This document shows, in pieces, positions 1-41,578 of a DNA stretch of 41,578 nucleotides (positions within the stretch are counted from its first letter, which is position 1; each line of letters opens with the position of its first letter). A program made the translations under genes and the position numbers. The DNA comes from Armatimonadota bacterium (GTDB taxonomy: Bacteria; Armatimonadota; Fimbriimonadia; Fimbriimonadales; Fimbriimonadaceae), in NCBI GenBank assembly GCA_020161505.1, contig JAIUNY010000025.1, positions 1-41,578 of the forward strand, written 5' to 3'. The notes under the pieces are model-generated. The model had not been told where the DNA came from, ran no database searches, and was given only the letters and a program-made list of their open reading frames with translations.

Positions 1-120
1 AGGGCGTCGATTGGGGAGTTGGTGGTCTCCCGACCCTGAAGGGTCGGGGCACCGAAAATGCGTGCCCCTTCGGGGTATCTCCCGGAAGGATTTCACCTTC
101 GAACCAGCGGACGATTCATG
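1..120. other. Intergenic hairpin-rich stretch
   Basis: No convincing gene is seen here; frames are open only because the DNA is GC-rich. Two clear inverted repeats occur: CGACCC/GGGTCG at 31-36/41-46 with a TGAA loop, and GGGGCAC/GTGCCCC at 46-52/62-68. They share position 46, so they are alternative or adjacent folds. They may be transcription-termination structures of a gene lying outside the window. No known structured RNA family was recognised. Confidence 0.35.
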
Positions 121-126
121 GACTCG

Positions 127-175
127 CCCTCCACCGATTCCCATCGGGGGAGGGTGGCCAAAGGCCGGGTGGGGG
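127..175. repeat. REP-like palindromic intergenic repeat
   Basis: A 12-bp stem with one A/G mismatch pairs 127-138 with 143-154 around a TCCC loop. It is followed by a second small hairpin, TGGCC-AAA-GGCC, and then GGGTGGGGG. The pattern (CCCTCC stem, GGGAGGGTGGCC, AAGGCCGGGTG) resembles a palindromic intergenic repeat common in many GC-rich bacterial genomes. That resemblance is from memory. No second copy was noticed in this window. Confidence 0.45.
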
Positions 176-178
176 AAA

Positions 179-205
179 GCCGGACTCCTCGAAGAGAAGT
201 CCGGC
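179..205 (-). terminator. Terminator hairpin after the PEP-CTERM gene
   Basis: GCCGGACT (179-186) pairs perfectly with AGTCCGGC (198-205). On the minus strand the hairpin is followed by TTTCCCCC. It lies 11 bases past the stop codon of the minus-strand PEP-CTERM gene, so it is best read as that gene's terminator, although the T run is short. Confidence 0.55.
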
Positions 206-215
206 CCAATTCAAA

Positions 216-836
216 TCAAGCGGTGCGACGCTTTCGCCGCGCTGTGGCGATCCCGGCGAGAGCCAGAAGGGTCATCGTCGCGGGTTCTGGGACGAGCTGG
301 ACGTTATCCACCCGGGTGTAGTCGGCGCCGTTTGCGATGTCACCATTGATCCCGATTCGGGTGAGGCCCGCCAGAACATTGTTGATGTTCGTGAGGGTCG
401 CGGCTTGGATCGGGCCGCCGTTTCCATAGAGCCAGCCGGTTGCATCCGTCAAGCTGTAGTCATAGCTGACAAAGTTGGTGAGGGTGGTGTGATTGTGCTG
501 TCGGAAAATCGCTTCGGTACCGTTCGTGAGCACGAGGAGCGGCCACGGGCCACCTGCGCCATTGGTGGAGTGATCGAACTTGATCGACGTGGCACCCAGG
601 TAGCTACCCGTCAATACTGGACTCAAGTGGAAGGCCCAGCCGGCAAAGTCTCCGCCGTCGATGTAGCCGCCAGAATTCCATGTGGCGGCGCCGATATCGG
701 TGAGCACGATCGTGCTGTTGTTGAAGTCGCCCTGACGCCAACCCTGGTTGTCGGTATCAAAGGTGTAGTTGAGCATTTGGGCACTTGCGGTGCCAGCCAG
801 AGCGATCACGCCCAGCGCGAAAATGAAAGAGCGCAT
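216..836 (-). CDS. PEP-CTERM sorting domain exported protein
   Basis: A 206-residue exported protein of unknown function. Residues 1-19 form a signal peptide (MRSFIFALG, hydrophobic core, A-S-A cleavage site). The mature part is rich in Asn, Thr, Gly and Trp, as in beta-sandwich surface proteins. The last 25 residues (182-206) start with VPEPATM, continue with a short hydrophobic segment and end in ARRKRR, the PEP-CTERM arrangement recognised by exosortase-type sorting. The ATG at 836 is chosen because GTGAGGA lies just upstream and it begins the signal peptide exactly; an upstream in-frame start at 872 would add 12 residues before it. A TATACT box lies at 875-880. It is a single-gene unit closed by the hairpin at 179-205. 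Sorting type is clear; the role is not. Confidence 0.85.
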   Translation of the reverse strand: MRSFIFALGVIALAGTASAQMLNYTFDTDNQGWRQGDFNNSTIVLTDIGAATWNSGGYIDGGDFAGWAFHLSPVLTGSYLGATSIKFDHSTNGAGGPWPLLVLTNGTEAIFRQHNHTTLTNFVSYDYSLTDATGWLYGNGGPIQAATLTNINNVLAGLTRIGINGDIANGADYTRVDNVQLVPEPATMTLLALAGIATARRKRRTA

Positions 837-874
837 GTTGTTTTCCTCACGAATCAATCGCTTCCCCAGCAATC

Positions 875-880
875 AGTATA
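875..880 (-). promoter_or_regulatory. -10 element for the PEP-CTERM gene
   Basis: TATACT on the minus strand lies about 38 bases before the ATG at 836, leaving room for a leader with a ribosome site. No good -35 box is seen. The aldo/keto reductase terminator hairpin lies directly upstream. Confidence 0.4.
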
Positions 881-887
881 ACGATGA

Positions 888-924
888 ACTGGCTTCTCGG
901 GGCGAAGGCCCGCGAGAAGCCAGT
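888..924 (-). terminator. Hairpin after the aldo/keto reductase operon
   Basis: ACTGGCTTCTCG (888-899) pairs perfectly with CGAGAAGCCAGT (913-924), with further G/C pairing inside the loop. It sits 13 bases past the stop of the minus-strand aldo/keto reductase gene. The T run beyond it is weak, so termination is inferred from position and stem strength. Confidence 0.5.
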
Positions 925-937
925 ATTTATGCGGGGA

Positions 938-1843
938 CTACTCGCCAGTCTCGAGCCAACGAACCTCTTCCACCGAGAGGCTCTCTGATGCCACGGTCGC
1001 CAGTTCCGCGATCTGCCCGACCGTTTGCGGGCCGACGATGGCTCGGGTGGGGAAGGGCTGATGCAATGTCCACAGCAGAGCCACTTGCACAGGCTTGAGG
1101 CCGCGCTTCGATCCGAGCTCCCGAGCCCGCTCCAGGCGGCGGAAGTTTTCCTCGTTGTGATAGACCCGTCGGACGTCATCGTTGTCGACTTCGGCGAAGA
1201 ATCCGCCGCCCGTCGCGCTCCACGACCACAGAGGCAAGCCGGTGGACGCATGCCACGACCTCTCCTCATCGCCGGCGGTCAGACAGCCGCCCCACATCGG
1301 TTCGTTCACCGTGGCGAGGCTGAGATTAGGGTTGTTGAAAGCAAACGGAACGCCGCCGTGAACCTCGGCATAGGCATTCCAAGCCGCCACGCGTTCGATG
1401 GTCCAGTTGCTGGCCGCCAGAGCCTTGAAATGTCCCGCCTCGTAAGCCGAAACCACCGCTGACATCATCTCCGAGATCGGCACCTCGGGGCCGTCGCGGT
1501 GGAAGCCGACGACATCAATGCATTCGACCTGGAGCCGCTCACGCTCGGCGGCGAGGTCTTCCAAAAAGAACTCAGGCCCGAACCGAGGCTCGCCCCAGGG
1601 GTGACAAATCTTGGTGTAGATGCAGACTTGCTCGGCCACGCCCCGCTTTTGCAGCCAGTTTCCGACGGAGGTTGTGGCTTCGCCACCGCCGTAAACCCAG
1701 GCGGTGTCGATGATGTTGCCCCCGTTCTCCACCCAGGCGTCGAGCATTTCATCGGTTCGATCTTGGGCGTCTGGGGTGAATCCGACGCATCCGATGGCCA
1801 GCACGCTCAAATCGCGCCCATCAGGGCCAGGAATGTGCTTCAC
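938..1843 (-). CDS. Aldo/keto reductase
   Basis: A 301-residue cytoplasmic NADPH-dependent aldo/keto reductase with a TIM-barrel fold; substrate unknown. The family's catalytic tetrad can be placed at Asp46, Tyr51 (DTAWVYGGGEA), Lys78 (YTKICHP) and His115 (VVGFHRD). A C-terminal cofactor-loop-like segment (TRAIVGPQTVGQI) is also present. Translation starts at GTG (1843); GTGA overlaps the TGA stop of the upstream Gfo/Idh/MocA gene, so the two are co-translated. The pair suggests sugar or inositol-type carbohydrate oxidation and reduction, but no transporter or kinase lies nearby to name a substrate. A strong hairpin at 888-924 closes the unit. Confidence 0.88.
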   Translation of the reverse strand: MKHIPGPDGRDLSVLAIGCVGFTPDAQDRTDEMLDAWVENGGNIIDTAWVYGGGEATTSVGNWLQKRGVAEQVCIYTKICHPWGEPRFGPEFFLEDLAAERERLQVECIDVVGFHRDGPEVPISEMMSAVVSAYEAGHFKALAASNWTIERVAAWNAYAEVHGGVPFAFNNPNLSLATVNEPMWGGCLTAGDEERSWHASTGLPLWSWSATGGGFFAEVDNDDVRRVYHNEENFRRLERARELGSKRGLKPVQVALLWTLHQPFPTRAIVGPQTVGQIAELATVASESLSVEEVRWLETGE

Positions 1844-2850
1844 TTTGCGCCTCCCTGAGCCGCGAACAAAGGATCATGCGCGCCAAATCGCAGACCGCCG
1901 CTCAGTCGGAGGGCATCCATGGTTGCGAGGTTCGCCAAGGAGTTTTCGTGCGTCCAGTGGGGAACAACCCGGCCCTCGACACCTGCCGCGAAGACATCCG
2001 CCTCGTTGGCATAGAGCCCAAGCGCGGGAACCACAACTTCTTGCGGATCCTGCCCGCTGAGGTGAATGGTGAACTTGCCGTTGCAGAACCACGGCTCTTC
2101 CACCGTGATATGGCCGAGATCGCCATAGATCGTCGCCTGATTCCGCAGATTGATATGGATTCCGGTGCCGAAGTTGGCGGTCGCTCCGCTCGCGAACTGG
2201 AGGATCCCCGTTCCGACACCATCGTAACCCTCTCCGCACCGCTCAAACGCATATTCAGATCGGCTGGCAGTTTCGCCGAGGACGCTCTGAGCAAACGAGA
2301 TGCAGTAGCATCCGACATCCATCAGGCCGCCTGCGCCGTATTCGAGCACGGTGCGAGAGTCTTTCCAGTCTCGCGATGCCGCGAATCCGAAATCCACTTG
2401 GATGTGCCGAATCGTGCCAATGACCCCTTCGCGCACTTGGCGGACGAGCTCGACCATTTGAGGCTGGAGACGGTACATGAACGCCTCGCAAAAGAGAACA
2501 TCGTTCTCTTGGCAAGCGGCAACCGCCCGCGCTGCATCGGCATGATTGAGAGCGCAAGGCTTCTCGACCAGAACGTGCTTTCCGGCCTGCGCGGCTTCCA
2601 CAGTGAGATCGGCGTGGAGATGGTGCGGCGTGGCAATGTAAACGGCTTGCACGTCGGGATCCGCCAGAGCTTCCGTGTAGGAGCCGTATGGCTTGCCGCC
2701 GAACTCCTGCGCAAACAGGGTCGCGCTCTCGTAACTCCGCGATCCCACCGCGACCAAACGGCCGGTTTCGCTCTTATTCACTCCATCAGCAAAGGCGCGA
2801 GCGATGCGTCCGGTTGCTAAGATTGCCCAATTCAAAGATGTGGTCCCCAT
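1840..2850 (-). CDS. Gfo/Idh/MocA family oxidoreductase
   Basis: A 336-residue NAD(P)-dependent oxidoreductase of the glucose-fructose/inositol dehydrogenase family. The N-terminal Rossmann region carries ATGRIARAF (residues 12-20), a slightly unusual nucleotide-binding loop, and the family signature EKP lies at 96-98 (VLVEKPCALN). The C-terminal half has the expected beta-sheet substrate domain (GGLMDVGCYCI). The ATG at 2850 is preceded by GGAG at a spacing of 7. It is the first gene of a two-gene operon with the aldo/keto reductase. Family assignment is firm; the sugar or polyol substrate is unknown. Confidence 0.9.
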   Translation of the reverse strand: MGTTSLNWAILATGRIARAFADGVNKSETGRLVAVGSRSYESATLFAQEFGGKPYGSYTEALADPDVQAVYIATPHHLHADLTVEAAQAGKHVLVEKPCALNHADAARAVAACQENDVLFCEAFMYRLQPQMVELVRQVREGVIGTIRHIQVDFGFAASRDWKDSRTVLEYGAGGLMDVGCYCISFAQSVLGETASRSEYAFERCGEGYDGVGTGILQFASGATANFGTGIHINLRNQATIYGDLGHITVEEPWFCNGKFTIHLSGQDPQEVVVPALGLYANEADVFAAGVEGRVVPHWTHENSLANLATMDALRLSGGLRFGAHDPLFAAQGGAK

Positions 2851-2970
2851 GCGTTGACTCCGGTTTCACCTTGGCACACGAGACCGGGGCTTCGCTTGGT
2901 CGAACGACGTTTTTCTGCGTTCGACTGGCTCAGTTCGTGAGAACCTTCTCATGGGCTCTCGAATGGGGGC

Positions 2971-2998
2971 TAAAGGTTTTTCCATACCCAACCGAGAA
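2971..2998 (+). promoter_or_regulatory. Sigma-28 (FliA-type) flagellin promoter
   Basis: TAAAG (2971-2975), exactly 15 bases, then ACCGAGAA (2991-2998). The flagellar sigma-28 consensus is TAAAG-N15-GCCGATAA, so the -35 and spacing are perfect and six of eight -10 bases match. It lies about 65 bases before the flagellin start, leaving a leader with a GGAG ribosome site. Confidence 0.75.
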
Positions 2999-3063
2999 TC
3001 CACCTAGTAAGAACACCTGGATTCCGTCTATTCGGTTTGCCAGGCAACAATCGGAGTGACTGA

Positions 3064-4521
3064 GTGAGCCTGAGGATCAATACCAATGTTCCCGCCATGA
3101 CGGCGATGCGGCAGCTGGCCATTAATGAATCGAATATGCAGGGAGCGATTACTCGACTGAGTACCGGCCTGCGAATCAATTCGGCCGCCGATGACCCAGC
3201 GGGCATGATCATCAGCGAAGGTCTGCGCAGCCAAATCAAGGGCGTTCAGCAGGCGATTCGCAACTCCCAAGATGCCACAAACATGTCGAAGACGGCAGAA
3301 GGTGGGCTTGAGGAAGTCTCCCGACTTCTCCTGAGCGTACGGGCGATTGCCGTTTCTTCGGCGAACACCGCCGTTGTTGATGCGAACCAGCTTCAGGCGA
3401 ATCAGAACCAGATTCGCAACATCCTCTCGTCGCTCGACCGAATTGCCGAGCACACAAGCTGGGGCAGCAAGAAGCTTTTGAATGGTGCCAGCGGCACCAT
3501 CACCAACATCACGACGACGAACTCGGTGCGGAGCCTTTACATCGGCTCGACGTTCAATGAGGAGACGGTTCGGTCGGGTTCGGTGACGATGACCCGGGTG
3601 ACCCCGGCGACCCAAACCACGACGGGCGCTCTTGCCACCAACTTCGCGTCCGGCACAGCTGCGGTGAACGCTGGCACTTTCGCGATCAATGGCGTGAGCT
3701 TCACGAGCGAGCCGGGCGAAACGGTCAATAGCCTCCTCTCCAAAATCAACGGCAAGACCAGCGCCACGGGAGTGATGGCGACCTTCACCGCGGGAAGTGG
3801 GATCGCCCTCACTTCAATCCAATACGGCAGCAACTTCCCGATTCAATACACCGAGACGCTGAACATCATGAACGGCGGAGCTTCATCCAGCCCGGCAGTC
3901 GGAGCGGATGCGGTCTTTGATGTCTTGGTCCCGGTGGAGCCAGGTCCTGGCACCACCACAACAGAACGATTTACCGGAGGTCAAGGCCCGGGAGTGGATG
4001 GTCTGACCCTGAGCTCGCCCAGCGGGGCGCGTCTGGCGATTACTCCTGCGGGGAACAACATCGCTGGCGCGACCAACGTGGGGTCGATCACTGTCGGGGC
4101 GGTTCGCTTCCAAATCGGCGCGAACTCGAATCAATACGCCAGTTTCTCGATGCCGAGCGTATTTGCTCGCGATCTCGGCTCGGGCGTTGTGACCGGACAG
4201 AATATCTCCAACATCGACGTTACGACAGAGAACGGAGCGAGCGACGCGATGAGGATCGTCGACGCGGCGATTCAAGAGCTCGGCATCATCCGAGGCAACC
4301 TGGGATCGTTCCAACAGAACTTCCTTGAGTCGAACATGAGGTCTCTGGGCGTCGCTGAAGAGAACTTGACTGCCTCCGAGAGCTACATCCGAGACGCGGA
4401 TATGGCGAAGGAAATGACCGAGTTCACCAAGATCAACATCTTGCGACAGAGCGGCATGAGCGTTCTCGCCCAGGCCAGCCAGTCGCCGCAGAACATCCTG
4501 CAGCTTCTGCGCGGCGGCTAG
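3064..4521 (+). CDS. fliC: Flagellin
   Basis: A 485-residue flagellar filament subunit. The N-terminal D0/D1 helices are typical (MSLRINTNVPAM, INSAADDPAGM, LNG near 140), as is the C-terminal helix (FQQNFLESNM, DADMAKEM, ending LLRGG). The middle, roughly residues 145-385, is the variable surface-exposed part and is Thr/Ser/Gly-rich. Translation starts at GTG (3064) after GGAG at a spacing of 7. It is a one-gene unit between a sigma-28-type promoter and a strong terminator, the usual arrangement for a late flagellar gene. No other flagellar gene is in the window, so export and assembly genes must lie elsewhere. Confidence 0.95.
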   Translation: MSLRINTNVPAMTAMRQLAINESNMQGAITRLSTGLRINSAADDPAGMIISEGLRSQIKGVQQAIRNSQDATNMSKTAEGGLEEVSRLLLSVRAIAVSSANTAVVDANQLQANQNQIRNILSSLDRIAEHTSWGSKKLLNGASGTITNITTTNSVRSLYIGSTFNEETVRSGSVTMTRVTPATQTTTGALATNFASGTAAVNAGTFAINGVSFTSEPGETVNSLLSKINGKTSATGVMATFTAGSGIALTSIQYGSNFPIQYTETLNIMNGGASSSPAVGADAVFDVLVPVEPGPGTTTTERFTGGQGPGVDGLTLSSPSGARLAITPAGNNIAGATNVGSITVGAVRFQIGANSNQYASFSMPSVFARDLGSGVVTGQNISNIDVTTENGASDAMRIVDAAIQELGIIRGNLGSFQQNFLESNMRSLGVAEENLTASESYIRDADMAKEMTEFTKINILRQSGMSVLAQASQSPQNILQLLRGG

Positions 4522-4553
4522 TTCTGAAACCGGGGGGAAGAAATAGGAGAGAG

Positions 4554-4590
4554 CGGGCGAGTCGGCAACGGCTCGCCCGATTTCTATTTT
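4554..4590 (+). terminator. Rho-independent terminator of flagellin
   Basis: CGGGCGAG (4554-4561) pairs with CTCGCCCG (4572-4579) and is followed by the T-rich TTTCTATTTT. It lies 33 bases after the flagellin stop. Confidence 0.85.
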
Positions 4591-4669
4591 GTCGCGGTTC
4601 CTACAGCCTGCGCGTGCCAGTCCAAGCCTGACCCAGGGTCTCGGGCGTATACTCCCGATCCATAAACCT

Positions 4670-6259
4670 ATGAGCAACACCGTCGCAACGGAGCGAGGCG
4701 GCTCCTTCCTCTCCCAAACTCCTGCCTCTATTTTTACGCCCGAAGACTTCACCAGCGATGAGCGCCTGATGGTGCAGATGGCGGAGGATTTCAGCCGCAA
4801 AGAAGTCCTGCCCGTCGTCGAGCGGCTTGAGAAGCAAGAGCAAGGGCTGATGACCGGCCTGATCGCCAAAGCCGGAGCCCTTGGATTCTGCGGAGTCGAT
4901 ACCCCCGAACAATTCGGCGGACTCGGGCTGAGCAAGAACCTCGCCGCGCGGATTCTGGAGCACCTCTCTCTCGATGCCTCGTTCAGCGTCACCGTCGGGA
5001 TCACGAGCGGGATCAGTCAATTCGGTCTGGTGGGGTTTGGCACCGATGAGCAACGGGCGAAGTATCTGCCCCGCCTGACGAGCGGCGAGATCATTGGCGC
5101 GTACGCGCTCAGCGAGCCGAACTCCGGAAGTGATGCCCTGAGCATGACCACCCGCGCGGAAGACAAAGGCGATCACTGGCTGCTCAACGGCACCAAAATG
5201 TGGATCAGCAACGCCCAGTGGGCCGAGTTCTTCCTGGTGATGGCGAAGATTGACGGTGAGCACGTCACGGCTTTTCTCGTGGAGCGAGGGTTCCCCGGCG
5301 TCAGCATCGCCCGTGAAGAGCACAAGATGGGCCTCAAAGGCTCCTCTACCGCTCGCCTCGTGCTGGAAAATGCGGTGGTTCCGAAGGAGAACATGCTGTA
5401 TCTCCCGGGCAAAGGTCACCACGTGGCGTTCAACGCTTTGAACATGGGCCGGTTCAAGCTGGGCTCGATGTCGATCGGCCCAGCGCGTCAAGCCATCGGC
5501 CACGCGACGGCTTACGCCAAAGATCGCAAGCAGTTCGGTCAGCCGATTGCGAACTTCGGTTTGCTCCGCGAAAAGTTCGCCGACATGGCGGCTCTCTACT
5601 TTGCGATCGAAGCGATGCTTTATCGCACCGGAGCGTTGATCGACGGCGCGTTTGCCGAGAGCGACCATTCGCTGGAAGGCAATCGCCTCGCCGCCGAAGA
5701 GTACGCGGTCGAGTGCAGCGCGTGCAAAGTCTTTGCCACTGAGGTTGAGGCGGCGATTGTTGATGACTGCCTGCAGGTCTATGGCGGATATGGATTTACC
5801 GAGGAGTTCCCCGTGGCGCGAATCTATCGGGACGCCCGAATCAGCCGGATTTACGAGGGCACCAACGAGATCAACCGTCTCTTTCTTGCCGATCGTCTGG
5901 TGCGCCGGGCCAACGAAGGGAAGTGCTCGCTGGAGGCGAGTGGAGACAGCTTCATCAACGATTTGACTGGCCGGGCGTATGCTAAGTTCAGCAAGGATCA
6001 GGTGGTACTGGGCGCCCTCTCCGACCTTACGATCCTCGCCTACGCCGAGCAATCGGCGCGGCTCCGGGCGGCGCGTACCGGAGGGCTCGGACAAGCGGCA
6101 TACGAGCGATTCTGCAACTGGGCCAATCCCCGCGCGGCGGCGGCCTATCAAAAGGTCGTGGGCGAAGCAGTGTCACTCCCGGCTCCGTTTGCCGCGCACA
6201 CCGACGCGTTGGCGGAGGCTCTTCTGGCAAAGGATCGTCCGCTTGAGTTCTTGAGTTAG
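4670..6259 (+). CDS. Acyl-CoA dehydrogenase (VLCAD-like)
   Basis: A 529-residue FAD-dependent acyl-CoA dehydrogenase, the first oxidation step of fatty-acid beta-oxidation. The N-terminal helical domain is followed by the FAD/substrate signature ALSEPNSGSDA (146-156), WISN (178-181), DRKQFGQPI (285-293) and YGGYGFTEEF (371-380). The catalytic base is most likely Glu396 in IYEGTNEIN. About 110 extra C-terminal residues after the core resemble the very-long-chain or ACAD9-type extension. The ATG at 4670 is preferred over an in-frame start at 4589, which lies within the flagellin terminator's T tract. TATACT at 4648-4653 is a possible -10. It stands alone, with no electron-transfer flavoprotein or thiolase gene nearby. 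Confidence 0.92.
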   Translation: MSNTVATERGGSFLSQTPASIFTPEDFTSDERLMVQMAEDFSRKEVLPVVERLEKQEQGLMTGLIAKAGALGFCGVDTPEQFGGLGLSKNLAARILEHLSLDASFSVTVGITSGISQFGLVGFGTDEQRAKYLPRLTSGEIIGAYALSEPNSGSDALSMTTRAEDKGDHWLLNGTKMWISNAQWAEFFLVMAKIDGEHVTAFLVERGFPGVSIAREEHKMGLKGSSTARLVLENAVVPKENMLYLPGKGHHVAFNALNMGRFKLGSMSIGPARQAIGHATAYAKDRKQFGQPIANFGLLREKFADMAALYFAIEAMLYRTGALIDGAFAESDHSLEGNRLAAEEYAVECSACKVFATEVEAAIVDDCLQVYGGYGFTEEFPVARIYRDARISRIYEGTNEINRLFLADRLVRRANEGKCSLEASGDSFINDLTGRAYAKFSKDQVVLGALSDLTILAYAEQSARLRAARTGGLGQAAYERFCNWANPRAAAAYQKVVGEAVSLPAPFAAHTDALAEALLAKDRPLEFLS

Positions 6260-6290
6260 AGTTGCGCGGCCCAGACTCAAAATAGGTCTA

Positions 6291-6324
6291 AATGCCCCCC
6301 CATTTTGCGGGGGCATTTTTCTTT
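6291..6324 (+). terminator. Strong rho-independent terminator
   Basis: AATGCCCCC (6291-6299) pairs with GGGGGCATT (6309-6317), and T residues continue through TTTTTCTTT. It ends the acyl-CoA dehydrogenase unit. The next gene starts only 15 bases later, so the following promoter must overlap this hairpin. Confidence 0.9.
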
Positions 6325-6338
6325 GTTACTCTTGCGAT

Positions 6339-6530
6339 ATGGTAAGGGACACAGAAAAGCTAAAGGTCGCATTGGCGATTATGTTTTTAGGTCTAGCATG
6401 CTTAGGATGGGCGTTGGTTGATCGCTATCAGCAGTCGTACCTTCCGGAAGTCGAGCGGATGCAAGCCTTGGTTGAAGGGCAGCCGAAAAACCTGACGGCG
6501 GAGGATCTGAAATGCGGCTGCGGCAAGTAG
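6339..6530 (+). CDS. Small membrane-anchored protein
   Basis: A 63-residue protein with one membrane segment (about residues 9-27, LKVALAIMFLGLACLGWAL) and a short soluble tail ending KCGCGK. No family was recognised. TACTCT six bases before the ATG, with TTGCGG 16 bases further upstream inside the terminator hairpin, would give a leaderless mRNA. The stop lies 19 bases inside the pseudopilin gene, so the two are translationally coupled. The two C-terminal cysteines are notable because two later genes in the operon also encode cysteine motifs. Confidence 0.6.
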   Translation: MVRDTEKLKVALAIMFLGLACLGWALVDRYQQSYLPEVERMQALVEGQPKNLTAEDLKCGCGK

Positions 6531-7111
6531 GATTTACTCTCACCGAGACGCTGGTCGTCATCGGAATTATTGCCCTCCTGGCCGCGATCACGCTTGCCGT
6601 CTATCCCCGGACAAAGGTTACGGCTGGAGTGACGGCGTGCAAACAGCGACTTTCTCAGATTCACATGGCGCTGGAAATGTACAAGAGCGATCATCCCGGG
6701 TACATGCCGGTCCATGAGAATGTGGATTTTCCCGCTGAACCCATGCGTCGTCCCGATGCGCTTCTACCGTACCTTAAGTCCCCGGATATGCTCTATTGTC
6801 CGATTTGTCCTCCGTGTGCGAAGAAGAAGCTGATGTCATCGTATGTTTTCACGGTTCTACCGGAAGAGAATAGCGGGCTCTATAAGTCTGCGAAAGCCCA
6901 GTTTGACGATTGGTTCGTATCGCCTGAGTCAGACTATCCCGTGATTCACTGCTTGGTGCATGATGAGCTTCACTTCTACCCAAGCGAGCGGCACCTTGCT
7001 GAGCTGCTGAACCCACCTTATGTCGTGTGGATCAACTCAAAGGGTGCGATCAAATCAGGTCGGTTCAACGTTTTCCGAGGACATGATATTGCCCATGAAT
7101 GTGCAAAGTGA
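6512..7111 (+). CDS. Type IV/type II pseudopilin-like protein
   Basis: A 199-residue prepilin-type protein. The leader MRLRQVG ends at the prepilin peptidase site G7/F8, followed by FTLTE with the conserved Glu at mature position 5 and a long hydrophobic helix to about residue 30. This is the N-methylation/assembly signature of type IV pilins and type II secretion pseudopilins. The globular part carries a CPICPPC motif (Cys96, Cys99, Cys102) that could bind metal or form disulphides. GGAGG at 6500-6504 lies 7 bases before the ATG. It is co-transcribed with the small membrane protein before it and the broken cysteine-rich gene 7 bases after it. No pilus assembly ATPase is in the window. Class is firm; partner system unknown. 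Confidence 0.85.
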   Translation: MRLRQVGFTLTETLVVIGIIALLAAITLAVYPRTKVTAGVTACKQRLSQIHMALEMYKSDHPGYMPVHENVDFPAEPMRRPDALLPYLKSPDMLYCPICPPCAKKKLMSSYVFTVLPEENSGLYKSAKAQFDDWFVSPESDYPVIHCLVHDELHFYPSERHLAELLNPPYVVWINSKGAIKSGRFNVFRGHDIAHECAK

Positions 7112-7118
7112 GAAATAT

Positions 7119-7445
7119 ATGCTCAAATACGCTTGTATCGTAATCTTCGCCGGAATAGGTATGAGTACCGCGTACGCGCCGTGCGTGACTAATTAAACTG
7201 TGAACTGTCTTATCTGTACCAAGGGAGTGCTCACTTCTTGGTTCATGTGCTGTTGCACTGATTCGGCTGGCTGCAACCAGCTTGAGTGCAGGCAAGTGGA
7301 GTGCTACAAGATGATTGGTACCTATAAGCAAAACTGTGGGATTCAAGGGTTTCCTGACCCTGTGTCCGATCCGGATATCGAGAAGCGTTTCCTCTCAGTG
7401 AACCCTGGAAAGACTTGCACCGATCCGCCAGGTACATGCAACTAA
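7119..7445 (+). pseudogene. Secreted cysteine-rich protein with in-frame TAA
   Basis: Read from the ATG at 7119, the frame encodes a clear signal peptide (MLKYACIVIFAGIGMSTAYA) then PCVTN and a TAA at 7194-7196. The same frame continues without another stop to 7445 and encodes about 82 residues with 11 cysteines, including a CCC run and several CxxC/CxxxC spacings. Without the TAA it would be a 108-residue secreted disulphide-rich protein. A GTG at 7200 could start the downstream part alone, but with no ribosome site and no signal peptide. GTGAG lies just before the 7119 start. The neighbours upstream (7 bp) and downstream (3 bp) are tightly spaced, so the gene belongs to the pseudopilin operon. 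A nonsense mutation, a sequencing error or read-through would all fit; no known family was recognised. Confidence 0.6.
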
Positions 7446-7448
7446 GTC

Positions 7449-8063
7449 ATGAAACGCCCGCTTCTTTGGATCTTGGTACTTTCCGCAATTGCTGCAGCCG
7501 CCTGGATTGCGTTCTCCAGGCTGAATGATAACCCGGAGCGAAGGGAGCTTGAGTACGGAGAACTAATCTCTAAGCGGGCGTGGGGAGATGTTTATCGGCG
7601 AACCCCTGCTGCCATATGGCGAAATACTCCCGTCTCTGAGTCGCAGTACGTCAGGCTTCTAGAATCCGCGGCGCGGGGACTGGATTCCCGAATGCTCTCC
7701 GACTACAAATGGTCGCGGAACGAGGTTCCAGCATCCCGGCAATTGCCGGGGGTTCATCACGGGAGGCTGTCCTATCCCTCACTTCGGAAGTGGGGGAAGG
7801 ATCCTTTCATTGTTTACACGATGACCTTCAAAACTCGCGATGGGTGGCAGGTGAACGGGGCCGATCTCCCGATTGTCCTCGCTGACGCCCAGGCAGCCGA
7901 TCGTCGCGGTCGACTCAAGATTCTCCACGAGGCGATGACGGAAGCAGGTATCGAGAAGTACCCGTCCAACGCCACTGGTTCGTATCTCGTTCGGGCGGGC
8001 ATCAGCCGATATCTCGCGAACCCTGATCTCGGCGAGGGTGTTTGCTACGGGACTTCTCGCTAG
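7449..8063 (+). CDS. Unknown protein with N-terminal membrane segment
   Basis: A 204-residue protein, not recognised. Residues 4-22 (PLLWILVLSAIAAAAWIAF) form a membrane anchor or uncleaved signal; the remainder is charged and predicted periplasmic or extracellular, with a tract around 115-135 (WGKDPFIVYTMTFKTRDGW) that looks like beta strands. It starts 3 bases after the broken cysteine-rich gene, with no ribosome site of its own, so it is the last gene of the 6339-8063 operon. About 170 bp follow before the sigma factor gene. Its operon suggests a role at the cell surface with the pseudopilin. Confidence 0.6.
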   Translation: MKRPLLWILVLSAIAAAAWIAFSRLNDNPERRELEYGELISKRAWGDVYRRTPAAIWRNTPVSESQYVRLLESAARGLDSRMLSDYKWSRNEVPASRQLPGVHHGRLSYPSLRKWGKDPFIVYTMTFKTRDGWQVNGADLPIVLADAQAADRRGRLKILHEAMTEAGIEKYPSNATGSYLVRAGISRYLANPDLGEGVCYGTSR

Positions 8064-8231
8064 CTAACGCGGCTCAAATCTCCCGTCTCGAGTTGCTTTC
8101 TAGGGCATCACGGCCACAGACGACCCAAGCATCCCGCCCGAAAAAATCACCAGACTCGCGCCAGCCAGAGTCCCGATGTGCAAAACCCAGTGAACCGGGC
8201 TACAATCTGTGCGTCTGCACCTGCATACACG

Positions 8232-8858
8232 ATGAGCCATGTGCAAGGAGCCACCCTATTGGCCGCAAGAAGGCTAGACGACGTCGCCGCTGAGAAAGCG
8301 CTGCTCGACCAGTGTCGACGGCAGAACTACGAAGCGTTCGGCCGCGTCGTTGACCTTTACCAGGCCAGAGTTCTCGGATTCGTCCGCCGGATGATCCGGA
8401 ACGAGGAAGAAGCCCTCGATATCACCCAAGAGGTGTTCATCAAGGCCTTCCAAGGCGTGGCCTCTTTCGATGGACGGGCAAGCCTGCGAAGCTGGCTTTT
8501 CCGGATTGCCTATCACTCCTGCATCGACAAAGTGCGGCGCAAAGAACGACAACCGCTGATCCACAGCTACGAACCCACCGACGAAAACGAAGAAACCTTC
8601 GAATTCGCCGACCACCGCTGGGATCCGTCGGAGGTCTTGCTGAACGACGAACTTCGATCCGTCGTCGAACAATCAGTGGCGGAAATGAGCGAGAAACTTC
8701 GGTCGGTGCTCATCCTCCACGATCAGGAAAATATGGGGTACGAAGAGATCGCCCAGGCCATGGATATCCCCGTGGGAACCGTCAAGAGCCGACTCTTCCT
8801 CGCCCGGGCTCATCTGCAAGAACAAGTTGGCCGATACCTTTATGGGAAAGGGGCCTAA
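8232..8858 (+). CDS. ECF RNA polymerase sigma factor
   Basis: A 208-residue group 4 (ECF) sigma-70 factor. Region 2 is evident (YQARVLGFVRRMI, DITQEVFIKAF, LRSWLFRIAYHSCIDKVRR) and region 4 carries the helix-turn-helix YEEIAQAMDIPVGTVKSRL. The ATG at 8232 is chosen because the protein aligns with the family from shortly after it; an upstream in-frame start at 8178 would add 18 unlikely residues. TACAAT at 8201-8206 is a candidate -10. It is the first gene of a cluster with a membrane anti-sigma-like protein 3 bases downstream and an RseB-like protein, so it probably controls envelope stress and perhaps the following penicillin-binding protein genes. Confidence 0.92.
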   Translation: MSHVQGATLLAARRLDDVAAEKALLDQCRRQNYEAFGRVVDLYQARVLGFVRRMIRNEEEALDITQEVFIKAFQGVASFDGRASLRSWLFRIAYHSCIDKVRRKERQPLIHSYEPTDENEETFEFADHRWDPSEVLLNDELRSVVEQSVAEMSEKLRSVLILHDQENMGYEEIAQAMDIPVGTVKSRLFLARAHLQEQVGRYLYGKGA

Positions 8859-8861
8859 ATC

Positions 8862-9332
8862 ATGAACCGTGATCTGCTGAACAAATTGAAGAATGAGCAA
8901 GCGCTGGACACCGCAGAACGGCTCGACCTGGAACAGGCTCTGGAGCGAGGCGAGGCGAGCCCCGCCGCCCAGTGGATGTCCCAACTTCACGATGAAGATC
9001 CCAGCATGGCTTGGCGCAGCCAACTCAATGCCAAGCTGCAAGAGATTGCTCCTGCCCCCGCCAAGAAGCGATTCAACTGGCTCGGAACCTCGGCGATTGC
9101 CGCCGCAGGGGTTTGCGCCGCTTTTGTTTTGTTCACGATGAACCGACCCCCCGCGGTCACCGAGCCCCAGCCGCACGATCGTGTGGCGGGCGTGAGCACG
9201 AGTAACAACGACCTCGGAACGGTGCTGATGACCGCACACCAAGCCGACGATGCCCAGATCGCCGCCGGAGTGCGCGCCCCCATGCGCACCATCGACGTGG
9301 GTTACGATTGGTCGTCGCTGGAAAGCCGCTGA
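8862..9332 (+). CDS. Anti-sigma-factor-like membrane protein
   Basis: A 156-residue protein with a cytoplasmic N-terminal helical part (1-70), one membrane segment (about 74-92, LGTSAIAAAGVCAAFVLF) and a short outer tail. This is the RseA-like layout expected of a membrane anti-sigma factor. It has no HxxxCxxC zinc motif, and sequence alone does not prove family membership; the call rests on topology and on lying 3 bases after the ECF sigma gene and just before an RseB-like gene. The outer tail would be the part cleaved or bound by RseB-type sensors. Confidence 0.7.
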   Translation: MNRDLLNKLKNEQALDTAERLDLEQALERGEASPAAQWMSQLHDEDPSMAWRSQLNAKLQEIAPAPAKKRFNWLGTSAIAAAGVCAAFVLFTMNRPPAVTEPQPHDRVAGVSTSNNDLGTVLMTAHQADDAQIAAGVRAPMRTIDVGYDWSSLESR

Positions 9333-9346
9333 GTTTTGGAGAACCT

Positions 9347-10303
9347 ATGAAGCACCTTCTTCGCGCCTCGATGCTCTTCATCGTCGCGGCGGGATCGTGC
9401 CTGGCCTTCGCCCAGCAGCCCCCCACTCCCGAAGCACTGGTGAAGCGTCTCAGCGATGGAGCGAAGAAGGTCACCTACGCTGGCGTGCGTTCCGTGACGA
9501 TGCGCATGCCCGAGGGGCGCACGCGCTCATTTGAAGAACGAATCCTGCGAAAAGGGCTCCGATGGGTCATCACCTATCCTGACAATTCGCCCTATGCGGG
9601 TCAAGCCGTCTACGAACTCGAGGGCAAGAGCTACAACTACAATGCGGCCAAGAACGAAGTCCGCGTCGCACCTTCTCGATTCGCCGACGCGGTGACGGAG
9701 ACCATCCGGCCGCCTCGGGGCGGTGGATCGCTCATCGCCAAAGCAGGCACCACCGTCGCCAGTCGGAGCACGTGGGTCATTGAGGCCAAAGATCGCGAGG
9801 GCGTGGTGCGGCAACGTATTTGGGTGGATCGCAACGAGGCCCTGATCCTCAAGCGCGAAGTTTTGGACTCCAAAGGCAATGTCTTCGCCGGATTCCAGTT
9901 CACCAGCATCCGTTTCAACGCCAGCATCCCCAAGGGAGCCTTCGATCTCCCGCGCGGGGCCAAGATCATCACCCTCGATGCCGAGCTTCGGCAGCTAGCC
10001 AAGGAAGCCGGAATCACACCAGCGATCCTGGATCCCAAAACGGGCTACACCCTCGCGGGGGTGAGCAAGATGGAGGTCAAGGGCGTGACGATTCTGCGGC
10101 AATTTTATGTCTCGGAAACCGGACGTGTCTCCTTGATGCAAACGAAGAAGGCCCCGGAATCGATGAACCCGGGCACGCAAAGCCGACGTTTCCGTGTTTA
10201 TACTTGGGAGAGCGGTGGACAAGCCTACGCACTGATCGGAGAAATGGATCAGAAAGAGCTCGAGAAGCTGGCGAAACGCGTCAAACTTCTCGGAAGGGAC
10301 TAG
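9347..10303 (+). CDS. RseB/MucB-like periplasmic regulator
   Basis: A 318-residue exported protein with a signal peptide (MKHLLRASMLFIVAAGSCLAFA, cleavage near residue 22). The mature N-terminal part (about 30-200) has the LolA/RseB beta-sheet pattern (VTYAGVRSVTM, ILRKGLRWVITYP, IWVDRNEALILKREV) and a separate C-terminal domain follows (about 215-318). RseB-type proteins bind the periplasmic tail of the anti-sigma factor and sense misrouted lipoproteins or LPS. ATG at 9347 follows TTGGAG and excludes 13 non-family residues of a longer frame. Its place third in a sigma/anti-sigma operon supports the call. A simple outer-membrane lipoprotein-sorting protein is the alternative. Confidence 0.75.
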   Translation: MKHLLRASMLFIVAAGSCLAFAQQPPTPEALVKRLSDGAKKVTYAGVRSVTMRMPEGRTRSFEERILRKGLRWVITYPDNSPYAGQAVYELEGKSYNYNAAKNEVRVAPSRFADAVTETIRPPRGGGSLIAKAGTTVASRSTWVIEAKDREGVVRQRIWVDRNEALILKREVLDSKGNVFAGFQFTSIRFNASIPKGAFDLPRGAKIITLDAELRQLAKEAGITPAILDPKTGYTLAGVSKMEVKGVTILRQFYVSETGRVSLMQTKKAPESMNPGTQSRRFRVYTWESGGQAYALIGEMDQKELEKLAKRVKLLGRD

Positions 10304-10349
10304 GCAGAATCGTCGCTCCACCCTTGCCCGTCATAATGGGGGTAGATCG

Positions 10350-12683
10350 ATGAAGGTGCGGACTAGCGCAAAGCGACCAGCCAAACAACTGCCTCGCTGG
10401 AAGCGCAGACTCAAAATAGCCTTTCACATTTCTTTTGTGCTCGGGGCGGTTGCGTTCATTGCCATCAGCTTGATGGCGATGCAGCGACTGCAGAAGGCTG
10501 CCGCCATGGTGCCCAAACTCCCTGAGATCATGGAAGGGCTCCGCAACCGACCCTCCACCATTGTTTCCTCCGACGGCACGATTCTCTATTCTCAACAAGA
10601 GAACTATCGCAAAGCGGTCAAGCGATCCGAGATTCCCGAGAACGTTGTCAGCGCGATCTTGGCCGCCGAGGACAAGCGGTTTTACGATCACGGCGGCATC
10701 GACCCGATTGCTCTCGCGCGGATCTTGTTCGTCGCCGCCAAGGAGGGTGATGCGAGCCAAGGCGGTTCGACTCTCACCATGCAGGTGGCGAAGCGAGTCT
10801 TCACCGGAGACAGCCCGACCATGGAGCGCAAGCTCGATAACATGGCGCTGGCGGTGCAAATCGAGCGGATTTTGACCAAGGATCAGATTCTTGAACTGTA
10901 CGCCAATGAATCCTATTTCGGTGAGCGCGCTTACGGAATCGCGGCGGCCGCCGACGTCTACTTTGGCAAGACGCTGGATGAACTAACGATTAGTGAAGCC
11001 GCCACCCTCGCGCGCTGCGTGCGTCGTCCGAGCCAAGAGAACCCGGTTCGCAACCTCGACAAGGCACTCCGCAACCGCAACACCGTGCTTCGCATCATGC
11101 GGGACGAGGAGTTCATCACCGAGGCCGAGTACACCGCGGCTCGGGCTGAGGAGCTTAAGGTTCGCCCTGACCGACCGCGCACGATCAGCGGCGAAAAGAA
11201 GGCGCCTTACTTCGTCGATTACGTTCTCGCTCAACTCGAAAAAGAGGGGATTGATATCTCCACCGGCGGCTACCGAGTGGTCACCACGATCAACCTGAAG
11301 TACCAGGAGATCGCCGATAAGGGCGTCGCGAAGTGGGTGGAGCGGCTGCGTGGATACCGCGTGAACCAGATGGCGTGTTTGGTCACGGATAGCCAGGGGC
11401 GCATCGTGGCCATGGTTGGTGGGCCGGACTACAAGAAGTCTCAGTTCAACATGATCTGGATGCCCCCAGGGCGTCAGCCGGGGTCGTCGTTCAAGCCTTT
11501 TGTGTACGCCGCTGGCTTGGAGCGGGGAGCGTTTAGTAGCAACTCGACCATCAGCACCAAGGCGATGAAGAAGCCGGGGACGAGCGAGTACTTCAAAGGC
11601 GGCGCGAATCGTGGGCGTATCACGATTGCGAGCGCTCTCGCGAGTTCGAACAACACAGCGGCGGTGCGGGCCATGGACGACGTAGGATCGGGCAATGTCG
11701 TGGAGTTTTGCCGCACGAAGCTCGGTTTGAGGCAGAGCAATTTGCCGCCCGTCATCAGCTTGGCGCTTGGATCGGGCGAAGCCTACATGACCGAGTTGGC
11801 ATCGGCCTATGGAATTTTCCAGAGCCACGGGACGCGGTATCCCACCTACGCGATCTCGCGGATCACCATGCCCGACGGCACGGAGAAGCCGATGGCCCCG
11901 CGCGCTGTTCGGGGGGCGGTCAGCGAAGAAACGGCGGAGTACATCGACCTTTCCTTGCGGAGCACCGTGACCAGCGGTACCGCGCGCGCTGCCGGAGGCG
12001 TCCGCAATGCCCGGGGCAAAACCGGAACCACCAGCGATCACAAAGACGCGTGGTTCTGCGGCTACACCGATAAGCTGGTTGGTATTGTGTGGACCGCCAA
12101 CGAGCAAATTGTGGATGGCCGTCCTGTCGCGACTTCGATGCGCGGTCTGTTTGGCGGCGAAGGCCCGGCCCGAGTCTGGAACGATATCATCGGCGATATC
12201 CAAGATGAGATCGGCGAGAAATCGCGCTCGTTTGGTTCCATGCCGCGTGTCGACCGAATGGAAGAGCCGGAGGAAGAACCTGAAGAGGAAACCCCCGTCG
12301 AGACACCGGAAGAGCCACAGGACCAGATTGATCCCGGCGTGATTGACGATCCGGCCATCCAACCCGATCAAACCGTGCCTCCTCCGACGCAGGGAACGAC
12401 CGGCGGCGGTGGCAACGATGGATCATCGGGCGGCGCGGCTGGCCCGGGCGAGCCGGAATTGGTCTATGTTTCGGTCTGTGCAGATAGCGGTCAGAGAGCC
12501 AACGCCTACTGCCCAGAGACGGTTCGCCGACCGTTCCGCAAGGGCGATGAACCACGTGGTTCGTGCCCGCTTCATGGTCGCCGAGCTCAGGCGAACCCCA
12601 CTTGGCGCAATGGATGGCCCGCGACCCTGAACTTCGCCGCTCTGGTGCGGGAAGGAATCGCATTTGCCACCTATCGGCGCTAG
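10350..12683 (+). CDS. mrcA: Class A penicillin-binding protein (PBP1A-type)
   Basis: A 777-residue bifunctional peptidoglycan synthase: an inner-membrane anchor (about 23-43), a GT51 glycosyltransferase domain and a transpeptidase domain. The glycosyltransferase catalytic Glu107 lies in AAEDKRFYDHGG, and QGGSTLTMQVAKR (137-149) is present. The transpeptidase triad is Ser379-S-F-Lys382 (PGSSFKPF), Ser432-S-Asn434 and Lys557-T-G. Residues around 640-700 are a Pro/Glu/Gly-rich linker, followed by a terminal module with spaced cysteines (VCADSGQRANAYCP and CPLH) found in several PBP1 families. SD-like GGGGGTAG precedes the ATG, and CATAAT lies at 10332-10337. It is 12 bp upstream of the PBP2-type gene, forming a wall-synthesis pair. 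Confidence 0.94.
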   Translation: MKVRTSAKRPAKQLPRWKRRLKIAFHISFVLGAVAFIAISLMAMQRLQKAAAMVPKLPEIMEGLRNRPSTIVSSDGTILYSQQENYRKAVKRSEIPENVVSAILAAEDKRFYDHGGIDPIALARILFVAAKEGDASQGGSTLTMQVAKRVFTGDSPTMERKLDNMALAVQIERILTKDQILELYANESYFGERAYGIAAAADVYFGKTLDELTISEAATLARCVRRPSQENPVRNLDKALRNRNTVLRIMRDEEFITEAEYTAARAEELKVRPDRPRTISGEKKAPYFVDYVLAQLEKEGIDISTGGYRVVTTINLKYQEIADKGVAKWVERLRGYRVNQMACLVTDSQGRIVAMVGGPDYKKSQFNMIWMPPGRQPGSSFKPFVYAAGLERGAFSSNSTISTKAMKKPGTSEYFKGGANRGRITIASALASSNNTAAVRAMDDVGSGNVVEFCRTKLGLRQSNLPPVISLALGSGEAYMTELASAYGIFQSHGTRYPTYAISRITMPDGTEKPMAPRAVRGAVSEETAEYIDLSLRSTVTSGTARAAGGVRNARGKTGTTSDHKDAWFCGYTDKLVGIVWTANEQIVDGRPVATSMRGLFGGEGPARVWNDIIGDIQDEIGEKSRSFGSMPRVDRMEEPEEEPEEETPVETPEEPQDQIDPGVIDDPAIQPDQTVPPPTQGTTGGGGNDGSSGGAAGPGEPELVYVSVCADSGQRANAYCPETVRRPFRKGDEPRGSCPLHGRRAQANPTWRNGWPATLNFAALVREGIAFATYRR

Positions 12684-12695
12684 CGGAGGTTCACT

Positions 12696-14561
12696 GTGTC
12701 GGTCATCCACGCTCCCAAAGAGAATCCGGTTACCTCACGGCATCTCGTCATTCCTGGCCTCCTCCTGATGGGGCTTCTAGGGTTTTTGGTTCAACTCTGG
12801 GTGCTTCAAGTTGTACGAAGCGAAGAGCTTTCTGAGCAGGCAAAGATGACCGGGCAGATCGAGAACAAGAGCCTGGCGCCTCGGGGAAAGATCCTTGCCC
12901 GCGATGGCACGGTACTCGCGGATGTGCGCCCGAAGATCGTGGTGACGGTCAAACCGGCCCAGGTCGCCCAGGATGAAACCTTGCTGCCTCGGTTGGCGGC
13001 TGTGTTGGGAGTGCCGGTCAAGAAGCTCGATCGGGCGGTGAAGCAGCAGTGGAACAAGGGGAATCTGCCGGTGCCTGTGTTCGTGGGGGCAACGGTGCAG
13101 CAGGGGGCCAAGATCTCGGAGAGTGGCGACGCCCTCAGCGGGGTCGGGGTGGAGACCCTGCCGATGCGCTTTTACAAGGAGCCGCAGGCTCTGGCGCACG
13201 CCCTGGGATGGGTCGCGATTCCTGATGCGAACATCGAGGAGGATCTAAAAGAGAAAGGGATCACAGATATCCCCAAGTACGTGGGACGCGATGGGGTGGA
13301 ACGTCGATACGAAGAGGTTCTGATGGGTAAACCTGGACTCCAGGTTTACACAGTAGACAGTCGCCGCCGACCGATGCGCACCGTGATGTCCGAGGTTGCA
13401 CAGCCGGGGGCATCGGTGGTGCTCGGGATTGACTTGAAGACCCAACGCGCGGCGATCGAGGCTCTGGCCGGGCGTCGCGGCGCGGTGGTCGCGCTGGATC
13501 CGCGAACCGGAGAGATCATTGCGCTTGTTTCGTCGCCCAACTACAGCCTGGCGGCGTTCGATGGCGGACTCAGCACGGATGAGGCTGAGTATCTGTACAA
13601 AAACGAAGATCGACCGATGCTCAAGCGGTTCATCGCTGGACGCTATCCTCCTGGATCGACGTACAAGATCCTCACCACGATGGCGGCCTATCAGGCGGGC
13701 ATTTTCAATCCAGGCAACGTTGTCTCGTGTCCGGGGTATTTGACGATGGGGAACAAGCGGGTGAAGTGCGAAAACCACCCTCCCACCAGCTATTCGTTCA
13801 CCATGGCGATGGCGCGTTCGTGTAATACTTATTTCGGAAAACTTGCACAAAGAACCGGAGAAGAGCAGATGCGTAAAACTGCCGAGCAGGTTGGATTTGG
13901 ACAAGTTACCGGTCTGGATATGCCCGGTGAAGTAAAGGGATTAGTGCCTGATCCTGAACATATTCTCAAAGCGCACAAGCGCCGGTGGTCCATCGGAGAC
14001 ACGAACAACGTCGGAATCGGTCAGGGGGATCTTGAAGTGACTCCGCTGCAGATGGCGTGCCTCGCCGCCATGGTCGCGAATCGCGGCGTGAGTTACCGTC
14101 CGCATCTGGTCAAGTCGATTATTCCCGCTGGCGAGAACATGCAGGCCGAGCCAGTGAAGCCGCAGGTTTTGGCGAAGTTCGATGCAGATCCGAGCTTTTG
14201 GGACACCATGCACACCGCTCTGCGCGCGGTCGTGGTTCAAGGAACGGCTCGCAGAGCCGCGATTGCTTCGGCGGAGGTGAGTGGCAAAACGGGGAGCGCG
14301 GAGAACAGTCAGAGCCGTCGAACCCACGCGTGGTTTGTGGGCTATGCGCCTGAACAGAATCCGCAAATCGCTTTTGCGGTGATCCTCGAAACCGCAGGCC
14401 ACGGCGGCGAAATTGCGGCGCCTGTCGCACAGAAAATGCTCCAAGCATTCTTCAGTAAGGATGCGCCGGTTGCCCCGGCCCAGGCTCAGAACGGGTCGAC
14501 GAAGGCGTCCCGCATTGATGTGAGCATCTCGCCAGAAGAAGCTCCGGCCGACCGACCGTAG
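12696..14561 (+). CDS. mrdA: Class B penicillin-binding protein (PBP2-type)
   Basis: A 621-residue monofunctional transpeptidase. A single membrane helix (about 18-40) is followed by the dimerisation/pedestal domain (APRGKILARDGTVLA, 61-75) and the transpeptidase domain with Ser321-T-Y-Lys324 (PPGSTYK), Ser375-C-Asn377 and Lys531-T-G. The pattern fits PBP2 of the elongation (rod) complex rather than division PBP3, though no RodA or MreC gene is nearby. Start is GTG at 12696 with GGAGG about 7 bases before. It is co-transcribed with the class A PBP. Its last 76 bases overlap the 3' end of the convergent O-antigen-ligase-like gene. Confidence 0.92.
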   Translation: MSVIHAPKENPVTSRHLVIPGLLLMGLLGFLVQLWVLQVVRSEELSEQAKMTGQIENKSLAPRGKILARDGTVLADVRPKIVVTVKPAQVAQDETLLPRLAAVLGVPVKKLDRAVKQQWNKGNLPVPVFVGATVQQGAKISESGDALSGVGVETLPMRFYKEPQALAHALGWVAIPDANIEEDLKEKGITDIPKYVGRDGVERRYEEVLMGKPGLQVYTVDSRRRPMRTVMSEVAQPGASVVLGIDLKTQRAAIEALAGRRGAVVALDPRTGEIIALVSSPNYSLAAFDGGLSTDEAEYLYKNEDRPMLKRFIAGRYPPGSTYKILTTMAAYQAGIFNPGNVVSCPGYLTMGNKRVKCENHPPTSYSFTMAMARSCNTYFGKLAQRTGEEQMRKTAEQVGFGQVTGLDMPGEVKGLVPDPEHILKAHKRRWSIGDTNNVGIGQGDLEVTPLQMACLAAMVANRGVSYRPHLVKSIIPAGENMQAEPVKPQVLAKFDADPSFWDTMHTALRAVVVQGTARRAAIASAEVSGKTGSAENSQSRRTHAWFVGYAPEQNPQIAFAVILETAGHGGEIAAPVAQKMLQAFFSKDAPVAPAQAQNGSTKASRIDVSISPEEAPADRP

Positions 14562-16597
14562 AGCTTTTCCAACTCGCCCAGCCACTTGCGACCAAGCTCC
14601 AGTTTGCGCTGGGCGTCTTCCTTACTTTCTCCTGCGTAGTCGGGCAGTCCGGCATCCGTCATGCGCTTGATTTGGGGGACGGTGATCTCGGCGTACCGCT
14701 TCAAGCCTTCCAGCGCTTCCTCGATCAGTTTCGTTTTTCTAGCCTGATCCTCTTCAAATTCAGCCAGGAAGAGCCTCGCCTCAAAGGTGGTCGTCGGGAT
14801 CATTTCCGGGATAGCGCGCACTTGGTAAGCGATGCTCTTCTCGATGTCAATGGTTTTTTGTGCGGTTTCTCGCGCCGCGTCCATGTCGCCATTGCTGACT
14901 TGAAGCTCGCGTTTGAGCTCCCAAGCGCGTAGATTGTTCGGCTCGTAGCGGAACACCATTTCGGTGTAGCTGAGGGCCTTAGCAAGATCGCCGGCATCGC
15001 GCGCCGCCATGGCGGTGCCTCGGAGAACGCGCGGGATGGGATACTGCGCGGCGGCACGCTCCATGGCGATGAGTCGCTCGTTCGGGGTTCCCGTGGCGTA
15101 AAGCCCGTACAGATAAATCGACTCGGGGTCGCCGAAGAGGCCGTTTTCCATGGCTTTTGCGGCGGAAATCGAGGCTTCTGGGTCACGAGCGGCGATCGAA
15201 GTCAGGAGGTTTGACTTGCTCATCTCTGCCGCGGCGGTGGTCGTGATCCCCAGCAACGGCAAGAGCGCAAATACCAGCACGGAGATGCTTCTCACGCCTT
15301 GCGGAAGAGCCTCTGGCGAGGTGGCATCGCTTGCCATCTGGAGCCCGATCCCGGCGAGGGCAAAGAACATGATTCCCAGCCCGAAGAAGGAGAGGTTGCT
15401 TTCAATGAACCCGTGCGCACCGAAGGCCATCGCGGCCCCGAAGATGCCGGCTTTGAGGGCCACACGATCGGGAGGTTGATTTTTACCACCTCGAGCCATG
15501 AAAGTGGCCCATATCCCGGCGAGCGCAAAGAAGGCGAGCATCGCCAGCCAACCGCCTTCGGAGGCAAGCTGAAGGTAGGTTTGGTGGGCAAACACTGTCT
15601 GATCCGTCAGGCCAGGCTTGGCGGAATAGAATCGGAAGGTTCCGACCCCGGTGCCGACAGGATATTCTTGGGCAATCGAGAGAGCACTCTTCCAAAGATT
15701 CTGGCGAAAACCTACACTTTGCTCTGCCATCGATCCCGCTTCAGTGATCCGGGCCAGAGCTTGTCCGCCTTTGCTCGCCTGACTCGCCGCCGCCCCAAGC
15801 CCGAGGGCAAGAATCACTCCGACCAGGACGGGGAGAAGGGATGCGCCCCATGTTCGCAACGGCACTCGGCTCAGCGCGGCCATGGCGATCAGTGCAACTA
15901 AACCGATTCCAAATGCTAGATAGCCGCCTTTGGACTGGGTGAGCATCAGACCAGCGATGTTCAGCGCGGCGGCTGCCCAGGCCACCCCGCGTCCTGCTGC
16001 TTTTTCGCTCGCCCCTAGGCCGATCAGGCTCAGGCTCCCGAGGAGGAACACGCCAGCGAGAGCGTTCGGGTTGTTCCATCCGGCAAAGATTCGATAGGTT
16101 GGCTCTTCCGCCATGACGCCGGCGTATTCGACAATCCCGCGCAGAGCGACAATCGTACACCCGGCACCGAGTACGGCAAGAGCGGTTTTCGCGGTTTTGC
16201 CCCGCCCCACACTCCCTACGACCAAGAAAAGGGTCGCACCATAGACTAACCAGGAGAGCCACTCTCGGAAAGCCACGTACCGGAAGGCACTGAGGAGTGG
16301 CGTGATTCCGAGGAGGAGAACAAGCGCCGCCAAGGCCGCCATGATGCGGATGTTCGGCAGTTGGATCACCCTATTTCGGGCGCCCAGCGCGGCAAGTCCG
16401 ACCAAGAGAAAGAGGCACAGAACCATCCGGCTCCCGAGGGGCAAGGCCCCTCCGCCCATCAGCTCCTGCATGAGGGTGCCGGTCATTGGGAGGGCGTCGG
16501 TCGCCACGTGTCCCCCAATGATGGGGGCGAGGAAAAGAGCGACCAAAAGCAATGCATATTCCAGCTTGACCTTGGGGAAGGTCGCGGTTTTGCTCAT
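14486..16597 (-). CDS. O-antigen ligase-like membrane protein with TPR tail
   Basis: A 703-residue polytopic membrane protein. Residues about 10-465 hold roughly ten or more membrane segments with the Wzy/WaaL-type pattern: the motif GTGVGTFRFY, then HQTYLQLASEGGWLAML before a large-loop region. Residues about 470-703 are helical and TPR-like, probably periplasmic. Such proteins polymerise or ligate surface polysaccharide. Start ATG overlaps the stop of the upstream glycosyltransferase (ATGA). With two GT2 enzymes just upstream it forms a surface-polysaccharide operon. Its 3' end overlaps the convergent PBP2 gene by 76 bp, so the two transcripts are antisense there. Confidence 0.85.
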   Translation of the reverse strand: MSKTATFPKVKLEYALLLVALFLAPIIGGHVATDALPMTGTLMQELMGGGALPLGSRMVLCLFLLVGLAALGARNRVIQLPNIRIMAALAALVLLLGITPLLSAFRYVAFREWLSWLVYGATLFLVVGSVGRGKTAKTALAVLGAGCTIVALRGIVEYAGVMAEEPTYRIFAGWNNPNALAGVFLLGSLSLIGLGASEKAAGRGVAWAAAALNIAGLMLTQSKGGYLAFGIGLVALIAMAALSRVPLRTWGASLLPVLVGVILALGLGAAASQASKGGQALARITEAGSMAEQSVGFRQNLWKSALSIAQEYPVGTGVGTFRFYSAKPGLTDQTVFAHQTYLQLASEGGWLAMLAFFALAGIWATFMARGGKNQPPDRVALKAGIFGAAMAFGAHGFIESNLSFFGLGIMFFALAGIGLQMASDATSPEALPQGVRSISVLVFALLPLLGITTTAAAEMSKSNLLTSIAARDPEASISAAKAMENGLFGDPESIYLYGLYATGTPNERLIAMERAAAQYPIPRVLRGTAMAARDAGDLAKALSYTEMVFRYEPNNLRAWELKRELQVSNGDMDAARETAQKTIDIEKSIAYQVRAIPEMIPTTTFEARLFLAEFEEDQARKTKLIEEALEGLKRYAEITVPQIKRMTDAGLPDYAGESKEDAQRKLELGRKWLGELEKLYGRSAGASSGEMLTSMRDAFVDPF

Positions 16598-17493
16598 CGC
16601 GACACCTTCCGTTTCAGCGCGTCGAGATAGTTTTTGGCAAGAAAAGCGGAGGCTCGCAAGGTCAGAGCGGTCGCGGCAAAGGCCGCCATGAATGGCCGGG
16701 CGACGAAGGGAAGTTCACGCAGATCATGCTTGCGGTAGTAGCGGAACATGGAGCGGTGGAAGCGAACAATCATCTTGTTCGCCACCTGGTCGCTGCTTCG
16801 TCCGATCGCATGGGTGATCACGGCATCCGGAACATACATCACTTTGAATCCCGCCTTCCACGTGCGCTTGCAGATATCGACGTCTTCGCAATACATAAAA
16901 AGGGTGTTGTCGAGAACGCCGACTTGGTCAATGACTTCTTTACGCAAGAAAAGCGCGGCACCGCTCACCCAATCGACTTCACGCGGCTGATCGTGCGTCC
17001 AGTCTTGCATCAGATATTCGCGGGTGAATCGGTTGTTGGGGAAGAGCCGACCGAGAATTGTGTTGCGGAACGCCGCGGCAACCGGGTTGGGGAAGCGTCG
17101 ACAGGAGAACTGGAGCGTGCCATCGGGGTTGTGGAGCATCGGGCCGACGATTCCCACTTCGGGGTGGGCTTCCATGTACTCCGTGATGCGCCGGATTGCC
17201 CCAGGATGAACGACTGTATCGGAGTTGAGGAGAGCGGCATGGTGTCCGAGCCGCTCGGCCAGGGCGAGATTGTGGCCCCCGGTGAAGCCAAGATTCACGC
17301 TTTGACGGAGCAGCCGGAACTCGGGGAATTCTTTCTCCACCATGTCCGGTGAGCCGTCTTTGCTCGCGTTGTCCACGACCACGACTTCGAAATCGGCTTC
17401 GTCTTTGGCCTCGCGCAGACTTTGGAGGCACGCGCGGAGATCACTCAGCGTGTTCCAACTGCAGATCGTGATACTCAGGTCGAAATCCGGCAT
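16594..17493 (-). CDS. Family 2 glycosyltransferase
   Basis: A 299-residue inverting glycosyltransferase with a GT-A fold, probably adding a sugar to a lipid-linked surface polysaccharide. Seen: SITICSWNT (8-16), VVVDNASKDGS (38-48), the metal-binding-type NSDT (90-93) and EDVD (203-206, the acceptor/catalytic region), plus a C-terminal membrane-associated tail. The ATG at 17493 is chosen because the family sequence starts immediately after it; a TTG at 17514 would add seven residues. This start lies 53 bases inside the preceding glycosyltransferase gene, an unusually long overlap for tandem genes. Donor and acceptor sugars are unknown; rhamnosyltransferase-like members are the closest in style. 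Confidence 0.88.
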   Translation of the reverse strand: MPDFDLSITICSWNTLSDLRACLQSLREAKDEADFEVVVVDNASKDGSPDMVEKEFPEFRLLRQSVNLGFTGGHNLALAERLGHHAALLNSDTVVHPGAIRRITEYMEAHPEVGIVGPMLHNPDGTLQFSCRRFPNPVAAAFRNTILGRLFPNNRFTREYLMQDWTHDQPREVDWVSGAALFLRKEVIDQVGVLDNTLFMYCEDVDICKRTWKAGFKVMYVPDAVITHAIGRSSDQVANKMIVRFHRSMFRYYRKHDLRELPFVARPFMAAFAATALTLRASAFLAKNYLDALKRKVSR

Positions 17494-18340
17494 GGGTGCC
17501 CTTGGCGCGAACAAGTGCCGCGCCTCGACTCGCCGCCGAAATCAGCGGGAGCATCAACCGATCGACCCCTCGGAGGTGCTTGGCAAAGTACCGAATGAGG
17601 CTGAGATGCGACTCCCAGATCATACTTTTTTTCACCTGGCGCGTGCTCCCGCCGTGGTGATGGAAGATCGAAAGACTTGCCTCGTACCAGCATTTCCATC
17701 CCGCTTCGCTCAGGCGATAAAGGAGATCGACCTCGTTGAAGAAGATCGGAAATTGGGGGTCAAATGGGGCGGAAACATCGGCAACTTGCTCTAATGCAGA
17801 CCGTCGGAAAAGCAAGAAGGTTCCCATCGGCTGGGGGGCGAATTGGCTGCGTTCATAGTTGAAATGAGGCAGGGTGTAGTCGCCGAGCGCGGTGGTGGGG
17901 AATCGGCGGTCGAGGCGGAGCAAAGCACCGAAAATGCCAGGAATTGACGGAAAACCTCGCACAGATTGCTGAATTTCGCCCTCTGGGCCGATAAATTTCA
18001 CGCTGAGGCTCGCGCAGTTTTGATGCTGAGCGAGGGTCAGCACCGCGGAATCGAGCACTCCCTCTGGGACCTCGGTGTCGGGATTCAGGGTGAGCAACCA
18101 GGACCCTTTTGCGGCGGCAAATGCGAGGTTATTTCCTTCGGCATATCCGAGATTTCCCGGGGCTCGGATGAGCTTGATTTGGGGGAATTCGGCCTCCACC
18201 ATTTCGGCGGATCCATCGTGGCTGGCGTTGTCGACTACGATGATTTCCAGCTGGATTTGAACCTGTTTCGACACAATCGAGGTCAAGCAGGCACGGAGCA
18301 TCTCGCGCGTGTTCCAGTTCACGATCAAGATGCTCAGCAT
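17441..18340 (-). CDS. Family 2 glycosyltransferase
   Basis: A 299-residue GT-A glycosyltransferase and a paralogue of its downstream neighbour. Seen: LSILIVNWNT (2-11), IIVVDNASHDGS (33-44), NPDTE (86-90), and FFNEVDLLYR (200-209) with the Asp/Glu pair near the active site. The arrangement resembles WbbL-type rhamnosyltransferases. It starts the three-gene polysaccharide operon (two GT2 enzymes, then the ligase-like protein). The ATG at 18340 has no strong ribosome site. A short intergenic region separates it from the divergent NlpC/P60 gene. Confidence 0.87.
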   Translation of the reverse strand: MLSILIVNWNTREMLRACLTSIVSKQVQIQLEIIVVDNASHDGSAEMVEAEFPQIKLIRAPGNLGYAEGNNLAFAAAKGSWLLTLNPDTEVPEGVLDSAVLTLAQHQNCASLSVKFIGPEGEIQQSVRGFPSIPGIFGALLRLDRRFPTTALGDYTLPHFNYERSQFAPQPMGTFLLFRRSALEQVADVSAPFDPQFPIFFNEVDLLYRLSEAGWKCWYEASLSIFHHHGGSTRQVKKSMIWESHLSLIRYFAKHLRGVDRLMLPLISAASRGAALVRAKGTHAGFRPEYHDLQLEHAE

Positions 18341-18464
18341 GTCGGATGCGATCCTACCAGAAGGGCGTTGCCTCTCCTAACAATCGGAGGTGGGCTTTGG
18401 AAGCCTTCGCTGGGCCCAAAAAACGCGGAAACTCGAAAACACCCGAAGATTCTCTGGGGCTTGG

Positions 18465-18494
18465 TTGACTCTCATGGAGATGAACCGGTACAAA
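18465..18494 (+). promoter_or_regulatory. Possible housekeeping promoter for the NlpC/P60 gene
   Basis: TTGACT (18465-18470), an 18-bp spacer, then TACAAA (18489-18494), about 80 bases before the gene. The rest of the 237-bp gap (18341-18577) shows no gene. I looked for a ydaO-type c-di-AMP riboswitch, common ahead of wall hydrolases, and did not see its conserved core. Confidence 0.4.
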
Positions 18495-18577
18495 ACCCTT
18501 GTCCGGGCATAAAAGGATCTTTACATTGCGTGTTGAGCTCGTGATGATCCGCCTGGCACCTGGAGGAACTGAAAGTT

Positions 18578-19993
18578 TTGCGTCTGAAAGGAAAGCTCCT
18601 GGTCTGTGCTCTCACGGCAATGATCGCCGCTACGATGAGCCTGGTACCAGCGCCAGCCCATGCATCTCGCACCACCACGTCGACGACGACGTATCAGGTG
18701 GGCAGCGGAGATAACGATTGGAAGATCGCGAAGAAGTTCGGCATCACCACCGCCGAGCTCCATCGCTTGAATCCGAACGTCAAATGGGATCGACTTCAAA
18801 TTGGCACCAAGATTAAGGTGCCTGGTAAGGCTAAGTCGGCCACCAAGACCGCGGCGAAGCCCGCCGCCAAGCCTGCTGCCAAGCCGGTCGTGAACCCACG
18901 ACTCGGTTCGGCGGAGGTCATTCGGACCGATGTCATTGTTCGCAAGGGCCCCGGCACCACCTTTGACCAAGTGACCAAGGTCACCAAGGGCAACAAGGGT
19001 GCGGTTCTTGAGCGACGAGGTGGTTGGACGAAGATCCAGTTCACCGGTGGCACCATCGGATGGATTCGCGACGACATGGTCAAGGTGACGGGCGTTGCGA
19101 AGCCAGCAACCAAGCCAGTTGCGCAGAAGCCCGCGAGCAAGCCTGCTACTACGGTAGCGAAGAAGTCGGCCGCGAAGCCTTCTGAGCTTCCGGCAACCCC
19201 AGATGCGAAGGCATCGGTGGTTCGCACCCTGCCTCTGCGCATCTCGATCACGGCGGACAATGTGATTATCCGACGCGAGCCGAGCCGCAGTGCCAAGCAG
19301 ATCGTGAAGGTCAGCAAGGGCCGCATCGCGGATGTGATTGCGGGTCAGGGCGATTGGTACAAGGTGAAGTTTGGTCAGGGCACCACGGGATGGGTTCATC
19401 GCGATTTGGTTCGACCCGCCGGCAACGATGAGCGCGAACCCAAGCGCACGACGATCGCCAAGGCTCCGGCTTCGGCTCCCAAGGTGAGCGGGTCGGCCGT
19501 GGCCTTGCTCGATACGGCCAAGGATCAACTCGGCGTTCGATACAGCTGGGGTGGCACAAGCCGAGGTGGGTTCGATTGCAGCGGATTTGTTCAATTTGTG
19601 TTCAAGAAGCACGGCGTGAACCTGCCGCGCACGTCGATCGCTCAATCGGGTGTCGGACAGCGTGTGGCCCGTGAAGACCTGCAAGCGGGCGATTTGGTGT
19701 TCTTCATTACTCGCGGATCGCGGGTGAGCCACGTCGGCATTTTCATCGGCGGAGGCAAGTTCATCCACGCGAGCAGCGGTGGCGGACGTGTCCGCATCGA
19801 CGCGCTGAGTTCGAGCTACTACAATCGACGCTATGCTGGTGCCCGACGGGTGGCTAAGCTGAATCTGAAGATTGTTGAATCGGCGCGCGAAGAAATTGGT
19901 CAGCCGGCGGTTCCCGAGCAAACGGGTGGTCCGAGTGATCTGGATGGCGGCAGTGCCCCGATCCAGCAAGGCCTGGACGAGACCGGCAACTGA
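18578..19993 (+). CDS. LysM/SH3/NlpC-P60 peptidoglycan hydrolase
   Basis: A 471-residue exported cell-wall peptidase. Order: signal peptide (1-29, ending PAPAHA), one LysM wall-binding domain (about 38-82), a Lys/Ala/Pro linker, a first bacterial SH3 domain (about 112-170), a second linker, a second SH3 domain (about 222-280), then an NlpC/P60 domain (about 305-415) with the triad Cys334 (FDCSGF), His385 (SHVGIF) and His397 (FIHASS). Such enzymes cleave gamma-D-Glu-diaminopimelate bonds. Start is TTG (18578) with GGAGG 11 bases upstream, giving a complete signal peptide. A strong terminator follows. It lies next to the wall-synthesis and polysaccharide genes, so a role in wall remodelling is likely. 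Confidence 0.93.
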   Translation: MRLKGKLLVCALTAMIAATMSLVPAPAHASRTTTSTTTYQVGSGDNDWKIAKKFGITTAELHRLNPNVKWDRLQIGTKIKVPGKAKSATKTAAKPAAKPAAKPVVNPRLGSAEVIRTDVIVRKGPGTTFDQVTKVTKGNKGAVLERRGGWTKIQFTGGTIGWIRDDMVKVTGVAKPATKPVAQKPASKPATTVAKKSAAKPSELPATPDAKASVVRTLPLRISITADNVIIRREPSRSAKQIVKVSKGRIADVIAGQGDWYKVKFGQGTTGWVHRDLVRPAGNDEREPKRTTIAKAPASAPKVSGSAVALLDTAKDQLGVRYSWGGTSRGGFDCSGFVQFVFKKHGVNLPRTSIAQSGVGQRVAREDLQAGDLVFFITRGSRVSHVGIFIGGGKFIHASSGGGRVRIDALSSSYYNRRYAGARRVAKLNLKIVESAREEIGQPAVPEQTGGPSDLDGGSAPIQQGLDETGN

Positions 19994-20014
19994 GAGTTGG
20001 TCTTGCAGAAAAAG

Positions 20015-20048
20015 TGCCCTCGGGTTTTGTGACCCGGGGGCATTTTTT
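20015..20048 (+). terminator. Strong rho-independent terminator
   Basis: TGCCCTCGGGT (20015-20025) pairs with ACCCGGGGGCA (20032-20042; one T/G), followed by TTTTTT. It ends the NlpC/P60 gene. Confidence 0.9.
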
Positions 20049-20085
20049 GTTTGCAATTTCCGGACGAGGCGGGTAACGTAGACGT

Positions 20086-20583
20086 ATGTTGTCTGGTCTG
20101 CTGGTGGAATCGTGGCGTCGTCAGGCGGCTTGTGTGAACGATTTGGTCGAGTTCGGTGGGGCGGATCGCCTCGACTGGAAGGCCTCGGAGGATGGGTGGT
20201 CGATCGGGGTTCAGCTGTGCCATGTGCATCAGGTGCGCTCGCACTGGCTGCGCAAGGCGAGCGGGCTGCCGTTTGACGAGCTTCCTGCCGCATTCACGGC
20301 GGTGGACGGGGAATGGGTGCCTCTGCAGGGCTACGAGGCGATCTGCGGGGCTCTGAAGGCCAGTGAGGCGGCGTTAGAGTCGTGGCTGGCGGGGGCCCTC
20401 GACCGGGAAGGGCCAGCGGGGAACTACGATCACCCCTTGTTCTTGCTACAGCACATGATCTGGCACGAGGGGTACCACGTCGGGCTCATCATGCTGGCCC
20501 TCCGTCTCGGCGGCGCGGAGCCGAGTGAGGAGTGGGAGGAAGAGCATCTGTGGAGTCGGTGGCGGGTGGACGACTGGGAGTGA
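20086..20583 (+). CDS. DinB/YfiT-like metal-binding hydrolase family protein
   Basis: A 165-residue DinB-superfamily four-helix protein. The metal triad is probably His46 or His48 (QLCHVHQV) with His127 and His131 (HMIWHEGYH). Members often act as metal-dependent thiol transferases or remain uncharacterised; no substrate can be named. TAACGT lies six bases before the ATG, suggesting a leaderless transcript. It is one of three DinB-type proteins in the window. The convergent PEP-CTERM gene's terminator hairpin lies just downstream and could serve both. Confidence 0.85.
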   Translation: MLSGLLVESWRRQAACVNDLVEFGGADRLDWKASEDGWSIGVQLCHVHQVRSHWLRKASGLPFDELPAAFTAVDGEWVPLQGYEAICGALKASEAALESWLAGALDREGPAGNYDHPLFLLQHMIWHEGYHVGLIMLALRLGGAEPSEEWEEEHLWSRWRVDDWE

Positions 20584-20600
20584 AGGTCTGAATCAATGAA

Positions 20601-20630
20601 AATCCCCGCCAAGCCTGCTTGACGGGGATT
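20601..20630 (-). terminator. Terminator hairpin after the LamG PEP-CTERM gene
   Basis: AATCCCCG (20601-20608) pairs with CGGGGATT (20623-20630), with further inner pairing (CAAGC/GCTTG). On the minus strand TTTTCATT follows. It lies between two convergent genes and may stop transcription from both sides. Confidence 0.75.
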
Positions 20631-20649
20631 CCTTGGGAGACTGATGGGC

Positions 20650-21423
20650 TTAGACGCGACGGCGGCGCATCCAGGCGAGACCTGCGCCGGCGAGAATCGC
20701 CATCGTTGCTGGCTCGGGGACAGCCTGTCCGGCATTCTGCGAAAGGAACCTCACGTCCGTATCGGCGAGGGTGGAATCGTAGATTTGCAAGTCATCCACC
20801 AGACCAGTGAATGAGGCCGTTCGGCCTCCGCTCACCGTGCTGTAAGCGCCGATCATGAACTCAGCGGTCGTGGAAACGTTCGGTGTGCCGGTCTTGGTGG
20901 CTTCCAAGTTGCCATCAACGTAGAGCCGATGCTGCCCGGTTTGGTACGTGACGGCGATGTGGTGCCACACATCATCGTTGACGCTGGTGGAACTGATCGG
21001 TTCGTTGCCGGGAACGTTTGACTGGTACGCCCACGCTTTGTTCGCTGCGCCATACGGCGTGTTCTGGTTCACGCCGGTGAAGTAGCCGGCGACGACGGTT
21101 GCCGTGTGCTTGCCGAGAACAACCTGGTCGGCCGCAGTCGTGTTGGTCTTGAGCCAGAACGAGTAGCTAAAGCTGCTGGCGGCAAAGTCAAAGTTGTTTC
21201 CGAAGGTCACCAGACCGCCTCCGGCTTGCGAGACGGAGACGGCGTTCCCCGATTTTCCGGCCACAAACCCTGAGCCGCCGACGAGGGCTCCATTGATCGA
21301 ACCGATCGTCGCGTTGGCGGTGGTGCCGCTCGTTTCATCAAACTTCCACCACGCCACGGGTTGTGCCGTTGCCGCGACCGCACCCACTCCACCGAGAAGA
21401 CAAACAAGAAGATTTCGCTTCAT
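20650..21423 (-). CDS. LamG-domain PEP-CTERM exported protein
   Basis: A 257-residue surface protein. A signal peptide (1-20, cleavage after VAATA) is followed by a concanavalin-A-like LamG domain (about 21-225): WWKFDETSG at 25-33, FSYSFWLKT at 84-92, HHIAVTYQTGQHRLYVDG and VDDLQIYDSTL near its end. The tail 235-257 is VPEPATM, a hydrophobic stretch and RRRRV, the exosortase-type sorting signal shared with the protein at 216-836. LamG domains commonly bind glycans. It is a single gene with a clear terminator. Confidence 0.88.
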   Translation of the reverse strand: MKRNLLVCLLGGVGAVAATAQPVAWWKFDETSGTTANATIGSINGALVGGSGFVAGKSGNAVSVSQAGGGLVTFGNNFDFAASSFSYSFWLKTNTTAADQVVLGKHTATVVAGYFTGVNQNTPYGAANKAWAYQSNVPGNEPISSTSVNDDVWHHIAVTYQTGQHRLYVDGNLEATKTGTPNVSTTAEFMIGAYSTVSGGRTASFTGLVDDLQIYDSTLADTDVRFLSQNAGQAVPEPATMAILAGAGLAWMRRRRV

Positions 21424-21658
21424 GCCTTCACTCTAGACAATGGAAGTAGGAACTGATCCGCAAATTCGTGAAATATCGTGAATCGACAGAGGATTTTCGG
21501 CTCTCTGGCAGTTCTACGGGGCCGAATCTGAGTTTGAGGGGGGCGTTTGGCGAGCGTTGGCTTCGCGTCGGGCGGGCTCCTCCGAGCTTGGTCCGCGTTC
21601 AAGGGTCCTGGCAAGGTTGCGGATTCGGGGTGGTTTGGGTCAAACTGTTGCTTCGCGT
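21424..21658. other. Intergenic region before tRNA-Glu
   Basis: No gene is supported. CGTGAA occurs twice, at 21467-21472 and 21477-21482, 10 bp apart (one helical turn), 44-59 bases upstream of the divergent LamG gene; this could be an activator site. The rest is GC-rich with no clear promoter for the tRNA. Confidence 0.35.
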
Positions 21659-21734
21659 GCTCCGGTCGTCTAGCGGTTAGGATGTCGCCCTTTCACGGCG
21701 AAGGTCGCGGGTTCGAATCCCGTCCGGAGTACCA
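21659..21734 (+). tRNA. tRNA-Glu (UUC)
   Basis: A full cloverleaf with encoded CCA. The acceptor GCTCCGG pairs with CCGGAGT (first pair G-U). The D arm contains TAGCGGTTAGGA. The anticodon stem TCGCC/GGCGA carries loop CTTTCAC with anticodon TTC at 21692-21694. The T arm is GCGGG-TTCGAAT-CCCGT, the discriminator A is at 21731 and CCA at 21732-21734. The layout matches bacterial tRNA-Glu closely. Confidence 0.95.
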
Positions 21735-21784
21735 GCCTCTTTAGGTTCAAAAAGCAGTTTGCTCAGGTTCAAATTCTGAACCAA

Positions 21785-21831
21785 CCGGACGGGATTCGAA
21801 CTCGTAAGCTCAAGCTAGCAAGCGAATCCCG
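21785..21831 (-). repeat. Inverted tRNA-Glu 3' fragment
   Basis: Positions 21785-21801 are an exact 17-base reverse-complement copy of the tRNA T-arm/acceptor segment 21711-21727. A further CGAATCCCG at 21823-21831 repeats nine bases of the same segment in direct orientation, so the stretch itself forms a 9-bp hairpin (21790-21798 with 21823-21831). It has no complete cloverleaf and its T stem is broken, so it is a fragment, not a second tRNA. Another inverted repeat, GGTTCA/TGAACC (21766-21771/21777-21782), lies just before. This looks like recombination debris at a tRNA integration hotspot. Confidence 0.6.
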
Positions 21832-21875
21832 ACTACAAGCCAACGAGATGTTCAGTACGGACAGTCGGTCTTCAA

Positions 21876-23918
21876 CTAGAGCGGCAGATCAGTCCAGTGA
21901 GCCCCTACGTATTCTATTCGCTTGATTGACGAATTGCAGTCTGCGTCAAGCCATTTGCAGCAGTCGCAGTCAGCGTAAGATCCGCCGCAACGAGTGCAAT
22001 CAACCTCTTGATAGACATAGTGGACCGCCGGGACGATTCTTTCCGAACGGATCGCATCCTGCACATCCTGTGATAGTGCGTCAAAACGCAGTTTATACTT
22101 CAAGCCGCGCTCGTCCTGCGAAAAGACAATCGCGTCCCTGGGAATGTTGCTCCGCTCAAATTTGAAGCTACCATCGGGCCCGAGTATTTCAGAGTAATCG
22201 GGGTGTCCTTGGTTCCAACCTTGCTTCCTCAACCATGCCCCTACAGACTCAGCCCAAATGCGCAATCCCTCGACGCTAGGCTGAATATCCAGCATATGTT
22301 TCTCCAATGTGCGTAGGGTGTCATTTGCCGGTCCTCCTAAGGAAATGACCGCGTCTCGCTCTCCTAAAGGAAATCGTATTCCACAGGTCACTACGAATTC
22401 GGATTGCTTTTCTAACCTAGAGCGAACTAGCTTTGTGAGAGCCTCAAGACATCGTTGGATGCTTGAACCGGTGGCGTCACGGAGAGCAACGATTGGATAG
22501 GTGACGTACTGATCCTTTGACCCGAATAGATAGCAATCTCTTGGCAATTCAACCTCAAATGCTTCTCTTCTGAGAGCTTTCGCGAAGTCAAGTGCATTAA
22601 CCTCCAAAAGGGGGTGAATACGATCACCTACAACCCAACTTTGCGACGGCACAAGAAAGACTTCACTCTGAATATCGAGCTTGTCCATGAACGTCAAGCG
22701 AAGCCTTGGCCCGGAATCACCTGCGAACGAGTATGGGACGGTGACGATGTTCTTGTGTTCGGAAACCTCCGAGCTTGGATGCTTCGCGGGATTGGTCGCA
22801 CCGCTGAGATACTCGCCGACGTGGGCGTTGTCGCGGAAATAATCGGCAAACAGACGTTTCCAGTCCGCAATATTGATTTGTCCGTCAACGCGCCAGAGTT
22901 TCGTATAGCGCGTTTGCCTTTCAGCTCTCATCAAGTCAGTGCCTAGGCGCGCAATCATCTCTTCTTCGCTGTAACTCCGGATCGCTCCATCAAAGTGTGA
23001 GGGCGATGATGTATCTTGAGGCACCATTGAGTGGACGTACCTGCACTTGTAGGAGATTGGTTGGCCAGGTTCGTCAAATCCGGGCACGTCTCGCAGCTCT
23101 TCTGCCTCAAAATTGTGAAATCCTTGGCGCGTATACCAGAAACACTCCGTAAGAGACACCTGGCTAAAGTGAAGCTCAGTTTCGGTGGATACAAGTCGAC
23201 GCACTCCGTCGGAGATCGCTGGGATCTCATCCGAAAATGGTGCTCCATGCGCCCAAAGGCTCTTCTCCATCCGCATTTTATGCGCGCTGGCCAAGCCAAC
23301 AGAATCTGGATCAAGCCGAACGCGCTTGCAAACATTGTCGCCAGACAATTCCTGAAGAGCTGAAAGAAATGGTGTGTTGAGCGTGTTGAGTCGATGCGAT
23401 GATCGCCTCAGGAGGGGGTGAGCGTAGAGGAGCAACTTGCCAATCTTATAGACGCCGGGTCCCACAGCTTCAAGTTTTTCCAGATATGTGAGTCCGTCAT
23501 CATCAACAGCGCTGCCGTCAAACAAGGACGGAAAGACCCGCTTGGCCAACCCGGGTTCGACCAGCACTGCCCCGTCCATTGACATGGACAACTCATTCCC
23601 GCGAAGATGATCCTTGAGCAGGACCTTCAATTCTTCAATCTCCTCTGATTGACTTTTCAGTGCGACTCCGTGGATGAATCGGGCAAGTCTTGTGTTCACG
23701 GCATTGAGTTCGTCTGTCGTCTCGGGAAGCAGAGTTTCGCTTAGAGCACGCGTTAGACCAGGTTCAAACAGGAGACTATGAACTGATGTCCAACCGATTG
23801 GCCTCGTAAAGTCGTGACCGATGAGCGCTGGCATGCCCCGGTCAGCCAACTCATAGACTGATTCAACAAGTGCACCAATAGTGATGATCGTAAACTCCCT
23901 GTCGAGTTGATCGGTCAT
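21876..23918 (-). CDS. Unrecognised 680-residue protein with Cys-rich C-terminus
   Basis: Not recognised as a known family. The N-terminus (MTDQLDREFTIITIGALVE) is soluble and includes PALIGHDFTRPIGW near residues 30-43, faintly reminiscent of phage prohead-protease loops. A middle region is rich in charged helices. The C-terminus holds CTRCGGSYADCDCCKW (about residues 640-656), a likely zinc-binding cluster. There is no signal peptide or clear membrane helix, so it is probably cytoplasmic. The ATG at 23918 is preferred over 23939 because AAGGA lies six bases before it. The gene appears lower in GC and uses more A/T-ending codons than its neighbours, and it sits just downstream of tRNA-Glu and a tRNA fragment, all suggesting recent transfer. 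A defence or phage-derived role is possible but unproven. Confidence 0.7.
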   Translation of the reverse strand: MTDQLDREFTIITIGALVESVYELADRGMPALIGHDFTRPIGWTSVHSLLFEPGLTRALSETLLPETTDELNAVNTRLARFIHGVALKSQSEEIEELKVLLKDHLRGNELSMSMDGAVLVEPGLAKRVFPSLFDGSAVDDDGLTYLEKLEAVGPGVYKIGKLLLYAHPLLRRSSHRLNTLNTPFLSALQELSGDNVCKRVRLDPDSVGLASAHKMRMEKSLWAHGAPFSDEIPAISDGVRRLVSTETELHFSQVSLTECFWYTRQGFHNFEAEELRDVPGFDEPGQPISYKCRYVHSMVPQDTSSPSHFDGAIRSYSEEEMIARLGTDLMRAERQTRYTKLWRVDGQINIADWKRLFADYFRDNAHVGEYLSGATNPAKHPSSEVSEHKNIVTVPYSFAGDSGPRLRLTFMDKLDIQSEVFLVPSQSWVVGDRIHPLLEVNALDFAKALRREAFEVELPRDCYLFGSKDQYVTYPIVALRDATGSSIQRCLEALTKLVRSRLEKQSEFVVTCGIRFPLGERDAVISLGGPANDTLRTLEKHMLDIQPSVEGLRIWAESVGAWLRKQGWNQGHPDYSEILGPDGSFKFERSNIPRDAIVFSQDERGLKYKLRFDALSQDVQDAIRSERIVPAVHYVYQEVDCTRCGGSYADCDCCKWLDADCNSSIKRIEYVGAHWTDLPL

Positions 23919-24050
23919 GCATGTTCCTTGGAGCCTCATGCTTAGATTGTGGTTCGAGAGGAGCGAGTTGTCGATTGAGTCCGCCCACCGCAGTTCTAAA
24001 CGCGTCCACTTCGGAGTACCAAAAGAACCCTGCGCGAGGGTGAGTCCGCC

Positions 24051-24260
24051 ATGAGATCTGATCGAATGATGGGTGGAATGGGGAAGGTGAGCGAAGACGA
24101 TGGATCATTTGACCGCGTCTTTTGGAGTAAAGCGACGCCCGAGGAAAAGGTTCGCGCCATCTTCGAACTCCGAGAACTCTATCACGAGGTGATGCATCCT
24201 GAAATCGGTGCTCAAACACTGGATCGCACGGTTGGTGGCACTCGACGATGCGGGGATTGA
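24051..24260 (+). CDS. Small hypothetical protein, possibly truncated
   Basis: A 69-residue frame whose second half (FDRVFWSKATPEEKVRAIFE, then LRELYHEVMHP) resembles, from memory, small helical proteins found near nucleotidyltransferase or antitoxin genes. Its start is uncertain: ATG 24051 has GAGGG well upstream, and later starts are possible. The reading direction diverges from the large unknown gene. It ends TRRCGD at 24260; no partner toxin or transferase gene follows, so it may be the remnant of a larger locus in the accessory patch. The neighbouring gaps 23919-24050 and 24261-24374 show no further gene. Confidence 0.4.
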   Translation: MRSDRMMGGMGKVSEDDGSFDRVFWSKATPEEKVRAIFELRELYHEVMHPEIGAQTLDRTVGGTRRCGD

Positions 24261-24374
24261 ATAGAAGTTTTGCGGGCGATGAGTAATCCGACCAATCTGG
24301 GGAGAATTGAGTGGTGCGCGCACCTGACTGAAGTCAAATTCCGGGATTCAAGCTCTGTCAGGTAGCATCGTTCG

Positions 24375-25445
24375 ATGGTCTTCATCGCCGCGACTCTGCT
24401 TCTTCATGCTCAGCAGACGAACTTGGATCCGGACGAGATCCACCAGCGACTGAGGACTCGCGTCAAGGCCGCAGCCGGCTTGACGTATACCGTGAAGACG
24501 TGGCAGATCGAGGGCAGCGAGAGTTCCCCGCCTCAGGTGACTCATGTTCGAGCGATGAAGCCCAACTTGCTTTGGAGCGAATCGGACTCGGAGTGCACCT
24601 ACTCGGACGGAAAGGTGGTCTACGATTTTGCCCCGCGCGCCAAAGTGTATCGGGTTCGTCCTGCAGCCGCTGATGGAATTTGGCTTCCCGTTGGGGCAGG
24701 CTTATTCGACTTTTGTGCGCCGAAGATCTACAACGTTAAGTACGCGAGAGTATCGAGGCAAGATTTTGCTGGGAAAAAGACGTATTGCTTGGAGTACGAC
24801 GAACCGGAGGTGCCGGGCCTCATCTTGAAAGTCTATGTTGATACTCAGTCGGAATTACCGGTCGGATGGGAACAGGTGACGGGCGACTCCATTTACCGAG
24901 GTGTATACACTCAGATTGACCTCAAAACCACATATCCTGTTGAATCTTTTAAGTGGCAGCCTCCCAGCGATGCCGTCGACAATGATAAAGTTCCGCGAGT
25001 ATCAAAGTTACTCAAACCCGGAACCGCAGCACCCGTACTTCCTCTCGCCGATCTGAATGGAAACCCTCTTCGATTGGCAGATTTGTGGTCTCAGAACCGC
25101 GGCCTTCTTGTCTGCTTCTGGTATCACGGCTGTGGATACTCTCAGCGGGAGCTGAAGTATCTTTCGGGTATCCAAGAACGTGCGCAGAAAGGAGGTTTGG
25201 ACTTCCTGTACGTCAATCGAGATGATTCCAAGAGCGTCATCAAGGAGTTTCTTGCTTCAACAAAATATAAGATGCGCATCGGGGTTGAAGGGCAGAAAGT
25301 AGCCGATGCCTACGGCGTTGTTGCCTATCCGACCCTTTACCTCATTGGTCCGAAAGGTGATATTGCCTATGTGTTGCAGGGATATGCAGACTCTGACCAA
25401 GCCGAAATTGAGAAGGAAATCGCGAAACTTGGCGTCAGGCTGTAG
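24375..25445 (+). CDS. LolA-like / thioredoxin-like exported protein
   Basis: A 356-residue two-domain protein. After a very short N-terminal hydrophobic segment (MVFIAATLLLHA), residues about 20-205 show the LolA/DUF2092-type beta-sheet pattern (TYTVKTWQIEG, VVYDFAPRAKVYRV, KVYVDTQSELPVGW). Residues about 215-356 form a TlpA/AhpC-type thioredoxin fold (FWYHGCGYSQREL, AYPTLYLIGPKG with its cis-proline). The active site is Cys253-G-Y-Ser256, a CxxS instead of CxxC, so normal disulphide reduction is unlikely unless a partner supplies a thiol. It starts at the first in-frame ATG after a stop; TAGCAT lies six bases before it. Single gene; periplasmic location inferred. Confidence 0.75.
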   Translation: MVFIAATLLLHAQQTNLDPDEIHQRLRTRVKAAAGLTYTVKTWQIEGSESSPPQVTHVRAMKPNLLWSESDSECTYSDGKVVYDFAPRAKVYRVRPAAADGIWLPVGAGLFDFCAPKIYNVKYARVSRQDFAGKKTYCLEYDEPEVPGLILKVYVDTQSELPVGWEQVTGDSIYRGVYTQIDLKTTYPVESFKWQPPSDAVDNDKVPRVSKLLKPGTAAPVLPLADLNGNPLRLADLWSQNRGLLVCFWYHGCGYSQRELKYLSGIQERAQKGGLDFLYVNRDDSKSVIKEFLASTKYKMRIGVEGQKVADAYGVVAYPTLYLIGPKGDIAYVLQGYADSDQAEIEKEIAKLGVRL

Positions 25446-25487
25446 TCAACATCAGTCAACTCTCCCTGCGATTCACCTTCCGATGAA

Positions 25488-25970
25488 CTAGTCGATGTAG
25501 ACGGTTTGGTCGTCCCAACACGTCTGCAGAAAGTCAATTTGGCCGAGATGAACCGTTGCGTGCCAGCCGGGAAGGTGGATCAGGTGGTCCATGGTGAAGG
25601 CTCCGCCATGTCCGGCTTCGAGCGTCGAATCAAGATCTTCCTGGCTGAGTCCGTCGATCGCCTCGATCACTTCTAGCGTCCCGCTTCGGAAAATTGCCTC
25701 GACCTCCTCTCTGGTGGTGATGGCGCGCTCCTCTTCGGTATTTTCGGCCAGCCACTGGTCGAGATCGGAGGGCTGAGGGAGCTGTTTTTCGCGGATCATC
25801 TTGGCGAATCGGCCCGCATAGAGGGCCGTGTGGGCGGCAATTCGCAGGGCGGATTTTGACGTCGGGGTTGGGCTCCAGTTGAGTCTGTCGTCTGGCACCT
25901 TCGAGAAGTTGCGGAGGAAGATCTCCATCTGCTGGATCGCACTTGCCTTCGCACGGTCGGCAGAGGTCAT
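25488..25970 (-). CDS. DinB-family protein
   Basis: A 160-residue DinB-superfamily protein. The metal triad is probably His47 (IAAHTAL) with His137 and His141 (GWHATVHLGQ). The ATG at 25970 is preferred over a start at 26111 because the family begins there and CATACT lies six bases upstream, a leaderless arrangement. It is a single gene convergent with the thioredoxin-like gene. It shares low similarity by eye with the other DinB proteins here, so these are probably independent family members rather than recent copies. Confidence 0.82.
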   Translation of the reverse strand: MTSADRAKASAIQQMEIFLRNFSKVPDDRLNWSPTPTSKSALRIAAHTALYAGRFAKMIREKQLPQPSDLDQWLAENTEEERAITTREEVEAIFRSGTLEVIEAIDGLSQEDLDSTLEAGHGGAFTMDHLIHLPGWHATVHLGQIDFLQTCWDDQTVYID

Positions 25971-26118
25971 TGTGGGAGTATGGCACGGTCGGATTTCGTC
26001 GCGGCAGCTGCCGACGGAAATGTCCGTGCAGGCGGATCGACCGATCCAGGGGCTGGATCCCCTTGCTGCATTGGGGGGAAATTCTCGTGCGTATTTTCCC
26101 GCACCTCTCAAGCTGAGC

Positions 26119-26149
26119 GAGGTTCGTCGGGGTGGGCCCGACGAACCTC
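26119..26149 (-). terminator. 13-bp perfect hairpin after the caspase-like lipoprotein
   Basis: GAGGTTCGTCGGG (26119-26131) pairs perfectly with CCCGACGAACCTC (26137-26149) around a 5-base loop. It lies 10 bases past the lipoprotein stop. No T run follows on either strand, so it may act as an mRNA-end structure or a bidirectional terminator. Confidence 0.5.
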
Positions 26150-26158
26150 AGGACAGGG

Positions 26159-28354
26159 CTACAGAGGCGTGATGATGCCGGTTCCTGAGCCGGTGACCGT
26201 CCCTCCGGCGGCCCGTGCCACGCTGAACGTGTAGGTGAACGCGGTGCGCCCGTTCGATAAGGTGGACACTTTCGAGACCGTCAGGGTGCCCGAGTCTCCC
26301 ATGGCAACCTGCTTGCTGTTGAGGTCATCGGGGTTGGTTTGATTCGTCGACAGAGTCAACTGGAACAGACCGGCGGAGACTTGTTGGCCCGTCCCAACCT
26401 TTGTCCAGGTGCCAGGTTGCACCGTTTCTCCCCGCGCCAGACCGATGGTCAGGAGGGCGCCGATGGTTTGGTCGGTTGCGCCGATGTTCGAGCTTGCGAA
26501 CAGGATCCGGGCCAGCCCCGAGGACTCATCGTCGTAGCTCGATCCTCCATCGAAGTAGCTGTAGGAGCCATTGGGCGGAGCCTTGCTGGGATCCCAGCCA
26601 CCCGCGACGGTGAAGGCCATCACCTGCTGGCTGATCGTCACGGTCAAGGTCTTGGAAGCAATCACTTGCCCCGCTTGGTTCAAGACATCAAGCTTGAGGA
26701 CATCAGTGCCTACCTCAGGTGCGGAGCGATATTCGACGGTCGGCTCGCTTCCGGTGACGGTCGATTTTCCGTTGACCTTGCCGCCTCCAGACGTGACCGT
26801 CCAGCGGAAGCGGGAGTTGGCGGGGATCGTGCCCGTTGCCGCAACGGCGGTTAGGGTCCGAATCGTGTCGGGCGTCGTGATCGCGATTTCGGGCGAGATC
26901 GTGATGGTGAACGGCTCCGGTTCTTGGTACCTAAAGCTATTGCTGAACAAGAATCCGGATGCGCTGGGCGCACCGATGGACCGCACCAAGAGAGTCCCCG
27001 ACTTCTCACCTGGCTTGTCGATGACGATCGAGGTCTCGCCCCAGGAGAGGACATTCTGGATTGTCCCGTTGAGCGTCACTGGTCCCTGCTGAGTACCGAA
27101 GAAGCCTTCAATCGTGACCGTCTCTTCGGTGGCATTCAGGGTGGCGGATCGGATCGAAGGGATCAAGGTCTGGTTGGCCTGAGATGCCCCGGAAGGCCGA
27201 TGGACAACATGATCGACCACGATGTCTTTCGTGTTTCGGCTTTGGTCCATCCGGAGGCCGCCCGTGGATCGAACCACGGTGAGACGCTCCTTCAGCTCGG
27301 GAGTGGTGAGGGGCCCGGGAGGGGCGGGATCGGAAGGAGTGGCGGCAAAGACGCCAAGGAGTCGGTCAAACACAAACGCGGTGGTCTCATCCGCCGTGAT
27401 GTTGAGCGCGGCTCCGTTCCAACCGGTGTAGCACGTGAGCCCGGGGATGGTGTCGGCGAAGGCGATGGCTGGCTGCCGGGCCGAGTGGCATGCATTGCTG
27501 AGCCAGAATGCGCCGGGGCGGAAGCTCATTCCGCGCTCTTGCAGATAGGCTTGGCTGAGTCCGTAGAAGACTTTTGTTTCGTAGGTTCGAGGCCCGGAGT
27601 AGATCCGCGTCACGACTTCCACCATCTTTTCGTCGGCAATCTGTTGGCGATACAGTTGGCTCGTCTCGCGAGTGACCTCCGTCGTCGAGCCGTAGAAGAG
27701 TTTCTTCACGCCGGTTCGGCTTTCGTCCACGAGTGCGTGGGATGAGGCCAACAACAGATCAAGGCCAGCGAGGCTCGGACCGGTTTCGGCGGTCAAGGTC
27801 TCAACTTGGACCTCAAATCCTTTGTCAGCGAGTTGAGCACGGAGTGGCTCGAGGTTAGGGACTCCAGCACCCAAGAATCCGTTAATGAACACGGCCTTCT
27901 TTCCCGAAACCAGATTTCTCGTGGCGCCCTCTCGGCTGACGGCGGTCAACCCGGAGCCTACGCTCTCGGCGGGGGCGCGGAGGAGGCTATCCACGAGCAC
28001 GATCAGCTTGCGTCCATCCTTGAACCAAGCAACGGGTTGATCCGACGAATTCAGCCGTGCGACGACGACCTTTTCCTGAGCCCGCATCGCGGCTAAGACC
28101 TTTTCGGTGACATCGGAGCCGCTCCCGGCATCCTGAAAAGCTTGGGTAATCGCCGCCGAGGCGGCTTCGTATTCGGCGTCCGAGACGCTCCCGTTGATGA
28201 ACGTGGGGAGGCCGGTTCCTCCGTGGCCGGCGCATCCGGCGGCAAAGAGTACGAGCGCAAGCAAGGCCAGGGTGATAAGCCGCTTGAGGTTCTCCTCCAC
28301 GATGCGATGGATCGGGGACAAGGATGTGATTCTTGTGTCCATGGTCGATTTCAC
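26159..28354 (-). CDS. Lipoprotein with caspase/CHAT-like region and Ig-like domains
   Basis: A 731-residue lipoprotein. Residues 25-41 form a lipoprotein signal with lipobox FAAG/Cys41. About 150-345 resembles the clan CD caspase/CHAT fold: a FINGF strand, a His in LLLASSHALVD (His206) and a Cys in FWLSNACHSA (Cys289), followed by GWNGAALNI and FVFDRLLG, much like the CHAT C-terminal pattern. About 400-480 resembles an IPT/TIG domain (VTIEGFFG, GETSIVIDKPG), and further Ig/PKD-like beta domains run to the end. Start is GTG at 28354, but GTG 28300 or ATG 28342 are possible; the lipobox is 40 residues in. The protein is likely anchored at the cell surface. The His/Cys assignment is from pattern only. 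A SARP-type regulator diverges from its start. Confidence 0.65.
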   Translation of the reverse strand: MKSTMDTRITSLSPIHRIVEENLKRLITLALLALVLFAAGCAGHGGTGLPTFINGSVSDAEYEAASAAITQAFQDAGSGSDVTEKVLAAMRAQEKVVVARLNSSDQPVAWFKDGRKLIVLVDSLLRAPAESVGSGLTAVSREGATRNLVSGKKAVFINGFLGAGVPNLEPLRAQLADKGFEVQVETLTAETGPSLAGLDLLLASSHALVDESRTGVKKLFYGSTTEVTRETSQLYRQQIADEKMVEVVTRIYSGPRTYETKVFYGLSQAYLQERGMSFRPGAFWLSNACHSARQPAIAFADTIPGLTCYTGWNGAALNITADETTAFVFDRLLGVFAATPSDPAPPGPLTTPELKERLTVVRSTGGLRMDQSRNTKDIVVDHVVHRPSGASQANQTLIPSIRSATLNATEETVTIEGFFGTQQGPVTLNGTIQNVLSWGETSIVIDKPGEKSGTLLVRSIGAPSASGFLFSNSFRYQEPEPFTITISPEIAITTPDTIRTLTAVAATGTIPANSRFRWTVTSGGGKVNGKSTVTGSEPTVEYRSAPEVGTDVLKLDVLNQAGQVIASKTLTVTISQQVMAFTVAGGWDPSKAPPNGSYSYFDGGSSYDDESSGLARILFASSNIGATDQTIGALLTIGLARGETVQPGTWTKVGTGQQVSAGLFQLTLSTNQTNPDDLNSKQVAMGDSGTLTVSKVSTLSNGRTAFTYTFSVARAAGGTVTGSGTGIITPL

Positions 28355-28462
28355 GATACATGCAGACCTTTGGAATGAACCGTTACAGAGGTTGTCCCAT
28401 TCCTGTGTTTCGCATCCCGAGCCGGAGGAAGAAGCTAGAATGGGGGAGTTCAGGCGACAAAG

Positions 28463-29863
28463 ATGTGGCGTCTCAGAATCCGAGGTCGGTTACGACTCCT
28501 GCTTCCGGACAACAAGCCTTGTCCGGGGCTGACTCAGCCGGAGCTGTTGCTCTTGGCGGTGCTCGCCGCGTCGTCTGGCGACTTCCTTTCCCGAGCTGAT
28601 CTGGCCTCGATGATCTGGGAGCCTGATCGTTGCCAGGATCCTCGAGCCTGCCTCCGCGTGGGACTGGCCCGCTTGCGATCTCGGCTCCCTGCCTTCGCCT
28701 TTCAGGAAGATCTTGACCGCCTCGGTCTCACGCCAGGCTGGCTGGAGGTCGAGACGATCGGGGTGGGAGAACTGTATCAGGGCTGCGATCAGATCTGGGC
28801 TAGAGAGAAGCGAAGGAGCGAGGCCGACGGTTCTGATTCTTCGCTCCTGTTGACGGAGGCCCGGAACTTAGCCGATGCCGCCCCGGTTTCGGCGGTCGAG
28901 TTTCTGGTCGAGAACGAGCGGGATTGGGAGTTCACGCCTTGGCACATTGTCCACCCCGTGCTGAAGACGACTCTCACGTCGACGACTGGCCAGAAATCCG
29001 CGCTCCGAAAAGCCCTCTTTGCCTGTGAGCGGCACATCGCCACGGTTCAAGGTGCGGGCTCTGGCGGAGACGAATTGCTGTCTCGCTTCTGCCGCGAAGC
29101 TTGCGCGGAGAGCGACTGGGTTCTCGCGAGCAAAGCTCTGCGGTCTCTTCTGGTTCGGGCGTCGGCTTGCGGGAACTTCCGAGATTCGCTCTACTGGTGT
29201 TCTGCCGGAGAGAGGCTCGCCTCTCGGCTCCGCGATCCTTACGCGAAAGCGGGACTGCTGGGCAATTGTGGAATCGCGCGGATCGACGCGATGGATTTTT
29301 CCGTTGGCATCCGGCTTCTGCAGGAAGGTGCCGATGCTTTCGCGCAAGCTGGTCATCCGAACGGTCAAGCCGCTCTCACCACCATTCGGTGTCGGGCGCT
29401 CGCTCTCTCTGGCCAGGTTCGGGAGGCGAGGGTCGTTTGGGATCAGGCAGGGGCGCATTACGCCACCTGCAAGGACGATCGCTTTGCGCCCTGGTACCGG
29501 CTCACCGAAGCCTTGATTTGCCGATCCGGGGGCGACTTTTCGGGAGCCAAGCGCATTGCGGAAGAGCTGCTTTTCTCCGAAGGGTTCCGTCCCGGCATCA
29601 GTTTTGTTGCCGCTTGCGCGGAGACGATTGCCTCCGGGCGAGCGGCTCACGGAGAACTTGGGAGCGCAGCGAGTTGGCTCTGGTTTGCCCGCGCGTGTCA
29701 GAGGGTGAACAACGGGGCGCCGAGCCCGCTCGAACGACACGGATGGAGGGAGATTCGGACGCAGCTTGCTTCGGATTTGAGTGCCTCCGAATGCCGGGCG
29801 CTGAGACGTCGCGCGGCACGGTTGGTCGAGTTGCGCTCGATCAGCGTCGAGAGCGGGCCCTGA
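28463..29863 (+). CDS. SARP/BTAD-like transcriptional regulator with helical repeats
   Basis: A 466-residue protein. The N-terminal region (about 1-100) has the OmpR-type winged-helix pattern of SARP/BTAD regulators (LRIRGRLRLLL, LTQPELLLLAVLAAS, DLASMIWEP, LRVGLARLRSRL). Residues about 130-440 are helix-rich and TPR-like, as in AfsR/SARP proteins. It would bind DNA and sense an unknown signal through the repeats. It diverges from the caspase-like lipoprotein over 108 bp. That gap holds TAGAAT at 28436-28441 and an imperfect inverted repeat (GGAATG 28372-28377 with CATTCC 28398-28403), so it may control both. It has no ATPase domain, unlike the larger AfsR class. Confidence 0.75.
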   Translation: MWRLRIRGRLRLLLPDNKPCPGLTQPELLLLAVLAASSGDFLSRADLASMIWEPDRCQDPRACLRVGLARLRSRLPAFAFQEDLDRLGLTPGWLEVETIGVGELYQGCDQIWAREKRRSEADGSDSSLLLTEARNLADAAPVSAVEFLVENERDWEFTPWHIVHPVLKTTLTSTTGQKSALRKALFACERHIATVQGAGSGGDELLSRFCREACAESDWVLASKALRSLLVRASACGNFRDSLYWCSAGERLASRLRDPYAKAGLLGNCGIARIDAMDFSVGIRLLQEGADAFAQAGHPNGQAALTTIRCRALALSGQVREARVVWDQAGAHYATCKDDRFAPWYRLTEALICRSGGDFSGAKRIAEELLFSEGFRPGISFVAACAETIASGRAAHGELGSAASWLWFARACQRVNNGAPSPLERHGWREIRTQLASDLSASECRALRRRAARLVELRSISVESGP

Positions 29864-29998
29864 TCCGCGGCGGGGAGAAGAGCTTTCGCTCCGGCCGTGG
29901 CCTCCATAGGTAACCGAGGGGGTTGGCGATTTGTGTTCAACGCGGGAATCGATCTCAACGCAGAGGATCTTTCGCCCGGCAGATATACTGTCCGTTCC

Positions 29999-30952
29999 AT
30001 GAGCCTGCTTTCCCTGATGCTCCTCCCGATTCTCGCCCCGACGCCTTCCGTTGAAACCCAGCTCGCGGAGATTGAGGCGGCTTCAAAAGGGCATTTGGGG
30101 GCAGCGGTGATCACGAAGGACAGCCGCCATTACTCGCGCAAAGACGAGCGGTTTTCGTTGCAGAGTGTGATGAAGATGGTGGTCTCGATGACCGCGCTGG
30201 ATCTGGTGGATCAGGGGAAGTGGAAGCTCGATCAGAAATTCACCTTCCGGCGATCCGATCTCAGCGTTTCGTGGCAACCTCTCATCGAGAAGTTAGGGGA
30301 GAAGGATTCCATGACCGTGACGGTCGCCGAGTGCATCGAGATCACTACGCAGAACAGTTGCAGTGCCGCCGGGGATTTTCTCATTCGCAAGATGGGCGGG
30401 ACTCAGGTGGTGAATGCCTTTTTAAAGAAGCATCAGATCGTGGGGATGTCGGTGGATCGACAGGAACGCGATTTGCAGACTCAGGTCGGCGGAACCACTT
30501 GGTCTGCGGAAATGGTGGATCCAGCCAAGTTCGAATTCGCGCTGGATCGCGTTCCTGAAAAGCTGAAGGATGAAGCCTATTTGCGCTACCAAAAGGATAA
30601 GCGCGACACTACCACGCCGGCCGCGATGGGTTTGCTGTTGGAGAAACTTGTTACGGGCAAGCTGCTTTCTCCTAAGCTGACGAAATACTACATGGGTGTG
30701 ATGGAGGGAACCGAAACCGGGGCAGATCGATTGAAAGCGGGGGTTCCCGCGGGCTGGATTCTCGGGCATAAAACGGGCACGAGCTCCACCCACAAGGGTC
30801 TGGCCTGGGCCACTAATGATGTCGGCTACGCCCGCCGTCCGAGCGGGGAATGGGTGATCATGGTCGGCCTGCTTCGGGGGTCTCGATTGGACTACGACGA
30901 GCGCGAGACCATTCTTCGCCAGGTCGCGGAAGTGGCGCTGCGCGGGCTGTAG
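29999..30952 (+). CDS. Class A beta-lactamase-like exported protein
   Basis: A 317-residue serine beta-lactamase-fold protein with a signal-like N-terminus (MSLLSLMLLPILAP). The active-site SxxK is Ser56-V-M-Lys59, the omega-loop motif is Glu156-R-D-L-Gln160 (canonical ExxLN, with Gln in place of Asn), and Lys258-T-Gly260 is intact. The usual SDN triad reads Ser120-Cys-Ser122. Whether it still hydrolyses beta-lactams is therefore uncertain; a wall-related esterase or a divergent lactamase is possible. ATG 29999 is chosen because it begins the signal peptide, with TATACT at 29984-29989. It is a single gene after the SARP regulator. A hairpin (GGCCCGG/CCGGGCC) follows. Confidence 0.8.
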   Translation: MSLLSLMLLPILAPTPSVETQLAEIEAASKGHLGAAVITKDSRHYSRKDERFSLQSVMKMVVSMTALDLVDQGKWKLDQKFTFRRSDLSVSWQPLIEKLGEKDSMTVTVAECIEITTQNSCSAAGDFLIRKMGGTQVVNAFLKKHQIVGMSVDRQERDLQTQVGGTTWSAEMVDPAKFEFALDRVPEKLKDEAYLRYQKDKRDTTTPAAMGLLLEKLVTGKLLSPKLTKYYMGVMEGTETGADRLKAGVPAGWILGHKTGTSSTHKGLAWATNDVGYARRPSGEWVIMVGLLRGSRLDYDERETILRQVAEVALRGL

Positions 30953-30968
30953 ACACGGTAGCCCAATC

Positions 30969-30995
30969 GGCCCGGTTCAAAGACTGCCCCGGGCC
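30969..30995. terminator. Shared hairpin between convergent genes
   Basis: GGCCCGG (30969-30975) pairs with CCGGGCC (30989-30995) between the beta-lactamase-like gene and the convergent alpha/beta hydrolase. There is no long T run on either side. Confidence 0.4.
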
Positions 30996-31019
30996 GCTCC
31001 CCCCTATCCGGCCGCAGCC

Positions 31020-31922
31020 TTACTTCGAGTGACGCCCGACGAACTCCACGATCGACCGGCCGAATGAGGGATCGATCAAGGTGGTCATGTGGTCTTTGCC
31101 TTCGATGGTTTTGAACTCGGCGTTCGGCAACACGGAGCGGGCTTCGGCGATTCGGGCGAGGATATAGGGGCCCTCTTTGCTGCCGTAGAGAAAGAGAGTC
31201 GGGGTGGTGAGCTGAGCGAGTCGGTCGGCTTTGACCTCCAGCTGACCGAACGACCGGCCCGCCGCGCCAAGCGCCCTCACGTCTTGGTGACCGTACAACT
31301 GCGCGGCAAATTTCTCAGCGTCGGCTTCGCTGGGTTTTGGCATTCCGGCGGGGGTACGCTCGCGCAGATATTCGCCCATCTTGCCCTTTTCGGCAGCGTC
31401 GGCAAAGGCGTCGGCTTCGCTGAATCCCTTCACCTCGCGGATATCCAGCACGGGCGCACTGCCTCCGTAGACCACTGATTTCACTCGTTCCGGAGCGAGA
31501 TCCACGACTTTGCCTGCGACATACGAGCCCATCGAATAGCCGACAATGTGCGCCTTTTCGATTTTGAGATGATCCAGCAGCCTCACGACGTCGGCCGCCA
31601 TCTCCGAGCCGTAGCTGGCCGGGTTGTGGGGTTTGTCGCTCAGGCCATGCCCGCGCAGATCAATCGCGATCACCTGCATTCCCGGAGGAGGGCTCAGCTT
31701 GGGATTCTGCCGTGTGCCGGGTCCCCAGGTGCTGGCTTCGCCTTGCCATCCGTGGAGCAGAACCAGTGGTTCACCGGTTCCGGCAATCAGATATCGAATC
31801 TTGGTGCCCTTGGAATCGAAGGTCTCGCTGCGCGTCTGAGCCGATGCCCCGGGCGATTGGCAGCCGATGAGGGCGGCGACGGAGAGTCCAACCAAGATGA
31901 GTCGAGCAAAAGGAGCGTTCAT
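31020..31922 (-). CDS. Alpha/beta hydrolase lipoprotein
   Basis: A 300-residue alpha/beta hydrolase anchored as a lipoprotein (lipobox ALIG/Cys21). The core is typical: LVLLHGWQG (53-61, oxyanion region), IDLRGHGLSD (87-96), nucleophile Ser130 in VGYSMGS, and His near the C-terminus in EGKDHMT. The ATG at 31922, with AGGA upstream, begins the signal peptide; a longer frame to 31994 adds 24 residues. Its promoter region holds the box CTTTGCAACCGTT, in exact inverted relation to the same box before the divergent ECF sigma operon, so it is probably a member of that sigma factor's regulon. Substrate unknown; ester hydrolysis at the envelope is likely. Confidence 0.85.
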   Translation of the reverse strand: MNAPFARLILVGLSVAALIGCQSPGASAQTRSETFDSKGTKIRYLIAGTGEPLVLLHGWQGEASTWGPGTRQNPKLSPPPGMQVIAIDLRGHGLSDKPHNPASYGSEMAADVVRLLDHLKIEKAHIVGYSMGSYVAGKVVDLAPERVKSVVYGGSAPVLDIREVKGFSEADAFADAAEKGKMGEYLRERTPAGMPKPSEADAEKFAAQLYGHQDVRALGAAGRSFGQLEVKADRLAQLTTPTLFLYGSKEGPYILARIAEARSVLPNAEFKTIEGKDHMTTLIDPSFGRSIVEFVGRHSK

Positions 31923-31932
31923 CGCCCATCCT

Positions 31933-31962
31933 GAGTGGGCCAGGACACAAACGGTTGCAAAG
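31933..31962 (-). promoter_or_regulatory. ECF-type promoter for the hydrolase lipoprotein
   Basis: On the minus strand, CTTTGCAACCGTT (31962-31950), 12 bases, then CACTC (31937-31933), about 11 bases before the ATG. TGCAAC with 17 bases to AsTC is the -35/-10 layout of ECF sigma promoters. It mirrors the plus-strand copy exactly in box and spacing. Confidence 0.65.
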
Positions 31963-31986
31963 TCCCGGCGATGAATTTCTGAAAAT

Positions 31987-32016
31987 CTTTGCAACCGTTC
32001 CCGGGGTCGCCTAGTC
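31987..32016 (+). promoter_or_regulatory. ECF-type promoter for the ECF sigma operon
   Basis: CTTTGCAACCGTT (31987-31999), 12 bases, then TAGTC (32012-32016), 9 bases before GTG 32026. The 13-base box is an exact inverted copy of the one at 31950-31962; the -10 parts (GCCyAsTC) also match at the same distance, so the sigma factor probably autoregulates. Confidence 0.65.
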
Positions 32017-32025
32017 CATGAGGGC

Positions 32026-32400
32026 GTGAGTTACTCTCTCGGCGATGGTCTGGTCACGCTGGCTCTGGCGGCGGGGATTGTGGGCTATGTGTTTGTCGAA
32101 CGCCGGTACCGGATCCAGCGGCTGCAAATTGTGCATGCCGAACGCATGAAGGCGATGGAGCAGGGGATCCCGCTGGTGGAAGTCGGGGAAGATCGGGAGG
32201 GAGAGCGCAAACCTGCGGATACCCGGACGCTGCCGCTTATCGGGCTGATGCTGCTGGCTTTTGCCGTCGGTGCGATGATTGTGATGTTCGCGATCCTGCC
32301 TGTCACACAAAAGCACCTTTGGGTTGCCCCGCTGCCTGTGGCGTTCATGGGCCTCGGGCTGCTTTGGTACCACCTTGTTTTGGAGAAACCACGGTTCTGA
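32026..32400 (+). CDS. DUF6249-like membrane protein
   Basis: A 124-residue inner-membrane protein with three membrane segments: about 7-24, 70-93 and 98-116. Between them RMKAMEQGIPLVEV (about 40-53) resembles the MxxIEKGIP-type cytoplasmic motif of DUF6249 proteins, which often accompany ECF sigma genes. It starts at GTG 32026, nine bases after the ECF-type promoter. Its TGA overlaps the likely CTG start of the sigma gene (CTGA), so the two are coupled. It probably takes part in signalling or membrane anchoring for the sigma factor, but this is inference. Confidence 0.7.
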   Translation: MSYSLGDGLVTLALAAGIVGYVFVERRYRIQRLQIVHAERMKAMEQGIPLVEVGEDREGERKPADTRTLPLIGLMLLAFAVGAMIVMFAILPVTQKHLWVAPLPVAFMGLGLLWYHLVLEKPRF

Positions 32401-32957
32401 TTGCCGATTCTGAGCTCGTTTCTCGCGCGCAACGGGGCGACGACGAGGCGTTTTCCGAACTGGTTGACCGGTATCGGGAACGACTGTTTTTTGTCGCGCT
32501 CTCGGTGCTTGGCCCAGCGTTTTCGCCGGAGGCCGAGGATGCCGCTCAAGTGGGGATCATGAAGGCTTACCGGGCGATCGCGGGATTCCGGGCGGAGTCA
32601 TCGGTGGCTACTTGGCTTTCCCGGATCGTTCGTCACGAGGCACTGGCGATCAAGGCACGGTCGCGTTTCCGGCGTCCGCATCTGGGAGAAGAGTCGATGG
32701 CGGCGATGCCGCATGAGGCGGCCACTCCGGAACAGGAATCTCTGGCAAAGCAGCAGAACGCCGATCTCCAGGCCTGCATCCAGCATCTGCCGGAGATTTA
32801 CCAAACGATTGTCCGACTCTACTACTGGCTCGATTGGCCGGTCGGCGAGATTGCCGCGCTGCTGGTTTTGCCAGAGAACACGGTGAAATCCTATCTTCAT
32901 CGAGCGCGGAAGCTGCTCCACAACTGCCTTTCTCAACGAGGTTACGATGAATCCTAA
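32397..32957 (+). CDS. ECF RNA polymerase sigma factor
   Basis: About 186 residues if read from CTG 32397. Region 2 (DEAFSELVDRYRERLFFVAL, EDAAQVGIMKAYRAIAGF) and region 4 (VGEIAALLVLPENTVKSYLHRARKLL) are clear. No ATG, GTG or close TTG begins the frame: TTG 32364 is the only standard alternative and would add 11 residues. The CTG overlaps the upstream TGA as CTGA, mimicking ATGA coupling, and GGAG lies 11 bases before it, so a non-canonical CTG start is favoured. The third gene of the operon overlaps its end by 11 bases. Confidence 0.85.
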   Translation: MIADSELVSRAQRGDDEAFSELVDRYRERLFFVALSVLGPAFSPEAEDAAQVGIMKAYRAIAGFRAESSVATWLSRIVRHEALAIKARSRFRRPHLGEESMAAMPHEAATPEQESLAKQQNADLQACIQHLPEIYQTIVRLYYWLDWPVGEIAALLVLPENTVKSYLHRARKLLHNCLSQRGYDES

Positions 32958-33249
32958 CATCCCCCAAGACGATCAAGAATTTGACCAGTGGCTTCGGCAG
33001 TCGATGGTCGCCTCGGCTCCTGGGCCGATTTTGCGGCAGAGGGAAGAGCTGCGTGCGGCCCGTGAATGGTCGGCTCAGTTGACGCGGATTCGCCGGGTGT
33101 CGGTGGGACTCTATGCGGTGGGATCGCTGGCGGTGTGCCTCGTCGTGATGGTGCAATCGGGGATGCCTTGGTGGCTGATCGCCGTGTTCATCGGGCTGCC
33201 AGTGGCGGTGCTGGTGGCCGTGGTTTTGACTCTGCGCGCTCGGCGTTAA
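32947..33249 (+). CDS. Small membrane protein, possible anti-sigma partner
   Basis: A 100-residue protein with a soluble, charged N-terminal half (1-50) and two membrane segments (about 51-69 and 74-95), ending in LRARR. No family was recognised. It overlaps the sigma gene's end by 11 bases, with GAGG just before its ATG, and so is the last gene of the ECF operon. Anti-sigma factors usually occupy this place, and its cytoplasmic N-terminus would fit, but no zinc-binding motif is seen. It overlaps the convergent DUF4256 gene by 4 bases. Confidence 0.6.
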   Translation: MNPNIPQDDQEFDQWLRQSMVASAPGPILRQREELRAAREWSAQLTRIRRVSVGLYAVGSLAVCLVVMVQSGMPWWLIAVFIGLPVAVLVAVVLTLRARR

Positions 33250-33782
33250 ACCCGGAGCACGCCTCGGAACCCTCGGGCGGCGTAGTAGGATTGCGCTCCG
33301 TTGTGATAGATGAAGGTTCGCCCGAACCGTCGGTCGCCGAAGAGGGCTCCGCCTTTGGCGCGGAAGTCCTCGGGCGTGGCGAGCCAGCTGGAGGTTTTGA
33401 GATCGAACTCTCCGAGGGTCTGGAGGCGGAAGTAGAGGGCCTCGTCCAGGAGTTCGATGCCGATTTCGTCGGCGAGTTCTTGGGCACTGTTCGCGGGAGG
33501 AGCATCCTTGCGCGTGACACGGCTCTCGTGGTCGAAGCAGAGGCTCCGGCGGCCCTTGGGGCTCTCCGAGGAGCAATCGACGATGAGAAACTGCCCGTTT
33601 GTGTCATCGCGCCCGATGCAATCGGGTTCGCCGCCGGTGGATTCCATCTGGGCGAGAGTGGAGAGGGTTTTGGGGTCTCGGAGCCTGGGTTCGAGCTCGT
33701 CCCACGTGATTCCGGCATGCCGATGCGGGTGGCGTCCAAATCGGTCGTGGAGGATGGTGAGGATGTCGACCGGGTCAGGCAT
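33246..33782 (-). CDS. DUF4256 family protein
   Basis: A 178-residue cytoplasmic protein of the DUF4256 family; function unknown. The family hallmarks are clear by memory: MESTGGEPDCIGRD near 43-56, a DCSSESPKGRRSLCFDHESR segment, IGIELLDEALYFRLQ, FDLKTSSW, FRAKGGALFGDRRF and FIYHNGAQSYYAARGFRG at the end. The ATG at 33782 is preferred over TTG 33788; TAGAGT lies six bases before it, again a leaderless layout. It is a single gene, divergent from the DUF433 antitoxin. Confidence 0.88.
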   Translation of the reverse strand: MPDPVDILTILHDRFGRHPHRHAGITWDELEPRLRDPKTLSTLAQMESTGGEPDCIGRDDTNGQFLIVDCSSESPKGRRSLCFDHESRVTRKDAPPANSAQELADEIGIELLDEALYFRLQTLGEFDLKTSSWLATPEDFRAKGGALFGDRRFGRTFIYHNGAQSYYAARGFRGVLRV

Positions 33783-33848
33783 ACTCAAACTCTAGCATAG
33801 CGGGCTGTCACCCCTTGGTTCACGACAAGAGTCGTCTAAAATAGAGCA

Positions 33849-34073
33849 ATGGAGAATCATCCGCTGATCACAATTGACCCAGAAATCCGCAGCGGGAAGC
33901 CCTGTGTGAGAGGGATGAGAATTACAGTGGCCGACGTCCTCGATGCGTTGGCGGTTTATCAGCACTGGGATGCCGTGATTGCGGAATTTCCTTACATCAC
34001 CGAAGACGACATCCGAGCGTGTCTGGCATTTGCCGCTGATCGGGAGCGAAAGACCCGCCACCACGTGGCATGA
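33849..34073 (+). CDS. DUF433 family antitoxin
   Basis: A 74-residue DUF433 protein, the antitoxin-like partner of PIN-like toxins. Seen: ITIDPEIRSGKPCVRGMRIT (about 8-27) and VADVLDALA, the family core with its predicted helix-turn-helix. TAAAAT (33837-33842) lies six bases before the ATG, with TTGGTT 16 bases further upstream (33815-33820), so the mRNA is probably leaderless. It overlaps the toxin gene by four bases (ATGA), the usual arrangement for a toxin-antitoxin pair. Confidence 0.88.
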   Translation: MENHPLITIDPEIRSGKPCVRGMRITVADVLDALAVYQHWDAVIAEFPYITEDDIRACLAFAADRERKTRHHVA

Positions 34074-34399
34074 GTCTGCTGTTTGACGCCCACCTTGCGC
34101 CAGCACTTCCACAGATTCTTGCGATCGAATTCCCCGGTTCGCGTCATGTCGGCGATCTCGGCCTTTCAGCATCTGATCGGGCGATTTGGGAGTTCGCGCT
34201 TCAGAATGGTTTGGTCGTCGTGACAAAGGATGCGGACTTTGAAAACATTGTCCTTCTCCACGCCCCGCCAGGAAAGGTGATTCGGTTGACAATGGGCAAC
34301 TGCCGCACGAGCGATGTGGCAGATTGTCTCATCTCTGCACGTTCGGAGATCATGGACTTCATTTCTGCTCAGGATGAGAGTCTCCTTTTGATTCCGTGA
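34070..34399 (+). CDS. DUF5615 PIN-like toxin
   Basis: A 109-residue PIN-like (Mut7-C-like) protein. Seen: LLFDAHLAPALP (3-14) with the first acidic residue Asp6, GLGLSASDRAIWEFAL-type helix (about 30-45) and VVTKDADF (about 52-59), the second acidic cluster. These fit the DUF5615 toxin family that pairs with DUF433; such PIN-like enzymes are predicted RNases. Target RNA is unknown. Convergent with the DinB gene, 12 bp apart. Confidence 0.85.
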   Translation: MSLLFDAHLAPALPQILAIEFPGSRHVGDLGLSASDRAIWEFALQNGLVVVTKDADFENIVLLHAPPGKVIRLTMGNCRTSDVADCLISARSEIMDFISAQDESLLLIP

Positions 34400-34411
34400 C
34401 GGCTCACTGGG

Positions 34412-34918
34412 TTAGGGCGTCCGTAACGCCTCGATCCGGATCCGGTGGTAGATCAGGTGGTCGGCGAGGAAGTCGAGCGTTTCGCCGACATTCAGCGGGC
34501 CGGCGATGGGGTGAGGGAAGACCACGATTTCGGGGCCAGGAAGCGTGCCGGAGTCCAGTTTTGCCAGGAGCTTTTCCCGGATCTTGTCCCAATCCGCCAG
34601 CAAGGTTTCGGCATCTTTGCTGCCGCTCGGCTCCACCGAAGACGCATTCACCACGTACTTCACCCCGGTACGAAGATACTCGCCCAGCTTGCCCCGCATC
34701 TCGTTCTGCTCCGCCGTACGCTCCGGCATCGGCTCCGAAGACCGCGCCACTCCGAGAAGAAACACCCGCTCCGTCATGATGAGATGCTCCACGTGCTGAG
34801 CAATCGACCATTCCTCCTCACCGAGCGAGCGGGCGGCTTCATCCGCCGGGAGTTCAGTGAGGAGATCGGTGAACCACCGTTTGCCCTCGTCAAGTCGTGC
34901 CGTGATGCTCTGAGTCAT
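34412..34918 (-). CDS. DinB-superfamily protein
   Basis: A 168-residue DinB-type protein with likely metal ligands His42 or His45 (IAQHVEHL) and His154/His158 (ADHLIYHRIR). The ATG at 34918 fits the family; AATACT at 34926-34931 lies seven bases upstream. That promoter overlaps the stop codon of the upstream TetR gene (ends 34930), so DinB can be expressed separately. It is the third DinB protein of the window. Confidence 0.82.
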   Translation of the reverse strand: MTQSITARLDEGKRWFTDLLTELPADEAARSLGEEEWSIAQHVEHLIMTERVFLLGVARSSEPMPERTAEQNEMRGKLGEYLRTGVKYVVNASSVEPSGSKDAETLLADWDKIREKLLAKLDSGTLPGPEIVVFPHPIAGPLNVGETLDFLADHLIYHRIRIEALRTP

Positions 34919-34929
34919 GCCAGAGAGTA

Positions 34930-35511
34930 TTACTGGGCAGAGCCGCCCGAGGATGCAGCTCGGCGAACGAGGTTTGCACATGCTGTTGCGTATCTTTCCA
35001 GCAACACCTGCTCGCTCAGCTCGTCGTTTGGATCGGCGATGAGGCGAAAAATTTGTGGGAGGACGGAAGGAAAGACCGTGAGGGCGAGGAGGGCGGCGAA
35101 CGTCATTTCGGGATCATCGGATGGGCGAGTCTGCGCGAGCTGCTCGACCTGGGAGCGGTAGTAGGCACTTCGCTCGCCAGCAAGGATTGCAGGTGCGCCG
35201 AGCGAGGCTTCCTCCGCTAGCAAGCGGAAAAAGTCGGTGTCGCTCCGGTTGGCTTCAATCCAGTGAGCCATGCCTGCCGCGAGATCTTTGGGCTGCTCGG
35301 CTTGAGTCTGAATGCGAACCCGGAGCAGCTGCCGGAACGACTCCTCAATCACTTGATTGCGGTCTCCGATGTAGCGGTAAATAAGGGCTTTGTTCGCGCG
35401 ACTCCGCTCCGCAACTGAATCCACCGAAAACCCCGCGAACCCTCGCTCGCGGAGTTCTTCGACGGCAGCCTCGCGGATACGCGCTTCGGTAGCTTCAGCT
35501 TTCTTCCCCAT
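34930..35511 (-). CDS. TetR/AcrR family transcriptional regulator
   Basis: A 193-residue TetR-type repressor. The N-terminal helix-turn-helix (about residues 10-55) reads EARIREAAVEELRERGFAGF then VDSVAERSRANKALIYRYI, and the C-terminal helical domain binds an unknown ligand. It is co-transcribed with the preceding membrane-SRPBCC gene (3-bp gap). The perfect palindrome at 36408-36423, just upstream of that gene, is the best candidate operator, so the pair is probably self-repressed. Confidence 0.9.
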   Translation of the reverse strand: MGKKAEATEARIREAAVEELRERGFAGFSVDSVAERSRANKALIYRYIGDRNQVIEESFRQLLRVRIQTQAEQPKDLAAGMAHWIEANRSDTDFFRLLAEEASLGAPAILAGERSAYYRSQVEQLAQTRPSDDPEMTFAALLALTVFPSVLPQIFRLIADPNDELSEQVLLERYATACANLVRRAASSGGSAQ

Positions 35512-35514
35512 GAG

Positions 35515-36399
35515 TTAACACAATCCCGGACGAAGCCGAGATCGGGAACGGCGTAGTGCGTCTTGTGCCGGGATTTCTCCTGCTTCCAGACAAGCGATGA
35601 TGGTAGGTGTGCTGCGTTCGGCCTTTGCGGCCATCAGAGGGAAGAGGATCCATTCGGGGAGGCGCGATTTGCCCCGTGCCGTCCACCAGACTTCAACCGT
35701 CGATCCAGCTCCCGTTGGCTCGATTTGCCAACCTCCATGCATGTCGGTGAGAGGGTACGGGTAGTCCGGTGCCTCGGTCTCAAAGCGGAGGGTGAAGCTG
35801 TTGCTGGTCGTTTCCGTGACTTCCTCGCGCCATCTTTGTCCGGCGACATCGATGCACTCGCGTATGGCGCCCACGCTGAGCGAAGACCCGGCGACATATC
35901 GGGACGACCGCAGATCAGGGATGAATCGGGCAATTTGGTCGAGTTCGGCCAGGCGGCTCCAGAGGAGATCGGCAGAGGTGGTACTGCTGAACCGGAAGCA
36001 GATCTTCCTGTGACCGCTTTCTGTCACAAAGGAGTCGTCGAGTGCGACGATTTGCGCCAGGCCGAGCAGGCCCACGATGAGGGCAATGGCGAGAATGCTT
36101 GCTTGAGCAGCCGCAGATTGGGCGAGCGGCGAGAAGGCGATCGGTACCGTGAGAACGACCCAGCCGACATCCAGCGCAGAGATGAGAACTGTGGCGAAGT
36201 GTCTCGTTCGGGATCTTGACAAAGCGGTCGCCAGCACTCCCGCTCCGAAACCGACGAGTCCGAGTCCGACAACTTGCAGGAATAGGGTCGGCAAGGCGAT
36301 GTGGCGGGATGAGAGCCACTCGGCAAAGATCGTGATGAGGAGTCCGGAGACGGTGCTGAATATTCCGTTGGCAAACAAGGTCGTGCGCAGTCGAGTCAT
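35515..36399 (-). CDS. Membrane protein with SRPBCC domain
   Basis: A 294-residue protein. Four membrane segments lie in the N-terminal half (about 8-28, 40-60, 70-90, 98-118). Residues about 130-270 show the SRPBCC/polyketide-cyclase-like ligand-binding pattern (LDQIARFIPDLRSSRYV, WREEVTETTSNSFTLRFE, GGWQIEPTGAGSTVEVWW). This fusion of a membrane part with a helix-grip domain is unusual; ligand and role are unknown. The ATG at 36399 lies just past the GTAACG palindrome. It is the first gene of the operon with the TetR regulator. Confidence 0.7.
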   Translation of the reverse strand: MTRLRTTLFANGIFSTVSGLLITIFAEWLSSRHIALPTLFLQVVGLGLVGFGAGVLATALSRSRTRHFATVLISALDVGWVVLTVPIAFSPLAQSAAAQASILAIALIVGLLGLAQIVALDDSFVTESGHRKICFRFSSTTSADLLWSRLAELDQIARFIPDLRSSRYVAGSSLSVGAIRECIDVAGQRWREEVTETTSNSFTLRFETEAPDYPYPLTDMHGGWQIEPTGAGSTVEVWWTARGKSRLPEWILFPLMAAKAERSTPTIIACLEAGEIPAQDALRRSRSRLRPGLC

Positions 36400-36407
36400 T
36401 GTAATAA

Positions 36408-36423
36408 GTAACGATTGCGTTAC
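36408..36423. promoter_or_regulatory. Candidate TetR operator
   Basis: GTAACG (36408-36413), 4-base ATTG, CGTTAC (36418-36423): a perfect 6-bp inverted repeat of 16 bp, nine bases before the start of the TetR operon. TetR operators are often such 15-16 bp palindromes. It also lies 70 bases before the divergent M48-like gene. Confidence 0.6.
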
Positions 36424-36492
36424 AAAAATGGTTCCCTCTGGTACGACTGATGAGCCCTTTCAGCGCGGGGGAACGATTCATAATCTGCCCAC

Positions 36493-38433
36493 ATGCAAGG
36501 GAAGTCACTGTATCAGATCCAGGAAGAGCGTCGGGCGGCGGAGTTGCGGGCGGCGTGTGACAAGAATCCCGAGGCGTTTATCGCCCAAACCGAGGGGCTG
36601 ATCCGCCTGATGAAGGCGTTCATGGTGAGCCTCACGGTGTTGGGGCTGGTGCTCGTGATTCTCATCGTCGGCCTGCTTCTCGGGTTCATCTTGCCCCGAG
36701 GATTCTGGGTGGCCCTCTATCTGGGCTTCATGGCTTACAAGCTCAATCGGGGAGTCTGGTCGGCTTTAAATGCTCGATACATGCCTTGGGAGCCGATTGT
36801 GTTGACCCCTCAGACAATGCCTCATCTGCTCGGCACGGTGCAGGATGCCGCGGCAAAGATGGGTGTCCCGCTTCCTCCCATCGTCGGGCTCTCGTCGCTC
36901 CATGAAGTCGATCTGAAATCCAACCGCGATCATGTGCTGCATGGCACGTTTCGCGATGTGCTTTCGGTCGGATACCCGAGTCTGGCCTCCATGGGAGAGC
37001 AGGAGATTCAAGCGCTCGTGGCTTTTCGCCTCGCCTACGGTGGCAATGGGTTTGCCGCACGGAACCGCCGGGCAAATTTGGAGGGGCAGTCGTTCAAACG
37101 AATACTGGATGACGAAGATTTTCTGAAGATCGGGAATTTCTTGTGGGTCAATCAGATTCTGGAAGCCCTGTATCGCACCCTGGACGCACGGGTGACGGCG
37201 GCGTCGGCCGAGGAGGTTCGGCGGGCCGGTGAGCTTTGGGGCAAGGTGGTCGATCCCGTGACAATGGGCGAAGCCATGATCGCGCACAGCGTGCTTCCTC
37301 CAACTCGCACGAAACTGGCTCTGGATGCGCTGGGGCCGCGCGATCCCGAATCAACGCAGGAAGTTCCTTCGCACTACGCCCGGATGGAGAGCCTTGCCCG
37401 AAGCGATGTTTCCCATGATCTTCTCGATCCCCTCAAGCTCGAACTGTATGATGTTCATCGGGGTGAGTGGCTGGTGATGCCGACGAAGGCAGCGGGCAAA
37501 GCGTGGGTGATTCCTGCCCAAATCGTCGATCACGCGGCGATCCAGAGTCTGGCGGTGAAGCTTGGCCGACCGCTTTCGCGATCGGCTTTCGATGCTTGGG
37601 CAACCTCCGATCTCCGGTTCCAACTCGCCCGGTTGGAGTCCAAGATTCATGATGCGGAGGTCAGCGCGTTGTCCGAAGTGGAGGAAGATCGCGAGTGGGT
37701 GAATACCCAGATTCTGCGATATAGCCAGGATATCCACGGCGAGCCGATCGGCTGGATCCTTGCCGCTCGCAACTCGTATTCATGCTTCAACTCTCCGGAG
37801 CACGAGGTGTTTTTGCCTCTCGCAGAGTTACTGCTCGAGCGGTATCCCGATGAGCCCCGGGTTGCGCTATGGTGTGGGGTGCTTCGAGCCCAGGCCAACG
37901 CGTCTGACGTTTCGGGGATTGAGTTGCTGAAGCAGAACTACCGAAAAGTTCAGCATCCTTGGTCTCTGTACGCAGGCCGGGAAGCCCTGCGAGCCCAAGT
38001 TCTTGCCGGGCAGACAGACCAGATCCAGGAACAGTCGCTGGCTTTCTTCCGCAACGAGGAAGCGATCAGCGCAGCATTCAACGAGGTTCATGCGACGCTC
38101 GGCAATCTCCCCATCGAGCCTGGCGTGGTCGAAGCGGGAGAGATGGAACTGATGAAAGCCTGCCTGCGCACGCAAAAGGTCTTTCGAGCCGCATATCTGG
38201 TGAACTACCGCTCACGCCGGTACCCGGATCAGCTCGTCAGGGTGCTTTTCCTTGATCCTCTCAAACAGTCATTTTTCCCCGGCGCGGTAAGCGGCGAGGA
38301 GGAGGCGTGGATGGAGCAGTTCTGGTTTGCTTTGCCTCCCGGAACCCTCTTCTTTACCCTCAAGAGCAACTGGGGGATCGCCCGCAAGATCCGCAATCGA
38401 GGCAACAAGATCTGGACGATCGACGGCCGCTGA
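36493..38433 (+). CDS. M48-like membrane protein lacking HExxH
   Basis: A 646-residue membrane protein with the layout of M48 peptidases of the membrane-plus-TPR type. A charged N-terminus (1-35) is followed by two membrane segments (about 40-68 and 70-90). Then comes the M48-like part: LTPQTMPHLLGTVQDAAAKM (104-123) and the segment where HExxH is expected, GEQEIQALVAFRLAY (168-182). Here LAHELGH is replaced by VAFRLAY, so the zinc site is lost. A C-terminal TPR-like part (EVFLPLAELLLERYPDEPRVA near 440-460) follows. It is probably a pseudo-peptidase. CATAAT lies eight bases before the ATG. A tandem copy of equal length follows. Confidence 0.6.
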   Translation: MQGKSLYQIQEERRAAELRAACDKNPEAFIAQTEGLIRLMKAFMVSLTVLGLVLVILIVGLLLGFILPRGFWVALYLGFMAYKLNRGVWSALNARYMPWEPIVLTPQTMPHLLGTVQDAAAKMGVPLPPIVGLSSLHEVDLKSNRDHVLHGTFRDVLSVGYPSLASMGEQEIQALVAFRLAYGGNGFAARNRRANLEGQSFKRILDDEDFLKIGNFLWVNQILEALYRTLDARVTAASAEEVRRAGELWGKVVDPVTMGEAMIAHSVLPPTRTKLALDALGPRDPESTQEVPSHYARMESLARSDVSHDLLDPLKLELYDVHRGEWLVMPTKAAGKAWVIPAQIVDHAAIQSLAVKLGRPLSRSAFDAWATSDLRFQLARLESKIHDAEVSALSEVEEDREWVNTQILRYSQDIHGEPIGWILAARNSYSCFNSPEHEVFLPLAELLLERYPDEPRVALWCGVLRAQANASDVSGIELLKQNYRKVQHPWSLYAGREALRAQVLAGQTDQIQEQSLAFFRNEEAISAAFNEVHATLGNLPIEPGVVEAGEMELMKACLRTQKVFRAAYLVNYRSRRYPDQLVRVLFLDPLKQSFFPGAVSGEEEAWMEQFWFALPPGTLFFTLKSNWGIARKIRNRGNKIWTIDGR

Positions 38434-38473
38434 GCGTCGATTGTCCGCGTCTCCAGAGACATAATCTGACCAC

Positions 38474-40414
38474 ATGCAAGGGAAGTCAGCGGATCAGATT
38501 CGGGCAGAACGGAGGGCGGCCGAGCTACGCGCGGCGTGCGACCGAAATCCGGAGGCGTTTGTCGCACAAACGGAGTGGCTGATTCGGCTCATGAAGGCCG
38601 CCATTGTGGCTCTGGCGGTGCTTGCCTTTGCCCTGACCGTGCTCGCGATTGGCCTACTCAGCGGCGCGATCGTCCCGTGGGGCTTTGTCGTCGTGATGGT
38701 GCTGGCTTATCCTTTGTTTTGCCTTTGGCGAGCCCTCAACTGTGTGATCTTCTCGGAGTGGCCTCTCGCAAATAATCTCTTCCTTAATTCGCAAAATATG
38801 CCAGAGCTTCTGCGAATTCTCGAGGACTATTGCGACAAGCTGGGCGGGGGAAAACCGGACATGATCGTGCTCTCCCCCACAGAAGAAACGATGGTCTCAA
38901 TCCATCGAACGTTTAGGGCGCATGGAAAGTTTAAGAGTTGTCTTTGGTTGAACTATGTTGATTTGGCCACGTCGACTCCCGAACAGATTCGCGCGGTTCT
39001 CGCCTCCCTCATCCCCGTTGTGGCAAACGGGTTTCTCGCGAAAGCAGGGCAAGTGCGCGTCGAAGCCGAGTTGCTGAGACTTGTTTTTGAGCGACCAGCA
39101 TTTAGTAAGTTGTGCTACTTTTTTGGTTTCGATTGGCCATTTTTTGCGATGCTCAAAGTCGTGGAAGCTCGAGTCGCTGCCTCGGCAGCGGCCCGTGCGA
39201 GTATTGGAGCATCTCAGAGCCAGCTCATTTTTGACGCGGTGTCAACTGGGGAGGCCTGGGTGACCGTCTCGGTGCTACCAGGTTTGAGGGCCAGCCTCGC
39301 GTTTGAGGCGGTGAAGGAAACTGATTGGGAGGCGGGAACGGCATTTCCGTCGTACTTAAAGCGCGTATCTGAGGCGGCTCGGACAGATGTTTCCGAAAAG
39401 GCGGTCGACGGGATTAAGCTTTTTCTCCTCGGAGAGCATTCATACATCTGGGCGTCATAGCCGTTTGATCGGAGAGAGCTGCCTTGGACGGCTCCTGCCG
39501 CGCCGGACGATGAGGCTGCGATTCGTGCGTTTGCGGCGAAGGTCGGCGGGCCCGTTCTCCATTCGGCTTTCGATGCCTGGGCGACGCCCGAACTTCGGCG
39601 TCAGATGGAGAGTCTGGAGGAAGCGATTCACCAGCAGGAAAAGGATTCTCTCGAGGCTGCCGCCAAAGAGCGAGAGTCGGTGGAGAAGGAACTCCGTGGG
39701 TTGAGCCAGGGGATCCCGGATGATCCAGGCGCACGAGCAAAGGCGGCAAGCATGGCAAACGACCATTTTTATACCCGCGAGCACAAACTCTTCCTGCCTC
39801 TGGCAAAGAAACTGAGCGAGCTCTACCCTGATGAACCTCGAATCGCCCTCTGGCTCGGGTTTTTGTTGGCGCAGTCGGAAGATTCAAGGGCTGAAGGGAT
39901 CGAACTTATGCAGGCTCACTTTCAGAAAGGGCCGCCTGTTTGGAGCAAGAACGTTGCGGATGAGCTTCTTCGGATAAAGCTCCTCGCGCAGGTTCCTCAA
40001 GATTTGAGGCAAGAGGTTGAGGGTCTGGTGGCTGCGGAAAAGGTGACCGCCTGGATGACGGAGGAGGTGCAACGCTCCTGGCCACGAGCCGGAATCGAAC
40101 CGCTGGAGGTTGAGCCCAGCGGGCTTGAGCTGCTGCAGTCAGCGCTTGAGACCCAATCGGAATTCAGCGCCGTCTTCGGAGCAACGTATCGATCGGGCTC
40201 CTTCCCAGGACAGGTGATTCACCTCATCTTTCTTCAACCAGCGAAAGTGCCGTTTCTCCCCGATCACGTGCCGCCAGCATGGATCGAGCGCCAAAACCAA
40301 TTGTCGTTCGCGCTTCCTCCAGGATCGAACTTTGTCTTGCTTGAACCGAGAGGAAGGCAGAGTGCCCGCATCGGCAAACATGCGACCAAAATTTGGAGCG
40401 TGAATGGGAAGTGA
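38474..40414 (+). pseudogene. Second M48-like copy with in-frame TAG
   Basis: Exactly 1941 bp, like its neighbour, and alignable with it from MQGKS and the promoter on (CATAAT-N8-ATG in both). The frame runs 328 codons to TAG at 39458-39460 (codon 329), then continues open in the same frame from CCG TTT GAT to 40414. Homology to the first copy spans the break: HSAFDAWATPELRRQ near 39560-39600 matches RSAFDAWATSDLRFQ. The HExxH region reads SLIPV (178-182), also lost. The copies are diverged, so the duplication is not recent. A nonsense mutation, a sequencing error or read-through would each fit. If truncated, the product would be 328 residues lacking the TPR part. Confidence 0.65.
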
Positions 40415-40453
40415 GGGGAACAGGCGGCCGATTCCTTCATGTAAAGTCCGTCT

Positions 40454-41281
40454 ATGCGTGCCCTCACCTCGGCGGAGATTGATTCGCATTGGCAATACGA
40501 CAACCCGGCTCTGAGCGAGCAGAGTTTTTTGCGGTTGGCTGAGGAGAATCCCGAGAGTCGGGATGAGATTTGGACTCAGGTGGCTCGGGCTAGGGGGCTT
40601 CAGCGGCAGTTTGAGGCGGCCAAAGCCGCGCTGGAGCAGGTCGGTGAGCGCGAGGGGTTGGTTGGCGCGCGCTGGCATCTGGAGATGGGCCGCGTGTTCC
40701 ACTCCTCGGGCGATGATTCTGCGGCGAAGCCTCATTTTGAGGCAGCCTTGGCCCTTGCCGAGGCGGCGCAGGCCGACTTCTATGCCGTGGACGCGATTCA
40801 CATGCTGGCGATTATCGCCAAAGGCGACGAGGCCCTTCACCTCAACCTGAGGGCGATTGAGCGAGCCAAGGCCAGTCAGGATGAACGCGCACGCGGTTGG
40901 CTCGGCAGCTTGCTCAACAATACGGCCTGGAGTCTGCATGACCTCGGGCGGTTCGACGAAGCATTGCGGCTCTTTGAGGATGCGCTCGCATTCCGGCGGG
41001 AGCAGGGCGTGGCATCGCGGATAGCGATCGCTGAGTGGTCGGTGGCGCGGTGTCTGCGCTCGCTGGGTCGGTTTGAGGAAGCATTGGATCGCCAGAAAGC
41101 CCTCTCGCCCGATGACGGATACGTGGTGGAGGAGATTGCGGAGAACTTGCTTGCCCTCGGTCGTGGGGAGGAAGCGGCGGCGTACTTTGGGGCCGCCCAT
41201 GAGGCGCTCTCGGCAGACCCTTGGATGGTCGAAAATGAAAAGGAACGCCTGGATCGCTTGCGCGCCTTGAGCCAGGCGTGA
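40454..41281 (+). CDS. TPR-repeat protein
   Basis: A 275-residue all-helical TPR protein. Repeat-like units include LGRFDEALRLFEDALAFRRE (about 175-195), LGRFEEALDRQKAL (about 215-228) and LALGRGEEAAAYFGAAHEAL (about 240-260). It has no signal peptide or membrane helix, so it is cytoplasmic and probably a protein-interaction scaffold. TAAAGT lies six bases before the ATG. It follows the M48-like pair, whose C-terminal parts also look TPR-like. No specific partner can be named. Confidence 0.75.
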   Translation: MRALTSAEIDSHWQYDNPALSEQSFLRLAEENPESRDEIWTQVARARGLQRQFEAAKAALEQVGEREGLVGARWHLEMGRVFHSSGDDSAAKPHFEAALALAEAAQADFYAVDAIHMLAIIAKGDEALHLNLRAIERAKASQDERARGWLGSLLNNTAWSLHDLGRFDEALRLFEDALAFRREQGVASRIAIAEWSVARCLRSLGRFEEALDRQKALSPDDGYVVEEIAENLLALGRGEEAAAYFGAAHEALSADPWMVENEKERLDRLRALSQA

Positions 41282-41294
41282 CCATACTCCGGGC

Positions 41295-41578
41295 ATGACC
41301 ACCCGGCGCGAATTTCTTGCAGGCTCGGCCTCCGCGATGGCGGCAGGATCGCTGACGCGCCTGGTCGGGGGACATTCCATGACTGATTCACTTCCTTCGC
41401 CTTCGCCGCGCGTTGCCGCCTTCGAGAATCTTGCCTTTGGTCTGTTTGTTCACTGGGGGCTTTATTCGCAGGAGGGAAGAGGCGAGTGGGTTCAACACAT
41501 GGAAGGGATTCCACGTGAGAAATACCTTCAGTTGATGAAGACCTTTACTGCGCAAGACTTTGATGCCAAAAAGCTGGC
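41295..41578 (+). CDS. GH29 alpha-L-fucosidase (partial, Tat signal)
   Basis: The first 94 residues of a glycoside hydrolase running off the window. MTTRREFLAGSASAMAAG is a Tat twin-arginine export signal (RREFL), with a second Met at residue 29. After it, ENLAFGLFVHWGLYSQEGRG (about 46-65) is the typical GH29 alpha-L-fucosidase start, and the next residues (EWVQHMEGIPREKYLQL) continue it. Such enzymes remove fucose from glycans outside the cytoplasm. CATACT lies six bases before the ATG. The catalytic nucleophile would lie beyond the window. Confidence 0.85.
   Translation, partial: MTTRREFLAGSASAMAAGSLTRLVGGHSMTDSLPSPSPRVAAFENLAFGLFVHWGLYSQEGRGEWVQHMEGIPREKYLQLMKTFTAQDFDAKKL

Follow-up and report, generated by a model that had tools for sequence, protein, structure and literature searches.

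What reads an intergenic region in which the same 13-base box stands twice, in mirror image, between the operon of an ECF σ factor and a divergent gene for an exported hydrolase? The region lies in a 41,578-nt stretch of Armatimonadota DNA (contig JAIUNY010000025.1), the whole of which is called the window here; the original prediction took it for a pair of identical, divergent ECF promoters through which the σ factor controls itself and its neighbor. Self-activating ECF σ factors that also serve a neighboring gene are a common type of bacterial stress circuit. Judging from sequence, we consider it likely that the region holds two divergent ECF-type promoters and that, through them, the σ factor controls its own operon (positive autoregulation) and probably the divergent exported hydrolase as well.

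Genes and boxes of the locus

The relevant features occupy positions 31,020-33,249 of the window (Table 1). The product of the second operon gene (184 aa) contains σ2 (PF04542, residues 20-81) and σ4 (PF08281, residues 121-172) domains only and scores 90.7 bits against the TIGR02937 superfamily (cut-off 42.9); its domain content is that of an ECF σ factor (group IV σ70). The gene overlaps the stop codon of the DUF6249-like gene, and none of the codons ATG, GTG, and TTG stands at its conserved start position; the start is probably CTG 32397, which aligns with the GTG starts of the orthologous loci L028-L030, with ATT 32400 as the alternative. Another ECF σ gene of the window (8292-8822) has no TGCAACC box upstream.

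The σ gene is flanked by genes for two membrane proteins. The DUF6249-like protein stays under the 33-bit cut-off of PF19762 (28.8 bits, E=1.3e-6), and 5/5 aligned orthologs match this family; a literature search on DUF6249 returned nothing relevant. The third gene overlaps the σ gene by 11 nt and is conserved in the ortholog alignment; the AlphaFold model of its 100-aa product has a pLDDT of 76, and the window protein matched no Pfam family above cut-off and no known anti-σ family. This two-helix protein is the likeliest candidate for an anti-σ factor, and the DUF6249-like protein is a possible second partner at the membrane.

Both copies of the box that the original prediction described are present: AACGGTTGCAAAG and, after a gap of 24 nt, its exact reverse complement. 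Both window promoters read TGCAACC-N15-(TAGTC/CACTC), a layout that is, in sequence terms, the standard ECF geometry GCAACC-N17-GTC. Their identity holds for the −35 boxes and fails for the −10s, which differ (TAGTC vs CACTC); the GCCyAsTC element, placed 12 bases past the box through a three-base miscount, begins after nine (GCCYASTC after nine bases, YASTC after 12). The genes start about where they were expected, 9-11 bases past the −10: on the plus strand GTG 32026 follows TAGTC by 9 nt, and on the minus strand ATG 31922 follows CACTC by 10 nt. A separate 9-bp perfect inverted repeat, TTCATCGCC/GGCGATGAA (31918-31926 and 31967-31975), spans the hydrolase start and the intergenic center.

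Table 1. Features of the σ operon, the divergent hydrolase gene, and the region between them (window coordinates).
Feature	Position	Strand	Basis
Exported α/β hydrolase, lipobox-like LIGC at residues 18-21; candidate σ target	31020..31922	-	PF00561 (E=1.6e-24); hydrophobic signal sequence
−10 CACTC of the putative hydrolase promoter (TGGTC in L028, L029)	31933..31937	-	Otherwise conserved G missing
Left arm of perfect 13-bp inverted repeat	31950..31962	.	Inverted-repeat scan
−35 TGCAACC of the putative hydrolase promoter	31953..31959	-	Sequence; TGCAACG equally spaced in L028, L029; unlinked hydrolase orthologs
Right arm of perfect 13-bp inverted repeat	31987..31999	.	Inverted-repeat scan
−35 TGCAACC of the predicted σ operon promoter	31990..31996	+	Sequence; place and spacing in orthologs
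−10 TAGTC of the predicted σ operon promoter (orthologs C/T-TGTC), 15 nt past TGCAACC	32012..32016	+	Sequence; spacing peak in orthologs
DUF6249-like protein, 124 aa, ~three hydrophobic segments; operon gene 1	32026..32400	+	Pfam PF19762, hydropathy
ECF σ factor (σ2-σ4); operon gene 2	32397..32957	+	PF04542, PF08281, TIGR02937
100-aa protein, helical N-terminus, two TM helices; operon gene 3	32947..33249	+	Hydropathy, ortholog alignment, AlphaFold

The σ operon promoter in relatives and in its own genome

Does the promoter travel with the operon? The σ factor has orthologs in Armatimonadota, in Acidobacteriota, and in a MAG that carries the label Acidimicrobiia; the listed identities to the window protein are ~43-51%. 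Twelve orthologous loci, the window excluded, were compared. GCAAC-N16-YTGTC lies directly upstream of the DUF6249-like gene in 10 of the 12, and a looser form of the box averages 0.1, and reaches at most 2, in shuffled controls of the 12 loci. The spacing peak is sharp: spacings from 8 to 25 otherwise score 0, save one locus at 17 (G068), in which the box is present with a spacer one base longer, bringing the loci with a promoter immediately upstream to 11/12. The G068 box was read by hand, and the whole locus was scanned since its start codon was not located, which can only raise the chance expectation; the count also includes L042, a low-coverage contig on which the DUF6249 and σ genes are apparently fused by an internal deletion (9/11 at the common spacing without it). 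In G611, a one-mismatch box ~3.3 kb upstream of the σ operon, before co-directional acyltransferase and ABC-transporter genes, suggests that the operon is part of an extended one, with a σ-type box ahead of the longer run. The σ operon of this genome (locus L133, found by searching the phylum of L031, the Acidobacteriota strain Occallatibacter savannae AB23; 1602-6090, minus strand) stands directly behind the ABC-transporter/acyltransferase genes.

The ortholog consensus, (T/C)GCAACC-N15-(C/T)TGTC-(C/T)TA, i.e., GCAACC-N17-GTC, has the AAC-type −35 and the GT-type −10 of ECF targets, with TGTC and not CGTC at −10; the general ECF promoter rule is AAC/CGT (PMC8103513). The three-gene order DUF6249-like/σ/small two-helix membrane protein is conserved along with the promoter, and in the Acidobacteriota loci the box is single and unpaired. 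With a matching promoter upstream in 11/12 ortholog loci (10 with the same spacing, one with an extra base), the part of the original prediction that concerns positive autoregulation of the σ operon looks well supported. This conservation is stronger evidence beyond chance than the rarity of the 13-base repeat itself, although such repeats (perfect, arms of at least 13, loop of at most 60) are expected only 0.06 times per shuffled window.

How far does the box reach? The genome-wide search that the original prediction called for recovered both known sites and nothing further: across the window's own genome (G000, 3.14 Mb), TGCAACS-N12-RCCYDSTC matches only twice, both times at this locus, with 0 control matches. 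Loose box patterns are no commoner in this genome than chance predicts; the box with one mismatch and Y as its first base gave 32 matches vs 38 in controls, and 6 copies of the 10-base core TGCAACCGTT are present, no excess over control. This genome has 14 other ECF genes, and the 700 nt upstream of each contain no (T/C)GCAACS-N17-GT box. A wide regulon was rejected, because loose and strict patterns alike are at chance level outside the two sites; the regulon visible in this genome appears to be this locus.

Hydrolase promoters with and without a neighboring σ gene

In three genomes, those of the window, L028, and L029, the hydrolase gene adjoins the σ operon, and a matching box lies upstream of it in 3/3. 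In L028 and L029, where the orthologous hydrolase is likewise divergent, the box reads TGCAACG-N15-TGGTC and the start codon follows after 9 nt; in the window the −10 is CTC, which has lost the G that the other boxes retain. The hydrolase half of the circuit is less certain because this CTC departs from the ortholog GTC, and it counts against control of the hydrolase because an altered −10 can cut ECF transcription sharply (PMC8103513). The σ factor probably does control its divergent neighbor, as originally proposed, given the same arrangement and a GTC-type box in two other genomes, with weaker support than for autoregulation. With only 9-10 nt from the hydrolase −10 to the start codon in the window, L028 (4503-4541), and L029, the mRNA leader would be nearly absent.

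Most hydrolases of this family do not have such a neighbor. At E <= 1e-40, 20 of the 291 genomes of the phylum have an ortholog, the window's own among them; the σ operon is sparser (5/291 genomes searched), and no σ ortholog was detected in 17 of the 20 hydrolase-bearing genomes. Of these unlinked hydrolases, 14/17 nevertheless carry G(C/A)AAC(C/G)-N17-GT(A/T) near the start (shuffled mean 0.03), two of the 14 (L119, L124) entering the count only once the second position was allowed to be A, a relaxation decided on with the sequences already in view; a stricter GCAAC form finds 12 at N17 and 0-1 at other spacings. The −10 follows the class of the gene: GTC/CTC in linked hydrolases, GTA/GTT in unlinked ones, with GTC in 0/17 of the latter. 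The three linked hydrolases do not form one clade (p-AU 0.001): the window's groups with the unlinked hydrolase of G010, and that of L028 pairs with that of L029.

The hydrolase thus looks like a recurrent ECF target in which the third base of the −10 matches the neighboring σ factor where there is one; the alternative is an ancestral hydrolase-σ linkage followed by several losses. A bolder history, which we put forward tentatively and regard as possible more than probable, is that the hydrolase has long been an ECF target of its family and that the σ operon landed or stayed beside at least two hydrolase lineages, the −10 being matched each time (GTA/GTT vs GTC/CTC); this would be repeated regulatory capture through a one-base change. 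A search of six genomes with the hydrolase-type box, TCGCAACS-N17-GTW, gave 69 matches vs 60 in controls, no evident regulon.

The proposed circuit, its rivals, and known systems

In the usual ECF scheme, a membrane anti-σ factor holds the σ factor until its release, after which the σ factor directs transcription of its own operon and of its targets (PMC8103513). At this locus, the σ factor made from the second operon gene would be held at the membrane by an anti-σ factor, most likely the 100-aa protein with two TM helices, and then released; the signal may be envelope stress, as the membrane partners and the exported target lead us to guess. RNA polymerase carrying the released σ would then read TGCAACC/TAGTC, so that the DUF6249-σ-small membrane protein operon is transcribed, and the same σ would probably also read TGCAACC/CACTC, leading to transcription of the exported α/β hydrolase. 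Speaking against this circuit, the genes start only 9-10 nt past the −10s and their leaders would be near-absent; the 9-nt hydrolase distance is kept in L028 and L029.

But is it this σ factor that reads both promoters, as we infer? AAC/GT boxes are read by many ECF σ factors, so cross-reading by another one is possible. The σ factor could drive its own operon only and leave the hydrolase promoter to a different ECF σ, as genomes with the hydrolase but without this σ factor must do, a reading that fits the 17 hydrolase orthologs in genomes with no detected σ ortholog, the 14/17 unlinked boxes that share the geometry with GTA/GTT at the −10, and the CTC, not GTC, of the window hydrolase. Yet the −10 ends in TC, like that of the σ factor's own promoter, in 3/3 linked hydrolases and in 0/17 unlinked ones, and no other ECF gene of the window's genome has such a box upstream. 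A second reader is not readily found elsewhere either: the ECF genes checked in G010 and G128 (those of the 37 ECF genes that had loci) have no GTA/GTT box upstream, and a single GTC match lies upstream of an ECF gene in G128. We regard a different reader for the hydrolase promoter as unlikely.

The remaining readings deny that the boxes are promoters at all. Could the 13-bp inverted repeat serve as an operator with two arms, bound by a repressor or an activator, or form an RNA hairpin? Its arms are perfect, such repeats are rare by chance, and as RNA it is predicted to fold at −19.5 kcal/mol (z −2.7). The symmetry, however, is missing from relatives: perfect inverted repeats of at least 8 nt are absent from the L028 intergenic region, and that of L029 has only an unrelated 8-mer; the distance between the −35 cores is 34 and 44 nt in these loci vs 30 nt in the window. 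A mirror that is not conserved and a core distance that varies argue against a dyad operator or hairpin, which we rejected, and for two independent promoters; so do the single box of the Acidobacteriota loci and conservation that includes a −10 at constant distance, for which an operator has no use, and a hairpin would not be transcribed from the two predicted start sites, both of which lie downstream of the repeat. An operator or hairpin is therefore very unlikely, and the mirror image is incidental: what is conserved is the −35 cores, not the 13-base symmetry. Least likely of all, and only barely credible, is a chance resemblance, with σ70 promoters elsewhere driving both genes and the mirrored boxes being accidental; the 10-base core being no more frequent than in the control and loose patterns at chance level would agree with it, but the conservation of exact spacing across phyla and the stricter pattern, with only two matches in 3.14 Mb vs 0 in controls, would not.

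Two divergent promoters read by the adjacent σ factor would have known parallels. Autoregulated ECF operons with a membrane anti-σ factor (PMC8103513) share with this locus the σ2-σ4 architecture, the AAC −35 and GT −10, the promoter before the σ factor's own operon, and a co-oriented small membrane protein; here, by contrast, the first gene encodes a DUF6249-like membrane protein, the candidate anti-σ factor has no Pfam family above cut-off, and the visible regulon is one locus in its own genome. Targets of Streptomyces coelicolor σE include TGCAACC...CGTCTG and TGCAACC-N16-CGTC promoters (PMC6767563); the −35 core and spacing are common to both systems, whereas the −10 is C/T-TGTC in the orthologs and TAGTC/CACTC in the window, not CGTC, and the σE regulon, an envelope regulon, is large while the window box has two genomic sites. 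According to the citation of Qiu and Helmann (2001) in PMC6767563, single −10 bases tell apart the overlapping regulons of Bacillus ECF σ factors; as far as that citation goes, the single-base difference between linked GTC/CTC and unlinked GTA/GTT hydrolases is alike, except that it is here a sequence correlation across genomes. The originally suggested likeness to the TGCAAC of Bacillus SigV is unconfirmed, a literature search on it having returned nothing relevant.

What is known, then, is the type of ECF autoregulation and discrimination by one −10 base; what is new is this particular operon and promoter, and the literature searched held no experimental work on an ECF σ factor of Armatimonadota or Acidobacteriota. 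For an ECF σ operon common to both phyla, the locus supplies a promoter that is conserved and open to testing, and it brings an ECF operon together with a DUF6249-like protein; the linked and unlinked hydrolases form a natural promoter set for a one-base hand-over of the −10 between σ factors. Elsewhere in the window, two more perfect inverted repeats with arms of at least 13 (21714-21798 and 26119-26149) are possibly terminators, and two small overlapping genes at 33849-34399 resemble, by eye, a DUF433/DUF5615-type pair.
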